A stretch of 64,000 nt of DNA from Sneathiella marina (GTDB lineage Bacteria; Pseudomonadota; Alphaproteobacteria; Sneathiellales; Sneathiellaceae), in NCBI RefSeq assembly GCF_023746535.1, contig NZ_CP098747.1, positions 62,001 to 126,000 on the forward strand, written 5' to 3'. The position numbers and the translations under genes are program-made. This document shows positions 1 through 64,000 of the stretch, piece by piece (within the stretch, counting starts at the first letter, position 1; each line of letters starts with the position of its first letter). A model generated the notes under the pieces. The model did not search any database, was not told the origin of the DNA, and saw nothing but the letters and a program-made list of their open reading frames with translations.

Positions 1-2
1 AA

Positions 3-86
3 TATCCGACCACATCAGCGGACAGTATTGCGGCAAGTTTTCGGGAAGGTGACGTCATTGACCGGACTGTACAGCTCGTCCTTTAA
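3..86 (+). CDS. 3' end of an unidentified gene (partial, tentative)
   Basis: One frame is open from the left edge and ends with TAA at 84-86, giving about 27 codons that finish in DVIDRTVQLVL. It would converge on the DksA-like gene. Another frame is also open from the edge to a stop near 141 and would overlap that gene, so the choice of frame is uncertain. No family can be assigned from so short a piece. Confidence 0.25.
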   Translation, partial: YPTTSADSIAASFREGDVIDRTVQLVL

Positions 87-124
87 AACCGCAATCCCAT
101 ATGTGGTTGTCGTATTTATTGTTC

Positions 125-439
125 TCAGTCGGCGCAATTAATGCACAGTTGTGTATAAGGCAGCGCCGCCAGACGATTCTGACCGATGGGACCGTCACAT
201 TTACTACACGCGGTGTAAGTATCTGATTCAATCCGGTCAAGGGCCGCGTTGATCTGGTTGATTTCAATCTCGATGCTTGCTTTCAATTGCTCTTTGACCT
301 CATCGGATTCCCGTTCCATGGCCTGCTCTGAGAAAGACTTGCTATGTTCGGCCCTCAAGGACGTGGTGATTTTTTCAAGATGCTTGCTTTTACTGGCGAG
401 GCGATCCTGTAAAAGAGATTTTGTCGCGCTGATATTCAA
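125..439 (-). CDS. DksA/TraR-family C4 zinc-finger protein
   Basis: This is a small protein (104 aa) with an N-terminal helical region and a C-terminal C4 zinc finger: CSKC, then about 17 residues, then CINC. Proteins of this family bind the RNA polymerase secondary channel or act as general stress regulators. I start it at TTG 439 because an AGGGAGG ribosome-binding site lies just upstream. The upstream in-frame extension has no such site and is not typical of the family. It is shorter than true DksA (about 150 aa), so it is a DksA-like or YbiI/TraR-like member rather than DksA itself. The zinc finger call is secure; the exact role is unknown. Confidence 0.8.
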   Translation of the reverse strand: MNISATKSLLQDRLASKSKHLEKITTSLRAEHSKSFSEQAMERESDEVKEQLKASIEIEINQINAALDRIESDTYTACSKCDGPIGQNRLAALPYTQLCINCAD

Positions 440-570
440 TTTCTGCCTCCCTGAATGAAGAATGAAGATGTATTTTAGGCGGCTGTTTCCCCCCCCCGCA
501 TTGCGTTCAATCAATTTCACAGGCGGTATTTTTGGCTATAAAGTCCTGAAGAATGGCAAAGAGGATCGAT

Positions 571-1785
571 ATGGCAAAACCGACCCTGCGGCGGGCATTG
601 AGCCTGCCCCTCCTGACACTTTACGGGCTGGGCGTTACCGTCGGAGCCGGGATTTATGTCCTGATTGGCGCTACGGCCGCAAAAGCGGGGATCTATGCGC
701 CGGTTTCGTTTCTGGTTGCCGCCGCAGTTGTGGTTTTTACCGCCCTGTCCTATGCGGAGTTCAGCACACGTTATCCTTTAAGTGCCGGGGAGGCGGCGTA
801 TGTGGATGCCGGGTTTGCCCGCAAACATCTATCCTTGCTCATCGGTATTCTGGTAATGATGTCGGGTGTCGTATCAACAGCCGTTGTTTCCATTGGCGCG
901 GCGGAATATGCATCGCGATTTCTTACCGCTCCTTCCTTTGTGCTGCTGATTTGCGTTGTTGCCGCAATTTCCGGATTGGCAATCTGGGGTATTTTTGAAT
1001 CCGTGCTGCTGGCGGGATTTATTACGCTTGTGGAAATTTCCGGATTGTTGCTGGTGCTGTTCGTCGGCTGGACGAACATCTCCATGGATCCGGGCCGGTT
1101 GCCGGACCTGATCCCGCCTTTTGACAGCTCTGTCTGGGCCGGTATTGCCAGCGGGGCGCTTCTCGCTTTTTTTGCGTTTATCGGATTTGAGGATATGGCC
1201 AATGTGGCGGAGGAGGTTAAAAACCCGCGCAAAACCTTGCCCCGCGCCATTCTTCTCACCTTGATCCTGTCGACGATCCTGTATCTGGCCGTGGTTATGG
1301 TCGTCGTCGCCAATGTTCCCCTTGATCAGCTCATCACATCGGCGGCCCCGCTGAGCTATTTGTTTTCCGGCGAGACGGCTTTTCTGTATGCGCCTTTTGG
1401 GATAATTGCCATTCTGGCCACGTTAAATGGCGGTCTTATTCAGATAATCATGGCGTCACGGGTATTGTATGGCCTGGCGGCGCAGGGGCATCTGCCGTCC
1501 GTTCTCTCATCCGTCAATGCCGTCACGCGAACCCCGGTTTTGGCGACAATCATTGTCGGGTCGGTGTCGCTTGGTCTCGCCTTATGGTTTCCCATCGAAG
1601 AGTTGGCCGCCTTCACATCGCTAATGGTTCTGGTGGTCTTTTTTACGGTCAACCTGTCGCTTATCCGGGTCAAACTGACGCGGCAAACCAGGCAGGCACA
1701 ACAGGATATTTTTGTCATCCCCCTATGGGTTCCGATCCTGGGAGCGGTCGCCGCTGTCGGTTTGGCGGTTACGCGCCTTATCTGA
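571..1785 (+). CDS. APC-family amino acid permease
   Basis: About 404 residues with roughly twelve hydrophobic segments, beginning with the consensus-like G(A/V)TVGAGIYVLIG first helix of the amino acid/polyamine/organocation (APC) family. It also carries the conserved FFAFIGFEDMANVAEE segment. It should import an amino acid or amine across the inner membrane by proton symport; the substrate cannot be read from the sequence. The start at 571 has AGAGGA seven bases upstream; an alternative ATG at 553 adds six residues with a poorer ribosome-binding site. It stands alone, with a LivM-type permease about 110 bases downstream on the same strand. Confidence 0.85.
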   Translation: MAKPTLRRALSLPLLTLYGLGVTVGAGIYVLIGATAAKAGIYAPVSFLVAAAVVVFTALSYAEFSTRYPLSAGEAAYVDAGFARKHLSLLIGILVMMSGVVSTAVVSIGAAEYASRFLTAPSFVLLICVVAAISGLAIWGIFESVLLAGFITLVEISGLLLVLFVGWTNISMDPGRLPDLIPPFDSSVWAGIASGALLAFFAFIGFEDMANVAEEVKNPRKTLPRAILLTLILSTILYLAVVMVVVANVPLDQLITSAAPLSYLFSGETAFLYAPFGIIAILATLNGGLIQIIMASRVLYGLAAQGHLPSVLSSVNAVTRTPVLATIIVGSVSLGLALWFPIEELAAFTSLMVLVVFFTVNLSLIRVKLTRQTRQAQQDIFVIPLWVPILGAVAAVGLAVTRLI

Positions 1786-1898
1786 TCAAAAAATTGCAGT
1801 GAAATTGCAGCGAAACCACTGTCTTCTTCGAAGGGATGCGGTATGATCGCCCCATGATCAATTATAATAAAAACACATATCAATGACCCTTTGTATCA

Positions 1899-3095
1899 AT
1901 GCCCCAGCTGACTAGGTTTCTCTGTTTGACAGGTCTGGCAATCGCCGCCTTGTGGCTGCCCGACCTGTTTCCCAATCCGGCGTCGATTTTGACGCTCAAT
2001 CAGATGGGAATCGCCATTATTCTGGCTATTTCCTATAATTTACTGTTGGGAAAGGCCGGATTGCTGTCGCTTGGCCAGGCGGTCTATTTCGGCTTCGGCG
2101 GCTTTTTTACGGTTCATGTCATTCATATGGTCTCCAACGGGGAAAGCTGGATTTCAGCGCCTGTCATTCCGGTGTTTGGCGGGATCGCCGGATTGGCCAT
2201 GGCGCTTGTCTTTGGCAGTTTTACGACTAAGCGCGGAGGCCTGATTTTCGCCATGTTGAGCTTCGCCATGGCCGAGCTGATTCTGGCCTCATCCACTGTT
2301 TTCGGGCGCTTTTATGGGGGATCCGTCGACCGGACCGACATTCCGACCTTTGCCGGCGTCAATTTCCAAACGGATGCGGATGTGTTCTATGTGGTCTGGT
2401 TCTGGGTGTTGGTGGTTATTGTTATGGCTGCCTGGTTTAACGGGAGTCCGCTCGGGCGTCTGGCGACGGCGGTCGGGCAAAATTCGGACCGGGTCGAATA
2501 TCTGGGATATAGCCGTTATAAATTGCGGTATCTGACCTTCTGCCTTTCAGGGTTTCTGGCCGGGATTGGCGGCGGGCTTTTTGCGCTGGCCTATGAGTTT
2601 GTCACGGTGGAGATTATCAGTTTGCAGCAATCCTGGCTGATCCTGCAAATGGTCTTTATCGGCGGTGTTGGTTATTTTTGGGGTCCGCCGCTTGGCGCCG
2701 TATTACTGACATTACTCTTCTCCGGTCTCAGCGGGCTGACGGATATCTGGAACCTTTATACGGGCATCGTATTTATTGCCATTGTCTTGTTTGCGCCCAG
2801 GGGCTTGACGGGGCTTGTTGCGGACATAATGCTTAAAATCCGGCAGGATGAAGGTAGGGGCGCGCTGCGATCCTACTTTCTGTGTTTTACGGGCCTGGTT
2901 GTGGCGATGGTTGGTTTTGTCGGTTTGTGTGAAATGGTCTATTTCCTGAAAAATCCGCTGGTATCTCCTGATAATCTCTCGCTTTTTGGGTTTTCCGTTG
3001 ATCCACAGGGCGTCGTTGCCTGGGCCGGTTTCGCGCTCTTGCTGTCGGCGGGCCTATGGCTTGCGCGACGATCCGGCAGCAATCTGGCGGAATAG
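1899..3095 (+). CDS. LivM-type branched-chain amino acid ABC transporter permease (orphan)
   Basis: This 398-residue membrane protein has the LivM signature: the GKAGLLSLGQAVYFGFGG segment early on, then about eight to ten membrane spans with SGFLAGIGGGLFAL and GGVGYFWGPPLGAVLL. Such permeases work with LivH, two ATPases (LivG, LivF) and a periplasmic binding protein to import branched-chain amino acids, amides or urea. None of these partners is in the window next to it, which is unusual. It also has an extra C-terminal section of about 80 residues with two more predicted spans beyond the usual length of about 320. No strong ribosome-binding site precedes the ATG. Its stop abuts the stop of holA. 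Confidence 0.8.
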   Translation: MPQLTRFLCLTGLAIAALWLPDLFPNPASILTLNQMGIAIILAISYNLLLGKAGLLSLGQAVYFGFGGFFTVHVIHMVSNGESWISAPVIPVFGGIAGLAMALVFGSFTTKRGGLIFAMLSFAMAELILASSTVFGRFYGGSVDRTDIPTFAGVNFQTDADVFYVVWFWVLVVIVMAAWFNGSPLGRLATAVGQNSDRVEYLGYSRYKLRYLTFCLSGFLAGIGGGLFALAYEFVTVEIISLQQSWLILQMVFIGGVGYFWGPPLGAVLLTLLFSGLSGLTDIWNLYTGIVFIAIVLFAPRGLTGLVADIMLKIRQDEGRGALRSYFLCFTGLVVAMVGFVGLCEMVYFLKNPLVSPDNLSLFGFSVDPQGVVAWAGFALLLSAGLWLARRSGSNLAE

Positions 3096-4115
3096 TTAGC
3101 GGCGGCGGCTGGCCATGGCGATCCGCATCAGGGCGCGCCGACAGAGTGTCTCGTCAGGATAGCCAGTGGTTTTGCAATCGATTTCCGCATTCAATGTGAT
3201 ATCGAGGCAAGTGGCCATATGGGCACCGGTTTTGCCGCTGAGCTGAACTTGTGCTTTCTTTTGGTTGAAAAACGGAATGCCGGCCTTTTTCATGGCCTCT
3301 CCCGATTTCTGCCCTGCATCGATCAAAGCCGCGGCCTTATGGAGTTGTTTTAATTGTCCCTGGATAAGCCTTAAAAAGGCGATGGGGCTTTCTCCGGCGG
3401 AAAAAGCCTTGTTCATCCGTCTTTCCAGGGCTTGTAAATTACCGCTCAAAGTCGCATCGATGATGTCAAAGACCGTTTGAGAGGAAGAATCGCCAATATT
3501 CACCTGCACATCTTCCAGGGTCACCGGGCGTTTTTCATTCCCCATATACAGCACCAGCTTATCCAGCTCCTGCCGTGAAATCGAACGGTCGCTTCCAAGA
3601 TTTTGACAAAGATAGTCTTCAACATCCCGAGACGCCGACAAACCGGCAGCGCCAAGGATCTCCTTGATCAGGCCGGTAACATCTTGTGCTTTGTCATGAA
3701 AGCAGGGCGTCACGGCGCCATGGGGAGCTGACTTCACTTTCTTGACCAGGGCGCTGTCTTTGCGAATATCCCCCGCTTCGATGACGAAGGTTGTCGTATC
3801 CAGATCAAGATCCAGGGCTGGCTCAATCAGGTTTTTGCTGTTGCCGGTCGCGCCCCGCAAGCGAACAACGCGGTCCCCCCCCATCATTGAAATGGCGGTC
3901 AGTTCATCCATAAGTTTCGCCGGATCACTGCTTAGATCGCTGGCGCTGAGTTCGCCATAACAGAAGGGATCATTGAGGCTGTCGACTATGGATAAACACA
4001 AGGCCTTGCCGAGTTCGCGAACCAGTCCTTCATCGGGTCCGTAAATCAGAAAAACCTTGATCGATTTGTCGGGTGACTTCAAAAAGGGCCGGAATCGGTT
4101 TGCGGGCAGCTCCAC
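3096..4115 (-). CDS. holA: DNA polymerase III subunit delta
   Basis: This is the clamp-loader delta subunit, which opens the beta sliding clamp during replication. The sequence has the typical N terminus FLKSPDKSIKVFLIYGPDEG followed by the degenerate AAA+ module, and a C-terminal helical domain, about 339 aa. I choose the GTG at 4115, five bases after the lptE stop, because family members begin about ten residues before the FL(K/R)xPD motif. A TTG at 4172 would extend it into lptE and is unlikely. It is the last gene of leuS-lptE-holA, an arrangement common in proteobacteria. Confidence 0.9.
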   Translation of the reverse strand: MELPANRFRPFLKSPDKSIKVFLIYGPDEGLVRELGKALCLSIVDSLNDPFCYGELSASDLSSDPAKLMDELTAISMMGGDRVVRLRGATGNSKNLIEPALDLDLDTTTFVIEAGDIRKDSALVKKVKSAPHGAVTPCFHDKAQDVTGLIKEILGAAGLSASRDVEDYLCQNLGSDRSISRQELDKLVLYMGNEKRPVTLEDVQVNIGDSSSQTVFDIIDATLSGNLQALERRMNKAFSAGESPIAFLRLIQGQLKQLHKAAALIDAGQKSGEAMKKAGIPFFNQKKAQVQLSGKTGAHMATCLDITLNAEIDCKTTGYPDETLCRRALMRIAMASRRR

Positions 4116-4119
4116 AGCA

Positions 4120-4620
4120 TTATCGTCCGGCGAAATAGACGGATAACTGCTGGTGAATCTGCTCGGCGGCAACCAGGGCCGCCCGCTTTTCCGCGTTTAT
4201 TTCAGCGGCCAGATTGGCAAAATCAGAGGCAACAACGTTATAAGACGCGATCGTTTGGGTTGAGCCATTATATATTTTGGAATCGTCCGAAGTATTGATC
4301 AGATTGAAATAGGTGTTCAGTGTCAGGTTAAAGCGGGTTTTGGTATCGTCTGACTGAATAGCCAATCCGGTCTTGGCTTCGGTTAAGCCTATGGTAAGCC
4401 TGTATTTTGGCGCTGACGGCAAGCCCTTTGGTGTAGTTAGATCAAGCAGTTCATTGCGCAATATTTGACCGGTCCGCCCTTTGATGGGAGGAATATAGAT
4501 ATCGGCAAGCTTGGTCTGGACATCGGCATTCTGCGTCGCGCTGCCATAAAGCGGCTGGAAACCACAGGCTGCCAGGCCCAGGAAGAGCAAGCAAACCAGA
4601 CTGATCCTAAATGACGACAT
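4120..4620 (-). CDS. lptE: LPS-assembly lipoprotein LptE
   Basis: A 166-residue lipoprotein that plugs the LptD beta-barrel and helps deliver lipopolysaccharide to the outer surface. The start at 4620 gives a short hydrophobic signal ending in the lipobox LAAC, followed by GFQPLYG, which is the hallmark N terminus of LptE/RlpB. The remainder is the expected small alpha/beta domain. Its first 14 bases overlap the end of leuS, and its stop lies four bases from the holA start, so the three genes are almost certainly cotranscribed. The upstream in-frame extension is the leuS 3' end and is rejected. Confidence 0.9.
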
Positions 4621-7171
4621 TGACGATCCTGTTCGGCACAACAATAATCTTTCGAATGGTGTTTTCACCGATTGCATTCTGAACCGATTTCTGCGCCAAA
4701 GCAATTTCTTCAACACGATCGCTCTGTTCATTTAAGGCAACTTCAATGGTCCCCCTCAATTTGCCCTTAACCTGCACTGCCATGGTGACGGTATCTTCAA
4801 TCGTCAGAGCCTTGACCGCCTGCGGCCAAGAGGTCTCTGCCAAAATGGTTTGATGTCCCAGCAACTGCCATAGCTCCTCCGCAAGATGGGGCATCATTGG
4901 ACCCACCAGATTGACGATGGTTTCCAGAGCCTCCCGCAAGGTCCAGCGGGATCCATCCGACGGATCGGAAACATCAAATTCATTGAGCGCCTTCATAAAT
5001 TCATAAATGCGGGCGATCGCATTATTGAAATGGAGGTTTTCCAGGTTCTCGGTTACCTGCATGATTGTTTTATGGGCTGTTTTACGGAGCGCCAGAGCGG
5101 CTTCAGGAATTTCCTCTGGCTCCTGCATTCCCGGTGCGCAAGCGAACTCGGTGTTTTCGATGATATAGCGGTGCAGGCGTTGTTTAAACCGCCATGCACC
5201 CGTTGCGCCGGCATCTGTCCATTCCATGTCTCGATCTGGGGGGCTGTCAGATAACACATACCACCGCGCAGCATCGGCGCCAAATTTATCGATAATGGCA
5301 CCCGGGTCGACGACATTTTTCTTTGACTTCGACATTTTTTCGATGCCGCCAATTGTGACGGCCCCGCCGCCTTCAATTTCAACAAGGTCGCCGTTGTCAT
5401 TATGCGCGACTTCTTCAGGCAGCAACCATTCCCCGGACGCATTGCGGTAGGTTTCATGGGTAACCATGCCTTGGGTAAACAATCCGGCAAAGGGTTCTTC
5501 CACATGCGACCAACCGGTGATCATCATCGCCCGGGTATAGAACCGTGCGTAAAGCAAATGTAGAATGGCATGTTCAATGCCACCGATATACTGGTCGACC
5601 GGAAGCCAGTAATCCACCTTATCCCGCTCTACCGGGACGTCGGCACGCGGGGAGCAGAATCGGGCAAAATACCAGGAGGAATCGACGAAAGTATCCATGG
5701 TATCTGTCTCACGGACAGCGTTTTTCCCACAGGAGGGGCAAGCCGTATGTTTCCAGCTTGGATGATGATCCAGGGGATTGCCCGGTTTGTCGAAAGTAAC
5801 GTCTTCGGGAAGAACAACCGGTAAATTTTCCTCTTTTTCGGGAACAGTTCCGCACGCATCGCAATGAATGACCGGAATGGGACATCCCCAATAGCGCTGA
5901 CGTGACAACCCCCAGTCGCGCAGCCGGTAATTCACCTTGGCCGAACCTTTTCCGATTTTTTCGAGCCGTTCGATGATTTTGGTTTTTGCAGCCTCAACGT
6001 CTAATCCATTCAGAAAATCCGAATTGATGATTTTACCGGGTCCGGTATAAGGCGCGTCCCCCAGTTCCGTTACGTCACTGCCATCAGATGAGACGACGGG
6101 AAGAATATCCAGGCCATATTTCTTGGCGAAGTCCCAGTCGCGCTGGTCATGGGCAGGGCACCCGAACAGGGCGCCGGTTCCGTAATCCATCAAAACGAAA
6201 TTGGCGACATAAACAGGAAGTTTCTTTCCCTCAATGAAAGGGTGCGCCGCAGTGAAACCCGTATCGACACCTTTTTTTTCTGCTTTTTCAATCGCTTCTT
6301 CGCTGGTACCCATTTGGTGGCACTCGGCGACAAAGGCAGCAACCTCCGGGTTTGAAATTGCCAGCTTTTGCGTAAAGGGATGATCCGCGGAGACGGCCAT
6401 AAAGCTTGCCCCGAACAATGTATCGGGGCGGGTCGTATAAATTTCCAGCGAATCCGCTTCGCCGATAACGTCAAAAGAGACATGGGCGCCGGTCGATTTA
6501 CCGATCCAGTTTTGCTGCATCAACCTGACCCGGTCGGGCCAGCGGTCCATCTTCTCAAGATTGTCCAGCAAATCTTCGCTATAGTCAGAAATACGGAACA
6601 TCCATTGGTTCAATTTGCGTTTTTCCACCGTGGCGCCAGAGCGCCAGCCCTTGCCATCTATGACCTGCTCATTGGCGAGAACGGTCATGTCGATAGGATC
6701 CCAATTGACCCAGCTTTCCTTGCGATACACCAGTTTTTCTTTGAGGAAATCCAGGAAAAGCTTCTGTTGATGTCCATAATAGCCCGGATGGCAGCTCGCA
6801 ATTTCCTTGCTCCAATCAAGGGAGAGCCCCATGCTTTTCAGTTCATCCCGCATATTGGCGATGTTGGCATAGGTCCATTCGGCAGGATGTACTCCTTTGT
6901 CGCGGGCAGCATTTTCCGCGGGCAGGCCAAAGGCGTCCCATCCCATCGGGTGCAAAACATTAAAGCCTTGTGCCTTTTTATAACGGGCAACCACATCGCC
7001 CATTGTGTAATTTCGGACATGCCCGATATGGATCCGGCCGGAGGGATAGGGAAACATTTCCAGGACATAATATTTTGGCCGGGAACTATCGGCTTCAACT
7101 TCAAAGCATTTCTTGTCAGCCCAGACGGCCTGCCATTTGGCTTCTACTTCTTTTGCGTTATAGCGGGACAT
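4607..7171 (-). CDS. leuS: Leucyl-tRNA synthetase
   Basis: Full-length class I aminoacyl-tRNA synthetase of 854 residues that charges tRNA-Leu. The ATP-binding signatures are present: HIGH at residues 48-51 within [11 protein letters not shown], and KMSKS near residue 612. The editing (CP1) domain lies between them, with [12 protein letters not shown], and a Zn-binding-like CDACGTVPE segment occurs near the catalytic core. The C-terminal anticodon-binding and tail domains are complete. It heads the leuS-lptE-holA operon. Confidence 0.98.
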
Positions 7172-7233
7172 GGATGACTACCTGTACGGCCCCATTCGGG
7201 ACGGTCTAATATGAATAAAGTGAAAAAGGGAGA

Positions 7234-7782
7234 TTACTCGCCTTCTCGCGCGACACGAAGTTCACGTGCCCGACTAAGTATCGCATTTTCAATATCTGTC
7301 GTTACTTTCGGTGTCAAGTTCACGGAAACCCACTGATTTGTCGTATCTTGATTTTGTTTAAAGGCCGTTACCCGCAGGCCATCTGCCCGCAGGCGACGGT
7401 CAAGAATATAAACTGTCAGCTTAAAGCGCTCACCCGGGCTTTCCGGCGGCGAGTACCAATCGGTTATGATCACGCCGCCAAACGGGTCCGCAGAAGAGAG
7501 CGGAATAAAGGCCAGCGTATCCAGAGATGCCCGCCATAAATAGGCATTTACGCCAAGCCCGCCACCGCCTGCGCCCCCTTCACCAAGTGATTTATCATCT
7601 TCGCCGAAAATACCGCCCTTACCAAAGATCGTATCATCGGGCGCATTACCATCTTGATAGACGACGCCGCGACTACTTTCAGGAAACGCAGAATCGGTTC
7701 CCAGGTTGGCATCACAGCCCATGAGAAACACGCTCAGAGCGAATCCCGAAAATACATAAAAAAAGGAACGACATCTTGTCAT
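7234..7782 (-). CDS. DUF3576-domain lipoprotein
   Basis: A 182-residue predicted lipoprotein: the signal segment ends at FLMGC (Cys at about residue 23), followed by a glycine-rich linker and a conserved domain containing NAYLWRASLDTLAF and GGVIITDWYSPP. These are the recognisable features of the alphaproteobacterial DUF3576 family, whose molecular function is unknown but which is usually next to leuS and lptE, as here. It is likely anchored in the outer membrane or inner-membrane periplasmic face. Confidence 0.85.
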   Translation of the reverse strand: MTRCRSFFYVFSGFALSVFLMGCDANLGTDSAFPESSRGVVYQDGNAPDDTIFGKGGIFGEDDKSLGEGGAGGGGLGVNAYLWRASLDTLAFIPLSSADPFGGVIITDWYSPPESPGERFKLTVYILDRRLRADGLRVTAFKQNQDTTNQWVSVNLTPKVTTDIENAILSRARELRVAREGE

Positions 7783-8146
7783 TGATATACCTCTGGAAAC
7801 TTACACAATCCTGTTACGTAGCCCTAAGAATTGGGCGTAATCAAGGAAGGCACTTTACTCCAGCTTCAAAGCCTCCACAACAGGTGAAAATACAAAATTA
7901 CATCTGCAGCGCTGGTTACTTGAGATCTCGATTACCTGAGTAATGACCGGCATTTCAACTTAAGACAATGAGCCAGTTGTGACTTTTTGAGCACAGTCGG
8001 TGTTTTTTGAGAAAAACTGGGGCGCCTACCGCTTGACCAAAGGGCGGTTAACCTTCTTTACTCGCTCTTGGCTAAGGGGTCTTGGTATCCCGCGTCTGTT
8101 ATTAAACTTAGTTCTCTAGCTTATTTTTAAGCAGAGGGGAGACAAA
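7783..8146. other. Intergenic region upstream of the porin
   Basis: A 364-base gap between the divergent DUF3576 gene and the porin. It has no credible coding sequence. A TTGACC at 8033-8038 could be part of a porin promoter, but I cannot find a convincing matching -10 box. A GAGGGGAGA ribosome-binding site lies directly before the porin ATG. The length suggests a regulated or long untranslated leader, which is common for porins. Confidence 0.4.
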
Positions 8147-9307
8147 ATGAAAAAAGCAATCTTGGGTACTACAGCACTTGTCGCTGTTAGTGCGCTTGCT
8201 GTCGGAAACGCTTCCGCAGCAGATAAAATCAAACTCGGTGTTGGCGGCTACATGCAGTCTACATATTACTATGCTGATTATGATCAAGATAAAGGTTCTG
8301 CTCCAACTTCAGAAAACCTTGAGCGTATCTCTGATCGTGTAACGCAAGAAGGTGAAGTATTCTTCACTGGTTCAACTACTTTGGACAATGGCCTGAAAAT
8401 TGGCGCAAACATCCAGTTGGAAGCATATGCTGCCTCAGCTGACCAGATCGACGAAACTTATATCTTCATTCAAGGTTCTTTCGGTCGTGTGTTGTTCGGT
8501 TCTGAAGATGGCGCTGCTTACCTTATGCATTATGACGCTCCGTCACCAGTGCCTATGTACTCAGCTGATTCACCAAACATCTATCCTATCGGTGTAACAA
8601 ACTCCACACGTGGAACAATGTTCTCCGATAAAGACAAGATCTCTTACTTTACACCACGCTTTGCTGGCTTCCAGCTCGGTGGTTCTTATGTTCCTGATGG
8701 ATCATCTGAAACTGGTCAGCATTCTGTTTATGCTCCGACACAGCTTGAAGGCGGTCTTGATCGTGGTTACTCACTCGCAGTCAACTATGTGAATAAATTC
8801 GGTGGTGTTGATCTTGCTCTTTCTGCTGGTTATAACAGCGCGGAAATCGGCAAAACTCAGACATACACTGGTGCGTTTGCATTCGACCCAGCGACAGGTG
8901 GAAGCACGAAAACAAGTACAACTGCTTACACAACATCTAGTGCTGCTGAAGATCAGTCAGAATATACTCTGGGTGCACAGGTTGGTTTCGCTGGTTTCAC
9001 CGTTGGTGGTGGCTATCGTAAACAGCTTGACATCGGTGGTGTTAAAGATGCTGACAAGAAAACATACTCAGCTGGTGTTAAATACGGCATGGGCCCATGG
9101 GCAGTTGGCGTACAATATTCTAACTCCGAAGTTGACGTAACATCTGGTCCAAAACCAGAGTTGGAAAACTGGGTTATTGGCGGACAATACACACTTGGAC
9201 CAGGCATCACAGCCTTTGGTGGTGTTGAATTGTATGACAATACATCAGGTAGCGGAATTGAAGGCGATTCTCAAATCTACTTCATCGGTACAGCACTCTC
9301 CTTCTAA
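8147..9307 (+). CDS. General porin (outer-membrane beta-barrel)
   Basis: A 386-residue secreted protein with a clear Sec signal peptide (MKKAILGTTALVAVSALA... cut near ASA-AD) and the alternating pattern of a 16-stranded Gram-negative porin, ending in an aromatic residue (ALSF) as outer-membrane barrels do. It forms a water-filled channel for small solutes. Codon use differs strikingly from neighbouring genes: GGT, GCT, ACT, GTT and CAG/GAA dominate, as expected of a very highly expressed gene. A strong ribosome-binding site precedes it and an intrinsic terminator follows it, so it is a single-gene unit. Confidence 0.9.
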   Translation: MKKAILGTTALVAVSALAVGNASAADKIKLGVGGYMQSTYYYADYDQDKGSAPTSENLERISDRVTQEGEVFFTGSTTLDNGLKIGANIQLEAYAASADQIDETYIFIQGSFGRVLFGSEDGAAYLMHYDAPSPVPMYSADSPNIYPIGVTNSTRGTMFSDKDKISYFTPRFAGFQLGGSYVPDGSSETGQHSVYAPTQLEGGLDRGYSLAVNYVNKFGGVDLALSAGYNSAEIGKTQTYTGAFAFDPATGGSTKTSTTAYTTSSAAEDQSEYTLGAQVGFAGFTVGGGYRKQLDIGGVKDADKKTYSAGVKYGMGPWAVGVQYSNSEVDVTSGPKPELENWVIGGQYTLGPGITAFGGVELYDNTSGSGIEGDSQIYFIGTALSF

Positions 9308-9328
9308 TTTGAAGGAAAGCTGAATTTG

Positions 9329-9358
9329 AGGAGGGCAAGAAATTGCCCTCCTTTTTTA
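9329..9358 (+). terminator. Intrinsic terminator of the porin gene
   Basis: A 10-bp perfect stem (AGGAGGGCAA paired with TTGCCCTCCT) with a GAAA tetraloop at 9339-9342, followed by a run of T residues. It lies 21 bases after the porin stop codon. Confidence 0.9.
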
Positions 9359-9418
9359 TTGCACAGCTCTCTTGTATAAATTAGATTGCCGGAAAATCAA
9401 TTTAGCGGAAAAGAATAC

Positions 9419-10270
9419 ATGGGCGGCATAATCTGGTTGGCATCCTACCCTAAGTCCGGGAACACCTGGACGCGAACGTTTATTCATAATCTTTTGACCA
9501 ATCCGGATAAGCCAGCAAATATAAACGAGCTTGATACGTTCACGATGGGCGACGCCAGTGCGCCTTCCTATGAAAAAGTCGCAGGAAAACCTCTTTCGGA
9601 AATATCCGGTAAAGAATTGTCAACACTGACGCCAAAGGTGCACCGAGCCTATGCTATGAGTCGCCCCGATTCAGTGTTTGTAAAAACCCATAGCTCATTT
9701 GGGTCTGTTTATGGAACACCCTTGATAACCATGGAATACACCGCCGGTGCAATTTATATTATCCGCAACCCCCTAGATGTCGTTATCTCTCTTTCCGACC
9801 ATTTTGGGTTGGACTTGGAAGGCGGAATTGATCTTTTGAATAACCCAAAAGGTATTGCCGGCGCCCCAGCGGATAAAATGGGTGCACGAGGTGGACAGAT
9901 TGAACAAATATTAGGCTCTTGGTCAGGACATGTAACATCCTGGCTACCGTTTAGCCGACAGCATTTTCATTTAATGCGATATGAAGATATGTTAGATAAG
10001 CCTGAAGAAACCTTTCGAAATATGGGGCGGTTTTTGGGCCTAAATCCACCGGAAGAGCGGTTGAACAAGGCGATAGAATTTTCGTCTTTTAAAACGGTCA
10101 AAAAGCAGGAAGAAGAAAAGGGTTTTTTTGAGCAATCACCTAAAACAGATAGCTTTTTTCGAGTTGGCAAGGCAGGTCAATGGAAAGATGTTCTGTCAGA
10201 CAAGCAGGTAGACAGAATAGTCGACTGTCATCGTGAGACTATGAAACAATTCGACTATTTGCCGAAATAG
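9419..10270 (+). CDS. Sulfotransferase-family protein, tandem copy 1
   Basis: A cytosolic sulfotransferase of about 283 residues that should move a sulfo group from PAPS to an acceptor. The 5'-phosphosulfate loop is YPKSGNTW at residues 10-17. FVKTHS and the 3'-phosphate-binding YIIRNPLDVVISLSDH stretch are also present, and the C-terminal FFRVGKAGQWKD matches the family's GxxGxWK motif. I choose ATG 9419 because both tandem paralogues begin with the same MGGI(I/V)WLASYPKSGNTW; an upstream TTG would add 11 unsupported residues. It is the first of three paralogues, each separated by exactly 30 bases. The acceptor is unknown; cell-surface glycans or small metabolites are possible. Confidence 0.85.
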   Translation: MGGIIWLASYPKSGNTWTRTFIHNLLTNPDKPANINELDTFTMGDASAPSYEKVAGKPLSEISGKELSTLTPKVHRAYAMSRPDSVFVKTHSSFGSVYGTPLITMEYTAGAIYIIRNPLDVVISLSDHFGLDLEGGIDLLNNPKGIAGAPADKMGARGGQIEQILGSWSGHVTSWLPFSRQHFHLMRYEDMLDKPEETFRNMGRFLGLNPPEERLNKAIEFSSFKTVKKQEEEKGFFEQSPKTDSFFRVGKAGQWKDVLSDKQVDRIVDCHRETMKQFDYLPK

Positions 10271-10300
10271 AAGCGACTTCGCAGATTTGGGAATAAAAAA

Positions 10301-11131
10301 ATGGGCGGCATTGTTTGGTTGGCTTCTTATCCAAAATCCGGAAACACCTGGATCAGAACCTTTCTACATAACCTCCATTTCGACCCGGCGAAACCGTTTG
10401 ATATTAACATGATTTCAAGCCTGACCTATGGTGACGGCGGCAAAACCTGGTATGAAAAAGCCAGCGGGAAACCCTTCGATGAATTAACCCCTCAGCAAGT
10501 TGCCAGGCTTACACCAACGGTTCACATGGCCTTTGCCAATATGAGACCGGGGCCGGTGTTCGTAAAAACACACAGCGCTGTTGGCTCCCTCCATAATGTT
10601 CCTCTTATTACGATGGAATGTACAATCGGCGCAGTCTATATTGTCAGAAACCCCCTGGACATAGCCGTTTCCATGGCAAGCCATTATGATATGGATCTGG
10701 ATGAGAGCATTGATATGTTGAATAATCCCCGGGCGACAGCTCGGGGCAGTGAGGGCAAAGTAGCTCAGATATACGGATCCTGGACAAGCCATGTGGGATC
10801 CTGGCAAGAACAACGAGGCGCGAAAATGCTGACATTAAGGTATGAGGATTTATTGACGAAGCCCCGAAAGACCTTTAGTGCCTTGACCCATTTCCTCCAG
10901 TTAAAACATTCTCGAAAACAGCTTGAAAAAGCGATTAAATTCTCTTCGTTTGATAATTTAAAAAAGCAGGAACTGGAAAAGGGGTTTAAGGAAAGACCCA
11001 ATGATAAAGACCTGTTTTTTCGCGTTGGAAAAGCGGGCCAATGGAAAGAGTTATTATCTGACGATCAAAAAAATCGAGTTATCGATTGCCACCAACATAT
11101 GATGAAGGAGTTTGGCTATCTTCCTAAATAG
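10301..11131 (+). CDS. Sulfotransferase-family protein, tandem copy 2
   Basis: A 276-residue paralogue of the flanking genes with all PAPS-binding elements: YPKSGNTW near residue 10, FVKTHS, YIVRNPLDIAVSMASHY, and C-terminal FFRVGKAGQWKE. It differs most from the other two in the middle section, including the acceptor-side residues, so the three enzymes probably differ in substrate. It starts 30 bases after copy 1 and is likely in the same transcript, with GGGAAT before its ATG. Confidence 0.85.
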   Translation: MGGIVWLASYPKSGNTWIRTFLHNLHFDPAKPFDINMISSLTYGDGGKTWYEKASGKPFDELTPQQVARLTPTVHMAFANMRPGPVFVKTHSAVGSLHNVPLITMECTIGAVYIVRNPLDIAVSMASHYDMDLDESIDMLNNPRATARGSEGKVAQIYGSWTSHVGSWQEQRGAKMLTLRYEDLLTKPRKTFSALTHFLQLKHSRKQLEKAIKFSSFDNLKKQELEKGFKERPNDKDLFFRVGKAGQWKELLSDDQKNRVIDCHQHMMKEFGYLPK

Positions 11132-11161
11132 CATTGCCGCCTTATTTTCGGAGCACACTCA

Positions 11162-12013
11162 ATGGGCGGGATAATCTGGCTGGCATCCTATCCCAAGTCC
11201 GGTAATACCTGGGTTCGGACGTTTTTACACAATTTGCTGACCAACGCCGAACGGCCAGCAGATTTGAATGAGTTGTCCAAATTCACTATCGGAGATGGCA
11301 ATAAAGGCTGGTATGAAACGGTTTCTCGAAAGCCATTTGATAGCTTAAGCCCTGAGGAGGTCGCAGCGCTTATCCCAAAAGTTCAAGAAGCATATGCCCG
11401 GTCTCGACCTGACTCCGTTTTTGTAAAAACACATAATTTTCTTGGCAAGATACTTGATGTCCCGTTGATCACTCCGGGTTTTACGGCTGGCGCCGTATAT
11501 ATTGTTAGAAATCCATTGGATGTTGTCATTTCACTTTCGGATCATTATGGATTGCCTCTTGATGACGGTATTGGAATGCTGAATGATCCGGACGCCTATA
11601 GCGCGGAAACTGATCGAAAAGTTCAGGATTACCTGGGATCTTGGTCCGACCATGTGAAAAGTTGGGAGACCATGGAGAAATCCATGTGTCATACCATGCG
11701 ATATGAAGACATGCTTTTCAAACCCGAGAAGACGTTCGGTGGGTTGGCAAAATTTCTTGGTTTAAATCCACCTAAGCAACGATTGCGACGCGCGATCAAG
11801 TTTTCCTCTTTCGGGGCATTGCAAAAGCAAGAAAAAGAAAAAGGATTTAATGAACGGTCCGATAAAACAGAAAAGTTTTTTCGGGTTGGTAAGGCCGGAC
11901 AATGGAAAACAGCCCTTAACCCAGAGCAGATTGACAGAATTACGACAGCTCATTCGCATATGATGGAGAAGTATGGGTATATGCCGAAAGCTCGTAAAAC
12001 AGACAAATTGTAG
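11162..12013 (+). CDS. Sulfotransferase-family protein, tandem copy 3
   Basis: A 283-residue paralogue with the same fold and motifs: YPKSGNTW, FVKTHN, YIVRNPLDVVISLSDHY and FFRVGKAGQWKT. By eye it is closer to copy 1 than to copy 2, for example in the shared PLDVVISLSDH and SRPDSVFVKTH blocks. It has a slightly longer, basic C terminus. GGAG precedes the start. No polysaccharide or glycosyltransferase gene lies nearby to suggest the acceptor. Confidence 0.85.
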   Translation: MGGIIWLASYPKSGNTWVRTFLHNLLTNAERPADLNELSKFTIGDGNKGWYETVSRKPFDSLSPEEVAALIPKVQEAYARSRPDSVFVKTHNFLGKILDVPLITPGFTAGAVYIVRNPLDVVISLSDHYGLPLDDGIGMLNDPDAYSAETDRKVQDYLGSWSDHVKSWETMEKSMCHTMRYEDMLFKPEKTFGGLAKFLGLNPPKQRLRRAIKFSSFGALQKQEKEKGFNERSDKTEKFFRVGKAGQWKTALNPEQIDRITTAHSHMMEKYGYMPKARKTDKL

Positions 12014-12185
12014 AAAATGGACGGTTAAATCATCCTTTTTGCAATAAACCGGTTCGATAGAAACATGTAGCCGCAGAACTTGATCATATTTTACATCACT
12101 CTGGTGTTATGTTGAAATTCGGGAATTGAGCCTTAAGTCCGTCGGTGCTAGTCTGCCGATCCATTAACCGCTTTCCGGAAAGAAC

Positions 12186-12878
12186 ATGTCTCAGGAAAAC
12201 CAACCTTTAAAAAATGATGTTTCTCTCAACCTTGCTGACGTACAGACAAGGATTATCACGGTTGCCCAAAAATGGGGCCGGAAGGTAGAAGATATCGATC
12301 TTATTGCGGTTAGCAAAAGGCAACCTGTTGAACTAGTCCGCGCTGCTTTACAGTCAGGTCACCGAATTTTTGGTGAAAACCGTGTGCAAGAAGCTGAAGG
12401 AAAATGGCCGCAACTGAAATCGGAATTTAACAGCGTAAAGATACATTTGATTGGGCCCCTGCAAACCAACAAGGCAAAAGAAGCTATTGCCTTGTTTGAT
12501 TGTATTCAAACAGTCGACCGAATGAAGCTTGCGAAGATACTTGCCAAGGAAATGCGCGCGCTTGATAAGCATTTACCCGTTTATATACAAGTGAATACGG
12601 GCAAGGAGCCGCAGAAAGCGGGGGTTATTCCGGAAGACGCGGATGCGTTTATCAAAACCTGCATCACAGAGCTCAATCTCAATGTGATTGGTTTGATGTG
12701 TATTCCCCCTGTTTCCGAGCAACCTGCACCTCATTTTGCGCTGTTGGCAAAAATCGCAGCGCGCCATGGTTTGTCAAAATTAAGCATGGGTATGAGTGCG
12801 GATTATGAAACAGGAATTCAATTCGGGGCGACCTCCGTGCGGGTCGGTACAGCCATTTTCGGGATGCGCACAGGTTAA
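12186..12878 (+). CDS. YggS/PROSC-family pyridoxal phosphate-binding protein
   Basis: A 230-residue PLP-homeostasis protein of the YggS family. It carries the PLP-lysine region DLIAVSKRQP near the N terminus, FGENRVQEA, HLIGPLQTNK and the C-terminal LSMGMSADYETGIQFGATSVRVGTAIFG signature. Family members buffer free PLP and affect amino acid metabolism; they have no known catalytic reaction. GGAAAG precedes the ATG. The stop overlaps the convergent L,D-transpeptidase gene by four bases. Confidence 0.93.
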   Translation: MSQENQPLKNDVSLNLADVQTRIITVAQKWGRKVEDIDLIAVSKRQPVELVRAALQSGHRIFGENRVQEAEGKWPQLKSEFNSVKIHLIGPLQTNKAKEAIALFDCIQTVDRMKLAKILAKEMRALDKHLPVYIQVNTGKEPQKAGVIPEDADAFIKTCITELNLNVIGLMCIPPVSEQPAPHFALLAKIAARHGLSKLSMGMSADYETGIQFGATSVRVGTAIFGMRTG

Positions 12879-13390
12879 TCTGCGGGGGCAATCTCGATCC
12901 AGCATTCTGGGTCAAGTTCGGCCAGTAATTCAACCAAATCAGTTTTTTTGAGCGCTACGCAGCCTTCCGTTGGTCCATATTGGTCCTGCGCCACATGTAT
13001 GAAGATACAGCTTCCGGCCCCGGGGACGGCGGGGCTATCATTGTGACCCAAGACAATAACCAGATCATAGAGGTCGTCGTCTCGCCAGAGCTTTTCATGA
13101 CTATGTTCAAAAGGCAGCCTGACATACCGGTTATAATGTTCATGGTCCGGCGCATCGCACCAGCCGTCGACTGTTGAGATTTTCTGTTGTGGGAGCAGGG
13201 ATTGAATATTTGAAATCTTGTCGGCGCGATAAAATAACCACCGCAAGAGATATCGCCCAACGGGCGTGGCGTGATCACCTTCACGTTTTTCTTCGGTAAC
13301 CCCGGCCTTTCCCAGGGCACAATCAAATTCAAGAGGCCCGTAAACAAGCTTACCTTGTGAGCCTTTGACCAAACGCACATGAATATCCAT
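12875..13390 (-). CDS. L,D-transpeptidase (YkuD-domain) family protein
   Basis: A 171-residue protein with the YkuD catalytic signature: GHNDSPAVPGAGSCIFIH followed by PTEGCVAL, so both the conserved His and the nucleophilic Cys are present. Family enzymes cross-link peptidoglycan or attach lipoproteins to it. There is no signal peptide on the best start, which is typical of the short L,D-transpeptidase catalytic-domain-like family (DUF-type YkuD) found in alphaproteobacteria. It may need another export route or act on a different substrate. Confidence 0.8.
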   Translation of the reverse strand: MDIHVRLVKGSQGKLVYGPLEFDCALGKAGVTEEKREGDHATPVGRYLLRWLFYRADKISNIQSLLPQQKISTVDGWCDAPDHEHYNRYVRLPFEHSHEKLWRDDDLYDLVIVLGHNDSPAVPGAGSCIFIHVAQDQYGPTEGCVALKKTDLVELLAELDPECWIEIAPAD

Positions 13391-13429
13391 GAGAGGACAA
13401 TAATCTACCTGTATTCTGATGTCATCTTC

Positions 13430-14245
13430 TTAGCGAGATATGTCCGTTTGTGGATAGTTTTCTGAATTGGTGAGCGGTTCAGCTGTCGCTGCTATAGAGG
13501 TGGTTACGGCGGGTTGTACCAAGGCGGCCTTTTCATAAGCAGCTGTTGCTTTTTGCGCCGCGACAGCAGGCTCCTTCGCAAGCTGAAAACTTCTGAATAC
13601 GGTATTTAGCTGAGCTTGCGTCAAATCCTGTGTATGAACGGCCCGCGCCTGTTCGAGATTTTGCGCAAAATCCGGTTTCTTGCCCTTCCATTGCAAGCCA
13701 ATGGGGGTGGCCGCTGGAAGTTCAGATGCCTCTTCTTCTTTTGGGACAGCCGGCTGAGTTTTCGGAATAACCGGAAGCGGCCCGGCTGGCAGTACAGGCG
13801 GTGTTGATGCAGCTGGCGGTGTTTGCACCTTTGCCTCCTCCGGCGTAACCGCAAGTATGGTTTCAGGTGTATCTTCTGCGCCTGGTGTGAAAATATTGAA
13901 AAAATGGGCCCCAATATCTTTACCCGTGCTGTCTTCAATTGCTGCATTGACGAAAGAAACGGCAAGGCCGATACCGCCGCCAAAAATAGATCCGCCAATC
14001 AACCGAGAACCAGGGTTTATCTGATCGCCCGTAATCTCCCGGTAGATGGATGATACTCCCGGTATATGCTGAAGCGGGTTTATGATGTCGAGAAAGTCGT
14101 CAAAGCCAAAACCGTCCTCACCGAATGCATTAGGCTCATCGACGGCTGCGGTTGATGCGGCCGGAACATATTGCGCTACGGGCGAGTTTGGAAGCGCTCG
14201 GTCCAAATAGGCGTAGGGGTCGCTGGTTGTGGGGTTAATCGACAT
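13430..14245 (-). CDS. Conserved alphaproteobacterial hypothetical protein, Pro/Ala-rich
   Basis: A 271-residue protein of unknown function. The N-terminal half has a conserved block FDDFLDIINPLQHIPGVSSIYREITGD followed by a glycine-rich hydrophobic stretch (GGSIFGGGIGLAVSFVNA). The middle is a low-complexity Pro/Ala/Thr linker, and the C-terminal part is helical. I recall this N-terminal block from other Rhodospirillales proteins without a function. The glycine-rich segment may associate with membranes. It sits alone between the L,D-transpeptidase and ribA, on the same strand as both. Confidence 0.65.
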   Translation of the reverse strand: MSINPTTSDPYAYLDRALPNSPVAQYVPAASTAAVDEPNAFGEDGFGFDDFLDIINPLQHIPGVSSIYREITGDQINPGSRLIGGSIFGGGIGLAVSFVNAAIEDSTGKDIGAHFFNIFTPGAEDTPETILAVTPEEAKVQTPPAASTPPVLPAGPLPVIPKTQPAVPKEEEASELPAATPIGLQWKGKKPDFAQNLEQARAVHTQDLTQAQLNTVFRSFQLAKEPAVAAQKATAAYEKAALVQPAVTTSIAATAEPLTNSENYPQTDISR

Positions 14246-14363
14246 TCATCTCTCCTTACTTCATAAAAAGCAAGGAATGTGCCAACAAACCTCCCGGAAA
14301 ACTGCGGTTATACGGCATCAAAAATTATCTTGCGGCAAAAATTGCCGCCTTTAAAACAAAAGG

Positions 14364-15485
14364 CTACAAATAATGCCCGCTGCGCTTTCTCTTAGTTGCA
14401 AGATAAAGCTCGTTATGAGTATTGGATGGGAATTTATGGGTTACCCGTTCGACCACCTCAATTCCATGCCGCTCTAACCCGTCAACTTTTTCCGGGTTGT
14501 TGGTCATTAAACGGACCTTTTTAAACCCGAGCTGCAGGAACATTTCGGCGGCTGGCTGGAACACCCGCTCATCCGCGTCAAACCCCAGCCGTTCGTTGGC
14601 GTCGATAGTATCAAATCCCTGGCTTTGTAACTTGTAAGCCCGTAATTTATTGATAAGGCCGATCCCGCGTCCTTCTTGCGCCAGATATAACAAGACCCCG
14701 CCGCCCGCGTCACTGATTGCCTTGAGAGCACCGCGAAGCTGTTCCCCGCAATCGCATTTGAGTGACCCGATTAAATCACCGGTAAAGCATTCGGAATGCA
14801 GCCGGGCGAGAACCGGCTCGTGACGATTGGGGTCGCCGACGAGAATGGCCAAATGCTCAATACCGCCATCTTCAGGGCGAAAAGCATGGAAAACCGTATT
14901 TTCAGCTGATTGCAGGGGAACATGGGCCGCGGCAACTGATTTTAGGTGCACTGCTGCGGTGGCTTCAAAAGCGGAAATATCCGCAAGGGTAACCGTGGAA
15001 TAATCCGCGCTCTTGGCAAGCTCAATAGCAACGTTGGCAGCCAGGTCCGTCGACAGGACAGAGGGAAGCAAGCGGGCGAGTTTTGCCAGCTTGATCGCGG
15101 CTGGTATAGCCTCGGGAAGGTCTCCTTTCAGGCGCGTAAACGGTCCCCGGAAAGGTTGATCCAGATCATGTGTTGCATCTGCGAGTGCGCGCATAAGCGG
15201 TGCATCCATCCAGGCCTCAATTTTCAGCCTTACGGCGGGATCGCCCGTGGGTTTGATATGAAGGACGTTTGCACGATGTGCAGTCAAGGCCAATACAGGG
15301 GGTGTCCCGCCCAGATTTTCGAGCTCTTTCAACTCCCCTGCAAAAGCCATCTCGGTCGCCAGAACAACTGACGCCTCACTGCCAGCGATAATGACCACGG
15401 GTAATCCGCGGCGGAGATCGGCAATAGCGCGGTCAACATTGCGTAGTTTTTTTAATTCTTTTTTTTGCGCGTCAGTTCTGCTCAT
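14364..15485 (-). CDS. ribA: GTP cyclohydrolase II (riboflavin biosynthesis)
   Basis: A 373-residue enzyme that opens GTP in the first step of riboflavin synthesis. The C-terminal catalytic half is clear: RLHSECFTGDLIGSLKCDCGEQL supplies the three zinc cysteines, and AQEGRGIGLINKLRAY and LMTNNPEKVDGL follow. The N-terminal 170 residues form the divergent extra domain seen in alphaproteobacterial RibA. It lacks an obvious DHBP synthase active site, so I do not call it bifunctional. It is monocistronic here. Confidence 0.92.
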   Translation of the reverse strand: MSRTDAQKKELKKLRNVDRAIADLRRGLPVVIIAGSEASVVLATEMAFAGELKELENLGGTPPVLALTAHRANVLHIKPTGDPAVRLKIEAWMDAPLMRALADATHDLDQPFRGPFTRLKGDLPEAIPAAIKLAKLARLLPSVLSTDLAANVAIELAKSADYSTVTLADISAFEATAAVHLKSVAAAHVPLQSAENTVFHAFRPEDGGIEHLAILVGDPNRHEPVLARLHSECFTGDLIGSLKCDCGEQLRGALKAISDAGGGVLLYLAQEGRGIGLINKLRAYKLQSQGFDTIDANERLGFDADERVFQPAAEMFLQLGFKKVRLMTNNPEKVDGLERHGIEVVERVTHKFPSNTHNELYLATKRKRSGHYL

Positions 15486-15833
15486 GGCGTCCCGGATTCC
15501 AGCGGTAAGGATATAAATTGACCCAAAGAGTATTAGCAGGCGAGGAGGGCGGGCGGCAAATGTTAATCTAGTTTCAGCGTCAAATGAGCATTTAAATTCA
15601 AAATCATGCCGGTCGCTCCCAGTTTACCGAAACCAATGCTTCATTTTTGGTAGGAGTTCCGGCAAGATGCGTCTGACAACCCTGTGATTTGGAAGTAAAG
15701 GCAGATCACTTCTATGTGAAAATGCGGTTGTTGTGCGTTGTGTAGACCTTGAATACAAGGACAGGGAACCAATTTCTATGGTAGTCAAGGCCGCATTCGG
15801 CGCCGCAATAGAAATTTAGATGGGGATATAGTA
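15486..15833. other. Intergenic region between ribA and the response regulator
   Basis: 348 bases between two divergent genes. No credible coding sequence is visible. A small inverted repeat CCTTG-AATA-CAAGG occurs at about 15748-15761, and GGGGATAT precedes the response-regulator ATG. No recognisable RNA motif was found by eye. Confidence 0.3.
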
Positions 15834-16523
15834 ATGACAACCGGCAAAAAAATTCTCCTGGTTGACGATGATAACAGCCTTCGCGAGACTCTGGCAGAGC
15901 AGCTGGACCTACATGAAGAATTTATCACGATGCAAGCCGACAAAGCATCTGCCGCACTTGAGAAAATAAAGACAAATCATTTTGACTTGATTTTACTTGA
16001 TGTCGGGTTGCCGGATATGGACGGACGTGAGGCCTGTAAATTGATCCGTAAATCCGGAATAAAAGCGCCGATTATCATGCTAACGGCGCAGGACACTGAT
16101 AGCGACCAAATCCTGGGTTTGGAATCCGGTGCCAATGATTATGTCTCAAAACCGTTTCGTATCGGGGTCTTGCTTGCCCGCATTCGCGCTCAGCTGCGTC
16201 AACATGAGCAAAGCGAAGATGCTGTTTTTACAATCGGTCCTTACAGTTTTCGGCCAGCAAACAAGCTTATGGTACATAAGGAGACCGAGCAGAAGGTCCG
16301 GCTGACAGAAAAGGAAACCTCGATTTTGAAGTATTTGTACCGGGCCGGACGAAAAGTGGTTTCGCGGGATATATTGCTTAACGAGGTCTGGGGATATAAT
16401 GCTGGTGTGACAACACATACACTGGAAACGCATATCTATCGACTGCGTCAAAAAATTGAAGACGAACCCTCATCGGCCTCTATTCTGATTACGGAAACGG
16501 GTGGATATAGATTAGCCCCCTGA
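15834..16523 (+). CDS. OmpR/PhoB-family response regulator (orphan)
   Basis: A 229-residue two-component regulator. The receiver domain has the acidic pair DDD at 11-13, the phosphoacceptor Asp56 in LILLDVGLPDMDG, the TAQ switch and the SKPF lysine near residue 107. A linker leads to a winged-helix DNA-binding domain ending in HIYRLRQKIE...LITETGGYRL. No histidine kinase is adjacent, so its partner must be encoded elsewhere. It stands alone between ribA and folC. Confidence 0.92.
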   Translation: MTTGKKILLVDDDNSLRETLAEQLDLHEEFITMQADKASAALEKIKTNHFDLILLDVGLPDMDGREACKLIRKSGIKAPIIMLTAQDTDSDQILGLESGANDYVSKPFRIGVLLARIRAQLRQHEQSEDAVFTIGPYSFRPANKLMVHKETEQKVRLTEKETSILKYLYRAGRKVVSRDILLNEVWGYNAGVTTHTLETHIYRLRQKIEDEPSSASILITETGGYRLAP

Positions 16524-16531
16524 TTTGTGCC

Positions 16532-17833
16532 TCATTCGTTTTCTTTGAGTATCTGACCGGCAAGATAAAGACTGCCGGTAATCAGCAGCCGGCACGGACC
16601 GGCGTCGAGCTCAGGCTGTAAATATAGGAGGCTGTCCTCAAGAGAATCCTTCGCTGTCATGGAAATACCACCTGATTGGGCCATAGCGGCGAGGTCTGAG
16701 GCTGGGGTCGTTGCGGACTCACCCTCGATGGCGATACAACACCCCTTGCTGACGGTTTCGCGTAATCGGGAAAAGAAGGTTGTCTGATCCTTCGTGTTTA
16801 ACATGCCGGCGATCAAGTAGGACGGTTTCGGGTCTGTCACATTCCATTTTGCAAAGGTGTTTGCCATCTGCACTGCAGCGGCAGGATTATGGCCGCCATC
16901 GAGCCAGATTTCTACATGTGGTGGTAAATCGTTGACCAGAGGCCCTTTGAACAATCTTTGCAGGCGGCCGGGCCAGCGGACATTGATCAATCCTTTGTCA
17001 ATATCCCTATCACTGACCCTAAATCCAGATAATTGCTCCAGACAAGCGACGGCTGTGGCTGCATTTGCGACTTGATGTGTGCCCTGCAAGGACGGAAAGG
17101 TAAATTTACGCTTGCCAAGCTGGGAAGAAAAGCACCAGCCATCCTCCACTTCAGAGAAAAACCAGTCCGAACCATATATATAAGGCTTCGCACCAACGGT
17201 TGTGGCGCGGGCTGTCAAAACATCTGAAACAAGACGTTCTTGCGGGCCAAAGACGGCCGCAACATTTGATTTTAGAATTCCGGCTTTTTCACCGGCGATA
17301 CCGGCAATGTCCGTACCGAGATATTGTGCATGATCCTGTGAAATCGGCGTAATCGCTGTAAGCGCTGGCTTCTCGATGACATTTGTTGCGTCAAGGCGCC
17401 CGCCAAGCCCTGTTTCCAGCAGGAGGATATCGGCGGGTGAGTCCGCAAATGCCTTCAGGGCGGCAGCTGTAGTTACTTCAAAATAGGTAATAGGCGACGA
17501 TCCGTTGGCACGTTCACAAAATGAAAGGAGTTCAGCCAGCGCGTCCTCGTCAATAAGCGACCCTGCAAGGCGGATCCGTTCATTAAACCGCACCAGATGT
17601 GGGGACACATATACATGAACCCTATAGCCGGCAGCTTCCAGCATTGCACGGAGATATGCCAGCAGGGAACCCTTCCCATTGGTACCAGCTACATGAATAA
17701 CCGGCGGAAGCCGTTGTTCGGGATGATCAAGTTTTTCCAGGATCTGCCACATGCGATCCAGCGACAGATCAATGATTTTCGGATGCAATGCCATAAGCCG
17801 CGTCAGAATATGATCGGTGGTTTCCTGGGTCAT
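16532..17833 (-). CDS. folC: Bifunctional dihydrofolate/folylpolyglutamate synthase
   Basis: A 433-residue Mur-ligase-family enzyme that adds glutamate to dihydropteroate and extends the polyglutamate tail of folates. It carries the ATP P-loop HVAGTNGKGSLLAYL, YVSPHLVRFNERI, LLETGLGGRLDATNV and the C-terminal LDGGHNPAA. It lies 12 bases after accD and is the last gene of the pyrF-trpF-trpB-trpA-accD-folC series; accD-folC is a conserved pair in many bacteria. Confidence 0.95.
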   Translation of the reverse strand: MTQETTDHILTRLMALHPKIIDLSLDRMWQILEKLDHPEQRLPPVIHVAGTNGKGSLLAYLRAMLEAAGYRVHVYVSPHLVRFNERIRLAGSLIDEDALAELLSFCERANGSSPITYFEVTTAAALKAFADSPADILLLETGLGGRLDATNVIEKPALTAITPISQDHAQYLGTDIAGIAGEKAGILKSNVAAVFGPQERLVSDVLTARATTVGAKPYIYGSDWFFSEVEDGWCFSSQLGKRKFTFPSLQGTHQVANAATAVACLEQLSGFRVSDRDIDKGLINVRWPGRLQRLFKGPLVNDLPPHVEIWLDGGHNPAAAVQMANTFAKWNVTDPKPSYLIAGMLNTKDQTTFFSRLRETVSKGCCIAIEGESATTPASDLAAMAQSGGISMTAKDSLEDSLLYLQPELDAGPCRLLITGSLYLAGQILKENE

Positions 17834-17845
17834 CGGTAACCCGGA

Positions 17846-18796
17846 CTATTCTGCAGCTTTCAGGTCTTTCGGCGGGTCTTCCTCTGTGATCTCAGCGGCG
17901 ACTTCCAGCTCAACCGGCTTCTCTTCATCGACGGCGTTTGGGTCTTTCACCCTATTTCCGGTCAAGTCAATAAGCCGCGCCAAAGTTACTCGCAGATCCA
18001 GCCGGTGGACAACCATATCAAGCATGCCGTGATCCAGAAGGAATTCTGCCCGCTGGAAGCCTTCAGGCAATGTTTCGCGAATTGTTTCTTCGATCACGCG
18101 CGGTCCGGCAAAGCAGATAAGGGCACCGGGCTCCGAAATCTGGATATCACCCAACATGGCATAAGAAGCGGTTACCCCGCCGGTTGTAGGGTCTGTGAGA
18201 ACGACGATAAAGGGAAGGTTGGATTCTTTTAGGCGCTGAATGGCGACCGTTGTTCGCGGCATCTGCATAAGCGATAGAATTCCTTCTTGCATGCGGGCGC
18301 CACCTGCAGCAGAGAAAAGGATCAAAGGGGCTTTTTGCAAAATGGCCAATTTGGAAGCTGCGACAATGGCTTCACCAACCGCAAGCCCGAGAGAGCCGCC
18401 CATAAAGTCAAAATTCTGGACAGCGACAACTGCCGGGTTTCCCGTAATTTGGCCATGGGCAACGATCATGGCGTCACGATCACCGGTTTTGCTACGGGCG
18501 TCCTTAAGCCGCTCCGTATATTTTTTGGAATCCCGGAACTTGAGAGGATCTGCTGGAACTTCCGGCAATTCTATTACGTCATATTTGGCGTCATCAAAAA
18601 GGGCCTTGAACCGTTCCGTCGGTCCAACACGCATGTGATGCTCACAATGGTTACAGACATTCTGGTTTGTTTCCAGGTCGTTGTGAAACAGCATTTGTCC
18701 GCAACCCGGGCATTTTATCCATAGATTGTCAGGCGTATCCTGCTTCGCTGTCAATTGGCGGAATTTCGGAAGAACCTTGTTCGTCAGCCAGTTCAT
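17846..18796 (-). CDS. accD: Acetyl-CoA carboxylase carboxyltransferase subunit beta
   Basis: A 316-residue subunit of the carboxyltransferase that makes malonyl-CoA for fatty acid synthesis. The N-terminal zinc ribbon has Cys29, Cys32, Cys48 and Cys51. The crotonase-fold core includes [27 protein letters not shown] and [15 protein letters not shown]. The C terminus is an acidic tail. The start lies three bases downstream of the trpA stop, so translation is probably coupled. Confidence 0.97.
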
Positions 18797-18799
18797 ATG

Positions 18800-19627
18800 T
18801 CAGTCCTGCTCGTTCTTTTTTACGCCATGGATACCTTTTGAGATTTTCCTGGCAAGATCTAGAACCCGTTCTACAGCATCTTGGTCATCGCTGCCAAGCG
18901 CTACCTGCTCAACCAGAGCGGTGCCGACAACAGCGCCATCGGCAATTTTTGCAATTTCCGCGGCTTGTTCGCCGGTTCGCAAACCAAATCCTACGGCAAT
19001 CGGTAGATCGGTTGTTTTGCGGATCCTGTTGACTGCCAAGGCAACATCACTTGCCTTCGGTGCAGCTGCTCCCGTAGTGCCAGCGATGGAAACATAGTAC
19101 AAGAACCCTGAAGAATTGGCGAGCACTGTCGGCAGACGTTTGTCATCCGTCGTGGGTGTCGCCAAACGGATAAAGTTTAACCCTGCTTTAAGAGCGGGAA
19201 GGCAAAGCTCTTCATCTTCTTCCGACGGTAGATCTACTACAATCAGACCATCTATCCCGGCGGCCTGCGCATCGGTCAGGAAACTTTCCACACCATAGGC
19301 GTAAATCGGATTATAATATCCCATAAGGACTACTGGCGTGGCATCATCCGTTTTTCGAAACTCTGAAACCAGACGCAAGGTAGATTTCAGTGTCATGCCG
19401 CCGGCCAATGACCGTAAGCCAGCCTGCTGAATTGCCGGTCCATCCGCCATGGGGTCAGTGAAAGGCAATCCTATTTCAATGATATCTGCGCCGGCTTCCG
19501 GAAGTCCTTTGACAATCGCCAAGGATGCCTCAAAATTTGGGTCTCCTGCCATGATATAGGTTACAAATGCTGCTCGGCCTTCCGCTTTCAAAGCGGTAAA
19601 TCGGCGATCAATTCGGGTTTCGCTCAC
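18800..19627 (-). CDS. trpA: Tryptophan synthase alpha subunit
   Basis: A 275-residue TIM-barrel enzyme that cleaves indole-3-glycerol phosphate to indole. The signature [19 protein letters not shown] contains the catalytic Glu, and [11 protein letters not shown] the catalytic Asp. [26 protein letters not shown] forms the phosphate site. It overlaps trpB by four bases (ATGA), which favours stoichiometric translation of the alpha2beta2 complex. Confidence 0.97.
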
Positions 19628-20835
19628 AGTTCAACTCCCAATGCATCTGCCACCGTAAAAATGTCCTTGTCACCTCGGCCGGAAAGATTGACCACAATTA
19701 AATGATCCTTTGGCAATCCAGGTGCCAGTTTCTCCAGATATGCTAGCGCGTGAGCCGATTCCAATGCCGGAATAATGCCCTCCAATTTACAACAGAGCTG
19801 GAAAGCTTCTAATGCTTCGCTATCGGTAGCGTTAACATACTCAACACGGCCAACGTCATTGAGCCAGGAATGTTCCGGCCCAATGCCTGGATAATCCAGC
19901 CCGGCTGAGATTGAATGCGCTTCAATAATCTGGCCATCATCATCCTGCAGGAGATAGGTGCGATTACCGTGAAGAACACCAGGCCTGCCGCCTTTCAATG
20001 ATGCTGCATGTTTGTCTGTTTCTATTCCATGGCCCGCGGCTTCGACGCCAATGATTTTAATGCCTTCATCATCCAAAAACGGATGGAATAAACCCATGGC
20101 ATTTGATCCTCCGCCGATACAGGCGAGAAGAGTATCTGGCAAGCGGCCTTCCTGCGCCAGCATTTGACGCCGTGTTTCTTCACCGATTACGGTTTGAAAA
20201 TCACGGACGAGCTGTGGGTAAGGATGTGGTCCGGCGACCGTTCCGATTATATAGAAGGTATCATCCACATTGGTTACCCAGTCCCGCAACGCCTCGTTCA
20301 TGGCATCTTTCAGTGTGCGGGAGCCTGAAGAAACAGGCACGACTTCCGCACCCAGTAACTTCATCCGGAATACATTGGGCTTTTGCCTCTCAATATCAGT
20401 TTCGCCCATGTAAATCGAGCATTTAAGTCCAAATCGTGCGGCGACGGTCGCAGTCGCGACACCATGTTGTCCGGCTCCGGTTTCGGCAATTATGCGTTTT
20501 TTGCCCATCCGCAATGCAAGAAGGATTTGCCCCATGCAATTGTTGATTTTGTGGGCGCCGGTGTGATTGAGGTCTTCACGTTTGAGGTAGATCTTCGCGC
20601 CGCCATAATGCTCGGTCAGGCGTTCCGCAAGATACAGGGGTGATTCCCGGCCCACATAATGTTTCAGCAGGCCGCTGAGTTGTTGGGCGAATTCCTTGTC
20701 CTTTTTGGACTCCTCATAAGCCGTATCCAATTCCAGTATAAGCGGCATCAAGGTTTCGGCAACAAACTGTCCGCCAAAAATACCGAAATGCCCGGTTTCG
20801 TCGGGCCCGGCCCGATATGTATTCAGTTGTGACAT
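19624..20835 (-). CDS. trpB: Tryptophan synthase beta subunit
   Basis: A 403-residue PLP enzyme that condenses indole and serine. The PLP lysine is Lys96 in [23 protein letters not shown] and [15 protein letters not shown] are also intact. I start it at ATG 20835 ([18 protein letters not shown]), the normal TrpB N terminus, rather than at the upstream codon that would add 12 residues and overlap trpF. It lies 25 bases after trpF. Confidence 0.97.
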
Positions 20836-20860
20836 CGTGAATTCAGCCTTCAATTTTCTC

Positions 20861-21514
20861 TCAACTATCAATTACTGCCAAGGCGGTCAAAAAAGCGGTA
20901 ATGGCTGCAGGGTCTTTGCGACCGGGTTCGATTTCAACGCCCGAAGATGTGTCCACAAACTTGGCGCCACTGATTTTTACTGCCTCGGCTACGTTTTCCG
21001 CGGTAAGCCCACCTGCCAGCATCCAGGGAATAGAAAACTCCAACCCCTGCATTATGCGCCAGTCGAATACCAGCCCATTGCCACCAGGTAATGCATTTGC
21101 CATGTGTTTAGGAGCTTTTGCATCAAACAGCAACATATCTGCGACATTCTCGTAATTTTTTGCTGCTTCAAAGTCAGATTGATCTGAAATTTTTATGGCT
21201 TTGAGAATACGAGTATCAAATTTCTGTCGGATATGTCGAACACGGTCTGGTGATTCCGATCCGTGCAGCTGTATCCAGTCCAGTTTTACGCTTTCAAGAA
21301 CAGTCTTGATCAAAGCATCTTCAGGATCAACAAACAAGCCCACTTTATCAACGTTGGTGGGTATTTTGGACACAAGCTGCGAGGCCAGATTTGGATCGAT
21401 ATTTCGCGGACTTGGTGGGTAAAATACCAGCCCGATAAAGCGCGCGCCGTTGTTCACCGCCGTATCAACAGAGATTTGGTCTGAGAGCCCGCAAATTTTA
21501 CCCTGTACCGACAT
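20861..21514 (-). CDS. trpF: Phosphoribosylanthranilate isomerase
   Basis: A 217-residue TIM-barrel enzyme of tryptophan synthesis. The catalytic Cys occurs in [10 protein letters not shown], the general acid Asp in LLFDAKAPK, and [10 protein letters not shown] and [11 protein letters not shown] are typical. Its ATG shares one base with the TGA of pyrF, so the two are translationally coupled. Confidence 0.95.
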
Positions 21515-22224
21515 CAGGCAGCCAAACTGCCTAGAATAGTGCTGATGGCATGGGCTGGATCATCAGCTCCCGTAATCGGACGCCCAATAACCAAATAGCT
21601 CGCCCCATCCGCCATCGCCTCAGAGGGTGTTTTCACGCGCTTCTGGTCTCCGTGATCAGCACCGGCCGGGCGAATACCCGGTACCACCAGGTTGAAATCG
21701 GGACCACATATGTTTCGAATGGCGGCAATTTCTCGAGGGCTGCAAATCACACCGTCCGCTCCATTTTTTTGGGCAAGTTCCGCAAGGCGAAGTACTTGAG
21801 TTTCTGCGGTGCTATTAACACCAACCGACGCCAAATCATCATCATCCATACTTGTCAAAACCGTTACAGCCAAGATAAGCGGGCGCGACGAGCCAAATTC
21901 TGCAGAGGCGTCAGCTGCGGCGCGGATCATCGCCGGACCGCCGCTTGCATGTATGGTTAGCATATTCGGGGTTAGTATTTTGGCAGCTGCGCGTACGCCA
22001 CCTGCAACGGTATTTGGAATATCGTGAAATTTCAGATCCAGAAACAAGGGGGTTTCCGCGCCCGCAACATTCAAGACACCCTGCGGACCATGAGCTGTAA
22101 AAAACTCTTTGCCAAGTTTGATCCCACCAGTAACCGGACCCAGGATTGACCCAAGAGAGCGGGCAGCTCTGATGTCTGTGGTGTCAACAGCCGTAAAGAC
22201 GGCATTTCGCGGTGCTAGTCGCAT
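21514..22224 (-). CDS. pyrF: Orotidine 5'-phosphate decarboxylase
   Basis: A 236-residue enzyme for the last step of UMP synthesis. The catalytic Lys/Asp array is visible in LFLDLKFHDIPNTV, with VVPGIRP near the phosphate-binding end and VIGRPIT at the C terminus. It is the first gene of a leftward operon leading into trpF, trpB, trpA, accD and folC, so pyrimidine, tryptophan, lipid and folate genes share one transcript. Confidence 0.95.
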   Translation of the reverse strand: MRLAPRNAVFTAVDTTDIRAARSLGSILGPVTGGIKLGKEFFTAHGPQGVLNVAGAETPLFLDLKFHDIPNTVAGGVRAAAKILTPNMLTIHASGGPAMIRAAADASAEFGSSRPLILAVTVLTSMDDDDLASVGVNSTAETQVLRLAELAQKNGADGVICSPREIAAIRNICGPDFNLVVPGIRPAGADHGDQKRVKTPSEAMADGASYLVIGRPITGADDPAHAISTILGSLAA

Positions 22225-22334
22225 AAATATAAGTCCTATATTCCAGGCCAGAGTCGATTTCAGCGGTGATAATAGAAGTTTTTGTCGAAATAGGAAGCGA
22301 TAGAGGCATAAATATTCGAATTCTGCAATTTAGG

Positions 22335-23027
22335 CTATTCGTCGTCGACGTTACGCTGTTGTTCAAGAAAAGCCTTCAATTCAAACTTCTTGGAAGACGG
22401 GAATCTATTCTCAAGCGTTGAAAGGGATGAAATTCGGTCAATCCTGAAATTGCGAAAGCCCTGTCGAAGCTCGCACCAGCCGACAAGCAGCTGAACAGGG
22501 TCGAAAAAAACTGTGAGCATGGGCCAAATCGTCCGGTCTGTCTCATTGCCGACAGTATCCCGGTATCGAATCTCGATTTTGTGGAAACCGCGAATAGCAG
22601 CTCGGAGCTTGCGCATATCTATATAGATATCCGGCGGCGTTGAAAATTGTGGGACGATGTGGCGAACAGACTGTAGCAAGGACCTTTTTTCCGCTGGCAT
22701 GACAGCTTCTATTTTTGCCAGAACGTCATTTGCGGCACGGGAAAGGTCGGGGTCGCTACGTGATTCAACCAGCCGTATACCCAACATGATGGCGTCGATT
22801 TCCTCTTCCGTAAACATCAACGGCGGCAAATCATAACCGTCCCGCAGCATATAGCCTATGCCACGCTCTCCCTCGATGGGGACGCGGTTGCTCATTAAAT
22901 CCTGTATGTCGCGGTAAATGGTACGATCCGAGACTTCGAGTTCTTTTGCCATCTCATGAGCCGTTGTTACCGATTTGGTTCGTTGCAGTATTTGAACAAT
23001 CTGAAAAAGCCTATCTGCGCGTCTCAT
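22335..23027 (-). CDS. WYL-domain transcriptional regulator (YafY family)
   Basis: A 230-residue regulator with an N-terminal helix-turn-helix (RADRLFQIVQILQRTKSVTTA... VSDRTIYRDIQDLMS) and a C-terminal WYL ligand-binding domain ending in FRNFRIDRISSL. I place the start at ATG 23027, because family members begin MRR(A/S)DRLF; upstream in-frame codons fall inside the operator palindrome. It is divergent from a metaxin-like GST gene, and a perfect palindrome sits between them. That suggests it represses the GST gene and itself. Confidence 0.88.
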   Translation of the reverse strand: MRRADRLFQIVQILQRTKSVTTAHEMAKELEVSDRTIYRDIQDLMSNRVPIEGERGIGYMLRDGYDLPPLMFTEEEIDAIMLGIRLVESRSDPDLSRAANDVLAKIEAVMPAEKRSLLQSVRHIVPQFSTPPDIYIDMRKLRAAIRGFHKIEIRYRDTVGNETDRTIWPMLTVFFDPVQLLVGWCELRQGFRNFRIDRISSLSTLENRFPSSKKFELKAFLEQQRNVDDE

Positions 23028-23052
23028 TAAGCTTGCCTTTCCATTAAGCTGC

Positions 23053-23080
23053 ATCAACTGACAGTAGGGTGTCAGTTGAT
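23053..23080. promoter_or_regulatory. Palindromic operator between the WYL regulator and GST gene
   Basis: Two 11-base arms, ATCAACTGACA and TGTCAGTTGAT, are perfectly complementary with a six-base spacer at 23064-23069. The site lies 26 bases upstream of the WYL start and 49 bases upstream of the GST start. TGACA-type palindromes at this position fit autoregulation by the WYL protein; this is inferred from location and symmetry. Confidence 0.75.
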
Positions 23081-23129
23081 TGCTGATATTAGATGATTAT
23101 TGAAATTTACACAATGAAATGAGATTCTC

Positions 23130-23867
23130 ATGGAAACATCATCTATTACAATTCATCAATTCCCGCCATTTCTGCAGATGCAGGCGAGCCCTTTTGGCCT
23201 GAAACTCGAAACATGGCTCAGAATGAAGAAAATTCCTTATGAAACAGAGGTTTCCTTCACCAAAATGGGCCCGAAAAATAAAGTTCCTTTTGCAACAATT
23301 GATAATGATGTGATTGGAGACAGCGAGCTGATCATTGACCGGATTAAAATGGACATGGCACCGTCAGGTTTGACGGACCCTTTACAAGAGACAGCACCAA
23401 ATGACATTTTGATCCGTCGGCTAGTAGAAGAACATTTGTATTTTGTTCTCATGCATAGCCGTTGGATCGACGAGGATGGTTGGGCTTCTTTTCAGCCGTT
23501 GGTTTTCGGGCACATACCGCCAATTATTCGTTCGCTCATATCTCGAAAAATCCGCAAGATTGTAAAGCGCAATCTGCTGGCGCAAGGAATTTCGCGGCAT
23601 AGTAACGAGGAAATCTACGCTAAAGGCGCTATAGATATCGAGGCTCTTTCGAATGCTCTTGGAAATAAACAGTATTTTGCGGGGACAGCGCCCGGTCTCG
23701 TCGACGCGTCCGCTTACGGTTTCATCGCCAATCTGCTTTACGCGCCGTTGCGTAGCCCTTTGCTCGCGGCTGTTAAAAAACATCCCAATCTGGTGGCGTA
23801 TGGCGATCGCATGCGGCGGGAAGTTTGGCCAAATTCTCCACGAGGCGGAGGTGAATTAGCAGCCTAG
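23130..23867 (+). CDS. Glutathione S-transferase family protein, metaxin/Tom37-like
   Basis: A 245-residue thioredoxin-fold/GST protein. The N-terminal domain has SPFGLKLETWLRMKKIPYE and KVPFATIDNDVIGDSELII, the pattern of the metaxin/FAXC subgroup. The C-terminal helical domain includes GLVDASAYGFIANLLYAPLRSPL. Family members conjugate glutathione or act as non-enzymatic GSTs; the substrate is unknown. Divergent placement with the WYL regulator suggests induction by a small molecule, perhaps an electrophile. Confidence 0.85.
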   Translation: METSSITIHQFPPFLQMQASPFGLKLETWLRMKKIPYETEVSFTKMGPKNKVPFATIDNDVIGDSELIIDRIKMDMAPSGLTDPLQETAPNDILIRRLVEEHLYFVLMHSRWIDEDGWASFQPLVFGHIPPIIRSLISRKIRKIVKRNLLAQGISRHSNEEIYAKGAIDIEALSNALGNKQYFAGTAPGLVDASAYGFIANLLYAPLRSPLLAAVKKHPNLVAYGDRMRREVWPNSPRGGGELAA

Positions 23868-23872
23868 CAGAG

Positions 23873-24811
23873 TTACTTGGATTGGGTATAAACGAGGATG
23901 GCGGCGGCGAGATCTTCCAGGGCTGCGCCAGTGGATTTGAAAAGAGTAATTTCGGTTTCACTGGTGCGGCCGCCATGATTGTTTGCGCAAAGACCAAAAA
24001 GATCTGCCTTGATGTCGGATTTTTTGATAATTCCGTCATTCAGGGGTTGTACGATATCACCCGCTTCTTGTAGCCCTCCTTCAAAAGTGTCGACAAACAG
24101 GCTGGTGACTGTAACGGCCGTATCATCGCATTCACGCATGGCAGGTGTGAATGCGCCGACCAAATCAAGATGTGCTCCGGGTTTCAGCCAGCCGCCCCTG
24201 ATTATGGGATCTGTTGACAGGGTGGCGCAGGATATTATATCAGCCGCCCTTGCTGCTTCTTCCAGGTTGTCAACAGCGCGCACCGGCAAACCTTTCTTTG
24301 CCAGAGTGTTCGCAAGTGCTACTGCCTTGTCACCATTATGGTTCCATATTTTAATGTCCGTCAGTGGGTGAACAGAACGATGAGCGTCGATCAGATAAGG
24401 CGCCAGGGCGCCAGCGCCGACCATCAGGAGCGAGCTTGATGTCTTGCGGGCGAGATATGAGGCGGCGAGGGCGGATGCAGCGGCGGTACGGCGTAAAGTA
24501 AGCTCACCCGCGTCCATAATGGCAACAATGCTGCCATTGACCGCATTGAAAAGTGTATAGTTTCCCTGCACGGAAGGCAGGCCTTTGGAGCCGTTTTCCG
24601 GCATGACGGTTACCATTTTCACACCCAGATACCCGTCTTTTTGCCAAGCGGGCATCAGCAAAAGCATTCCTTGCTGTGCATCATCCTTGTCCAGCGGATG
24701 ATGGTGCCGGAGCGGCATGGTACAGCCTGACCGGAACATGTCTTTTAGGGCATCAATTAAATCAGGATAAGATAATGCAGCTGCAACATCTTGTGGGCTG
24801 AAGATCCGCAT
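23873..24811 (-). CDS. Ornithine cyclodeaminase / mu-crystallin family protein
   Basis: A 312-residue NAD(P)-binding protein with HHHPLDKDDAQQGMLLLMPAW, the GNYTLFNAVNGSIVAIMDAGELT strand-loop region and RRTAAASALAASYLARK, followed by a Rossmann segment beginning LLMVGAGALAPYLIDAH. Members convert ornithine to proline or reduce ketimines, and the exact substrate cannot be fixed. It is convergent with the GST gene (five bases apart) and follows lapA on the same strand. Confidence 0.88.
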   Translation of the reverse strand: MRIFSPQDVAAALSYPDLIDALKDMFRSGCTMPLRHHHPLDKDDAQQGMLLLMPAWQKDGYLGVKMVTVMPENGSKGLPSVQGNYTLFNAVNGSIVAIMDAGELTLRRTAAASALAASYLARKTSSSLLMVGAGALAPYLIDAHRSVHPLTDIKIWNHNGDKAVALANTLAKKGLPVRAVDNLEEAARAADIISCATLSTDPIIRGGWLKPGAHLDLVGAFTPAMRECDDTAVTVTSLFVDTFEGGLQEAGDIVQPLNDGIIKKSDIKADLFGLCANNHGGRTSETEITLFKSTGAALEDLAAAILVYTQSK

Positions 24812-24822
24812 TCTTCGGTAGC

Positions 24823-25182
24823 TTATTGTTGATGTTCAAGACGTGGAGACTGTGCCGACGTCGGTGACATATTATTTTGGGAAGCAGCTTTGGTTTCTGC
24901 AATATCCTGGGTAAGTTTCGTATTCTGACCCTTTAAATCTGCATTCTCGCGTCGATTTTGCCGATTTTCCGTTCGAACCTTTGACCCACGACGCCAGGTT
25001 ACAAACGAACCGATGATCAAACCGACAAACCCAGCGGCAAGTAAAAGCAAAAAGAGGGGTAGATCAAAAACGAAGGGTAGAGGGTCCAGCGAAAACATAA
25101 CGTCGTGACGGTTGGCAATGCTGAGCGCACAAATAACCAACGCAACAACAATAAAAAAAATCCAGGAAACAAATTTCAGCAT
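24823..25182 (-). CDS. LapA-domain (DUF1049) inner-membrane protein
   Basis: A 119-residue protein with two membrane spans (about residues 4-24 and 40-62) and a charged, coiled-coil C terminus. This matches the LapA/DUF1049 family; in enterobacteria LapA works with LapB in controlling LPS synthesis. It follows ihfB, a standard position in alphaproteobacteria. No LapB gene is adjacent. Confidence 0.85.
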   Translation of the reverse strand: MLKFVSWIFFIVVALVICALSIANRHDVMFSLDPLPFVFDLPLFLLLLAAGFVGLIIGSFVTWRRGSKVRTENRQNRRENADLKGQNTKLTQDIAETKAASQNNMSPTSAQSPRLEHQQ

Positions 25183-25247
25183 GTTCAGCCTTGAATATCA
25201 AACGTATGGATCAGCAGAATACCGGCAAAGGCATTCAAAGGCGACAC

Positions 25248-25532
25248 TTAAGAATCTGCATTCAACCGATCACGTAGCTCTTTTCCGCACTTGAAATATG
25301 GAACATATTTTTTGTCCACTTTAACAGCTTCGCCTGTTCGCGGGTTCCGCCCGATCCGTTCCGCCCGCTCTTTCGTTGAAAAAGCACCAAATCCGCGAAG
25401 CTCAACCCGATCACCGCGAGACAAAGCGCCTGAAATCTCGTCAAAAATGGTGGTGACAATGCGCTCGACATCGCGTTGGTATAGATGGGGATTGTTTTCC
25501 GCAATGAGCGTGATGAGTTCGGATTTGATCAT
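25248..25532 (-). CDS. ihfB: Integration host factor subunit beta
   Basis: A 94-residue DNA-bending protein of the HU/IHF family: [17 protein letters not shown] at the N terminus and the DNA-inserting arm [12 protein letters not shown]. The VELRGFGAF strand and C-terminal [11 protein letters not shown] are those of the beta subunit. It lies in the usual rpsA-sppA-ihfB order. IHF is a plausible accessory factor for the island integrase. Confidence 0.95.
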
Positions 25533-25590
25533 GGAAGGCTCCCCCTGAGACGTCTATTTTTTTTTAAATTAGCAATGTGTCTTTTGATTT

Positions 25591-26496
25591 CTAGTTAGGT
25601 TGCCAAAGGGAAAGCAGTCCGTCAAGTGTAAGCCGTTCAGATATAACGCTTTTCCCCAACATTCCGCTAAAAAGGCGCTCAATGAGGGGTTTTGGCTCGC
25701 TATAATCTATCTTGTGAAGCGGGATTGAGCGCGAAATCTGGCGCTCTGATTCCAACCAATGGCGGGCTTCTTCGATTCCGCCCAGTTCATCAATAAGGCC
25801 ATTGCGGAGAGCGGAAATACCAATAAGTACGCGGCCGTCTGCAAGGCGGCGGACCTCAGACTCATCAAGCGGCCGCCTTTCTGTGACCAAATCGACAAAC
25901 CAATCGTAAGTTTCAGTTACCATTGTCTGTAAATTCTCTCGACCGGCTTTGGATACTGGTTTGAAAGGAGACGGGTCTCCTTTGATCCCGCCGGAAGTAA
26001 TGGCTGTGGCGGTGACCCCCACTTTTTCCATGAGTTCAGAAAATTCGGTGAGCTGGACAATAACGCCAATGGACCCTGTGATAGAGGATTCACCGGCAAA
26101 AATACGTTCCCCAGCGAGTGCGGTTAAATAACCGCCTGAAGCCCCAATTGTCCCGATAATAGTAATAACAGGCTTTTTTTCAGCGACACGCCGGAGCGCT
26201 TTATAAAGGCGCTCGCTGCCATAGGTTGATCCACCAGGGCTATTAATATAAACGATCAGGGCTTTTGCCGTGTCATCATCACGAATTCGGCCAATGGCTT
26301 CTTGTCGCCGTTCATTTTCGACAATAATTTCGCTGACATCCAAACGGGCAACATGGTCAGTTAAGTCGTCTTCAGAGAAAGTATCGAAAATCCAGATACC
26401 GAGGATGATAACGAGGATAATGGCGACGATCCGCCAAAAAGACAGGCGCCGCTTAAGGCGGCGCCTGTCTTGTGCGGTCTCGTTGTCAGCAGACAT
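25591..26496 (-). CDS. sppA: Signal peptide peptidase SppA (S49 family)
   Basis: A 301-residue membrane-anchored serine protease that degrades cleaved signal peptides. One N-terminal transmembrane segment (about residues 22-43) precedes the S49 domain. The nucleophile serine lies in SSITGSIGVIVQ and the catalytic lysine in TSGGIKGDPSPFK; GTIGASGGYLTAL is also present. This is the short, single-domain form. Codons 10-19 form the stem of a strong intrinsic-terminator-like hairpin, described separately. Confidence 0.93.
   Translation of the reverse strand: MSADNETAQDRRRLKRRLSFWRIVAIILVIILGIWIFDTFSEDDLTDHVARLDVSEIIVENERRQEAIGRIRDDDTAKALIVYINSPGGSTYGSERLYKALRRVAEKKPVITIIGTIGASGGYLTALAGERIFAGESSITGSIGVIVQLTEFSELMEKVGVTATAITSGGIKGDPSPFKPVSKAGRENLQTMVTETYDWFVDLVTERRPLDESEVRRLADGRVLIGISALRNGLIDELGGIEEARHWLESERQISRSIPLHKIDYSEPKPLIERLFSGMLGKSVISERLTLDGLLSLWQPN
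26436..26469 (-). terminator. Terminator-like hairpin inside the sppA 5' coding region
   Basis: On the coding strand, a perfect 12-bp stem (GACAGGCGCCGC and GCGGCGCCTGTC) with a five-base loop is followed by five T residues. It lies about 80-115 bases after the rpsA stop and within sppA codons 10-20. It has all the features of a Rho-independent terminator for rpsA and would limit read-through into sppA. Confidence 0.7.
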
Positions 26497-26549
26497 TTTT
26501 CTCTCCGAAAAGAGGATTTGTCATACTGGCAACAGAACTTGTCATGGGA

Positions 26550-28265
26550 TTAGTCTTTCCCTTTTTCGTCAGCGTCACGCATCGCTGCGCCGAGAATATC
26601 TCCAAGAGAGGCTCCCGCATCGGACGATCCGTATTGCGCAACTGCCTGTTTCTCTTCAGCAACTTCTTTGGCTTTGATTGACAGCGTAACTTTACGGGTT
26701 TTGCTGTCGATAGATGTGATTTTCGCATCAATCTTGTCGCCAACTGCGAACCGGTCAGGCCGTTGTTCTGCTCTGTCACGGCTAAGGTCACCTTTACGGA
26801 TAAAGCCGACAACACCTTCGCTGACTTCAACATCAATTCCGGCATCCTGAATAGCGGAAACCGTACAAGTTACAACGGCGCCCTTCTTCATCTCGGTGGC
26901 ACCGGCAAATGGGTCTTCACTCATCTGCTTGATACCAAGGCTGACCCGTTCTTTTTCAACGTCGATATCGAGAACTTTGGCCGTCACTGTATCGCCTTTT
27001 GTATAGGCTTGTATTGCCTGTTCACCAGGCTGGCTCCAGTCGATGTCTGACATATGAACCATGCCGTCAACATCATTTTCAAGACCGACAAACAGTCCAA
27101 ATTCAGTGATGTTCTTCACGACGCCTTCAATTGTTGATCCCACAGGAATGGTTTCAGCGAAAGATTCCCAAGGATTGTCGAGGCATTGCTTCAGGCCAAG
27201 GCTGATACGGCGGCGGGACTGATCGACTTCCAGGATCATGACTTCAACTTCCTGAGAAGTAGAAACAATTTTGCCTGGATGCACGTTTTTCTTCGTCCAG
27301 CTCATTTCAGAAACATGGACAAGGCCTTCTACACCGGCTTCCAGTTCAACAAAGGAACCATAGTCGGTGATATTTGTTACACGGCCGTGGAATTTGCTGT
27401 TCAAAGGATATTTTGCTTCAAGAGCTTCCCAAGGATCTTCTTCCAGCTGTTTCATGCCAAGGCTGATGCGCTGTGTTTCTTTATTCAGTCGAATAACCTG
27501 AACCTTGACGGTTTCGCCAATGGTAAGCGCCTCAGAAGGATGATTAACCCGACGCCATGCGATATCTGTCACATGAAGCAGTCCGTCGACACCGCCGAGG
27601 TCAACAAATGCACCATAATCGGTGATATTTTTGACCACACCTTCAAGTGTTTGGCCTTCTTCCAAAGTGCTGATTAACTCGGAGCGGGCTTCCGCACGGC
27701 TTTCTTCAAGAACAGCGCGGCGAGAAACAACGATATTACCCCGACGACGATCCATCTTCAGGATCTGGAATGGTTGTGGTATGCCGCGGAGGGGTGCAAT
27801 GTCGCGAACGGGGCGAACATCAACCTGGCTGCCAGGCAAGAAGGCGACGGCACCGGAAAGATCAACTGTGAAACCGCCTTTTACGCGTCCGAAAATAATT
27901 CCGTCAACACGTTCTGCGGCGGCAAAGGCCACTTCAAGTTTTTCCCAGGCTTCTTCGCGGCGCGCTTTGTCCCGTGACAGAACAGCTTCGCCTGCAGAGT
28001 TTTCGATGCGCTCCAGGAATACCTCAACGCTATCTCCAATTTTCAAATCGGAATCTTGTCCAGGTGCAGCGAATTCTTTTAAGGGAATACGGCCTTCGGA
28101 TTTTAGTCCGACATCGATAATGGCCAGATCATTTTCGATATTAATAACGGTGCCCTTGATGACAGTACCTTCTAGGTTGTCGTTGGCGCCATAGGATTCT
28201 TCGAGCAGAGCTGCAAAGTCTTCCATAGCAGGCATGCCTTCATCAGTGAGAGTAGTCTCAGTCAT
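26550..28265 (-). CDS. rpsA: 30S ribosomal protein S1
   Basis: A 571-residue RNA-binding ribosomal protein that brings mRNA to the 30S subunit. Six S1 (OB-fold) repeats can be followed, with the clearest containing ITDYGAFVDLGGVDGLLHVTD, ITDYGSFVELEAGVEGLVHVS and ITEFGLFVGLENDVDGMVHMS. Length and repeat number are normal for alphaproteobacteria. It follows cmk, with a 140-base gap that probably holds its promoter. Confidence 0.98.
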   Translation of the reverse strand: MTETTLTDEGMPAMEDFAALLEESYGANDNLEGTVIKGTVINIENDLAIIDVGLKSEGRIPLKEFAAPGQDSDLKIGDSVEVFLERIENSAGEAVLSRDKARREEAWEKLEVAFAAAERVDGIIFGRVKGGFTVDLSGAVAFLPGSQVDVRPVRDIAPLRGIPQPFQILKMDRRRGNIVVSRRAVLEESRAEARSELISTLEEGQTLEGVVKNITDYGAFVDLGGVDGLLHVTDIAWRRVNHPSEALTIGETVKVQVIRLNKETQRISLGMKQLEEDPWEALEAKYPLNSKFHGRVTNITDYGSFVELEAGVEGLVHVSEMSWTKKNVHPGKIVSTSQEVEVMILEVDQSRRRISLGLKQCLDNPWESFAETIPVGSTIEGVVKNITEFGLFVGLENDVDGMVHMSDIDWSQPGEQAIQAYTKGDTVTAKVLDIDVEKERVSLGIKQMSEDPFAGATEMKKGAVVTCTVSAIQDAGIDVEVSEGVVGFIRKGDLSRDRAEQRPDRFAVGDKIDAKITSIDSKTRKVTLSIKAKEVAEEKQAVAQYGSSDAGASLGDILGAAMRDADEKGKD

Positions 28266-28405
28266 ATTTTTGAATTCCTTAACAATCCAGATATCAGGCC
28301 AAACCGGTCTTCCGGCGGATTGATGGCCTCAGGCTTCTCTTTATTTCTGTTCGCACGCGAGAAGCAGTTATATATGGTGTTCCGGCGTGGTCGGAACGGT
28401 TATTC

Positions 28406-29029
28406 TCAGCCTAAGCGATTGTCTATGAGGACACTCGCGGCGTTGAGAGCCGCTTCTATATCCAATTTTGACGTATCAAGCAAGTGTGCATCTATGGCTT
28501 TTTTTAGCGGTGCTGTTGTCCGACCCTGATCTCGTGCATCGCGAATTTTCAAATCAGCTAAAATATCATGATACGAAACCGAATTCCCTTTGGCGATGAG
28601 CTCATCAAATCGGCGGCGCGCCCGGATTTCTGCGGTTGCTGTTATAAATAACTTGACCTCCGCTTCCGGGCAAACGACTGTTCCAATATCCCGTCCGTCC
28701 AGTACGGTACCGGGTTTACGGTGCGCGAAATTACGTTGATATTGTAAAAGAGCGGCACGTACTTCAGAATTATTCGCCACAATTGAGGCAGCGCCGCCTG
28801 TTGATTCTTCGCGTAAACCGGGATCTTCAGGCGATACTTCACCGACACGCGCCGCCATATTTGCCGCCGCTTCTACATCACTTAAATCCTGTCCTTCTTT
28901 TAGCATCAACAGACCAACAGCTCGATACAAGGCGCCGGTATCCAGATAGTGAAAGCCGTATTTTTCAGCTATTCTTCGCGCCAAGGTGCCTTTTCCTGCG
29001 GCGACCGGCCCATCTACAGCGATGATCAT
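28406..29029 (-). CDS. cmk: Cytidylate kinase
   Basis: A 207-residue (d)CMP kinase. The P-loop GPVAAGKGTLARRIAEKYG starts near residue 7, followed by YLDTGALYRAVG and the DGRDIGTVVCPEAEVKLFITA segment. It overlaps aroA by four bases (ATGA), so the two are translationally coupled; aroA-cmk-rpsA is a conserved order. Confidence 0.96.
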   Translation of the reverse strand: MIIAVDGPVAAGKGTLARRIAEKYGFHYLDTGALYRAVGLLMLKEGQDLSDVEAAANMAARVGEVSPEDPGLREESTGGAASIVANNSEVRAALLQYQRNFAHRKPGTVLDGRDIGTVVCPEAEVKLFITATAEIRARRRFDELIAKGNSVSYHDILADLKIRDARDQGRTTAPLKKAIDAHLLDTSKLDIEAALNAASVLIDNRLG

Positions 29030-30378
29030 GAGCTGGACCCTTGCGAAAACAGGGCACCCATGCTTTCAAGTAGCTGAACAAACCCAGGGAAGCTGGTTTC
29101 CATAACCCGTCCATCATCAACCGTTACCGGCTGGTCGCTTGCCAAGCCCAAGACGAGAAACGACATGGCGATACGATGATCAAGTTCTGTGGAGACTGTT
29201 GCACCACCAGCAGGTGCTTTGCCGGTTCCTTCAATAATCAATCCGTCTTCAAGTTCCTCCAATGAGATCCCGCAAGCTTTCAGGCCCGCGGCCATTGTCG
29301 CCAGCCGATCTGATTCTTTCACCCGTAACTCGCGAAGGCCTTTCATGACGGTTGTTCCCGTTGCGAATGCTGCGGCGACAAACAAAACGGGATATTCGTC
29401 GATCATGGAGGGGGCACGGCCAACTGGAACCTCAATTCCCTGCAGTGGCCCACCTTTAATATGTAAATCTCCCACCCGCTCGCCAGCTTCTATGCGGATA
29501 TTGAGAACCTCAAGATCGGCGCCCATTTCCGCGAGTGTTTCAAACAATCCATCGCGCAGAGGGTTTAAGCCCACATTTAAAATCGTGACGTCCGAGCCTG
29601 GCAAAATAGCGGCGGCGACCACAAGAAATGCGGCTGAAGACGGGTCACCCGGAACAACAATATCTGCTGGTTTCAGCTCTTGTTGACCGGGAAGAGTAAT
29701 TTCACGGGCGCCATTTTCAAGCGTCGTTACTGTTACTTCTGCACCAAAATGCCGGAGCATATTCTCCGTATGATCCCGAGAAGGACGGGGTTCGGTTATC
29801 CGCGTAATTCCTGCAGTGTCCAAAGCCGCAAGCATAATGGCAGACTTCACTTGAGCGGACGCAACGGGAAGTTCATACTCAATGGGCATAAGCTGATTGC
29901 CAGTAACGGCCAAAGGAAACCGACCTTCGGAACGACTGGAAATTTTTGCGCCCATTTCCGTTATCGGCAACGCAATTCGTCCCATGGGTCGTTTATGAAG
30001 GGATTCATCACCGCAAAAGAATGTCGTGAACGGGCAAGATGCAACGAGCCCCATCAATAATCTGGCTGCGGTACCAGAATTTCCCATATCGAGCACTCTA
30101 TCAGGTTCGGACAAAGCGCCAACACCGCGACCGAATATATGCCAAACACCCGAGGGATCTTTGTAGATATCTGCCCCCAAAGCCCGCATTGCGGCAGCAG
30201 TCCGCAAGACGTCCTCGCCTTCCAGTAGGCCGGAAACACGGGTTTCTCCGGTCGCGAGACTCCCCAGTATAAGGGATCGATGTGAAATCGATTTATCGCC
30301 GGGGACATTGACAGTGCCCGTCAAGGCTGGTGACCGGGAAGCCGTAACCGGTCGAAAAGGTGATGTATCAGAAGTCAT
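29026..30378 (-). CDS. aroA: 3-phosphoshikimate 1-carboxyvinyltransferase (EPSP synthase)
   Basis: A 450-residue shikimate-pathway enzyme that joins PEP to shikimate-3-phosphate. The substrate-binding motif VPGDKSISHRSLILGSLATG, LDMGNSGTAARLLMG, and the C-terminal LRVKESDRLATMAAGLKACG and DHRIAMSFLVLGL are intact. I choose ATG 30378; upstream in-frame codons add 26 basic residues not found in the family. Glycine and alanine spacing in the LDMGNSGTAARLLMG loop resembles class II (alphaproteobacterial) enzymes. Confidence 0.96.
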   Translation of the reverse strand: MTSDTSPFRPVTASRSPALTGTVNVPGDKSISHRSLILGSLATGETRVSGLLEGEDVLRTAAAMRALGADIYKDPSGVWHIFGRGVGALSEPDRVLDMGNSGTAARLLMGLVASCPFTTFFCGDESLHKRPMGRIALPITEMGAKISSRSEGRFPLAVTGNQLMPIEYELPVASAQVKSAIMLAALDTAGITRITEPRPSRDHTENMLRHFGAEVTVTTLENGAREITLPGQQELKPADIVVPGDPSSAAFLVVAAAILPGSDVTILNVGLNPLRDGLFETLAEMGADLEVLNIRIEAGERVGDLHIKGGPLQGIEVPVGRAPSMIDEYPVLFVAAAFATGTTVMKGLRELRVKESDRLATMAAGLKACGISLEELEDGLIIEGTGKAPAGGATVSTELDHRIAMSFLVLGLASDQPVTVDDGRVMETSFPGFVQLLESMGALFSQGSSS

Positions 30379-30583
30379 AATTTTTAGAGTCTGGATTTTC
30401 CGCATAAAACGGTTGAAAATGTACCCGTTTTTAGCAAGCTTTTCCCTCAATGTCACATAAAGCTGTGGTCATGACGAAAGAAACTTTTGACAGCGCTTGT
30501 TTATTCTGGCAATTCAGCGCATCAGATATCTAATATGGGCCCGGATAGAGGTTCAGCATAAATTTAAGGATATGAGGTATTTA

Positions 30584-30916
30584 ATGGCAAATCCGAAATG
30601 GGGCGAAAAGCATCGGTGCAGCTCCTGTACGAAGCCGTTCTATGATATGAAAAAGGATCCAATTGTCTGCCCTGTTTGCGGTGCAGAGAATGTTCCCGAA
30701 CGGCTCTTGAAGCCCAGGCGTAACGCGGGCCCGTCTGCCGCTGAGAAAAAAGCGATTGCTGCGGCAGCGGCAAAAAGGAAAGAAGAACTTGCCAACAAAA
30801 CGGAATCGGACACAGATCTGATTGACCCGGATACGGTTGATCTTCCGGATGATGATGAAGAAGATGATGATTTGTCCGGCGTTGTCATCGCGCCCAAAGG
30901 CGATGATGAGACCTGA
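30584..30916 (+). CDS. TIGR02300-family zinc-ribbon protein
   Basis: A 110-residue protein that begins MANPKWGEKHRCSSCTKPFYDM and has a second CPVC pair about 20 residues later, forming a C4 zinc ribbon. The middle is Lys/Ala-rich, and the C terminus is strongly acidic (Asp/Glu runs). This is the TIGR02300 family, found almost only in alphaproteobacteria; its function is unknown. ATGAGG precedes the start at 30584. It is divergent from aroA. Confidence 0.88.
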   Translation: MANPKWGEKHRCSSCTKPFYDMKKDPIVCPVCGAENVPERLLKPRRNAGPSAAEKKAIAAAAAKRKEELANKTESDTDLIDPDTVDLPDDDEEDDDLSGVVIAPKGDDET

Positions 30917-31003
30917 TTTTCAGGCCAATGCATTTTTGGCTTGAAAGTTACGAGGCTTCGGCATAGTTTCCGAAATCCTTTGCGAAGGCAACTTCGCAAT
31001 TGT

Positions 31004-31079
31004 GGGGCCATAGCTCAGTTGGGAGAGCGCTTGGATGGCATTCAAGAGGTCGTCGGTTCGATCCCGTCTGGCTCCACCA
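31004..31079 (+). tRNA. tRNA-Ala (anticodon GGC)
   Basis: A 76-base tRNA with encoded CCA. The acceptor stem contains the G3:U70 wobble pair that marks alanine tRNAs, the D arm reads GCTC...GAGC, the anticodon loop is ATGGCAT with anticodon GGC, and the T loop is TTCGATC. One T-T mismatch occurs in the T stem. Its 3' 45 bases are repeated at 53691-53735, so the gene is the island's integration site and its 3' part has been replaced by the element's copy. Confidence 0.95.
31035..31079 (+). repeat. attL core: 3' end of tRNA-Ala
   Basis: The 45 bases from ATGGCATTC to CCACCA are identical to 53691-53735. The identity extends three more bases (TTG) on the 5' side across one mismatch. This copy completes the functional tRNA gene. 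Confidence 0.93.
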
Positions 31080-31087
31080 ACAATTTC

Positions 31088-31125
31088 AAGGGCTTAGCTT
31101 ATTACAGCTAGGCCCTTATTTTTTC
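31088..31125 (+). terminator. Terminator after tRNA-Ala, carried by the island
   Basis: A 12-bp stem (AAGGGCTTAGCT with AGCTAGGCCCTT, one G-T wobble) and a six-base loop, followed by ATTTTTT. It lies inside the island's left end and replaces the original chromosomal terminator now stranded at 53735-53759. Confidence 0.85.
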
Positions 31126-31126
31126 A

Positions 31127-31144
31127 AGTGACCAATAAGTGTCC
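31127..31144 (+). promoter_or_regulatory. Putative integrase arm-type site, left end
   Basis: AGTGACC-AATA-AGTGTCC, two copies of a heptamer 11 bases apart. It matches 16 of 18 positions of the motif at 53552-53569 just inside the other end, in the same orientation. It starts 48 bases inside the attL core. Confidence 0.6.
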
Positions 31145-31212
31145 TGCTACTTCTATTTCGAGCACCGGCATTAAAATGACTAGCTTGCTTGTTGAGATAG
31201 ATTCTCTAGTAT

Positions 31213-31242
31213 TTATTATAGTTGTGAGCTAAACTATAATAA
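31213..31242. promoter_or_regulatory. Inverted-repeat operator abutting the MerR-like gene
   Basis: Arms TTATTATAGTT and AACTATAATAA are perfectly complementary, with an eight-base spacer (31224-31231). The right arm ends on the first base of the MerR-like ATG. TATTAT or TATAGT within the arm could serve as a -10 box, so protein binding here would block both transcription and initiation. No ribosome-binding site fits between it and the ATG. Confidence 0.7.
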
Positions 31243-31673
31243 TGATAATAGAACATGCATACTATGTCAAAGACGCGGCACGTCTTAGTGGTCTGACCGT
31301 CACGATGGTAAATTATTTATGCCGAAGTGACGTATTAACACCGTCTTTGAATTACAAACCAGGTAGGGGGAGAGCACGCCAATACAGCTTCGGCGATATT
31401 GTGATTTTGAGAGCGCTAGCAAAGCTGCTATCTTTCGGAGTCTCTGTGGCTAGAATTAAAGTTGCTTTAAAGACGATTAAAAATCGACACCCAGAAATTA
31501 CACCGAACACGTTACCAGCGAGATATCTGGTTACTGACGGAAATCAAGTCTTCCTTAGACAGAATGGAGCGACGCTAGAAACTTTGGATGAGTCAGGGCA
31601 AATGTCTTTTATTTTTGTAATAGAATTACAATCTCTATGTAATGAAGTCGTAGCTGCAACAATGGAGGCTTAA
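31242..31673 (+). CDS. MerR-like transcriptional regulator
   Basis: A 143-residue protein with an N-terminal MerR-type helix-turn-helix and wing: YYVKDAARLSGLTVTMVNYLCRSDVL, then GRGRARQYSFGDIVILRALAKLLSFGVSVARIKVALKTI. The C-terminal part is short and lacks the metal-binding cysteines of classic MerR. A palindromic site touches its start codon, pointing to autoregulation. Its stop shares one base with the next gene's ATG, so it leads a three-gene cassette. Confidence 0.8.
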   Translation: MIIEHAYYVKDAARLSGLTVTMVNYLCRSDVLTPSLNYKPGRGRARQYSFGDIVILRALAKLLSFGVSVARIKVALKTIKNRHPEITPNTLPARYLVTDGNQVFLRQNGATLETLDESGQMSFIFVIELQSLCNEVVAATMEA

Positions 31674-32257
31674 TGATGACAAACTTATTGAAACTAAGTC
31701 CAATTGGAAATGCCGCAGAAGAACTTTTTGCGCTTCAAAAAGAACAATTGGAGCACGACAGTATTTATCATAAGGATATATGTTCGCTTAGCGTTCAACA
31801 ACGTATGAACCATTATGCACTGCATTTTGCCAAATATGCAGGATATTTTGTTGAAGCATTACATTCTGAGGACCAAGAGAAATTTAATAAGGCAGCTGTA
31901 GATAGCTTTATTATAGCTCTTTCGACAGCAAATACATTAAATGTTGACTTGGGCAGCAGTCTACCCGAATTGGCTAAAAAAAGATGTTTAAAGGAGTTTG
32001 AAACGAAATCCCATTCATCTAAAACTAAACCTTCGTTTATTTTTTCTTTTGTTGAAATAGTCGGCAAGCTCTCAAAAGCATGTGAATCTGTAGATCATCT
32101 TGAATCATATCCATTTAGAAAAGAAATGATTAAATGTATTCAAGAAATTCTACTCGCGACCCTCAATCAAGGGCCGATACTAAAGATAAATTTGCCAGAT
32201 GAAGCACGTAATCGTCTCGCATCGGTTAAGGAAAGAAATATTTTTCATAATCGGTAG
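31673..32257 (+). CDS. Helical protein with weak MazG-like repeats
   Basis: A 194-residue soluble helical protein. It seems to hold two related segments: FAKYAGYFVEAL...AAVDSFIIALSTANTLNVDL and FVEIVGKLSKACES...IKCIQEILLATLNQGPILKINL. Both resemble the two-helix pattern of MazG-like all-alpha NTP pyrophosphohydrolases (the xxxGxLxxAxE and DxxxxLxxxAxxLxxDL stretches), but most catalytic acidic residues are missing in the first. The similarity is faint and could be wrong; a profile search would decide. ATG 31673 or 31676 both follow GGAGG. It sits between a MerR-like and a dCTP-deaminase-fold gene. Confidence 0.7.
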   Translation: MMTNLLKLSPIGNAAEELFALQKEQLEHDSIYHKDICSLSVQQRMNHYALHFAKYAGYFVEALHSEDQEKFNKAAVDSFIIALSTANTLNVDLGSSLPELAKKRCLKEFETKSHSSKTKPSFIFSFVEIVGKLSKACESVDHLESYPFRKEMIKCIQEILLATLNQGPILKINLPDEARNRLASVKERNIFHNR

Positions 32258-32277
32258 TTTGATGGAAAGAGGGATTC

Positions 32278-33099
32278 ATGACGTTTTGGAGTGGTGATAA
32301 ACTTCAAGCCAATCTTAATAATATACTTGAAGATTATAGTGCCGATCCCATCGATTGTGCAGCTTACCAACTTAGAATGGGGACCGAAGTATATATTACC
32401 CCGCATGGTCACGATCCGGATAAAAGCAAATCTACAGTAATAAAACTTGAAGAAAAGCAGGGTTTTACAATACCTGCTGGTCAATTTGCGTTTTTGTTGA
32501 CAGAAGAAAAAATAAAAATTCCCAAAAATTGTTTGGGACTAATATCGATGAAAGCTAAGATTAAGTTTAAAGGCCTAATAAATATATCAGGATTTCATGT
32601 TGATCCAGGCTACGAGGGAAAACTTGTATTTGCTGTATTTAATGCTGGTCCGCACGTTATTCACTTGAAAAGAGGCAAGCCGCTTTTTCTTCTTTGGATC
32701 GCAGATCTTGATAGTGACGCATCTGAACAGTATACAAAGAAATTTGAAGGAAATACTTCGATTTCAACTGAAATAATTCCCCCCGGAAGCATTTCTTCAA
32801 TGCAAGCATTGCAGGAGGAAATTTATAGAATTGACAAAGAGATAGCATTCTTCAAATCGTTTCGAAGTGCGTTTTTTACAATACTAAAGGGCGTGGGTTT
32901 TGCAATTATGTTGGCGATTGCCATAGTCGGCTTATATTTTGCTTATTTACCTGTTACAGACTTTGAAAGCGAAGGAAGTGAACCGGTTGGAAAGCACAAG
33001 ACTATGAACCAAGAAAGTTCGAAAAATCCTATTAGAGAAGAGACCAACGAAAACAAGGTGCTGGATTTAAAAAGCAACGCAACCGAACCAGGTAAATAA
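32278..33099 (+). CDS. Membrane-anchored dCTP-deaminase/dUTPase-fold protein
   Basis: A 273-residue protein. Residues 28-145 match the Dcd/dUTPase beta fold: an AYQLRMGTEVYI strand, IPKNCLGLISMKAKIKFKGL, FHVDPGYEGKLVFAVFNAG and a following KRGKPLFLLWI. The catalytic Glu of dCTP deaminase (in VLEFYN of E. coli) aligns with Ala119, and the conserved Arg aligns with Lys, so deaminase activity is unlikely. A short coiled coil (about 174-195), one transmembrane helix (about 203-225) and a hydrophilic tail follow. GAGGG precedes the start. It may sense nucleotides at the membrane; the function is not known. Confidence 0.75.
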   Translation: MTFWSGDKLQANLNNILEDYSADPIDCAAYQLRMGTEVYITPHGHDPDKSKSTVIKLEEKQGFTIPAGQFAFLLTEEKIKIPKNCLGLISMKAKIKFKGLINISGFHVDPGYEGKLVFAVFNAGPHVIHLKRGKPLFLLWIADLDSDASEQYTKKFEGNTSISTEIIPPGSISSMQALQEEIYRIDKEIAFFKSFRSAFFTILKGVGFAIMLAIAIVGLYFAYLPVTDFESEGSEPVGKHKTMNQESSKNPIREETNENKVLDLKSNATEPGK

Positions 33100-33324
33100 A
33101 TAACAATAATGCCCTTTTTGAAGTTCCCTCAGCTAACGGTCTAAATGCGGTTTTCCATATAATTTCAGGAAATATTACGCTGAATAGGGCCACGAGTATC
33201 CTCTTGCTGCAAAGCATACTGTTTTAAAAGTTCAAAAGTCTACCCACACCAGTAATACCCTCGGCATTCAAGAGCAATGCAGCTTTATTAAGCAGGCGGC
33301 TTAATCTCCATTCTAATCAGCAGA

Positions 33325-34527
33325 TTAATTTTCCTTGTTTAAATTAGACAACGATTCAAGGAATTTCCCTGATTTTACCGGATCAATTCTATCCGCTTGT
33401 GCTTCAGCCCAGCTTTTCCAACGAGTAATTTCCTCAAATGCAACGCCTATCTTTCTCTCTTTCCACAGCGTAATAACATTATCAATATACTGCCTGATCT
33501 CCGAAGCTTTGCGCATAGCATCAGCATCCGATAGCAGGCGGTCAATCCGAGCTTCTTCTATAGCGACCTTCCGATCCTGCTCTTTTCGTGCCGCTTCTTC
33601 CTTGCGTTTTAGGATTTCCTTAATGAGGCTTTCTTTACGTTCAATGTCCCGCTTATAGCGCCACTGACAACTCTCACGATATTGCTCTTCGCCAGCGACA
33701 ATTATACTAACGACTATATCCCGAAGACGCTTTTCAAGTTTCCCATCTTCCTTATTATCTTCCCAAAATCGTCGGATGTTCTCAGCAGGGCCGCCTCTAA
33801 AGATTACAAGACATAAGTTGCCAGTCTTTCCCTTTGGCACAATCGAATCTCTTGTGTATCGTTTGGGCTTTACAGAAGTATCCTCAAGCCAAATTTCTAC
33901 AATGGTATCATTAACTTGAACTGAAAGTTCACGGGCTTTCGTATTGCGAATAGTCGGTTTCATCCCGGCTATTTCAAGCGCTGTGAAAATGGCATTAAGA
34001 ATTTTCAGCCGCCTTTTCTCAAAAGGCTCATCGAATATCGGTTTGTCCCAATCGAATGGGTAAGATGATGCAAGATGTTTGGCCCGTCTTTCCTCGTCCT
34101 TCTCCAAAAGTCTACGAATTACGTGGTGTGCGTTTTCCGGAAATCTAGGCATCGTAATTTTCTTGAAGCGTGCTTCTGTTTTCGCCTTAACCTCATCAAT
34201 TGTCTCATCGAAAGTAGGTGGGATAGGATTGGAATTGAGTATCTTTGCATCCGTTCGACGGTCGTAATGGTTGTCATAGTGAGAGCCACCAATCGTCACT
34301 TCATTGGACATACCAGGCTCTCGATTCAGCAAATGCTGTTGACTAACCCTTTTACCAACGGCGAGTTTCGCCCAGTAACCTCTAGGTGGTCTGGAGATGT
34401 TTGCTTTCTTGCATGCTTTAGCCAATCCGACGTCAGATAGGCCAAATTGCTTGGCAAGCGAAATCATTGGCTTAGACCAAACGAGATCATAAAGCTCTTT
34501 TCTGCTGAAGGTCTTGCTTTTACTCAT
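33325..34527 (-). CDS. Conserved hypothetical protein with PPRGYWAKL N-terminal HTH-like domain
   Basis: A 400-residue protein. The first 55 residues (FSRKELYDLVWSKPMISLAKQFG, then LSDVGLAKACKKANISRPPRGYW) form a helix-turn-helix-like block that I recognise from a widespread uncharacterised proteobacterial family. The C-terminal 150 residues are rich in charged helices, probably a coiled coil (RDIERKESLIKEILKRKEEA). I start it at ATG 34527 rather than an upstream GTG. No function is known; it is common on islands. Confidence 0.7.
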   Translation of the reverse strand: MSKSKTFSRKELYDLVWSKPMISLAKQFGLSDVGLAKACKKANISRPPRGYWAKLAVGKRVSQQHLLNREPGMSNEVTIGGSHYDNHYDRRTDAKILNSNPIPPTFDETIDEVKAKTEARFKKITMPRFPENAHHVIRRLLEKDEERRAKHLASSYPFDWDKPIFDEPFEKRRLKILNAIFTALEIAGMKPTIRNTKARELSVQVNDTIVEIWLEDTSVKPKRYTRDSIVPKGKTGNLCLVIFRGGPAENIRRFWEDNKEDGKLEKRLRDIVVSIIVAGEEQYRESCQWRYKRDIERKESLIKEILKRKEEAARKEQDRKVAIEEARIDRLLSDADAMRKASEIRQYIDNVITLWKERKIGVAFEEITRWKSWAEAQADRIDPVKSGKFLESLSNLNKEN

Positions 34528-34726
34528 GATGTTCACTTCTGTTAAACAAATACCAATGAGAAAGTAGCCTCTTCGGATATTGACTGAAAGCCTTCATAAA
34601 AATTTTTTTCGAAGGCAGCCAGAGGTTTGATTGATATAATCTGCGATAAGCGAATACAAAATACTAATCAAATCTATGTTGATGTATTTATCTTCCACTA
34701 CGTATTTAGAGAAATAGGTGTAAGCG

Positions 34727-35098
34727 ATGAAACGGGATATTGAAGTAGTTCGAAGTATTTTGCTCGCTATCGAAAATGACGATGACATTAACGGCTCATA
34801 CGCTTTCTTGTATACTGAGAACGAACCAATAATTGACGAGATAGAACCACAAGTCGCTTTCTATCACTTGTGGCTCTGCGTTAATGGGGGGTTAGTAGAA
34901 CCACACGGAGATTATGGGCCCGGGCATATTATGGTGAAGGGCTTGACCTGGGACGGTCACGAATTCCTTGATGCCGTTCGCAATGAAACCGTTTGGGCAA
35001 AAGTAAAAAATGAGGGAAAAGCGAAAGGTTACGAATTGACCATCGAAATAGCAAGAAATCTTGCTACGAAGTTTTTAAACGCTTCTTTTGGTCTTTAA
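34727..35098 (+). CDS. DUF2513-like protein
   Basis: A 123-residue protein with MKRDIEVVRSILLAIE at the N terminus, a central YHLWLCVNGGLVEPHG and GLTWDGHEFLDAVRNETVW, and a C-terminal helix. This is the pattern of DUF2513, a small winged-helix-like family frequent in phages and islands. The molecular role is unknown. It stands alone and is divergent from the gene at 33325-34527. Confidence 0.8.
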   Translation: MKRDIEVVRSILLAIENDDDINGSYAFLYTENEPIIDEIEPQVAFYHLWLCVNGGLVEPHGDYGPGHIMVKGLTWDGHEFLDAVRNETVWAKVKNEGKAKGYELTIEIARNLATKFLNASFGL

Positions 35099-35263
35099 CT
35101 TAACTACTCAAAATGCTTATAGAAGCATCCACTTCAGCCATCGTTATTTTTCCGCAAATTTAGCCCTCATCTCCTCCAAAACTTCAAAATCACCTCCGTT
35201 TGGTTCCTATTGTTCCAGAGTGAAAATATTTCTTATAACGAAATCTCTTCGACTACCAGGTCT

Positions 35264-35446
35264 CTATTCCGGCCACGGCTCCAATTTGTTATTATAACTA
35301 TTCTCTTCCTTTTCTTTAGTCTCTCCAAATACAAGCCGCACTTCTTTTGCGGTTATTATACATTCGGTAATGATTAGGTCGCAGCTTTGTGCTGCGTTCA
35401 TAACACGCCTAATATTAGCCTCAGTGATTGTCGCGACGCGCGTCAT
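35264..35446 (-). CDS. Small island-type hypothetical protein (60 aa)
   Basis: The first 40 residues (TITEANIRRVMNAAQSCDLIITECII, then VRLVF) resemble short proteins that often sit with phage integrases or HTH genes in alphaproteobacterial islands: a helix followed by two strands. The C terminus is charged. It lies 81 bases downstream of the XRE gene on the same strand and may be cotranscribed with it. Function unknown. Confidence 0.5.
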   Translation of the reverse strand: MTRVATITEANIRRVMNAAQSCDLIITECIITAKEVRLVFGETKEKEENSYNNKLEPWPE

Positions 35447-35527
35447 TGTTTCTTAAATGTCTTTCATTGTCACAAAGTTGAAAAATTTACTGGCATACGC
35501 CATTCGAACGGCCCTTGCGAATTGCGC

Positions 35528-35794
35528 TTAAGTTATTTCCTTGTCCTTGGCTAATCGAACGCCTGGACCAGCAAGATCGTCACCAGCTACAAACAATAAA
35601 CCCCTTTCCCGAAATACTTTGGCGAAAGCTTCCATTGATGACCTATGCGGTTTCGTCTGCTCGGTTTCGATGCGGCTAACGGTGGTAGCGTGTATTCCGG
35701 ACAAGCTGCCGAGTTCCCTGACAGTCATTTGAAGGGCAGCACGGGCCATACGGAGTTGGACTGGCAAGATAACTATTTGTGTATAAGTTGACAT
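35528..35794 (-). CDS. XRE-family HTH protein
   Basis: An 88-residue single-domain DNA-binding protein: MARAALQMTVRELGSLSGIHATTVSRIE is a canonical Cro/CI helix-turn-helix. I start it at ATG 35794; the upstream in-frame part is a run of promoter-like ATTATA repeats (35793-35820), which may hold its operator. The C-terminal tail includes FRERGLLFVAGDD. It is divergent from the RR-motif operon at 35920 and could regulate it. Confidence 0.8.
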   Translation of the reverse strand: MSTYTQIVILPVQLRMARAALQMTVRELGSLSGIHATTVSRIETEQTKPHRSSMEAFAKVFRERGLLFVAGDDLAGPGVRLAKDKEIT

Positions 35795-35919
35795 TATAAG
35801 CATTATACGATTATTATGCCTATACTGCAAGTTAATGCTTTGCAATAAAAACGGGCCAGGAGGTGCTTCAACACCAACCCAGCCCTAATCACAACCGAGC
35901 TTACACAAGGAGCTAGGCC

Positions 35920-36360
35920 ATGACTGAGTTACATATAGACTCGAAATCCGTAAATTACGATAGACGTTCTGCACTTAAGGGTGCTGCACCGCTTCCGCTA
36001 ATCCCTTTCATGCTTCCAAATGGTGATGAAGCACTAGCCGCACCGCCTAAAGACCGCGCGGTGCGCCTGTGGCGTGAGTGGCGAGCGCACAAGCCAATTG
36101 TTGATGGACTCATTGACGAAGCAGAAGAAACGGAAAACACTGATATTTCGGAAGATGATTTTGCTAACCTTGAAGCCCGCCTTGACGCGGCGCTCGCCCG
36201 TGATCTGGAGCTAGAAATTGCAGTTATGACCGAACGCCCGACAACTGGCGAGGGTGCGGGCCTGCGATTAAAGACCATACTTGATTGCGAGTGGGTTAAC
36301 GATACCGACTATCTGGCGCTTTTCATTAAAGACCTTGTTGGTTTCGGGAGGTTATCATGA
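35920..36360 (+). CDS. Hypothetical protein with RR-motif N terminus
   Basis: A 146-residue protein. Residues 15-35 read DRRSALKGAAPLPLIPFMLP, a twin-arginine-like motif followed by a weakly hydrophobic stretch, then an Ala-rich region and an acidic helical domain (HKPIVDGLIDEAEET and ARLDAALARDLELE). Export by Tat is possible but the hydrophobic region is short. AAGGAG lies before the ATG. It overlaps the next gene by four bases, and the next gene has the same DRR(S/T)ALKG element, so they are probably related. Confidence 0.65.
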   Translation: MTELHIDSKSVNYDRRSALKGAAPLPLIPFMLPNGDEALAAPPKDRAVRLWREWRAHKPIVDGLIDEAEETENTDISEDDFANLEARLDAALARDLELEIAVMTERPTTGEGAGLRLKTILDCEWVNDTDYLALFIKDLVGFGRLS

Positions 36361-36944
36361 CCAATTCCGTAAACCTTGATAGACGTACTGCTTTAAAGGG
36401 AGTCGCCCTTATTCCGCTAGCAACGGTGCCTTTGCGTTCCTCCCCCGTAGCGATAGACCCCTCCTTAGTCTTATGGGACGCCTATGAGACACAGGAACAG
36501 ATTGAAATGGTTGCGAGCGATTGCCTTGATCTTGCAGAGGCGGAATTACCTTCCGGTAAATATAAGTTCAAATATGGTAAGGTTTCGAACCATGAGGAAT
36601 TGGACGAATGCCGAAAGGCTTGGCAGGGTTTTAACAATGCGCGGGGTACCCAGAAAGACATCGATGAAGAATTTGCTAAATATCACAAAGGTTTGGACCA
36701 GGTTATTGCAAAACGTGAGACTGCTAAGGAGGCACTCAATATAGATGCTTTGGAAGCAGACTATAATCGTCAGTTAGAAAAAGGTCGCCAGTATCTAAAT
36801 GACTATTTTTCAAGCACTCCGACCACACCAGAAGGCTTGGCAAAGATGGTAGAAAACCACTTTGTCTTTGATGCCAGTAAATACGAAAAGGCTAAGGAAA
36901 GGTTCCTTGCTGATCTGCCCGAAATGTTAAGGGGGCTATCATGA
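36357..36944 (+). CDS. Second hypothetical protein with RR-motif N terminus
   Basis: A 195-residue protein with DRRTALKGVALIPLATVPL near the N terminus, repeating the element of the preceding gene. The rest is charged and helical (QEQIEMVASDCLDLAEAELPS, then long Lys/Glu helices). Start and stop overlap both neighbours by four bases (ATGA), so translation of the three genes is coupled. No family assigned beyond similarity to island proteins with an RRxxLK N terminus. Confidence 0.65.
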   Translation: MTNSVNLDRRTALKGVALIPLATVPLRSSPVAIDPSLVLWDAYETQEQIEMVASDCLDLAEAELPSGKYKFKYGKVSNHEELDECRKAWQGFNNARGTQKDIDEEFAKYHKGLDQVIAKRETAKEALNIDALEADYNRQLEKGRQYLNDYFSSTPTTPEGLAKMVENHFVFDASKYEKAKERFLADLPEMLRGLS

Positions 36945-37156
36945 CCGACACAAAATTTAAGCAGCCCGTGATTGCGGCAAAAACATCATTTCCTCCGCTA
37001 CCGCTCATTTCTGTTCTTAGGACATGGTATTATTACCGGCCTGATTGGGATACGCGGTCCGGTAAGGAGTGCTTTTATGCGGAGACTGATATAGTGTTGG
37101 ATGAAAATATAGATGTGCCGGGGTATCGCCCCCATGCAATTTGTCACGACGTTTGA
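36941..37156 (+). CDS. Small hypothetical protein (71 aa)
   Basis: The third gene of the overlapped operon, starting within the ATGA of its predecessor. It has no signal peptide and no recognised motif; aromatic residues are abundant (TWYYYRPDWD). The overlap and a following terminator support it as a real gene. Function unknown. Confidence 0.5.
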   Translation: MTDTKFKQPVIAAKTSFPPLPLISVLRTWYYYRPDWDTRSGKECFYAETDIVLDENIDVPGYRPHAICHDV

Positions 37157-37179
37157 CCGTCATTTAATGGAGACTTGAA

Positions 37180-37210
37180 AAGGGAAGCTTCGGCTCCCCT
37201 TATCTTTTTA
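37180..37210. terminator. Terminator between convergent genes
   Basis: AAGGGAAGC pairs with GCTCCCCTT (one mismatch) around a TTCG tetraloop, followed by ATCTTTTT. It lies 24 bases after the three-gene operon and just past the stop of the convergent ABM gene. Confidence 0.75.
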
Positions 37211-37215
37211 CATAA

Positions 37216-37563
37216 CTAACTAATATGCTCGGCCTTGCTGTCGCCTGGCGCTTCGTCACGTTCATTCATGCCATAGTCCCGTATTACGCTGGCGATACGT
37301 ATTCTGTAGTCTCTGAAAACCGAGGCGCGGCCTTCTGTTTGGGCGTTACGATGCTTGGACTTATTGCGCCATTGCTCGACCGCCGCTTCATCGCGAAAGA
37401 AGGATAAGGATAGTATTTTCGTTTCGTCCGTTAGGCTTTGAAACCGTTCAACAGAGATAAATCCATCGATTTCCTCAAGCACAGGACGCAGGCTCGCTGC
37501 AATATCCAGATATTGCTGCTTGTGCTCAGGATGTGGATATACTTCAAAAATGACTGCAATCAT
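37216..37563 (-). CDS. Antibiotic biosynthesis monooxygenase (ABM)-domain protein
   Basis: A 115-residue small alpha/beta-barrel protein: MIAVIFEVYPHPEHKQQYLDIA, DGFISVERFQSL and the SFFRDEAAVEQWRN segment are typical of ABM-domain proteins. The C-terminal part has FRDYRIRIASVIRDYG. Members are heme-degrading or quinone-modifying monooxygenases or non-catalytic. It is an ordinary metabolic-type cargo gene for an island. Confidence 0.85.
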   Translation of the reverse strand: MIAVIFEVYPHPEHKQQYLDIAASLRPVLEEIDGFISVERFQSLTDETKILSLSFFRDEAAVEQWRNKSKHRNAQTEGRASVFRDYRIRIASVIRDYGMNERDEAPGDSKAEHIS

Positions 37564-37810
37564 GCTCGTTTGCCTTTATGATCTGCTCTCCCCAATTACA
37601 ATATTTCTAATGCCTTGAGGATGGAATACGCCTTTCTTAAGGGTGCCCGAAAGCCCAATTCTTGTATAGGAAATAGTCGTACTGACAGCATGCACGGGAG
37701 GTTAGCAGATGTCATCTACCTGCTAAAGAAACAAGACTATTGAAGGACCATTACTGAAAGCCCTACGCAATGGCAACCAGTTAAGAAAACTTCTTGGAAA
37801 GGACAAATAA

Positions 37811-37936
37811 ATGCGTGAAGTGTCAGTTAATGCTTGGCCGTGCGCCGGAACCCACATGGATGACTGGCTAGACAGGAAGGATAACGGTATGGAGGTTGAG
37901 ACGACATGGGAAGAAAGAATGGAAAACTTCGCTTAA
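37811..37936 (+). CDS. Possible small protein (41 aa)
   Basis: ATG preceded by AAAGGAC at a good distance, encoding MREVSVNAWPCAGTHMDDWL followed by a short charged tail. It has acidic and Trp-rich character but no recognised family. Support is only the ribosome-binding site and position, so it may be spurious. Confidence 0.3.
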   Translation: MREVSVNAWPCAGTHMDDWLDRKDNGMEVETTWEERMENFA

Positions 37937-38004
37937 GCATATCTTCCAGCCAAAAGTGAATGTACCAACTAAAAAGGAGCACAAGAGAGCATCGGTTCTC
38001 CAAT

Positions 38005-38030
38005 AAAAAAGGCGACTCCTGAGAACCGCC
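38005..38030 (-). terminator. Terminator of the KilA-N gene
   Basis: On the minus strand GGCGGTTC pairs with GGAGTCGCC-side bases in an 8-bp stem (two G-T pairs) with a TCAG loop, followed by six T residues. It lies 36 bases after the KilA-N stop. Confidence 0.75.
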
Positions 38031-38066
38031 CTGATTTGCCTATTTGTGCCGCCTTTAATCTTCGTC

Positions 38067-38867
38067 TTACTCAAGAAATCCCGCGATATCTCTATAATTC
38101 GGTAGGGCTAGGAGGTTTTCAAGAAAAGGTAGAGCTGCTTGATCTCGAGGGCCAAAATAATCTAATGCTCTTTTGGCCATCCATTCCTCGGCAAAGTGCC
38201 GACGAAACATTGGTAAAAGATTGTTTGGATAAGCTCGGGCGGTCACTACCCTTCCATCTTCATATATGTGGCTATATTGAGGCATGCTATCCGGGTCGTA
38301 CCCATTATCTCGAAGAAACTTAGAAAACATCCTACCCTCTGAAATGTCAGGGACCATACTGTCCGGCAAGACATACCCCATATGTTCAAGAGGCGCTATC
38401 AAGGCTACCGTCATTTCATTAAGCATTGAAAAATGCCCATTAGGAACATTGCCCATATTTGCCATATAGCGGCGCAGATGGTACGGAAGGTTACCGCCTG
38501 GAATTTTTCCAGACATCCAATCCATAATCCATTGCGTCACTTGAACAGCAAATTTCGGCGATAACCACTGCGCCAAATGTATAGCTACTTGTGGGTGCAC
38601 CCAAGTTCCTTGCATAGTCGGCACACCACCTTTGATGCTTTGCACCAATCCCGAAACGGGAATTCCCGTTTCGGACGATAACTCATCAATAAATAGAGGG
38701 GTGGTCTTTAATCGGGCGTAGTCGTTAAATTGTCTGCCTGCAGCCTTGCACATCGCGGTTGCGTTGACATATCCATCTTTTACACGTTGATGAATTACCT
38801 CACGCTCGATTTCATACTGAACCAGAGGTAGCCCTATTTGAAAGTTAGGAGGATTCTCGTTAGCCAC
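38067..38867 (-). CDS. KilA-N domain protein
   Basis: A 266-residue protein with a KilA-N/APSES-type DNA-binding domain at residues 20-130: DGYVNATAMCKAAGRQFNDYARLK, then GTWVHPQVAIHLAQWLSPKFAVQVTQWI. The C-terminal 130 residues are a mixed domain ending LPNYRDIAGFLE without a known name. KilA-N proteins are typical of phages and may act as antirepressors or toxins. It is divergent from a membrane-protein gene and has its own terminator. Confidence 0.88.
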   Translation of the reverse strand: MANENPPNFQIGLPLVQYEIEREVIHQRVKDGYVNATAMCKAAGRQFNDYARLKTTPLFIDELSSETGIPVSGLVQSIKGGVPTMQGTWVHPQVAIHLAQWLSPKFAVQVTQWIMDWMSGKIPGGNLPYHLRRYMANMGNVPNGHFSMLNEMTVALIAPLEHMGYVLPDSMVPDISEGRMFSKFLRDNGYDPDSMPQYSHIYEDGRVVTARAYPNNLLPMFRRHFAEEWMAKRALDYFGPRDQAALPFLENLLALPNYRDIAGFLE

Positions 38868-39023
38868 TATTTTATCCCTTCACTCGCCAATTTTGTGATG
38901 TTGAATAGTCCATTATACCGTAGATGGTATGCAAATGTAGTAGAAAACAACCTCCATTTTCAACACGCTTTATCCGTATTGCGTGCTATAGTTTGGGTAC
39001 TACTACTTCCAATGAGGGGCGTT

Positions 39024-39749
39024 ATGAGTACTGGTGCTTGGCAAGTCCTAATTTTGTTAGCAATCGGCATTGTGCCTGCGCTAACATCCATATCCGTAGC
39101 TCGCAATAACGATAAAACCCTTGACCGACTACCGTTTTTGTATCGGCTTATCTGGTATGTTGTTTTGTTTTTGGCAATTAATTTCCTAGCAGAACTACTT
39201 ACATTTCAAACTACTTACGGCCCCCAGATAATCTTTGGTTTAGTGGCAATTGGGTCTAACATAATTTTGATGTACCTTCTTGTTCAAGCTATTTGCTTCC
39301 GCTTAAGGAGCGCCGGCATCTCCATCTGGTGGGGATTGTTATTTTTACTTCCCATTATAAATCTACTGCTACTTCTATTCTGTGTTTTTAAGGCAGGAGA
39401 CCCTAAGTTTATAGATACCAGTTCAAACACTGAAATCAGGACACAGGCGACATTTGCTACACGTATTCTTGTGCTTATGGGCGCTGCAGCATATTTCGGT
39501 TATTTTCTACTGGGCGTATTCCAGATTGCGGCAATCATGGCTGGTGTAGAATACTGGCTCGGCTGGCATTGGGTTTTTTCTGCATTCATTGGTCTTTTTC
39601 TGGCTTACATCCCCGTTATTGGTACGGTAGCAGGGGTAACAGGCGCGATCTACGGATGGGGGTGGCCTGTACTACAAGCTGTCGTATTGTTTTTCGGTCC
39701 GTTGGCCTTTATATTCATTATTGGAATTATGGCAGACAGGTCACGCTAA
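39024..39749 (+). CDS. Polytopic membrane protein, unknown
   Basis: A 241-residue hydrophobic protein with six or seven predicted spans. FRLRSAGISIWWGLLFLLP is reminiscent of DUF805-type proteins (RLxxxGxSxWW), but the rest does not clearly match. I start it at ATG 39024 after GAGGGG; the longer in-frame extension overlaps the KilA-N gene and looks non-coding. Function unknown. Confidence 0.6.
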   Translation: MSTGAWQVLILLAIGIVPALTSISVARNNDKTLDRLPFLYRLIWYVVLFLAINFLAELLTFQTTYGPQIIFGLVAIGSNIILMYLLVQAICFRLRSAGISIWWGLLFLLPIINLLLLLFCVFKAGDPKFIDTSSNTEIRTQATFATRILVLMGAAAYFGYFLLGVFQIAAIMAGVEYWLGWHWVFSAFIGLFLAYIPVIGTVAGVTGAIYGWGWPVLQAVVLFFGPLAFIFIIGIMADRSR

Positions 39750-39814
39750 CAACCCTACCAGTAGACAACCTCCTCCATTTTCGAATTAAGGCCCATTTTA
39801 CAGGAAGCAATCTG

Positions 39815-40450
39815 CTAGCTGGCAGGGGCTTTTTGGATAATAAAATCAATTTTGTTTTTATTGTTATCCCAACCGGTTCCATGAAATTTTTCCCCTTCGA
39901 CATCCAGAAACCCGATTGCACTTGTTCTGTCAGTGCATTTAATTTCCCAATCATCCGTTCCATCCTGCCGACCATATCTCAGAATCATGCTGCAGGTTTT
40001 TCCGGCCACAAGGGTAGTTTGTTTCACAATCTTCGCTCTGCTATATTCTTCTACTAATACTGAGTGAACCTTGCGGCCCTCAAGCAGACTATCCCAGGCG
40101 AGATCAAGTACGTATTGATGGGTGAAAGCTGCCGCTGCTGCCTCGACCGCGGCCTTTGCTTTATAGCATTGTCTAGAGCTTTTTATTGCGTCATCGCTCG
40201 ATACATCGTCATAGACCATAAGACCTTGCATGAAGCGGCCATCAAAAGAGTATTTGTTCAAGAGAGCTAAACCCGCGTCATTTTCAGAAGCAATACCGTG
40301 ATGCTTCTCGCACAAATTGCTAAAAGCAAACCAAACACCAACTGTGTAAGGATCATTCAGGTCAACGTCAGATATATCAACCGGTTTTTGATTTGTTGTA
40401 ACGCACCCGGACAGTAAGGCCAAAACCAGCAGAACGACAAAATACCTCAT
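39815..40450 (-). CDS. Small lipoprotein, family A copy 1
   Basis: A 211-residue predicted lipoprotein: a hydrophobic signal ends at LLSGC, followed by PVDISDVDLNDPYTVG. The C-terminal half has two conserved cysteines in GKTC and KCTD. The gene at 41095 is a clear paralogue: both share PVDISDV(D/N)LN(D/S)PY, GKTC, CTD.T and a closing GxGxD...F motif. Unknown function. It is divergent from lipoprotein B1 at 40557, and the gap holds an inverted repeat. Confidence 0.75.
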   Translation of the reverse strand: MRYFVVLLVLALLSGCVTTNQKPVDISDVDLNDPYTVGVWFAFSNLCEKHHGIASENDAGLALLNKYSFDGRFMQGLMVYDDVSSDDAIKSSRQCYKAKAAVEAAAAAFTHQYVLDLAWDSLLEGRKVHSVLVEEYSRAKIVKQTTLVAGKTCSMILRYGRQDGTDDWEIKCTDRTSAIGFLDVEGEKFHGTGWDNNKNKIDFIIQKAPAS

Positions 40451-40503
40451 ACGCAACTCCATAAACCAATTTTTACTTAAGATAGTGCGAGAGCGCATTT
40501 CAA

Positions 40504-40545
40504 AACAACTTATATTTTCCTCAATACATCCGCGCAAGAGTTGTT
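40504..40545. promoter_or_regulatory. Inverted repeat between lipoprotein genes A1 and B1
   Basis: AACAACT at 40504-40510 and AGTTGTT at 40539-40545, 28 bases apart. The same arrangement (AACAACC / GGTTGTG) recurs between A2 and B2 with nearly the same spacing, together with a shared GATAGT upstream of it. A bidirectional promoter or operator is likely. Confidence 0.5.
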
Positions 40546-40556
40546 ATATTGCAGAC

Positions 40557-41024
40557 ATGAAACACTTAATATTATTCGCTACGTTAGTTTTAGTCGCCTG
40601 CGGTCCCAAAGGAAACGGGGGCACAGCGCCCTTACAAGACGCTACCCCTCCAAAGCTAGCGGCGCTCCCAAAGGGCGCCCCTCACCCAAGACTAAGCAGT
40701 GATTTTCCATGGAGTGCCTTAAAATCTCCCCTTTCTACGGGAAAAGACGCCGAGATTCACTCAGTATTTAATGACCCCGACCAGATGGAGAAGAACTTCC
40801 TTGTGATTTTAACCGCTACTGACGAGGCAAAGAAAGATCTTGGCACAAAGGCGTTTGGCCCTGCAGCTGCGTCGGCGTATGTAACAATAAGCGAAATTTG
40901 CAAAGACATTTCGACTCGTACCGCGCTAATGAGTGGCTGGAAATTCAATTTTTACCTGGTGCCTGACACAGACACAGAAAAAGTACTCGCCAAGCTCATT
41001 TATCATCAATCGACGTGCCCTTAA
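40557..41024 (+). CDS. Small lipoprotein, family B copy 1
   Basis: A 155-residue predicted lipoprotein with signal ending LVLVAC. The C-terminal 60 residues contain ICKD, SGWKFNFYLVP and LIYHQSTC. They match the gene at 42379 (TCGD, DGWTYTYILVP, VIYLQKTC) closely and the gene at 41886 more loosely, so the three form family B. A pair of conserved cysteines could form a disulfide. Unknown function. I start at ATG 40557; upstream in-frame codons lie in the regulatory gap. Confidence 0.7.
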   Translation: MKHLILFATLVLVACGPKGNGGTAPLQDATPPKLAALPKGAPHPRLSSDFPWSALKSPLSTGKDAEIHSVFNDPDQMEKNFLVILTATDEAKKDLGTKAFGPAAASAYVTISEICKDISTRTALMSGWKFNFYLVPDTDTEKVLAKLIYHQSTCP

Positions 41025-41094
41025 GAATAACGGATTACTCATAATGACATTAAGACCGCGCATAGAAAAACCCCGCCATTTTCCACAAGAAATT

Positions 41095-41778
41095 CTAGCT
41101 CTTTGCGGGTGCTGGTAACATCAGGAATTCTATTGGATTCCCTGCCTCGTCAATGCCAGAGCCTTGAAAACCTAAACCTATACCGCGTGTCCATAGTGTA
41201 CCGCCGGCCTTTGTTCCATCGGTACAATTGATTTCCCATTTTTTGCCCTCATTGTGGGTTTCAAAAATAGCGTCACACGTTTTTCCTCCCGCAATTGTGA
41301 AGGATTTTACAGAGCTGACCCGCCCTTCTTGCTTAACCATGACAGGATAAACGTCTCTGAAACGAATGACATTTTTCCAACTTACATCTAGATAATATCT
41401 GGTATTACCATACTTGATTTGAACTGACGCAGCAGACGTCATTGCTGGATAACGCTCGCTATAAACAGCTTCAACCACAGCTCTTGATCTATCACACCCC
41501 CCCAAATTCGTAATACCGCCCGCATTTATTAAATTATGGTTTAGGTCATACCCGTTTTTAAATCGCGAGTTTCCCGCGTATAGGTCTTTGACCGCACTAA
41601 TTTTCTGCACGCTTGCACTATCTCCGAGGAAATAACCACACAGTTCACTATTTGTGATATGCCAACCCACCGAATAAGGGCTATTGAGGTTAACATCAGA
41701 AATATCTACTGGCTGGTCCCCGGTTGTATTACACCCCACCAATACGAGAAAACTCAGCAGCACTGCAAAATACTTCAT
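41095..41778 (-). CDS. Small lipoprotein, family A copy 2
   Basis: A 227-residue predicted lipoprotein, signal ending LVLVGC, with PVDISDVNLNSPYSVG next to it. It is a paralogue of the gene at 39815. Conserved cysteines sit in GKTC and NCTD; the central part differs. ATG 41778 is chosen so that the signal peptide is standard length. It is divergent from family B copy 2 at 41886. Confidence 0.75.
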   Translation of the reverse strand: MKYFAVLLSFLVLVGCNTTGDQPVDISDVNLNSPYSVGWHITNSELCGYFLGDSASVQKISAVKDLYAGNSRFKNGYDLNHNLINAGGITNLGGCDRSRAVVEAVYSERYPAMTSAASVQIKYGNTRYYLDVSWKNVIRFRDVYPVMVKQEGRVSSVKSFTIAGGKTCDAIFETHNEGKKWEINCTDGTKAGGTLWTRGIGLGFQGSGIDEAGNPIEFLMLPAPAKS

Positions 41779-41831
41779 ACTCAACCCCGTAAATCTACAT
41801 ATACTCATGATAGTATGTAACCGAATCTTAA

Positions 41832-41872
41832 AACAACCCTAAATCTCAAATAGATTTACCCGATAGGTTGTG
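41832..41872. promoter_or_regulatory. Inverted repeat between lipoprotein genes A2 and B2
   Basis: AACAACC at 41832-41838 and GGTTGTG at 41866-41872. Arm sequence, spacing and distance to the two start codons closely mirror the A1/B1 gap at 40504-40545, which suggests the whole divergent unit was duplicated. Confidence 0.5.
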
Positions 41873-41885
41873 CTAATTTGAGAGA

Positions 41886-42302
41886 ATGAAACTCTTGCTT
41901 ATACTCTTTGGGCTAGTCCTTGCCAGTTGCACTACGGCGACCCAAGGCTCCAATTTAGTCAATCAATATCTCGAAGAGGCAAATGCTGGTCTTCCGTTTA
42001 CCGTGTTCCCAATTGAAGTTCAGCGTGTTGAACAGCGCAATAATAGCCTAGTTACTTTTGTTTATATTGACGCCAACAAGGTTCCAGTAGCTGAACACTC
42101 CAAGGCTAAGCTTGTGGGAATTTCTGCATCTCTAAAAGAAATGACTAAAATATGCCATAGCCCTTACTACAGTGACCTTCGAGAGCTCGGATACGATTTT
42201 ATTATGAATTTTTATGGTATAGGGTTTAAGGAAAGCATACGAAGAGAATTGCCGGTAACTCCTGCAAATTGTGAAGACGCGGAGAAATTAGCCAATACTT
42301 GA
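41886..42302 (+). CDS. Small lipoprotein, family B copy 2
   Basis: A 138-residue predicted lipoprotein (signal ending LVLASC). Its C-terminal half has ICHSPYYSDLRELGYDFIMNFYG and a final PANCED cysteine, the same Cys-spacing and hydrophobic pattern as family B copies 1 and 3. Unknown function. Confidence 0.7.
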   Translation: MKLLLILFGLVLASCTTATQGSNLVNQYLEEANAGLPFTVFPIEVQRVEQRNNSLVTFVYIDANKVPVAEHSKAKLVGISASLKEMTKICHSPYYSDLRELGYDFIMNFYGIGFKESIRRELPVTPANCEDAEKLANT

Positions 42303-42378
42303 AGCACCCTGTTCTTTTCCACAATCATTTCCGCATGGGCACAAGAGGTTTGACTTTCCATCACATTCACGACAGATC

Positions 42379-42816
42379 ATGAACCGCCTTCTCATTGCTC
42401 TTCTTTTTCTGCAATTGAGTGCTTGCACTGTCGACCAAAAGTCAAAGCAAACGGTTTCCTTTTATCAATCTGCTGACCCGTCGATTAATTGGCAAAGGAT
42501 GCCAAAGCCGAAATCTCTTGTACCAGGTGCTTCGATAACTTCCTCGATGAAAGATACAGCAAGCAAATCACATATGTTTCTTGTTGAGTTGACCGAAACA
42601 CGGCCCGAGAAGCGCCTGTTGAAGGAACATGTTTATAGTCCGACTATATGGAGGCTAAACAAGTACCTGGACAAAACGTGCGGCGACGCTCATATGCGTG
42701 CAAATCTCAGTGATGGCTGGACGTATACATATATTTTAGTGCCAGCGGTTGAGCCTACAAAGATGCTATCAAAGGTTATATATCTGCAAAAGACATGTGA
42801 AGCGGTTTCTAGCTAG
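42379..42816 (+). CDS. Small lipoprotein, family B copy 3
   Basis: A 145-residue predicted lipoprotein (signal ending LQLSAC) that clearly resembles copy 1 over its C-terminal 60 residues: TCGDAHMRANLSDGWTYTYI, then LVP and VIYLQKTC. It follows copy 2 after a 76-base gap and has no divergent A partner of its own, so it may have been gained by a further duplication. Confidence 0.7.
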   Translation: MNRLLIALLFLQLSACTVDQKSKQTVSFYQSADPSINWQRMPKPKSLVPGASITSSMKDTASKSHMFLVELTETRPEKRLLKEHVYSPTIWRLNKYLDKTCGDAHMRANLSDGWTYTYILVPAVEPTKMLSKVIYLQKTCEAVSS

Positions 42817-42915
42817 GCCGCCTAACTCCTGCAGAATATTAACCATAAATTAGTATTAAATTGACTCTTTTGGAGCTTCATACTTATGCTTACTCAACCT
42901 GTGGGAGGGCTGACT

Positions 42916-43557
42916 ATGATACGAATACTCGCTTTTATTCTCTGTATGCTGCCGTTTGGCGCGTCCGCTGCCAGTGTTATGACATTCACCGACTTGGGTT
43001 ATGAGTTCGGCGGTACGCCGACTTATGTCGAAGATGGAATAACTGCTACTACTTCGGGTCTGGCGCTCGGTTCCCATCACAATCCAGGCACCGCACACAT
43101 GGATGACAGAGCAACAGCTTTTGCCTCAGAAATAGTATTCACCATGGCCGGTCGCTTTGACGCTTATAGCTTTGATTTCTTTCCGATCTTAGGCGGCGCA
43201 GGACTGTATAAGTGCGATATTGGTCCTAGCAACTGCAACACTATTGAGTATCAAGACGTGAAACTCTCCGGAGAGCGTGATGGTATCGCCGTGGCGACCA
43301 CTTTATTCTCAAGCGGTGACTTGCCAAACACTTATGAACTAGGGTCCGCTTTCTCTAACCTTGATAAGTTTACTATTTCGCTATTGTCCGCAATCGAAGG
43401 AGAAATCGGGGATAAATATTTTGGCTGTTTGAGTATTACTTGTACGCATTGGGATATCGATAATGTAACACTCTCTGCTGTGCCTCTGCCTGCTGCATTG
43501 CCTCTCTTCGGTGCAGGTCTTTTGGTTCTTGGTCTTGTTAGACGGTTCCGAGGATAA
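42916..43557 (+). CDS. VPLPA-CTERM-type sorting-signal protein
   Basis: A 213-residue exported protein with a signal peptide (about 18 residues, ending GASAA). Its C terminus is VPLPAALPLFGAGLLVLGLV followed by RRFRG: a VPLPA motif, one transmembrane helix and a basic tail. This is the tripartite sorting signal read by exosortase-like enzymes. The body is Ser/Gly/Thr-rich beta structure with four or more cysteines. GGGAGGG precedes ATG 42916. No exosortase gene is in the window. The 3' end overlaps the convergent methyltransferase-like gene by 20 bases. Confidence 0.8.
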   Translation: MIRILAFILCMLPFGASAASVMTFTDLGYEFGGTPTYVEDGITATTSGLALGSHHNPGTAHMDDRATAFASEIVFTMAGRFDAYSFDFFPILGGAGLYKCDIGPSNCNTIEYQDVKLSGERDGIAVATTLFSSGDLPNTYELGSAFSNLDKFTISLLSAIEGEIGDKYFGCLSITCTHWDIDNVTLSAVPLPAALPLFGAGLLVLGLVRRFRG

Positions 43558-43927
43558 AATAACTTTGACCTTTGCCGCCTACCGGAAGCATTTCTCTATA
43601 AGACTCCACGATATCTGGACAGCGGAAACGTAGTGGGTTACCGCAGATTGCGATGTTTCGGCCACCCCATACGTTTATCCATTCCCACAAGTCCGTGCCA
43701 TCCGGTGGCCATACAACAAGCAACAGCCTATCACCATGCTTGGCAAGATCGAGATGGTTACCCCGAAGGACACCCGGCCCTCTTGGATGAGGATCATAAC
43801 CTATAACATCAACGCCTGACCTTTTTAGTATGTCCAGCCAGATGCCTTGGCCTGCACCGCACTCTACAATCTTATGAGGGCATAACCTCCCCAAAACCTC
43901 TGGTGTAGGTAACGCGAGAGGTATCAT
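43538..43927 (-). CDS. Methyltransferase-like protein (small, SAM-binding motif)
   Basis: A 129-residue protein with a class I SAM-binding-like loop, IVECGAGQGIWLDILKRSG, followed by VDVIGYDPHPRGPG. LLLVVWPPDGTDLWEW follows. It is short for a full methyltransferase (the usual minimum is about 200), so it may be a phage-type minimal fold or inactive. Its ATG overlaps the stop of the 42-aa gene upstream (ATGA), tying it to the phage-like operon at 43924-45287. Confidence 0.6.
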   Translation of the reverse strand: MIPLALPTPEVLGRLCPHKIVECGAGQGIWLDILKRSGVDVIGYDPHPRGPGVLRGNHLDLAKHGDRLLLVVWPPDGTDLWEWINVWGGRNIAICGNPLRFRCPDIVESYREMLPVGGKGQSYFILGTV

Positions 43928-44052
43928 ACGTCCGTAACTTCTCCGTTCGTAGTATCACCCGTAGACGGATCGTTATCACCATTCCAGGCGTCTTCTTCAC
44001 CATTTTGTATCCAAATGTGTGATAAGGGGTATCCGGGAACAAGATTAAGCAA
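43924..44052 (-). CDS. Small protein in the phage-like operon (42 aa)
   Basis: A gene with a TTG start at 44052 (reads LNLVPGYPLSHIWIQNG and a Gly/Asp/Thr-rich tail) and a TGA that forms ATGA with the next start. GGGAG lies just before the TTG. Translational overlaps with both neighbours support it; similarity is unknown. Confidence 0.5.
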   Translation of the reverse strand: MLNLVPGYPLSHIWIQNGEEDAWNGDNDPSTGDTTNGEVTDV

Positions 44053-44905
44053 GCTTTCTCCCTTTCTGGCTATCCATCATGGTTCGTCGTCTGAATTGCG
44101 AGATAGCCCCTAAAATTAGACACAAGGGAATTCCTGTTTTTATTAACACTCGCCCTAAAGCGTTATCTTCTTCAACCGCATGCATTTTGTACGCCATATG
44201 CTCAGACCAGGGCTTGGCAAGGATGTGAACAAGCTTGGTAGCCAATAGTGACTTCTGCATCAATTTAACTACCGGTACAGCCCATAGGAGATAGCCTGCC
44301 CTGACAACCGGATCGACAGTCTTTGCGTATTCTTCGTCGGCTCGCCAAATATGTTCCGGCATAAATCCCTGCCGGTGCAATTCAGTGCAAATGACCTTGT
44401 CGCCACTTGGTCCTGCTGCCCCGCTCCCTGCTGCAGTGCCTGGTATACCAACGCCCAAACCATGGCTGGCTGCTTCTGCTGTACCCGCATCCAAACCCAT
44501 AGCCTCATTCTCAGCCTGCGCCGCTTGTTGGCTAGCTGCTTCACTCGCGTTCATACCCTCCGCGTTCATGCCATTAGCAAGCGCTACGGATAGCATTGCT
44601 TTGCTTATACCTGGCATCAAGCCCACCGGCCCCACAGGTGCCACAGATAGGCCTTTGCCAATTGCATGCGCCATCGATATTCCGGCCATTTGCTCCGCTG
44701 CTGTCATGCTTCCAACATCTGCTGTTGCGCTATCTGCAGCTTCGTTACCATCCGCAGGATTAGGGTCTGAATTCCAACGGCCATTCCCTAAAGGCCTCTG
44801 AACTACCGGCGGAGTAACGTACGGCGAAAGGTTGAGCAGCCCTGGGGTGTATTGGTTCGGGTAACTGTTCAAAAGATAGGTTGGCGTCGTATTCAATAAA
44901 CTCAT
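44045..44905 (-). CDS. Phage-tail-associated-type protein, unknown function
   Basis: A 286-residue protein. The N-terminal part is Asn/Pro/Tyr-rich. The middle (about residues 60-165) is Ala/Gly/Met-rich and helical. The C-terminal VICTELHRQGFMPEHIWRAD and VRAGYLLWAVPVVKLMQ segments resemble the C-terminal domain of uncharacterised tail-associated proteins in rhizobial and rhodospirillar phages. I can support a phage origin but not a function. It overlaps its upstream gene by four bases. Confidence 0.6.
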   Translation of the reverse strand: MSLLNTTPTYLLNSYPNQYTPGLLNLSPYVTPPVVQRPLGNGRWNSDPNPADGNEAADSATADVGSMTAAEQMAGISMAHAIGKGLSVAPVGPVGLMPGISKAMLSVALANGMNAEGMNASEAASQQAAQAENEAMGLDAGTAEAASHGLGVGIPGTAAGSGAAGPSGDKVICTELHRQGFMPEHIWRADEEYAKTVDPVVRAGYLLWAVPVVKLMQKSLLATKLVHILAKPWSEHMAYKMHAVEEDNALGRVLIKTGIPLCLILGAISQFRRRTMMDSQKGRKLA

Positions 44906-45129
44906 TGGGCGTCCCTCTCGGCATCTTCATACGCCGTGACTTCAATCAGACTATTTAGCTTCAGGCGATATGCCTTGTCGCTGCAGTCACCAATATCCGC
45001 CTCAGCGCCGCTGTGAATGGCCTTTAGGCTCCAATAGGGAAATACAGCCTGAATACGGCTTACTGCCGCTTCTGGCGTATCCTCACGCTGTACAATGGCG
45101 CGTATGCAATGTGGGAAAGGATCTGTCAT
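44902..45129 (-). CDS. Small hypothetical protein (75 aa)
   Basis: Begins MTDPFPHCIRAIVQREDTPEAA and has three conserved-looking cysteines. Overlaps the 53-aa gene upstream (ATGA at 45126-45129) and the 286-aa gene downstream (ATGA at 44902-44905). No family recognised. Confidence 0.55.
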   Translation of the reverse strand: MTDPFPHCIRAIVQREDTPEAAVSRIQAVFPYWSLKAIHSGAEADIGDCSDKAYRLKLNSLIEVTAYEDAERDAQ

Positions 45130-45287
45130 GCCGTCACTTGCTCTAACGTGTTTAGATACTCCCGAACAGCAGCCCGGATGAGTTCTGACATAGTTTGCTC
45201 TTTTGTAGCTGCGGCTTCTTGTACTCGCTCAACAAGAGACGGTGAAAACCGAAGATGTAGATGGCGGTCGAAAACTGTTGAATTCAT
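45126..45287 (-). CDS. Ribbon-helix-helix (CopG/Arc-like) protein, 53 aa
   Basis: Short DNA-binding protein. It begins MNSTVFDRHLHLRFSPSLVE, then RVQEAAATKEQTMSELIRAAVREYLNTL, matching the RHH pattern: a short strand, SLVERVQEAA helix, then MSELIRAAVREYL helix. The downstream 75-aa gene starts within its stop (ATGA). As first gene of the five-gene operon it may autoregulate the operon. Confidence 0.75.
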   Translation of the reverse strand: MNSTVFDRHLHLRFSPSLVERVQEAAATKEQTMSELIRAAVREYLNTLEQVTA

Positions 45288-45444
45288 TAAAAACCCCATA
45301 GGAACACATCATGAACATTATACAGTAAGAACGGCTTGTTAACAATACAAACACTCACTTTTATGAGTGCATAATTGGGATAAAGTATTTTAAGGTGACA
45401 AGCACCAAAACCGACCGGTTGAAGTTCGAAGGATAATAGATTTA

Positions 45445-46017
45445 ATGAAAATCGTTGAAGTACGCAGACATACTATACGGCGAAAGCAGACTGCACATCT
45501 ATCATCAGAGGGAATAGAGCTAGCCATTTACACAGGAGCTAGAATGGGCAGTTATGACCGTGTGATTACCAGCACGCTGCCTAGAGCTATCGAAACAGCT
45601 ATCGTAATGGGATAGGAGGTGACTGAGTGTATTGAAGAGTTGGGAAGTATATCTGATGGAATACTTGAGAAATTAGATTGGCCAAATACTCTCCAAGCTA
45701 TTTCTGAAGTCATCAAAACAAATAATTACTGTTTCCGGTTCGCGAGACAGCAAGCGTTAATTTGGTTTGAATGTATTAGAGATCTTCATGACGAAAGTAG
45801 CGTTTTGATAATATCTCATGGCGGTATTATCGAATTGGGAGCATTGGGTAGCTTTGAGCTTGATGAACATTCAGCGTCGATAGGGGCATTTGGTTATTGC
45901 GAAGGATTCATTCTTGAGTACAGTGATGACAAATGTGTAGGACTAAATTTGGAACTCATGCCGGAAAGCAAGAAAGAACTTAATCGTAAATACATCATTT
46001 CCTTAACCTACTTGTGA
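45445..46017 (+). pseudogene. Histidine phosphatase family gene with in-frame amber stop
   Basis: One reading frame of 190 codons runs from ATG 45445 to the stop at 46017 but holds a TAG at 45613-45615 (codon 57). The first part has MKIVEVRRHT, then SSEGIELAIYTGARMG and VITSTLPRAIETA, and the second part has VLIISHGGIIELG. Together these are the catalytic histidine and arginine elements of the phosphoglycerate-mutase-like superfamily. A recent nonsense mutation or an amber read-through event would explain it. The second half can also be read alone from GTG 45619, but lacks the first catalytic histidine. Confidence 0.8.
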
Positions 46018-46032
46018 TAATGCTGTTCTGGA

Positions 46033-46569
46033 TCAACACCCCGTAACTCTCAGATGAAAATTACCTCCTCGAACCCCACTATCAATATGTTTTACTACAT
46101 CGGCCACGTTTGTCTTCGTTTCATGTTGTTCGGAAAACAAATACTTTCCACATCCCCGATTCCAATCCAAATGAATGGGGAATAGATAGGCCCCATTTGA
46201 ATTAAGAAGCCTAAAATTAAACGTGCAATCGACCCAATCTCTATTAGTAGCTTTTGCCACAGGCGTTTCTACTTCAAATGAAATGGTGTACAGGACATTA
46301 TTACTACCATAATCCTGCATATCTAAACTCATGTTGCGCACATATGTAATCCAATCATAACTCTTTAGCTGAACATCGTTCCAATAAAGAATTTTGCGAG
46401 CAAATAGTGAACTTTCGCCATCCGTTTTTTCAACTGATTTGCTGCTGATTTCATTTAACGAAATTACCACGTCTGTTTCTTCTTCATTAATGAAAGGATC
46501 ATCTTTCATCCAACTAAATTCTTCAAAGTCAATCAACTTGAAGTCAGGTTTTTGGCTTCGTTTAGTCAT
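46033..46569 (-). CDS. Hypothetical protein (178 aa)
   Basis: A soluble protein with an acidic N-terminal third (EEFSWMKDDPFINEEETD), central beta-strands (VLYTISFEVETPV, DCTFNFRLL) and a C-terminal CGKYLFSEQHETKT. GGAG precedes ATG 46569. No domain recognised. It faces the membrane/coiled-coil gene at 46951 across a 381-base gap. Confidence 0.6.
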   Translation of the reverse strand: MTKRSQKPDFKLIDFEEFSWMKDDPFINEEETDVVISLNEISSKSVEKTDGESSLFARKILYWNDVQLKSYDWITYVRNMSLDMQDYGSNNVLYTISFEVETPVAKATNRDWVDCTFNFRLLNSNGAYLFPIHLDWNRGCGKYLFSEQHETKTNVADVVKHIDSGVRGGNFHLRVTGC

Positions 46570-46950
46570 GAATATTCTCCAATCGAATTTATAGTAGTAG
46601 GCGAATTCTCTCAATAGAGTGCACCAAATAATAATATTTTGCAACCTAACCGTGATCCCATGGGATGTCGTAATCTAGCAGTAACTACTTGAAAAAGGAT
46701 TGAGTAAAACTCGGAAAATGCCACGCCCAGCATTTCGAAATTCCAATTAGGAATCAGATGCACGCCATACTACATTAGTGTTACGATGGAACTGATATAA
46801 TCTGACTGGTTATCAGTTTCACCAGGATTTTCATGCAACAAATTTTCAGTATTTGTGTAGTTTTTCAGTTTCGTTTCACTACGAACACCATACCTAACTC
46901 ACATTCACCTGTGAATTCGGCCATAATTGCTGTGTAAAGGACTATTCGAT
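46570..46950. other. Intergenic region, 381 bases
   Basis: No credible coding sequence. A 12-base perfect palindrome ATCCCATGGGAT occurs at 46655-46666, and the region is AT-rich with repeated CAGTTT/TTTCAG words. Divergent promoters for the flanking genes are likely here. Confidence 0.35.
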
Positions 46951-47676
46951 ATGAAAACCGCATTTCAGCTTGCCAAAGAGTTTTGGCTTCCGTTAATAGT
47001 CGCTATCGCATGGACGTTCTTCAATTTTTACCCTCAGACTTTCGAAGACATACCTATTGCAGGAATTATCAATATATTCGGGCCAACATTTTTCTTGGCA
47101 AGCTGGTTGTCAGGACAATATTTTAGGGTTCGCAAACAAACTCGTGTGCAAGATGACCTCTCACGCTTAATTGAAAAAACTTCAAGCTTGCTTGAACGGC
47201 TGGATGAGAAAACAGCTGACTTGGTCAGTCATATTACCGGTGGTGACAGCTTTTGCTTCATGGCTCACTCTAATCTCATGCCCGGTGTCGATAGGGCAAT
47301 GACCATGATTATACACCAAGGAATTCATCCACTTTACGATATTCGCGCTCGGATTGTTGATTTACAAGCGTTTAGGTCAGTTCAAAATAAATTAACGCCC
47401 GAAAATTTGAACAAGGCGGAGTTACATCGATCCTACGGCGAGTTGACCCGGGGTCTTTGTACAGACTCAGAGGTTTGGGATTTAGGAAAAGGAACGGAAC
47501 GAGATTTTAATATATTTTGGACAACGAGAAGCGGTCCTTTTTCTCAGTACCTGAAGTATAGAAAGCACAATAACCGCTGGATATATGCGACGAAAGTAGT
47601 TCGGGGGAATGATGTGCTATACGAAACTATTCAAGAAGATTTTCCGCGAAATACTGCCGGGGAAGTCGATTGGTAA
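46951..47676 (+). CDS. Membrane protein with two N-terminal spans, coiled coil and C-terminal domain
   Basis: A 241-residue protein: spans at about residues 10-28 and 35-55, a heptad-rich helix around 62-88 (LSRLIEKTSSLLERLDEK), then a folded domain beginning GGDSFCFMAH with GIHPLYDIRARIVDL. I recall this GGDSF...PLYDI..RIVDL arrangement from uncharacterised bacterial proteins. A cytoplasmic sensing or effector domain is possible. AAAGG precedes the ATG. Function unknown. Confidence 0.6.
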   Translation: MKTAFQLAKEFWLPLIVAIAWTFFNFYPQTFEDIPIAGIINIFGPTFFLASWLSGQYFRVRKQTRVQDDLSRLIEKTSSLLERLDEKTADLVSHITGGDSFCFMAHSNLMPGVDRAMTMIIHQGIHPLYDIRARIVDLQAFRSVQNKLTPENLNKAELHRSYGELTRGLCTDSEVWDLGKGTERDFNIFWTTRSGPFSQYLKYRKHNNRWIYATKVVRGNDVLYETIQEDFPRNTAGEVDW

Positions 47677-47899
47677 ATTTTTTTGATGCTATGCTCCTAA
47701 TGCTTGGATTGGTGTTACGATTGAGATTCCTGCATTTCACGAAAAAAGGCATGGGATTGCTTCCGGATTTCAATTTCCTCCTTCGTCCAATAGCCGTGTT
47801 TATGGTTCCTGTTCTTCGGGCCTGTGGGCGCGCCAGTTGACGTTCCACCGTACATCCTGCGTCTATCGCCTGCGACGGACAGTGTATCTGAATAGGAGC

Positions 47900-49321
47900 T
47901 TATGCCGCCCCTTCCAAAAAAATCAGTTCAAAACTGTTTTTAAACCAACCATCAAGCTCTTCCTTTTCGAGACTCTTGCGAATTTGCTCAAGCTCCTCCT
48001 GCGATGGCCTTAGCGCCTCAAGGACAATCGGCTCTGGCTTGCCTCTGTTTATGTAGTGGCGGCGGTCGTCTCCTTCCGCCATTGTTGAATGAGCGTAGTA
48101 AAGATGTTCCATAGACCGGTTGAACGTTTTTGTCGCATCTCGAAGATCTGCCTGCCATTCCCTGGTGAGATGTGAAAAGAAATCAATCTCAAGGTACTCT
48201 GAAATCGCGTCGAGTGTCGCCAGCTTCACCATGAATGCTTGTGCCTTATGGCTGGCGTTGGTGTTCATGCCATCAAACAGGGATGGGCCGATCCGCTCCA
48301 CGGCCTTCTCGAAGGCGTTCAACCTAATAGCAGCATCTGCACCGAAGGATTGGAAATGGCCGTTATCGTCCAAATGCCCGCCGTCAAAAGGCTCTTGAAT
48401 AATCGCGACTGGTCGGCAATACGGCAAGTCTGCGTGCATTTCTGCCTGCACGTATTTCTCCATGAGGGCTTGCCATTCCGGGAGTTGCGACTTTAGAGAA
48501 TAAAGGTGCTTGCCCTGGCATCCGCAAATCACGTATTCACAATGAAGGTCCTGTAGTGCCTCGCTCGTTTCTTCGCCCATCAATGTTTTCAAATCGAGCC
48601 ATTCCGGCATGACATTGACCGCCGTTTCCCCTATCTCTGGCCATTGCTCCCGCATGACGTCCGTTGGATGTTCCGCCTCAAACACAAGGTCCCCACTGGC
48701 AATATGTTCTCTGATGCTATCTAACGCCTTCTCACCGTACTTACTGGCATCCTCTGGAAAAGCGTCAATGTAATCCCACCAAAGCAAATCACCATATTCA
48801 TCCGTTTCGATCCGTGCCTTCTCTTTTTCCGGGAGTATTTCATGAGCCCGCCGGACAAACACGTCTTGAATGGAATACCAGCCCTCTAAGCGTCTCTGTT
48901 TCTGATGCTCTACGCTGTCAATTCGGTATTGTGCTGCCGCCTTCTCGGTCATGACAAGAGGCTGATATAATTGGTCGGCTTTGTTCAGATATGCCAGTTC
49001 TCCAAGGTTCATTGCCAGCTGAATTCGATTGATAGTCGCCCGTGCGTCCAGGGATAAGGATAGTGCATTGTAAATCTCGGCATGGAATTCTTGCGAAAGT
49101 CCTACCCATTTATTAAAGGTTTCCGCTTTATGTGGCTGACCAGACAGATTTTTGTCTTGTATCGCGTCTAGCTCTTTTTCTGTGAAAGCAGGTTGCTCCT
49201 GTCGCAATTCCTGTGCCCATGATCCCAAACGAAGTTTTACAACCTCCATTGCTGATAAATTGCCGCTCGTTGCGGCTCTGATTTTACGTGTATTAGCCAA
49301 ATCAATTACTCCTTCACTCAT
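47900..49321 (-). CDS. Large hypothetical island protein (473 aa)
   Basis: A soluble, largely helical, acidic protein with no recognised domain. It contains an aromatic-rich segment (DLLWWDYIDAFPED) and a C-x-C near YVICGCQGKHLYS. It is last in a leftward block led by the integrase; its start overlaps the upstream 68-aa gene by four bases. Its size and coupling suggest a main effector or replication-associated role, but the sequence does not show one. Confidence 0.55.
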   Translation of the reverse strand: MSEGVIDLANTRKIRAATSGNLSAMEVVKLRLGSWAQELRQEQPAFTEKELDAIQDKNLSGQPHKAETFNKWVGLSQEFHAEIYNALSLSLDARATINRIQLAMNLGELAYLNKADQLYQPLVMTEKAAAQYRIDSVEHQKQRRLEGWYSIQDVFVRRAHEILPEKEKARIETDEYGDLLWWDYIDAFPEDASKYGEKALDSIREHIASGDLVFEAEHPTDVMREQWPEIGETAVNVMPEWLDLKTLMGEETSEALQDLHCEYVICGCQGKHLYSLKSQLPEWQALMEKYVQAEMHADLPYCRPVAIIQEPFDGGHLDDNGHFQSFGADAAIRLNAFEKAVERIGPSLFDGMNTNASHKAQAFMVKLATLDAISEYLEIDFFSHLTREWQADLRDATKTFNRSMEHLYYAHSTMAEGDDRRHYINRGKPEPIVLEALRPSQEELEQIRKSLEKEELDGWFKNSFELIFLEGAA

Positions 49322-49524
49322 TTTCGCGCTCCTATTACATGCTCCATCGCTTCAACCTTTTTCTGGAGATCGGCGATGTCATAGGCCCGCAACATTGCGT
49401 TCAATATTGATGTTTCCTTTGCTGCCTGACCGTCACTAATCAGCCCCGCTCTATACCTGTGGAGCGTGTTACCAAGATCCTGTAAAATTGTCTCCCCGTT
49501 CACATCTGTCTTACTTTCGTTCAT
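49318..49524 (-). CDS. Small hypothetical protein (68 aa)
   Basis: An all-helical protein whose C-terminal helix (AYDIADLQKKVEAMEHVIG) looks like a short coiled coil. Its end forms an ATGA overlap with the 473-aa gene. No family recognised, but the tight spacing on both sides supports it. Confidence 0.5.
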   Translation of the reverse strand: MNESKTDVNGETILQDLGNTLHRYRAGLISDGQAAKETSILNAMLRAYDIADLQKKVEAMEHVIGARK

Positions 49525-49527
49525 TGT

Positions 49528-49947
49528 TCAGCCTTTCAATTTCTTGAGGCTTCTTACCTCAGAGTCCGGCAAGGGCCTGATTTCAACAAACTCCTCTTTC
49601 AGTGCCAGCGTGTATTGCATATGAACGCCAAATAGCTTGTCTGTTGAAAGTTCACTAAGATCTCTAGATCTCAATTCTTCATCCAGGCGTTTTAACTGCT
49701 CCCCAAGAAGCCGGATGCGTCGCTCTTTGGACATAAAGAATTCTTCATACAGCGCGTCGAGAGCGATGGCACGGGCTGAGGCTATTTCTTCCTCAAGGTC
49801 ACTGTTCCAATTCGAAAGTGTAGATTTTGATACACCTATTTCCTCAGATATCTGGCTATAAGATTTTCCAACCGCTCGCATATGCACGAAAGATGTTTTC
49901 TTTTCTTCTCTGCCCATATCGTTGTTAAAAGCTATTGTTGCTGTCAT
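49528..49947 (-). CDS. HTH-domain protein (terminase-small-subunit-like)
   Basis: A 139-residue protein with a helix-turn-helix (FVHMRAVGKSYSQISEEIG, then VSKSTLSNWNSDLEEEI) followed by a long helical region (LYEEFFMSKERRIRLLGEQLKRL). This layout is shared by phage terminase small subunits and DUF1804-like proteins, but no large subunit is present. It may bind DNA for a packaging-like or regulatory purpose. Confidence 0.65.
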   Translation of the reverse strand: MTATIAFNNDMGREEKKTSFVHMRAVGKSYSQISEEIGVSKSTLSNWNSDLEEEIASARAIALDALYEEFFMSKERRIRLLGEQLKRLDEELRSRDLSELSTDKLFGVHMQYTLALKEEFVEIRPLPDSEVRSLKKLKG

Positions 49948-50020
49948 TGCCTCTCATCCCATTGTGTAAAGTTGTCATCCATAATGTGTTCCTTGTACAT
50001 AGAGTGGTAATTATAGGTAC

Positions 50021-50140
50021 TCCCCATACGGGACCATGAGGGTGCCCAAAAAGGGCCTGACGGTTACTGAGACGGGACATAATTATGCCCTTCGCTCCCC
50101 AGATGGGACCGTCAGGTAGTGAATATGTCCCGTGTCGGGA
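50021..50140. repeat. Three TCCC-N5-GGGA spaced palindromes
   Basis: Copies at 50021-50033, 50096-50108 and 50128-50140, each 13 bases. The first two sit in a longer 22-base repeat (18 of 22 identical: 50020-50041 and 50095-50116). Two lie inside the 3' end of the wHTH gene (50083-50544) and one lies just after it, in the short non-coding gap before the next gene. Confidence 0.5.
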
Positions 50141-50544
50141 GCGACTTCTGTTTTTCTGAAGTCCATTCCGGGCTTCCATCGTCGCCAGTCATTGGTTGCC
50201 TGTTTGCCTTCATAGGGACGGTCAGTGACTTGCCATTCAGCAGCTTTACGCCCATGCCAGTGGCCAAACTTGGTAATCTGAATGAAGCCTCTTTCCTCAA
50301 GCTCCTTGAACGCCTTAGTGATTGTAGAGTTGCCCAGACGCAGCCTCTTACGGGCAGAGGCATAAGCAAGCGATAATTCGCCATTATTGCCCCCGTGATA
50401 CTTTGAACGTAGTTCAACATATACTTTGCAGGAGGCGGGGCTCAGTGTAAGCCAAGCCTCGCTTGCAAGCATCGCGTATGAGAGCGGAACATACTGCTCA
50501 TGCTTGTTCCGCCCATTGTTAAGGGTTTTACCGCCACGGGCCAT
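50083..50544 (-). CDS. Winged-helix island protein (153 aa)
   Basis: A protein typical of alphaproteobacterial islands: YVPLSYAMLASEAWLTLSPA, YVELRSKYHGGNNGELSLAY, then a wHTH (RLRLGNSTITKAFKELEERG, FIQIT) and GRKAAEWQVTDRPY with a K-P-G-M region. I recognise the family as a frequent companion of integrases; a replication or regulatory role is likely but unproven. After the TAA, the same frame continues with a second copy of a VP(S/Y)GE-type motif, suggesting an eroded repeat tail. Its start overlaps the upstream gene's stop. Confidence 0.7.
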   Translation of the reverse strand: MARGGKTLNNGRNKHEQYVPLSYAMLASEAWLTLSPASCKVYVELRSKYHGGNNGELSLAYASARKRLRLGNSTITKAFKELEERGFIQITKFGHWHGRKAAEWQVTDRPYEGKQATNDWRRWKPGMDFRKTEVAPDTGHIHYLTVPSGERRA

Positions 50545-50852
50545 CAGGCGGCTTCCTTCCGCTCTGGTCTGACTACTTCCGTAATCTCAACAGGCGTTTC
50601 CAGTACATGCCGTCCGTGCCAGCCACCTTCATGCTGTTCACGGTCTGTCCGAATGCTCAGGCCATGCTTATGGATGAGGTCATGGCAATAAGCAGCGAAG
50701 CGAAGGGCCCAACTGCTGACCTCCTGAGCTGTAACACCTTTTGGATAAGCCTCTACCAATGCCAACAAGCTCTTGGCGGTCTGGCCACGAGTGACGATAA
50801 TTACCTCTTCGCCCTCGCGCATGTACTTTGCAGTAACCCTTAAAGATCTCAT
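50544..50852 (-). CDS. Island protein with wHTH-like fold (102 aa)
   Basis: Begins MRSLRVTAKYMREGEEVIIV, with a helical core (AKSLLALVEAYPKGVTAQEV) and HKHGLSIRTDREQHEGGWHG, a pattern like winged-helix proteins carried by related islands. ATG 50852 overlaps the stop of the 57-aa gene (ATGA). Longer upstream in-frame extension is therefore wrong. Function unknown. Confidence 0.6.
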   Translation of the reverse strand: MRSLRVTAKYMREGEEVIIVTRGQTAKSLLALVEAYPKGVTAQEVSSWALRFAAYCHDLIHKHGLSIRTDREQHEGGWHGRHVLETPVEITEVVRPERKEAA

Positions 50853-51022
50853 ATCGCCACCCCATAATGTTCTGCCGCGATGAGGCGGGCATGGGCTGGG
50901 GAAACATGATATCGACGTTGGGTGAGAGAGGCGGTCAGGACCGGCGCTGGCAACGATCTGCTTGCTTCCCATTCAAATAATGGAAGGTTGTAAAAAGAGT
51001 TGGATTTAGGTATATTGTGCAT
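50849..51022 (-). CDS. Small hypothetical protein (57 aa)
   Basis: Reads MHNIPKSNSFYNLPLFEWEA, then LTQRRYHVSPAHARLIAAEH. It resembles the short LPLF(D/E)W-containing proteins that often sit just upstream of the same wHTH genes on islands. Its stop overlaps the next gene (ATGA). Confidence 0.55.
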   Translation of the reverse strand: MHNIPKSNSFYNLPLFEWEASRSLPAPVLTASLTQRRYHVSPAHARLIAAEHYGVAI

Positions 51023-51139
51023 GTTGTATTTCTTTCGTTGGTAGCGTTAGAAAAAATGAATTAATCCCTTGGAGCCTTGCCGCTCCGGGGATTTTTCGTT
51101 TAGGGGATGACCGCTTTTCACGGCTCCTGCTATTAATCA

Positions 51140-51418
51140 TCACGCGGCCTCGTTTTTGCCGGTGTCTGACGTTGATTTGCGAAGCAGGCCGTCAGCCCAT
51201 TCCTTCAAATCAATTCTGCGGTATTTGATGCAGCGAGAAGATATACGGACGTATTTTGGCCCGCCGCCCTTCTGTCGCTTGTCTTGAAGTGTTCGAACTT
51301 TCTGGCCGACAAAATTAGCGGCCTCGTCCTCCGGTATAAGTCCATACCAAAAATCGCCATTATCGCTTCCTTGCGGGATTTTGGGAGGTTCATTAAGTTG
51401 ATGTACTTGCGTGACCAA
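51140..51418 (-). CDS. AlpA/excisionase-like HTH protein
   Basis: A 92-residue protein with a compact MerR-like helix-turn-helix (EDEAANFVGQKVRTLQDKR) and RISSRCIKYRRIDLKEWADG, the HTH_17/excisionase pattern (an aromatic Arg-x-x-x-[IV] strand then D(I/L)xxW). It probably directs excision or controls the element. It lies between the integrase block and small island genes. Confidence 0.8.
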   Translation of the reverse strand: MVTQVHQLNEPPKIPQGSDNGDFWYGLIPEDEAANFVGQKVRTLQDKRQKGGGPKYVRISSRCIKYRRIDLKEWADGLLRKSTSDTGKNEAA

Positions 51419-51592
51419 TGTGTATCTCCATCGCTGTTAAACAGTAATGGAGAGAAGGATATGCGTGGGGTTAAGCCATGAAAATACAAAATAATATTAT
51501 GGTTGGATTTATTATTATGGTTTTTTTTAAGCTATTGTTTTTAAAGATTTTCATCACTATTTCCACGGGAATAGACGACACTCCCAATAAAA

Positions 51593-52348
51593 TTATGAGA
51601 TTTCTTTAGACGCTCTCTTCATGACATTGTAGCGGTCGCGAATTGCATTTTCTACAGCTCCCGTGCTGCTGGGTGCATATTTTGGATGTTCTTTTTTTAC
51701 CCACTTGTGCAAGATATCCGCTTGTTCCTTTATTGTTTCTTTCAACTCTCCGGCATCATAAATTCGCTCTAGCTCCCTCATGTAGTGATGTTTGGTGTTT
51801 GGCTTACCTGGTAGGCCGCTTTTGTAAAGTTCGTCGCTATCGCTTATTTCTGAATTATTGGAATTATCCGTGACCATTTGACCTGCAGCTTTGTCACCAG
51901 ATAGCCTTCTTACCAATTCACTTCGTAAATTCTCAATTTCGGACTTGAAAAAAATTATCTCCGTAAACGCCCCTTCATCGTTATCAATGGTTAGTTCCAG
52001 TGGCTCCAATCCAAGCGCTTTTCGTGCTGCGGGGTCTGGGTCTGTCGCGGCAATTGGTTCAAACTGGAAAGAACGGAATATGTCAGCGGGTATTTGCTCA
52101 ACTTTCGACGAATACTTTTTTTTGCCCCTGACACGCAATCGACCTGACGCGGCGGCGCGGAGCATGATGTTGTTAAGAACATTTTGCTCGTGGTTCGATA
52201 TACTTCCTACTGACGGCTCAAAACCGTTTTCTGCCTCCCATCCTTCCCAAAACCTTTCAAACGCACCTTTATCTGCTGCGCCATACGCAATAAAATTGTA
52301 AGCCCCGTAGAGGTCGTAATGGTCATCGAGAAATGAAAAGTCTTCCAT
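51593..52348 (-). CDS. Hypothetical protein (251 aa) downstream of the integrase
   Basis: An acidic soluble protein without a recognised domain. It starts eight bases from the integrase stop and is probably cotranscribed. Helical segments occur near the C terminus (YMRELERIYDAGELKETIKE). Function unknown. Confidence 0.6.
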   Translation of the reverse strand: MEDFSFLDDHYDLYGAYNFIAYGAADKGAFERFWEGWEAENGFEPSVGSISNHEQNVLNNIMLRAAASGRLRVRGKKKYSSKVEQIPADIFRSFQFEPIAATDPDPAARKALGLEPLELTIDNDEGAFTEIIFFKSEIENLRSELVRRLSGDKAAGQMVTDNSNNSEISDSDELYKSGLPGKPNTKHHYMRELERIYDAGELKETIKEQADILHKWVKKEHPKYAPSSTGAVENAIRDRYNVMKRASKEIS

Positions 52349-52356
52349 TCTGGTGT

Positions 52357-53547
52357 TTATCCGTCGTCTGCCAATGAGAGGTTCGCCTTGCCTGAAGCCA
52401 TCATAATATTTTCACCGTGCGCCTCCATTGCTTCTCGTGCAGGGTCATCGCCGAGACGGGCATAAATCAGCGTTGTCGCAATGTTTGAATGTCGAAGCGC
52501 TGATTTAATAACGTTCAGATCAACGCCAGTTTGAGTTAACCAGCTTCCTACAGACCGCCGTAAATCATGCAATTGCAAATCTTCGACCTCTGCTGCTTTG
52601 CGAACTCGACGCCATGCCTTGTCAATGTTAACGATGTGCTTCCCTTTAATTCTTCCGGGGAACAGGTAATGGTTCTTTTCTTCTGCTGGTATCGCGTTAA
52701 TTATCGCCATAGCGGAGGCACTAAGCGTTACTTCCTGTTCTTCACCTGATTTCGTATCAGGAAGCCGGAGCATTTGCCGAGAATTGTCTATGTCTGACCG
52801 TTTCACCCGTAAAAGCTCGTTCTTGCGCAGGCCCGTCAAAAGATAAAGCCACATGGCAGAGCGAACATAAATACTCTGCTCCTTATCAATTGCCTTTGCG
52901 AGTGCAGGAAGTTCCTCTTGGGTTACAAATCGCTTGCGCTTGTACTCCCTGAATTTCTTGATACCCGTCGCGGGGTTCTCTGTTCCCTTGTCCATAAAAT
53001 ACCAGCTTTGCGCTTTCTCAAAGATGACGCGCAGGAGGTCTAAGGTCCGGTTGGCTTCATATGGCGCATTGACGCCAACCCTGGCATGAAGGGCGCTCAC
53101 GTCATCTCGATTGATAGATGCGACAAGGCGGCTGTTCCAGGACGCGGGTATGTGGCGGTTGAGTCTGCTTTCGTCTGTCTTCCATGTTTTCTTGTGAGGT
53201 TTTGCGTGGTCTTGAATGTATTTGTCGCAAAGTTCTTTGAAATTTTTACCCTGGGAATGCTTTTTTCGTTCCTCTAACGGGTCCTTACCATCACGAACAT
53301 CGACACGGTGTGCTTTTGCCCTATCCCTAGCCTGTTCAAGAGTGAGATCTGCGCCGAACCTGCCAAGAGTAAGAAGCCGTTTGCGACCCTGCGCCCTGTA
53401 CCTGAGAATGAAAGCCTTTTTGCCAGAGGGGTAGATACGAACACCGAAGCCGGGGATAGTTTCATCCCATCGAACATCTGTTCCGCCAGCATAGACGAAG
53501 CTGTCAATTGACCGCTTGGTGAGTTTATGTATGCTTTGAGTGACCAT
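52357..53547 (-). CDS. Tyrosine-type site-specific integrase
   Basis: A 396-residue recombinase. An arm-binding N-terminal domain (DETIPGFGVRIYPSGKKAF, YRAQGRKRLLTLGRFG) precedes a SAM-like core-binding domain and the catalytic domain. The catalytic residues are Arg in LTGLRKNELLRV, His and Arg in LHDLRRSVGSWL, His in ALRHSNIATTLIYARLG with the nucleophilic Tyr. I choose ATG 53547. It sits 144 bases from the attR core and reads inward. The start codon overlaps an AGTGACC motif, so it may regulate itself. Confidence 0.93.
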   Translation of the reverse strand: MVTQSIHKLTKRSIDSFVYAGGTDVRWDETIPGFGVRIYPSGKKAFILRYRAQGRKRLLTLGRFGADLTLEQARDRAKAHRVDVRDGKDPLEERKKHSQGKNFKELCDKYIQDHAKPHKKTWKTDESRLNRHIPASWNSRLVASINRDDVSALHARVGVNAPYEANRTLDLLRVIFEKAQSWYFMDKGTENPATGIKKFREYKRKRFVTQEELPALAKAIDKEQSIYVRSAMWLYLLTGLRKNELLRVKRSDIDNSRQMLRLPDTKSGEEQEVTLSASAMAIINAIPAEEKNHYLFPGRIKGKHIVNIDKAWRRVRKAAEVEDLQLHDLRRSVGSWLTQTGVDLNVIKSALRHSNIATTLIYARLGDDPAREAMEAHGENIMMASGKANLSLADDG

Positions 53548-53569
53548 TTCGAGTGACCTATAAGTGACC
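53539..53569 (+). promoter_or_regulatory. Putative integrase arm-type sites, right end
   Basis: AGTGACC occurs at 53539-53545, 53552-53558 and 53563-53569. The last two form AGTGACC-TATA-AGTGACC, which matches 16 of 18 bases of the left-end motif at 31127-31144 in the same orientation. The first copy overlaps the integrase start codon. Confidence 0.65.
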
Positions 53570-53690
53570 GCTCTATACAGTATCATATGGGGTATATTCA
53601 GTAAACCACGTAATGTGTAACAAGAGAAATCCTTGATAAATGGGGGGTTACAGTAACACAGAGTATAGTCGCGTATCTAAGAACAGTTGA

Positions 53691-53735
53691 ATGGCATTCA
53701 AGAGGTCGTCGGTTCGATCCCGTCTGGCTCCACCA
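53691..53735 (+). repeat. attR core: duplicated tRNA-Ala 3' end
   Basis: Identical to 31035-31079 over 45 bases, from the anticodon loop to CCA. The 5' half of the tRNA is missing, so this is a non-functional fragment left by integration. Confidence 0.93.
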
Positions 53736-53759
53736 TTACCCTCTTTCACAGAGGGTAAT
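53735..53759 (+). terminator. Original tRNA-Ala terminator, stranded at attR
   Basis: A 10-bp perfect stem ATTACCCTCT / AGAGGGTAAT with a TTCAC loop, directly after the tRNA fragment. Before integration this probably ended tRNA-Ala transcription; it is now separated from the functional gene. Confidence 0.7.
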
Positions 53760-53800
53760 TTTACATTTCAGTAAAAATGCATGGCAAAGCGCCAGCTTTC

Positions 53801-55123
53801 TCATTCACAGATAAACCGTATTTTATCGAATTCAGCTCGCAAATTGGATACTTCGTCGGCTAGAGATTCTGGGCTATTTGTTGTGAGAGCTCTTGCAATG
53901 AGTGTGGCCAGGGGTCTGACGCTCTCTTTTGTGACGCCCCATCGTACAAGTTCAGGGGTTCCGATCCGTAGGCCGTTGAGATCGCCGGCTACGTCTGCCA
54001 AAGGTAACCCGATGCCACAGGCAAGGAAACCCGCTTGCCGGAGCTTTTTCGAAGCCGCTTGTCCGCCACCGAATGGAGCAGCTTCAATCGCAAATTGGTG
54101 AGATTCCGTGAAGCCATTATTCTTTGCAAATATGGGAATGGAGAGGAAATCGAGCTCTTCTGCGAGTGATTTAGCAACATCTATCATGGCCTTGGCATAT
54201 GCTGTACCATGGGACTTCCAATCCAGCATAGTGATAGCGAGGGCTGCGGATTTTGCAGCATCAAAATTTGCCGTCATACCGGGAAACGCAATGGTGTCCA
54301 GCCGTTCAGCAATTTTGGCATCATTACTTACAATTAGCCCACCCGCGGGTCCAGCGAGACTTTTATAGGTACTCATGGTCATCAAATGAGCACCTTCGGC
54401 TAACGGGTTCGGCCAGGCTCTTCCGGCAATCATGCCGCATTGGTGGGCGGCATCAAATAAAACTTTAGCGCCAACTTCATCCGCTATTTCCCGAATTTCG
54501 CTCACCGGATGTGGAAACAGGTTCAAGCTGCCGCCAATGGTTATGAGTTTCGGCTGGACTGTTCGGGCAAGGTTTCTTAAGCCTGCAACATCAACTGTAA
54601 ATCCATCTGCATTTACGGGGGCTTCATGGATGTTCAGCCCATACAAGCCCGCACAGCCTCCTTTGTGATGGGTCACGTGACCGCCAATGGAAGCCGGGGG
54701 AACAATGATATGATCTCCGGGCTGACAAACGGCCATAAACCCATAGAGGTTCGACAGCGCTCCAGAGGCGACACGAATCTCAGCATAATTCGCTTGAAAG
54801 ACTTCGGCACAAAGTTCTGCACAGATAACTTCTATCTCTTCAATTGCTTCTAGGCCCATTTCGTATTTGTCGCCTGGATAACCAAGGGAGGGGCGTGATC
54901 CAAGGCCTGCGGAAAGAGCAGCTTCCGCACGAGGATTCATAACATTGGTTGCTGGATTGAGATTGAAACAGTCTTTTTCATGAATTTCGCGATTGCGATG
55001 AATCAATTGATCAATTCGATTATTGACTGTGGCAGCATTTGACCCGGACGTATTTTGTGCCAACTGCTGAATATAGGTTTCGCTCTGCTTCGGAACCCAG
55101 GTGCGTCTGATCAATGCGGTCAT
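53801..55123 (-). CDS. Serine hydroxymethyltransferase-family enzyme (divergent)
   Basis: A 440-residue fold-type I PLP protein related to GlyA: NLNPATNVMNPRAEAALSAG, ASGALSNLYGFMAVCQPGD, LIFDAAHQCG-like FDAAHQCGMIAGR and MTMSTYKSLAGPAGGLIVSN. The lysine motif reads STYKSLAGPAGG rather than the usual TTTHKTLRGPRGG of GlyA, and there are other changes, so it is a divergent member (alpha-methylserine or another beta-hydroxy amino acid lyase-type activity is possible). Divergent from a GcvA-like LysR regulator, which probably controls it. Confidence 0.8.
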   Translation of the reverse strand: MTALIRRTWVPKQSETYIQQLAQNTSGSNAATVNNRIDQLIHRNREIHEKDCFNLNPATNVMNPRAEAALSAGLGSRPSLGYPGDKYEMGLEAIEEIEVICAELCAEVFQANYAEIRVASGALSNLYGFMAVCQPGDHIIVPPASIGGHVTHHKGGCAGLYGLNIHEAPVNADGFTVDVAGLRNLARTVQPKLITIGGSLNLFPHPVSEIREIADEVGAKVLFDAAHQCGMIAGRAWPNPLAEGAHLMTMSTYKSLAGPAGGLIVSNDAKIAERLDTIAFPGMTANFDAAKSAALAITMLDWKSHGTAYAKAMIDVAKSLAEELDFLSIPIFAKNNGFTESHQFAIEAAPFGGGQAASKKLRQAGFLACGIGLPLADVAGDLNGLRIGTPELVRWGVTKESVRPLATLIARALTTNSPESLADEVSNLRAEFDKIRFICE

Positions 55124-55225
55124 ATCTGTTACCCTTTATTTTTAATGGACCAAATAGAGCAAAAATACTTGTTGTGGGCAAATGAGTATTACTATTTACT
55201 AGACGTAGAAAATCTAGGGGTCAAA

Positions 55226-56134
55226 ATGGCGATCAACCCACCTCGACCAAAAATGCCGGCACTTAATGCATTGCGGGCTTTTGAGGCGGCTGCGCGGTTA
55301 GGTAGCTTTACTTACGCGGCTGAAGAGCTCTTTGTGACGCCTGGCGCAATCGCGCAGCACGTCAAATCTCTTGAGGCTTGGACAGGGGAAAAGCTTTTTA
55401 AAAGACTTCCGCAGGGATTAGAGCTGACAGCCCTCGGTGCCAGTGTTCTTGCAGATTTTATCGCCGCCTTTGATCAGTTGGGATTGGCGGTTCATAATCT
55501 CAGAACCAATGCCGCCCCTCGTGAAATCCGAATAGCAGCTTTGCCAAGTGTCGCGCAGCTTTGGCTTTCCCCCCGGCTACCGGGACTTCGAGAGGCAATG
55601 CCCGAAATCGCTATATCAGTAACAGCGCTCGAAAATCCGCCCAACCTTAATCGGGAACCGTTTGACCTGGCTATTTTCTATGAAGATCCTGATATTTCCC
55701 CTCTTTCTATTGTTCTGAGTCAGGACCTGATATTTCCCGTTTGCGCTCCCTCTATTGCTAGCCGATTAAAGATACCTGCCGATTTGGCTGAAGAAACACT
55801 TCTCCATGATATGACCTGGCAAAATGATTGGGAGATTTGGCTATTGCAACTACCTTCGATGCCGCATCTCAAGAAAAGCGGGCCCACATTTTCGTTGTAT
55901 GCTCTGGCCCTTGAAGAGGCTAAAAACGGAGCGGGTATATTAATGGGACATGAAGCACTTGTTCAGTCACAACTGGACAGTGGCACACTGGTGGCTCTTT
56001 TCGATATGCCTCACCGACTGCAGAGATCCCTGACGATAAAAACGGCGAAGCCAATCATCGTGGGATCCGTACTAGACGAAACTGTCGCGAAGCTAATCAG
56101 TTTGGCATCGAAAGCGGCGGGAACATCTTGCTAA
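55226..56134 (+). CDS. LysR-family regulator (GcvA-like)
   Basis: A 302-residue regulator. The HTH occurs in LNALRAFEAAARLGSFTYAA, EELFVTPGAIAQHVKSLEAW, followed by the LysR substrate-binding domain. The PxLNALRAFEAAAR opening is that of the GcvA subgroup. GGGG lies before ATG 55226; in-frame codons upstream run into the divergent SHMT gene. It most likely responds to the amino acid processed by that enzyme. Confidence 0.88.
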   Translation: MAINPPRPKMPALNALRAFEAAARLGSFTYAAEELFVTPGAIAQHVKSLEAWTGEKLFKRLPQGLELTALGASVLADFIAAFDQLGLAVHNLRTNAAPREIRIAALPSVAQLWLSPRLPGLREAMPEIAISVTALENPPNLNREPFDLAIFYEDPDISPLSIVLSQDLIFPVCAPSIASRLKIPADLAEETLLHDMTWQNDWEIWLLQLPSMPHLKKSGPTFSLYALALEEAKNGAGILMGHEALVQSQLDSGTLVALFDMPHRLQRSLTIKTAKPIIVGSVLDETVAKLISLASKAAGTSC

Positions 56135-56148
56135 CCCGTTACCAATCC

Positions 56149-58422
56149 TTACTTCGGAGGCTTTTCCGGATCGCCCAGAGCAGCCCCTAGGACTTGCGTT
56201 TTCTGTTTTTCGTTCAAATTTTCGTATTCGTCATCCGCCAATCGGACAGTTACCTGGCGATGAGCGAACTTGATGTCATTTTGCTCAAAAAGTTCTCGAA
56301 TCCGCGCATAGACATGCTTGCGAATAACAAACTGATCGCCCGGCCGTGTCATATATTTTACCCGAATTATCATCGCTGAATCTTCCATGGCATATACGCC
56401 TTGGGATTTGAGCGGTTGCAGGAAATCTTTCCCGAATTCCGGATGCTCCTGCAGCTCGACCCCAAGCTTTTTAATCAGTTTCCTGACTTTCTCAACATCG
56501 GTGTCGTAAGTAAGACGAAGTTTCAGTTTCATCATTACCCAGTCTCTGGAGAAATTTTTGAGCATCCGTATTTCACCATATGGAATGGTATTCAGCGGTC
56601 CCATATGATGACGAAGTTGCAAGGAGCGGATTGTAATGCGCTCTACTGTTCCCTTGACATCTCCCACATCGACATACTCACCTTTCCGAAAAGCATCGTC
56701 AAAAAGGAAAAATGCACCGGAGAATATATCCCGGATCAAGGTTTGGGCACCGAAGCCAACCGCCATCCCAATAATACCCGCGCCCGCGAACAATGGTCCG
56801 ACATCCAAGCCAAGGCCGGACAAGGCGATCATTGCCGTCATCACAACAATGGTTGCCAGAACAGAATACCGGATAAGCGGTAGAAGTGTCGCCAATCGGG
56901 TCGCGCCTGCGGCCCCGCCTTCTTCACCGGGTTCCGGTTCCGCGCCAACACCTTCGTCTTCAATTTTCCGTTCTATGGCAATTTTGGCAACTTGGAAGAC
57001 AATATAGCCGGAGATAATGACAATCACGACATCCCACATCCGAACCAATGAGCTTTCTTCATCAAACAGATCAATTCCCCATTGGGCCAGGAGAAATACG
57101 CCAGCAAAACCGAAGATAACCAACAGAAGTCCCTGCCGTGCCAGGCTAACATATGTTAAATCCCGTGTGACAAACGGGTTGGCAGATTCTTTCGTTTCCT
57201 CAAATACCGTTGGTTCGTCATCGTCCGATAAAATCGTTGTCGTGACGGTCCGGCTGGTGTCCGGGTTATCGTGCTGGAATTGGATTTGCTGTCTGGCCAG
57301 TAAGCGATCGATAATAACCGTGCCGATACCATAAACCGTTAAACAAGCAACCAGCGTAAAGAATAATGCCGCCATGAGACCAAGGGCATCAGGTAGGCCC
57401 ATAACAAGCCGAAAAACAGAAACAAGGCCTGCAAAGACGAGATAAATTCCAATTAAGTGATGCCACCCTCTGGCGACAGTTCGCATAAAGAACGAAAGCT
57501 CTGACAGCGGTTGATGGCCGGAGATGAGTTTCGAGACCGGATTTCGCGCCTTAAACAGCACCACATACCAAAAGACCATGAACGTCAGGACCATAATGAT
57601 ATGAATTAGGGTCAGGGAAGTTGTATTGAGGCCTAATTGTCCAATCCATCGTGTGAGCCCGACAGTGCATAACCCGATCATTGTTCCAGCTCTGAGCCAA
57701 TTGAAGAGCATGATGGAATCTTCATCTGACATATCCGGGATACGACGCTCCGACCAGCTGGGACATAGCCAAATTCGCCAGATTTCTGTCATTAAAAAGG
57801 CCAGCGCAAGACTGTAAATCCATTCATAAATGGTTGTTTCTTCAACGAAGGTATCCCCGAGTACGATGCTGGATAAAGTAAAAGAAACAACGCAGAAAAT
57901 AATAATACCGACCACCCGTCCAGCATAACGAACAAGCACCAAACACATATCAACGCTACGTTCGAAGGGAAGTGAATCGAAAATAGGCGATAGCTTGCCT
58001 ATGAGCCATTTGAGGTAAATGATTACGACAACCAAGCCAATTCCCATGGATACCATAACAACAGCAATGGTCCATAGCAGGCTGTTTCCGCCGATAGCTG
58101 CACTGGCGTCTATCAATGTTTCAGCAATATCCGGAACAAGTTGCGGAAAATGATGAATAAGCGTGATGAGTTTTGCGCGGAATGTCCCAACCGTTGCCTG
58201 CAGGTTATCGGCGGCATCCGGTCCGGTTGTGGTTGCAGTTGCTTTTTTTGCCGAGACGACGACGACATCCAAACCCTTGGAGGCCGCGTCATCAATAATT
58301 TTCTGCAATGATTCTGATGTTAGAGAGCCTGTCTCTTCGGGTGTTTGTGCGGCGGACCAAACAGTTGACGCACTCCATATCATAAAACTAATGGATAGTA
58401 TTTTAAAGAAATGACCCCACAT
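56149..58422 (-). CDS. Large MscS-family mechanosensitive channel
   Basis: A 757-residue inner-membrane protein with an N-terminal signal, a periplasmic section of about 130 residues, around ten membrane spans and the MscS pore and beta domain: DVGPLFAGAGIIGMAVGFGA, QTLIRDIFSGAFFLFDDAFR, YVDVGDVKGTVERITIRSL and GPLNTIPYGEI. A cytoplasmic alpha/beta region closes it. It should release solutes on osmotic downshock. Longer than canonical MscS (about 290), similar to multi-span MscK/YbdG-like forms. Confidence 0.9.
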   Translation of the reverse strand: MWGHFFKILSISFMIWSASTVWSAAQTPEETGSLTSESLQKIIDDAASKGLDVVVVSAKKATATTTGPDAADNLQATVGTFRAKLITLIHHFPQLVPDIAETLIDASAAIGGNSLLWTIAVVMVSMGIGLVVVIIYLKWLIGKLSPIFDSLPFERSVDMCLVLVRYAGRVVGIIIFCVVSFTLSSIVLGDTFVEETTIYEWIYSLALAFLMTEIWRIWLCPSWSERRIPDMSDEDSIMLFNWLRAGTMIGLCTVGLTRWIGQLGLNTTSLTLIHIIMVLTFMVFWYVVLFKARNPVSKLISGHQPLSELSFFMRTVARGWHHLIGIYLVFAGLVSVFRLVMGLPDALGLMAALFFTLVACLTVYGIGTVIIDRLLARQQIQFQHDNPDTSRTVTTTILSDDDEPTVFEETKESANPFVTRDLTYVSLARQGLLLVIFGFAGVFLLAQWGIDLFDEESSLVRMWDVVIVIISGYIVFQVAKIAIERKIEDEGVGAEPEPGEEGGAAGATRLATLLPLIRYSVLATIVVMTAMIALSGLGLDVGPLFAGAGIIGMAVGFGAQTLIRDIFSGAFFLFDDAFRKGEYVDVGDVKGTVERITIRSLQLRHHMGPLNTIPYGEIRMLKNFSRDWVMMKLKLRLTYDTDVEKVRKLIKKLGVELQEHPEFGKDFLQPLKSQGVYAMEDSAMIIRVKYMTRPGDQFVIRKHVYARIRELFEQNDIKFAHRQVTVRLADDEYENLNEKQKTQVLGAALGDPEKPPK

Positions 58423-58553
58423 AACTAATCCTGCCCCACTGCAATATTTAAAATTCTTCAGTGTAGTTTAAACGATGCATCCGTGAATACAATTTGATTG
58501 TCTTTTCAACAATACTAAACACATAGTAAATCATAAATCCTGCAGGGAAAACA

Positions 58554-59642
58554 TTATGGTGAATATTTGCCTGAGAGCTCCGCCAATCGATGTTTTGCAC
58601 TAGATATTAGCTGCTGCGTTAGTTCTGCTGCATCCAATTCCTGACCAAGGGCTGCAGATTGACCGGACCATAGAGATGAGAAGTCCGTTGACCCGGATTC
58701 TTCTGATTTTGCTTTCAACGGGCCCAATGCGGCCCCGGCCGTCGGAAAAGCAGGTGCGGTTTCTGACATGGGACCAATTTCCCGCATCGCACGGTTTATC
58801 AGACCACGGGCTGGTTTTCCGGAAAACAGGTTGGTTATGGCCGTTTGATCGTCTTGTGCAGTCTTTAAAGCCGCCCTGTGCAAATCGCTGATCAGGGATT
58901 GTGGCGTAAATAGATAGGCCGTTCCCACCTGAACACCAGCAGCGCCCAATGCGAAGGCGGCGGCAATCCCGCGATCATCAGCGATTCCGCCAGCAGCAAT
59001 AACAGGGACTGTAACAGCGTCGACGACTTGTGGGACAAGGGAAAAAGTACCGGCTTGCGCTGTTACATCCTGCGTCAGGAACATACCGCGATGCCCGCCA
59101 GCTTCCGATCCTTGGGCGATAATCGCGTCACAGCCTCTTTCCTGTAACCATCTGGCCTCATCGACAGTTGTTGCGGAGCTGATGATATGCGCCCCCGTCG
59201 CCTTTACGCGATCGACGAGTGCGACATCGGGTAATCCAAAATGAAAGCTCACGATTTCTGGGCATATATCCTCAACCAGCTCGCATTGCTCCTCATCAAA
59301 AGGCCGACGTAGTCCTGCCGGCGGGATATTTGTCGGATCAAGCTGCAGTTCACGGTAATAGGGCGAGAGTTGCTGTTGCCAAGCGCTATCGCGCGCAGGC
59401 TCGGCGGGCTCTGGCTTGTGGCAAAGAAAGTTCATGGCGAAGGAATTTTGGCTTTGCTGGCGAATGATGCCAGCTTCGGCCCTGATATCATCAATATTCA
59501 ACATACCGCAGGGCAGGGATCCAAGACCACCTGCATTACTGACGGCGATTACCATTGCCGATCCGTTGGCGCCTGCCATGGGCGCCTGAATAAAGGGGTT
59601 TTCAATCCCTAACAGATCGGTTAATCGGTTATCTGGCCACAT
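58554..59642 (-). CDS. Nitronate monooxygenase (2-nitropropane dioxygenase) family
   Basis: A 362-residue FMN TIM-barrel enzyme that oxidises alkyl nitronates. IENPFIQAPMAGANGSAMVI, NAGGLGSLPCG, IAQGSEAGGHRGMF (FMN-phosphate loop) and PVIAAGGIADDRGIAAAFALG, with the GVQVGTAYLFTPQ segment, place it in the family. It likely detoxifies nitronates; true substrate unknown. Confidence 0.92.
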   Translation of the reverse strand: MWPDNRLTDLLGIENPFIQAPMAGANGSAMVIAVSNAGGLGSLPCGMLNIDDIRAEAGIIRQQSQNSFAMNFLCHKPEPAEPARDSAWQQQLSPYYRELQLDPTNIPPAGLRRPFDEEQCELVEDICPEIVSFHFGLPDVALVDRVKATGAHIISSATTVDEARWLQERGCDAIIAQGSEAGGHRGMFLTQDVTAQAGTFSLVPQVVDAVTVPVIAAGGIADDRGIAAAFALGAAGVQVGTAYLFTPQSLISDLHRAALKTAQDDQTAITNLFSGKPARGLINRAMREIGPMSETAPAFPTAGAALGPLKAKSEESGSTDFSSLWSGQSAALGQELDAAELTQQLISSAKHRLAELSGKYSP

Positions 59643-59667
59643 CGAAAACTCTCTTCAATTGTTAGAT

Positions 59668-60291
59668 CTATTTGAACGTCACAGAAGAAACGGCTTCTGA
59701 AACGCGGGATTTACCCCAAACTGAAACTTCACCGGGAGCAACGTCGGCACCCTGTAAGTTCACGCCCGTTCCGGATGCAGTTAGAATGCGGCCGCCTTCA
59801 GCATTCCGTACAATGATGATCCCCTCGATAAGAAAAATACCATAGGTTCCGGCTGAGGGTCCGCCCCAAAAATCTGTTCCGCGAATTCCAATGGTTGCCG
59901 AGGACGTTTTTACTTCCGCCCGCTTGTCTTTCATTTTTCCGATGCCGCCAGAAATAAACCGGAAAGGACCTTGCGCAGCGTCGAGCAGAATTCGGCCAAC
60001 ACTTTTCTTCGGATCATAGAGAAATTGGTCGATGACGAGGGTACTGTTTTCTCCGATGGTTAATATTGTTTCGTCCATAAAAGTGATTTCGATCCGCGCT
60101 TCTTTTGCCGAGACTATTTCATCGTTTTCATGGATCGCGGAGCCGGTTTTCAGCGGCAGTGTCTGTCCATCCCGGACGACATTAGCGTTGTTTTGTAGGC
60201 GTGTTACTGTGCCAACTTCAGCTTCAGCCATCACTAAATTAGGTACCAGGAAGACGCCGATAAAAGCTATCAGCGTTATGATTTTATGCAT
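59668..60291 (-). CDS. Exported FecR-domain protein
   Basis: A 207-residue protein with an N-terminal signal (cut near VMA-EA) and a FecR-like beta domain: TGSAIHENDEIVSAKEARIE, ITFMDETILTIGENSTLVI, RILLDAAQGPFRFISGGIGK and KTSSATIGIRGTDFWGGPS. These stand-alone periplasmic FecR proteins are common in proteobacteria; they are not the FecI-linked anti-sigma type. AAGG precedes ATG 60291. Confidence 0.85.
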   Translation of the reverse strand: MHKIITLIAFIGVFLVPNLVMAEAEVGTVTRLQNNANVVRDGQTLPLKTGSAIHENDEIVSAKEARIEITFMDETILTIGENSTLVIDQFLYDPKKSVGRILLDAAQGPFRFISGGIGKMKDKRAEVKTSSATIGIRGTDFWGGPSAGTYGIFLIEGIIIVRNAEGGRILTASGTGVNLQGADVAPGEVSVWGKSRVSEAVSSVTFK

Positions 60292-60389
60292 ATCATACCT
60301 TGTTATCTGCTTCATGATTGCAAGCACTGTGACGTTTCTGTCTGTACTAGGCAACAAAAATATTGCCAGTTTATTGGGAATGAGCAGAC

Positions 60390-61346
60390 CTAGTTACGAT
60401 CCTCATCGAGGCAGGCTGCAAAATTACCCGCAAGCTCCTGCATCAATAAAAAATATAAATCCGGATTTTCTTCCAAAGCGGCTCCAATGGGATCCAATGT
60501 GCCGATACGCACGCTGCTTCCTTCAATTACGGTTTCTATCAGCCGGTCACTAAATTGCGGTTCCCGAAAGACGCAGACGACCTTCTCGTCCTGCAGTTTT
60601 TTTCGAATTGCTTGAACATCCTTGATTGATTGTGGTTGATTGGGCTCAATGGTTATTGAACCGACCCCGTTAAGGCCTTGTTGATGATCAAAATACTGAT
60701 AGGCATCATGCAGGACGATATAAGGCTTATCTTTTACTGGTTGTAAAAGAACAGCGAGCTCCTTGTCTAAAATTTCAATCCGGTCTAGCAGTCTTTTGGC
60801 ATTCACTTGGTATATTGACGCATTATCCGGATTTATTTCACTTAGTCTTCGGGCGATAATTTGGACTATTGTTCGGGCATTATCAGTGTCGAGCCAGATA
60901 TGTAAATCATCGCCTTCATGCCCATGATCATTTTCACTACGAGCACTGGTCTCTTGGTGGCCATGCTCCGCATGATCATGGTTATCCCAATCACTGCTCT
61001 TTCGAAGAGGCAGGATTTCCATGCCGGGTTGATGCGCTATTTCGACAACTGTGACAGTTGAGGGAAGATTTTTGAGGGCATTTCGGAGAAACGGCTCAAA
61101 AGCATCATCAATATAGAATACCGCACGGGCTTTCTGTAGGAGCTGCAATTGTGATGGTCGCAGGGAATATCCATGCGGGGATGCGTTTTGGCGCATCAGC
61201 AAGTCTGCCTTGCCAGTATCTCCCATGACGCCCTGCACCAAAGCGTGAAGCGGCTTAATTGAAACGACAATGCCATGAGATTGTGTTGCCATTGCGGGTG
61301 CGGAAAACCCCAAGAGTAGAATAGTTAAAATGAAAATTCGAAACAT
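60390..61346 (-). CDS. znuA: Zinc ABC transporter substrate-binding protein
   Basis: A 318-residue periplasmic cluster A-I metal receptor with a signal peptide (about 20 residues). SIKPLHALVQGVMGD, NASPHGYSLRPSQ and the LHDAYQYFD segment provide the zinc-binding histidines. Residues 122-143 form a His/Asp-rich loop (NHDHAEHGH...HGHEGDD), typical of zinc rather than manganese receptors. It is divergent from zur-znuC-znuB across the Zur palindrome. Confidence 0.95.
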   Translation of the reverse strand: MFRIFILTILLLGFSAPAMATQSHGIVVSIKPLHALVQGVMGDTGKADLLMRQNASPHGYSLRPSQLQLLQKARAVFYIDDAFEPFLRNALKNLPSTVTVVEIAHQPGMEILPLRKSSDWDNHDHAEHGHQETSARSENDHGHEGDDLHIWLDTDNARTIVQIIARRLSEINPDNASIYQVNAKRLLDRIEILDKELAVLLQPVKDKPYIVLHDAYQYFDHQQGLNGVGSITIEPNQPQSIKDVQAIRKKLQDEKVVCVFREPQFSDRLIETVIEGSSVRIGTLDPIGAALEENPDLYFLLMQELAGNFAACLDEDRN

Positions 61347-61388
61347 GAAGTGAAAGCCTTAAGGTGTGTTGCGAGCGACAAGGCGTTA

Positions 61389-61403
61389 TGTTATATTATA
61401 ACA
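61389..61403. promoter_or_regulatory. Zur box between znuA and zur-znuCB
   Basis: A perfect 15-base palindrome TGTTATA-T-TATAACA centred at 61396. Alphaproteobacterial Zur sites have a TGTTATAATATAACA-type core. The position between the two divergent zinc-uptake units allows Zur-Zn to repress both. Confidence 0.85.
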
Positions 61404-61437
61404 CAAGCTGACGAACAACCCCAAATGGAGGGTCATT

Positions 61438-61899
61438 TTGCATAATTGCACCGCACATAATGACTGCATTGCCACTGCTTTAGCGGAGGCAGAGAGTATT
61501 TGCGCAGCCAGGGATTTACGGTTTACGGATATCCGCCGGAATGTTCTGGAACTTGTCTGGACAAATCATGGGCCGATCAAGGCTTATGATATATTGAAAC
61601 GTCTGGATAGCCGTATCGCTGCCATTAAACCGCCGACAGTTTACCGAGCATTGGATTTTCTTGTAGAGAATGGGCTCGTCCACAAGCTTGATAGCCTGAA
61701 TGCTTTTGCTGGTTGTAGCCACCCTTTGAAACATAGCGAATGTTATTTTCTCATTTGCGAGAGTTGCGGTGAGGCTAAGGAATGCTGTAACGCGGATTTA
61801 TCGGAATTGATTTTAAGAATTGCCCGGGAGATCAAGTTTCAGGTGCATCACACGACCTTGGAAATATCCGGCGAATGTGAGGAGTGCCATAATCCATGA
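61438..61899 (+). CDS. zur: Zinc-uptake regulator (Fur family)
   Basis: A 153-residue Fur-family repressor. The DNA-binding part contains LRFTDIRRNVLELVWTNHGP, AYDILKRLD and KPPTVYRALDFLVENGLVHK; metal-site cysteines lie in ICESCGEAKECC and the C-terminal GECEECH. A TTG at 61438 is the start, with ATGGAGGG upstream. It overlaps znuC by four bases, so the repressor is autoregulated with the transporter genes. Zinc identity is inferred from the operon. Confidence 0.9.
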   Translation: MHNCTAHNDCIATALAEAESICAARDLRFTDIRRNVLELVWTNHGPIKAYDILKRLDSRIAAIKPPTVYRALDFLVENGLVHKLDSLNAFAGCSHPLKHSECYFLICESCGEAKECCNADLSELILRIAREIKFQVHHTTLEISGECEECHNP

Positions 61900-62669
61900 C
61901 TGCGTTGCTATCCGCAGAGAATCTGTTTGTAATCCGTGACGGTGACGAAATCTTGAGCGATGTTTCTCTCTCTCTTGATGATCGGGGTTTTGTAACAATT
62001 ATCGGACCGAACGGTGCCGGGAAATCCATGTTGTTGAAATGCATTATGGGGTTCTACAAGCCGGACAGGGGGCAGGTGGTCCGAAAAAAAGGACTGCGTG
62101 TCGGCTATGTTCCGCAACGGCTTGTCGCCGATCACACCATCCCAGTTCGTGTCCGGCGGTTCCTGAGCCTGCGCAAGAAAGCGAGCAAGGAAACGCTGGA
62201 GCAAGTAGCGGAGGAGACCGGCATTACAGAACTGTTGGAGCAGCCTTTACATGTATTATCAGGCGGTGAATTACAGCGGGTCTTGCTAGCACGTGCTCTG
62301 CTTGATGACCCTGAACTCCTGGTCCTAGATGAGCCCGCACAGAATTTGGATGTCACTGGCCAGCTTGCCTTTTATAAATTACTGGACCGTATCTATGCCG
62401 AAAGGCAAGTGAGCATTCTCATGGTGTCTCATGATCTGCATCTGGTAATGTCCAGCACAAAACAAGTGGTTTGCCTTTATCATCATGTCTGTTGTTCCGG
62501 AGAGCCACATATGGTGACCCGTGATCCGGAATTCATTTCCTTGTTTGGAAATGACATGGCGAAGTTGATGGCTGTGTATAATCATTCGCATGATCACGAC
62601 CATGATCATGAACATAGCCATAATCATGACCATAATCACGATCATCATGGAGTACGTTCCCATGGATGA
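61896..62669 (+). CDS. znuC: Zinc ABC transporter ATP-binding protein
   Basis: A 257-residue ABC ATPase. Walker A is GPNGAGKSMLLK (Lys43), the signature is LSGGELQRVLLARAL, and Walker B is LLVLDEPAQNLD. The last 25 residues are almost all His, Asp, Asn and Gly (HSHDHDHDHEHSHNHDH...), which can chelate zinc and is an extension beyond the core domain. The gene overlaps zur by four bases and znuB by eight. Confidence 0.95.
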   Translation: MTALLSAENLFVIRDGDEILSDVSLSLDDRGFVTIIGPNGAGKSMLLKCIMGFYKPDRGQVVRKKGLRVGYVPQRLVADHTIPVRVRRFLSLRKKASKETLEQVAEETGITELLEQPLHVLSGGELQRVLLARALLDDPELLVLDEPAQNLDVTGQLAFYKLLDRIYAERQVSILMVSHDLHLVMSSTKQVVCLYHHVCCSGEPHMVTRDPEFISLFGNDMAKLMAVYNHSHDHDHDHEHSHNHDHNHDHHGVRSHG

Positions 62670-63468
62670 TTTCGTTATACGTGCCTTGGTTGCCGGCATG
62701 GGAGTGGCCTTGATTGCAGGACCGCTGGGATGTTTTGTGGTGTGGCGACGGATGTCTTATTTCGGCGATTCTCTGGCCCATAGCGCGTTACTTGGAATTG
62801 CGCTGGGCTTGCTTTATGGGATAAACGTTAATCTCGGGACCGTTATAGTTTGTTCAATTTTTGCTCTGCTCTTGGTCTGGCTGCAGCATCGACGGGTACT
62901 GGCGACGGATACATTGCTGGGAATTCTGGCGCATGCGGCTTTATCCATTGGTATGGTCGCCATCAGTTTCCTTGATAACCCGCGCTTTGATCTGCATAGC
63001 TACTTATTCGGTGATATTCTGACTGTTCGCCTAACAGACCTTTACTGGATTTATGGAGGCGGGGCGGTTGTCATTGCATTAATGATCGCCAATTGGTCCT
63101 CTCTGACCTTAATGACAATTCATGAAGATCTGGCGCGCGCTGAAGGCGTCAATACCATGTGGAGCAATATCCTTCTGATGTTCTTGATGACCATTGTTGT
63201 GGCCGTATCGATCCGCATTGTCGGAATTTTGCTGGTAACCTCGCTTCTCATAATCCCAGCAGCGACGGCGCGGCAATTGGTAGCTTCACCGGAAAATATG
63301 GCCTTAATGGCTGCGATACTTGGGCTATGTGCTGTTTTTGGCGGTATTTTTGGCTCCATTCAATTTGACACGCCCTCTGGCCCAAGCATTGTGACAGCTG
63401 CGGCGTTTATGTTCGCCGCGATTTCCTTTGGAGTTGCCGTTTATTCTCGCCGCCGAACTGCCACATGA
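62662..63468 (+). CDS. znuB: Zinc ABC transporter permease
   Basis: A 268-residue inner-membrane subunit with about eight spans (ABC-3 family): WRRMSYFGDSLAHSALLGIAL, DLHSYLFGDILTVRLTDLYWIY and VTSLLIIPAATARQLVAS. The start is ATG 62662 within the end of znuC (8-base overlap), after GGAG; upstream in-frame codons are a different reading of the His-codon tract and would give a Met/Ile-rich false N terminus. Confidence 0.95.
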   Translation: MDDFVIRALVAGMGVALIAGPLGCFVVWRRMSYFGDSLAHSALLGIALGLLYGINVNLGTVIVCSIFALLLVWLQHRRVLATDTLLGILAHAALSIGMVAISFLDNPRFDLHSYLFGDILTVRLTDLYWIYGGGAVVIALMIANWSSLTLMTIHEDLARAEGVNTMWSNILLMFLMTIVVAVSIRIVGILLVTSLLIIPAATARQLVASPENMALMAAILGLCAVFGGIFGSIQFDTPSGPSIVTAAAFMFAAISFGVAVYSRRRTAT

Positions 63469-63474
63469 GATTAC

Positions 63475-64000
63475 TTATCGCCGTGAATCCATAATATCAA
63501 TTTCGAAAACCGGGGGCATCAAACTGGATTGAAACCAGGTAATAAATGAATAGATACTGAAGACAGGCAGACCGAGCTCCCGACGCAAGTCGGCCGCATA
63601 GGGTACCATGTTGGTGCATTCCAGCACAATTGCGCCGAGATTTGGATGAGCAGCGACGAAATCGCGGCCTGATGCTAACATATCTTCGCGGGCCTTGTTC
63701 ACATCCAGTGCCGCTTCATTATTTATGATCACCCGGGTGAATTCCGTACCACCGTCGGTGCCCATAATTGGCGTATCGCGGGCAACCCCTGCACCGTCCA
63801 GATGGGCTTCTGTCAATGTTTGCGCAGAAATAGTTAATATGCCAGCCCGCTTGCCTGGTGGCAGTAGCTTTTCCACCATGGGAATTTGCATGAGGGAAGA
63901 TGTGGCAACAGGCACTCCGACAGCCGCAGCCAGTTCTGTTTGAAACAACGAGAGAAAGCCGCAATTTGTAGTAATCCCGTCGGCGCCGTCCTTGACCAGT
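63475..64000 (-). CDS. Aspartate/glutamate racemase-family protein (partial)
   Basis: The 5' end lies beyond the right edge. The visible part includes the first active-site motif GITTNCGFLSLFQ, the second half-site VLECTNMVPYAADL, and the C-terminal FSIYSFITWFQSSL. Both catalytic cysteines are present. Members include aspartate, glutamate and hydantoin racemases and Asp/Glu/Hyd racemase-like enzymes; the substrate is not evident. It is convergent with znuB. Confidence 0.85.
   Translation of the reverse strand, partial: LVKDGADGITTNCGFLSLFQTELAAAVGVPVATSSLMQIPMVEKLLPPGKRAGILTISAQTLTEAHLDGAGVARDTPIMGTDGGTEFTRVIINNEAALDVNKAREDMLASGRDFVAAHPNLGAIVLECTNMVPYAADLRRELGLPVFSIYSFITWFQSSLMPPVFEIDIMDSRR

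Follow-up and report, generated by a model that had tools for sequence, protein, structure and literature searches.

What would a small operon do on a mobile island if one of its proteins has the fold of a dCTP deaminase but lacks the deaminase glutamate, and its neighbour belongs to a family without a name? We examined this question for three genes, A, B and C, in a 64,000-nucleotide stretch of DNA (the window), using profile searches, alignments of relatives, predicted structures and gene context. A first-pass annotation had read them as a MerR-like gene, a MazG-like gene and a gene for a membrane-anchored Dcd-fold protein.

A three-gene operon at the end of an integrase island

Genes A, B and C adjoin on the plus strand and form a single operon behind a perfect inverted repeat (Table 1). 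A and B overlap by 1 base, B and C are separated by 20 bp and all three reading frames are open in the window. The operon begins 162 bp after a tRNA-Ala gene whose last 56 bases recur as a direct repeat (93% over 56 nt), and these two end repeats bound an integrase island of 22.7 kb. A-B-C lie at its tRNA-gene end, where G+C is 37–40%, in agreement with the island-end position first proposed for them. The island also encodes a KilA-N protein that matches the PADLOC BstA model. In relatives in which both could be placed, the gene beyond attR was not near the FYDLN gene, and a search for an empty island site in these relatives therefore showed none.

Table 1 Features of the operon and its island in the window.
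Feature	Position	Strand	Evidence
tRNA-Ala (GGC); 3' part, 31024–31079, is the island end repeat attL	31004..31079	+	ARAGORN
Probable MerR operator; 11-bp arms TTATTATAGTT / AACTATAATAA, 8-bp spacer	31213..31242	.	Dyad conserved in other trios
Gene A: MerR-family regulator, 143 aa	31242..31673	+	PF13411, E 1.5e-7
Gene B: 194 aa, all-alpha, unnamed family, weakly MazG-like predicted fold	31673..32257	+	PHROG 19333, E 4.1e-15
Gene C: 273 aa, Dcd/dUTPase-fold head, helix 175–223, low-confidence tail, no deaminase Glu	32278..33099	+	
Tyrosine integrase of the island	52357..53586	-	PF00589, E 1e-27; PF13356, E 9.7e-18
Other island end repeat, attR	53680..53735	+	Direct repeat of tRNA-Ala 3' part

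Gene A encodes the MerR winged-HTH domain MerR_1 at 31.9 bits against a Pfam cut-off of 21.6, which bears out its designation as MerR-like, while C matches the DCD family (PF22769, E 1.1e-13) at 52 bits against a cut-off of 27. For B, the best Pfam match lay below the cut-off (E 0.12) and NCBIfam returned no match; its one clear hit was to a PHROG of unknown function. Searches against PADLOC models gave weak partial matches for A (mad1, E 0.0036) and B (Cas1d, E 0.0078) only, with nothing for C at E ≤ 1, and A-B-C matched no known anti-phage system convincingly. By profile search, the window's B thus has no Pfam, NCBIfam or PADLOC family and falls in an unnamed PHROG only.

Scanning genome contigs with a profile of C identified 214 relatives, of which we kept the best 80 (L020–L099). 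By their names, most of the records with relatives of C are proteobacterial; the others are named for cyanobacteria and further phyla, with many metagenome bins. Of 24 genomes examined within the genus of the window, two have C: the window's own (G000) and G008. Twelve of the 80 C loci had tRNA or tmRNA genes in their fetched DNA, and we therefore propose no general tRNA link for them. Of the loci discussed below, L020 has a tRNA-Ala (GGC) gene 5.3 kb upstream of its trio, and the L084 trio begins 203 bp past a tRNA-Gly gene.

A conserved inverted repeat abuts the MerR start codon

The repeat reads TTATTATAGTT-GTGAGCTA-AACTATAATAA, and its right arm overlaps the MerR start codon by one base, the A of the ATG. 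The repeat search also returned a longer, imperfect pair across the same dyad. Its core, TATAGTTNNGAGCNNNACTATA, occurs exactly at 31217–31238; allowing up to three mismatches across the 64-kb window gave two matches, both at this site (one per strand), where shuffled sequence gave a mean of 0.08.

Among 107 loci searched, the exact core was present in six (L001, L100, L103, L002, L020 and L084), each time at a MerR-B-C trio. L001, L100 and L103 are copies of the window and L002/L020 is one locus counted twice; outside the copies, the core was therefore confined to L002/L020, from a relative within the window's genus, and L084, from Sphingosinicella. In both, a dyad of this type likewise stops at the MerR start codon. 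Because the exact core abuts MerR in both other A-B-C loci and appears in no other fetched locus, the inverted repeat is probably the operator of MerR. Promoter predictions around the dyad were near chance (8 found, 5.8 expected). An inverted repeat ahead of three coupled genes, as originally described, is thus present, with a core conserved in two other trios.

Protein C keeps the Dcd fold without the deaminase glutamate

We aligned 94 C sequences from 96 C loci, omitting the window copies L001 and L100 and retaining both L002 and L020, which represent one locus. In the AlphaFold model of the window's C (mean pLDDT 86), the DCD domain is predicted with confidence, together with a single helix spanning residues 175–223. 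Against solved structures, Foldseek retrieved dCTP deaminases and dUTPases (2yzj, E 1e-11; 1xs4, E 1.4e-11), with a TM-score to the target of up to 0.88. Together with the Pfam match above its cut-off, this upholds the Dcd fold proposed for C; against NCBIfam TIGR02274, it scored 74.2 bits, below the curated cut-off of 92.8.

HMMER alignments pair the catalytic Glu of E. coli Dcd, E138, with Ala119 in the window's C. Across the 94 sequences, this column contains Ser in 60, Ala in 31 and Thr, Gly and Glu in one each, the sole Glu belonging to a distant row, L004. Two control Dcds, the genome's own (L102) and that of L105, both have Glu there. With the residue lost across the alignment and kept in the controls, deamination by C is very unlikely, and we rejected the candidate role of an active dCTP deaminase (the Glu is missing from the window's C and from 93 of the 94 aligned sequences). 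The annotation 'deoxycytidine triphosphate deaminase' attached to C-type proteins in the plasmid records L005, L011, L012 and L013 is accordingly misleading, as these proteins do not have the deaminase residue.

dUTPases are marked by an Arg-Ser phosphate motif and a catalytic Asp. In C, the phosphate-motif Ser is Ala in 68 of 94 sequences and still Ser in 13, and the second Arg is replaced by Phe, Trp or Tyr in 76, whereas D109, K/R92 and N122 are each kept in 94/94. Solved archaeal dUTPases of the same fold (8y1w and 9ln0) have Met at the deaminase-Glu position. The description of C as catalytically dead, which accompanied the correct observation that its catalytic Glu is gone, is therefore supported for deamination only; C may carry out other chemistry. 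The usual replacement of the Ser and second Arg is a separate observation that counts against activity of C.

C-terminal to the DCD domain, 89 of the 94 sequences have a hydrophobic 19-residue segment, most of which lies within helix 175–223 of the model, consistent with the predicted membrane anchor of the first-pass annotation. Topology is not settled by the flanking charges, whose family means are 0.34 and 0.21, with +3/-3 in the window's own C. According to the available part of one report, dTTP acts on dCTP deaminases as a cooperative regulator (PMC4827122), in keeping with a sensor role for a protein of the Dcd fold. The 'DCD domain' named in the available part of PMC7641849 stands for Development and Cell Death and is unrelated to that of C.

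Protein B combines invariant polar residues with a weakly MazG-like model

Copies L001, L018 and L100 were omitted from the alignment of B, which has 53 rows from 56 B loci. Nine residues are present in all 53 rows (Q22, Q25, D29, H33, H47, H51, K54, Y55 and D77) and five more in 52 (H28, E138, D141, H142 and E144). AlphaFold predicts an all-alpha protein (pLDDT 89, pTM 0.87) for which Foldseek found nothing significant among solved structures (best E 0.14). Among viral models, only two reached E 0.001, the phage Acj9 homologue (E 1.3e-5) and an unnamed protein; weaker matches include phage models named MazG-like or NTP-PPase (probability 0.95–1.00, TM about 0.3–0.6, E 0.02–0.63).

Searching solved structures with B itself yielded no useful lead, and the best PDB match to the B profile was a nucleotide pyrophosphohydrolase (5ie9, E 0.15), with D77 aligned to the Asp of its EELGD helix. 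Comparison with hhalign gave probabilities of 38 for one half of B against the other, 35 for the second half against MazG and 14 for whole B against MazG. A Pfam search of 38 B members produced no MazG family match, returning 14 unrelated families in one member each (best E 0.0011).

The metal motif of MazG NTP-PPases is EExE...ExxD. No EExE is conserved in the 53 rows, where E138 and E144 are the only conserved Glu residues, and an Asp (D77) is all that B conserves of ExxD. We therefore rejected a canonical MazG, given the missing motif and the lack of a MazG match in 38 members. The earlier label 'MazG-like' survives in a weak form, through the phage models and with no significant match among solved structures; B is not a typical MazG, having no conserved EExE. 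The model points weakly to a MazG-like fold with a different active site, and these faint likenesses hint that the single chain of B might join two halves, each MazG-like, and that its active-site residues might be a new set.

B pairs with C and rarely shares a locus with MazG

In 40 of the best 80 of 214 C loci, B lies directly upstream of C on the same strand, which is every one of the loci that have B (40/40), and the two genes are thus a genuine unit. Of the 80 loci, 34 contain MazG-cluster genes, three have both B and MazG, and nine have neither. Where B is absent, MazG adjoins C in 31 loci, and B or MazG is nearby in 71. B and MazG thus rarely share a C locus (Fisher p 1.3e-10, for related loci that are not independent), in a set of which 26 of 80 loci span less than 14 kb owing to contig ends. 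We built a quick tree from 88 C rows, omitting six that were short, partial, distant or duplicate; its best topology implies five changes between B and MazG, of which well-supported branches force only one. On this tree, B and MazG have therefore probably replaced each other beside C more than once, with only one such exchange firmly shown.

Distances of B and C correlate across 43 loci (r 0.62, five near-copies omitted; the largest value in 1,000 permutations was 0.16). Other operon genes co-vary with B as well (KIN, r 0.60; ImmA, 0.87), with a further correlation with C, so this value does not single out the B-C pair. Nor are the two obligate partners, since each occurs without the other: C lacks B in 40 of 80 loci, and B has no C in its fetched flanks in two haloarchaeal plasmids or in Acinetobacter phage Acj9. 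In one of these plasmids (L008), B is flanked by genes for a TIR protein and a protein with a SLATT domain.

The co-occurrence of all three genes elsewhere, which the first-pass annotation had proposed to check, is hence largely that of B and C, the full MerR-B-C trio recurring in two other loci only (L002/L020 and L084). Two other leads were set aside: a MerR relative from a plasmid of Bradyrhizobium (L105), placed in another kind of operon with a Dcd that retains the Glu, and, from 20 plasmid records with MerR matches, those of Gordonia and Rhodococcus, which have no B or Dcd annotated nearby.

Relatives of C mostly lie among nucleotide-modification genes

We counted gene clusters in the fetched DNA of the 80 C loci; the counts are lower bounds, and clusters are named from one representative or, for HTH, from record annotation. 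An HMUDK-type kinase cluster was present in at least 55 loci, thymidylate-synthase-like (TS-like) genes in at least 40 and Nmad2 in at least 8; UDG-like genes, whose UDG match is below the Pfam cut-off, were present in at least 7. Further neighbours were ImmA/IrrE (at least 39), MazG (at least 34), AcpS-like (at least 28), HTH (at least 24), C1 peptidase (at least 12), DUF1643 (at least 11), ThsB-like TIR (at least 7) and MerR (at least 2) genes.

Among the 40 B loci, only the MerR trios L020 and L084 have no modification-type genes, and in this they resemble the window. A search for HMUDK gave no matches in genomes G000 (the window's), G008 and G144 and one match in the control genome of L046. 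Since this search yielded no partner kinase for the window's genome, the function of the relatives may not carry over to the window. G000 has a DUF1643 gene elsewhere, unlinked to A-B-C.

In the available part of the DefensePredictor study, 5-hydroxymethyluracil kinase and thymidylate synthase domains are newly validated in anti-phage defence, while MazG, MazG-C, dUTPase and related domains are predicted to be defensive, without validation (PMC13092281). The HMUDK and TS-like genes of the C loci resemble the validated proteins, as the available part presents them, at the level of domain type. A body of literature made up of titles and abstract openings, with most subscription papers outside it, contained no membrane-anchored Dcd-like protein paired with B.

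A candidate nucleotide-sensing module and its alternatives

Taking these analyses together, we suggest that A-B-C may be a pared-down nucleotide-sensing and nucleotide-hydrolysing module, with a putative anti-phage role read from its context. B and C may watch the pool of DNA building blocks for phage attack. A more specific form, in which island cargo encodes a self-regulated two-protein nucleotide-pool module with C as sensor, B as hydrolase and an anti-phage function, is the reading we favour, tentatively.

As judged from its family, C would form the usual Dcd trimer; it would be held at the inner membrane, heads facing the cytoplasm, and bind a pyrimidine deoxynucleotide without deaminating it. 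The enzyme would be B, a nucleotide (pyro)phosphohydrolase of MazG-like type whose one chain folds as a pseudo-dimer and carries a non-canonical metal site. Infection would shift the pyrimidine dNTP pool, through depletion or phage-modified dNTPs, and the resulting exchange of ligand on C would release or activate B, which would then destroy dNTPs and so stop phage replication. MerR would hold the operon low in a self-limited manner. In relatives with MazG in B's place, amid TS-like and 5hmdU-DNA-kinase-domain genes, MazG would be the hydrolase that C controls. The fullest version of this scheme makes B and C a new kind of immune pair: phage-induced changes in pyrimidine dNTPs would be sensed by a membrane-tethered, non-deaminating Dcd trimer, which in turn would gate a MazG-fold hydrolase of a new type, with His/Asp/Glu/Lys in its active site. 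The pair would exist both on its own under MerR control and as an exchangeable core within 5hmdU-kinase defence operons. We regard this version as speculative and rather unlikely to be right as a whole.

Several other explanations can be set against a sensor and hydrolase pair. The flanks of the C loci, with at least 55 HMUDK, 40 TS-like, 34 MazG and 7 UDG-like among 80, would suit housekeeping for DNA-base modification, whereby C and B or MazG clean or channel pyrimidine dNTPs (dUTP and 5hm-dUTP) for TS-like/5hmdU-kinase operons and the window holds a leftover or a generic pool-cleaner, with no immune sensor. We think this rather doubtful: the genomes of the window and of its L002/L020 relative have A-B-C and no HMUDK match, while the control genome is positive, and a protein that has lost the Glu, Ser and Arg and gained a membrane segment is ill suited to be a plain pool enzyme. 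A toxin–antitoxin-like or abortive module, in which C is toxic at the membrane or B through dNTP loss, the partner restrains it, MerR autoregulates and the main benefit is island upkeep, is unlikely. The tight operon and conserved dyad on a mobile island favour it, as do the SLATT-domain and TIR neighbours of B in L008, yet B and C are each found alone in fetched flanks, unlike a strict pair, and neither matches a known toxin or antitoxin family in Pfam, NCBIfam or PADLOC.

The roles might also be reversed, with C an altered but real, membrane-tethered, dUTPase-like hydrolase and B its regulator or sensor. D109 and the basic residue at 92 are invariant, and the archaeal dUTPases of this fold likewise do without the Glu; the frequent loss of the phosphate-motif Ser and second Arg, and the wealth of invariant catalytic-type residues in B, make this reversal distinctly improbable. 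That the trio is non-functional debris from a larger operon would explain why the window lacks the partner genes seen near most relatives, but three open frames with the conserved residues of B and the core motifs of C in place, and the recurrence of the same trio and dyad in two other loci, leave this very hard to credit.

C-type proteins recur across records named for several phyla, often amid nucleotide-modification genes, and MerR-B-C is the smallest version found, so the role of the pair can be tested with two or three genes.

Comparison with known systems

C shares its fold, the VDP core and Asp109 (94/94) with the dCTP deaminase/dUTPase superfamily (PF22769, TIGR02274; E. coli Dcd, T. 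pacificus dUTPase 8y1w). It differs in having no deaminase Glu, in the usual replacement of the phosphate-motif Ser and second Arg, and in the addition of a long C-terminal helix with a hydrophobic segment. The likeness of B to the MazG all-alpha NTP pyrophosphohydrolases (PF03819) consists of a predicted fold weakly near phage MazG-like models and the alignment of D77 with the ExxD-helix Asp; unlike them, B has no family match in 38 members, and E138 and E144 form no EExE. MazG itself takes the place beside C when B is absent (31/80 loci). With the 5hmdU-kinase/thymidylate-synthase operons (HMUDK_hel PF18723, Nmad2, MazG_C), the C loci share HMUDK (at least 55/80) and TS-like genes (at least 40/80), whereas the window has MerR-B-C only, in a genome without an HMUDK match.

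Known dCTP-deaminase anti-phage systems deplete dNTPs and rely on active deaminases of the zinc-dependent cytidine-deaminase fold. The theme common to them and A-B-C would be the dNTP pool as a target of defence. C, in contrast, has a dUTPase-type fold, no deaminase Glu and no PADLOC match, which sets A-B-C apart from these systems.

Neighbours and relatives of B and C

On the island, the C-terminal part of the KilA-N protein matched the PADLOC BstA model (E = 1.6e-16). The two adjoining proteins nearby, whose N-termini resemble twin-arginine signals by eye, gave no match in a Pfam search.

Among the comparison loci, a thymidylate-synthase-like cluster, represented in L090, turned up repeatedly near C. 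Its representative gave no Pfam match, and its sole NCBIfam support was a weak thymidylate-synthase match (E = 3.9e-6), far under the cut-off. In one plasmid carrying the B-C region twice, the first copy consists of several broken frames.

B was also found in loci where C was absent from the flanks examined. In the archaeal case, B is followed by SLATT-domain and TIR-domain genes. In Acinetobacter phage Acj9 it is part of a run of genes that has dexA (exonuclease) on one side and a gene for a topoisomerase on the other. By tblastn, matches to B were also obtained in the Acinetobacter phages 133 and Ac42.

In a further MerR operon, the regulator is accompanied by two proteins of 145 aa and 462 aa, the larger showing an HExxH motif by eye, and by a Dcd-like protein in which the catalytic Glu is retained.

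Coordinates of island neighbours and of features in comparison loci
Feature	Locus	Position	Strand	Remark
KilA-N protein (PF04383)	window	38067-38867	-	same island as A-B-C
Two adjoining proteins	window	35920-36360; 36357-36944	+	twin-arginine-like N-termini, by eye
TS-like protein	L090	5533-6402		cluster in 44 loci
B-C region, two copies	L007	10050-11400; 23145-24494		one Acinetobacter plasmid
B, SLATT-domain protein, TIR-domain protein	L008	4992-6536		Natronomonas plasmid
B homologue	L016	4992-5576		phage Acj9
Further MerR operon	L105	4046-6977		Bradyrhizobium quebecense plasmid
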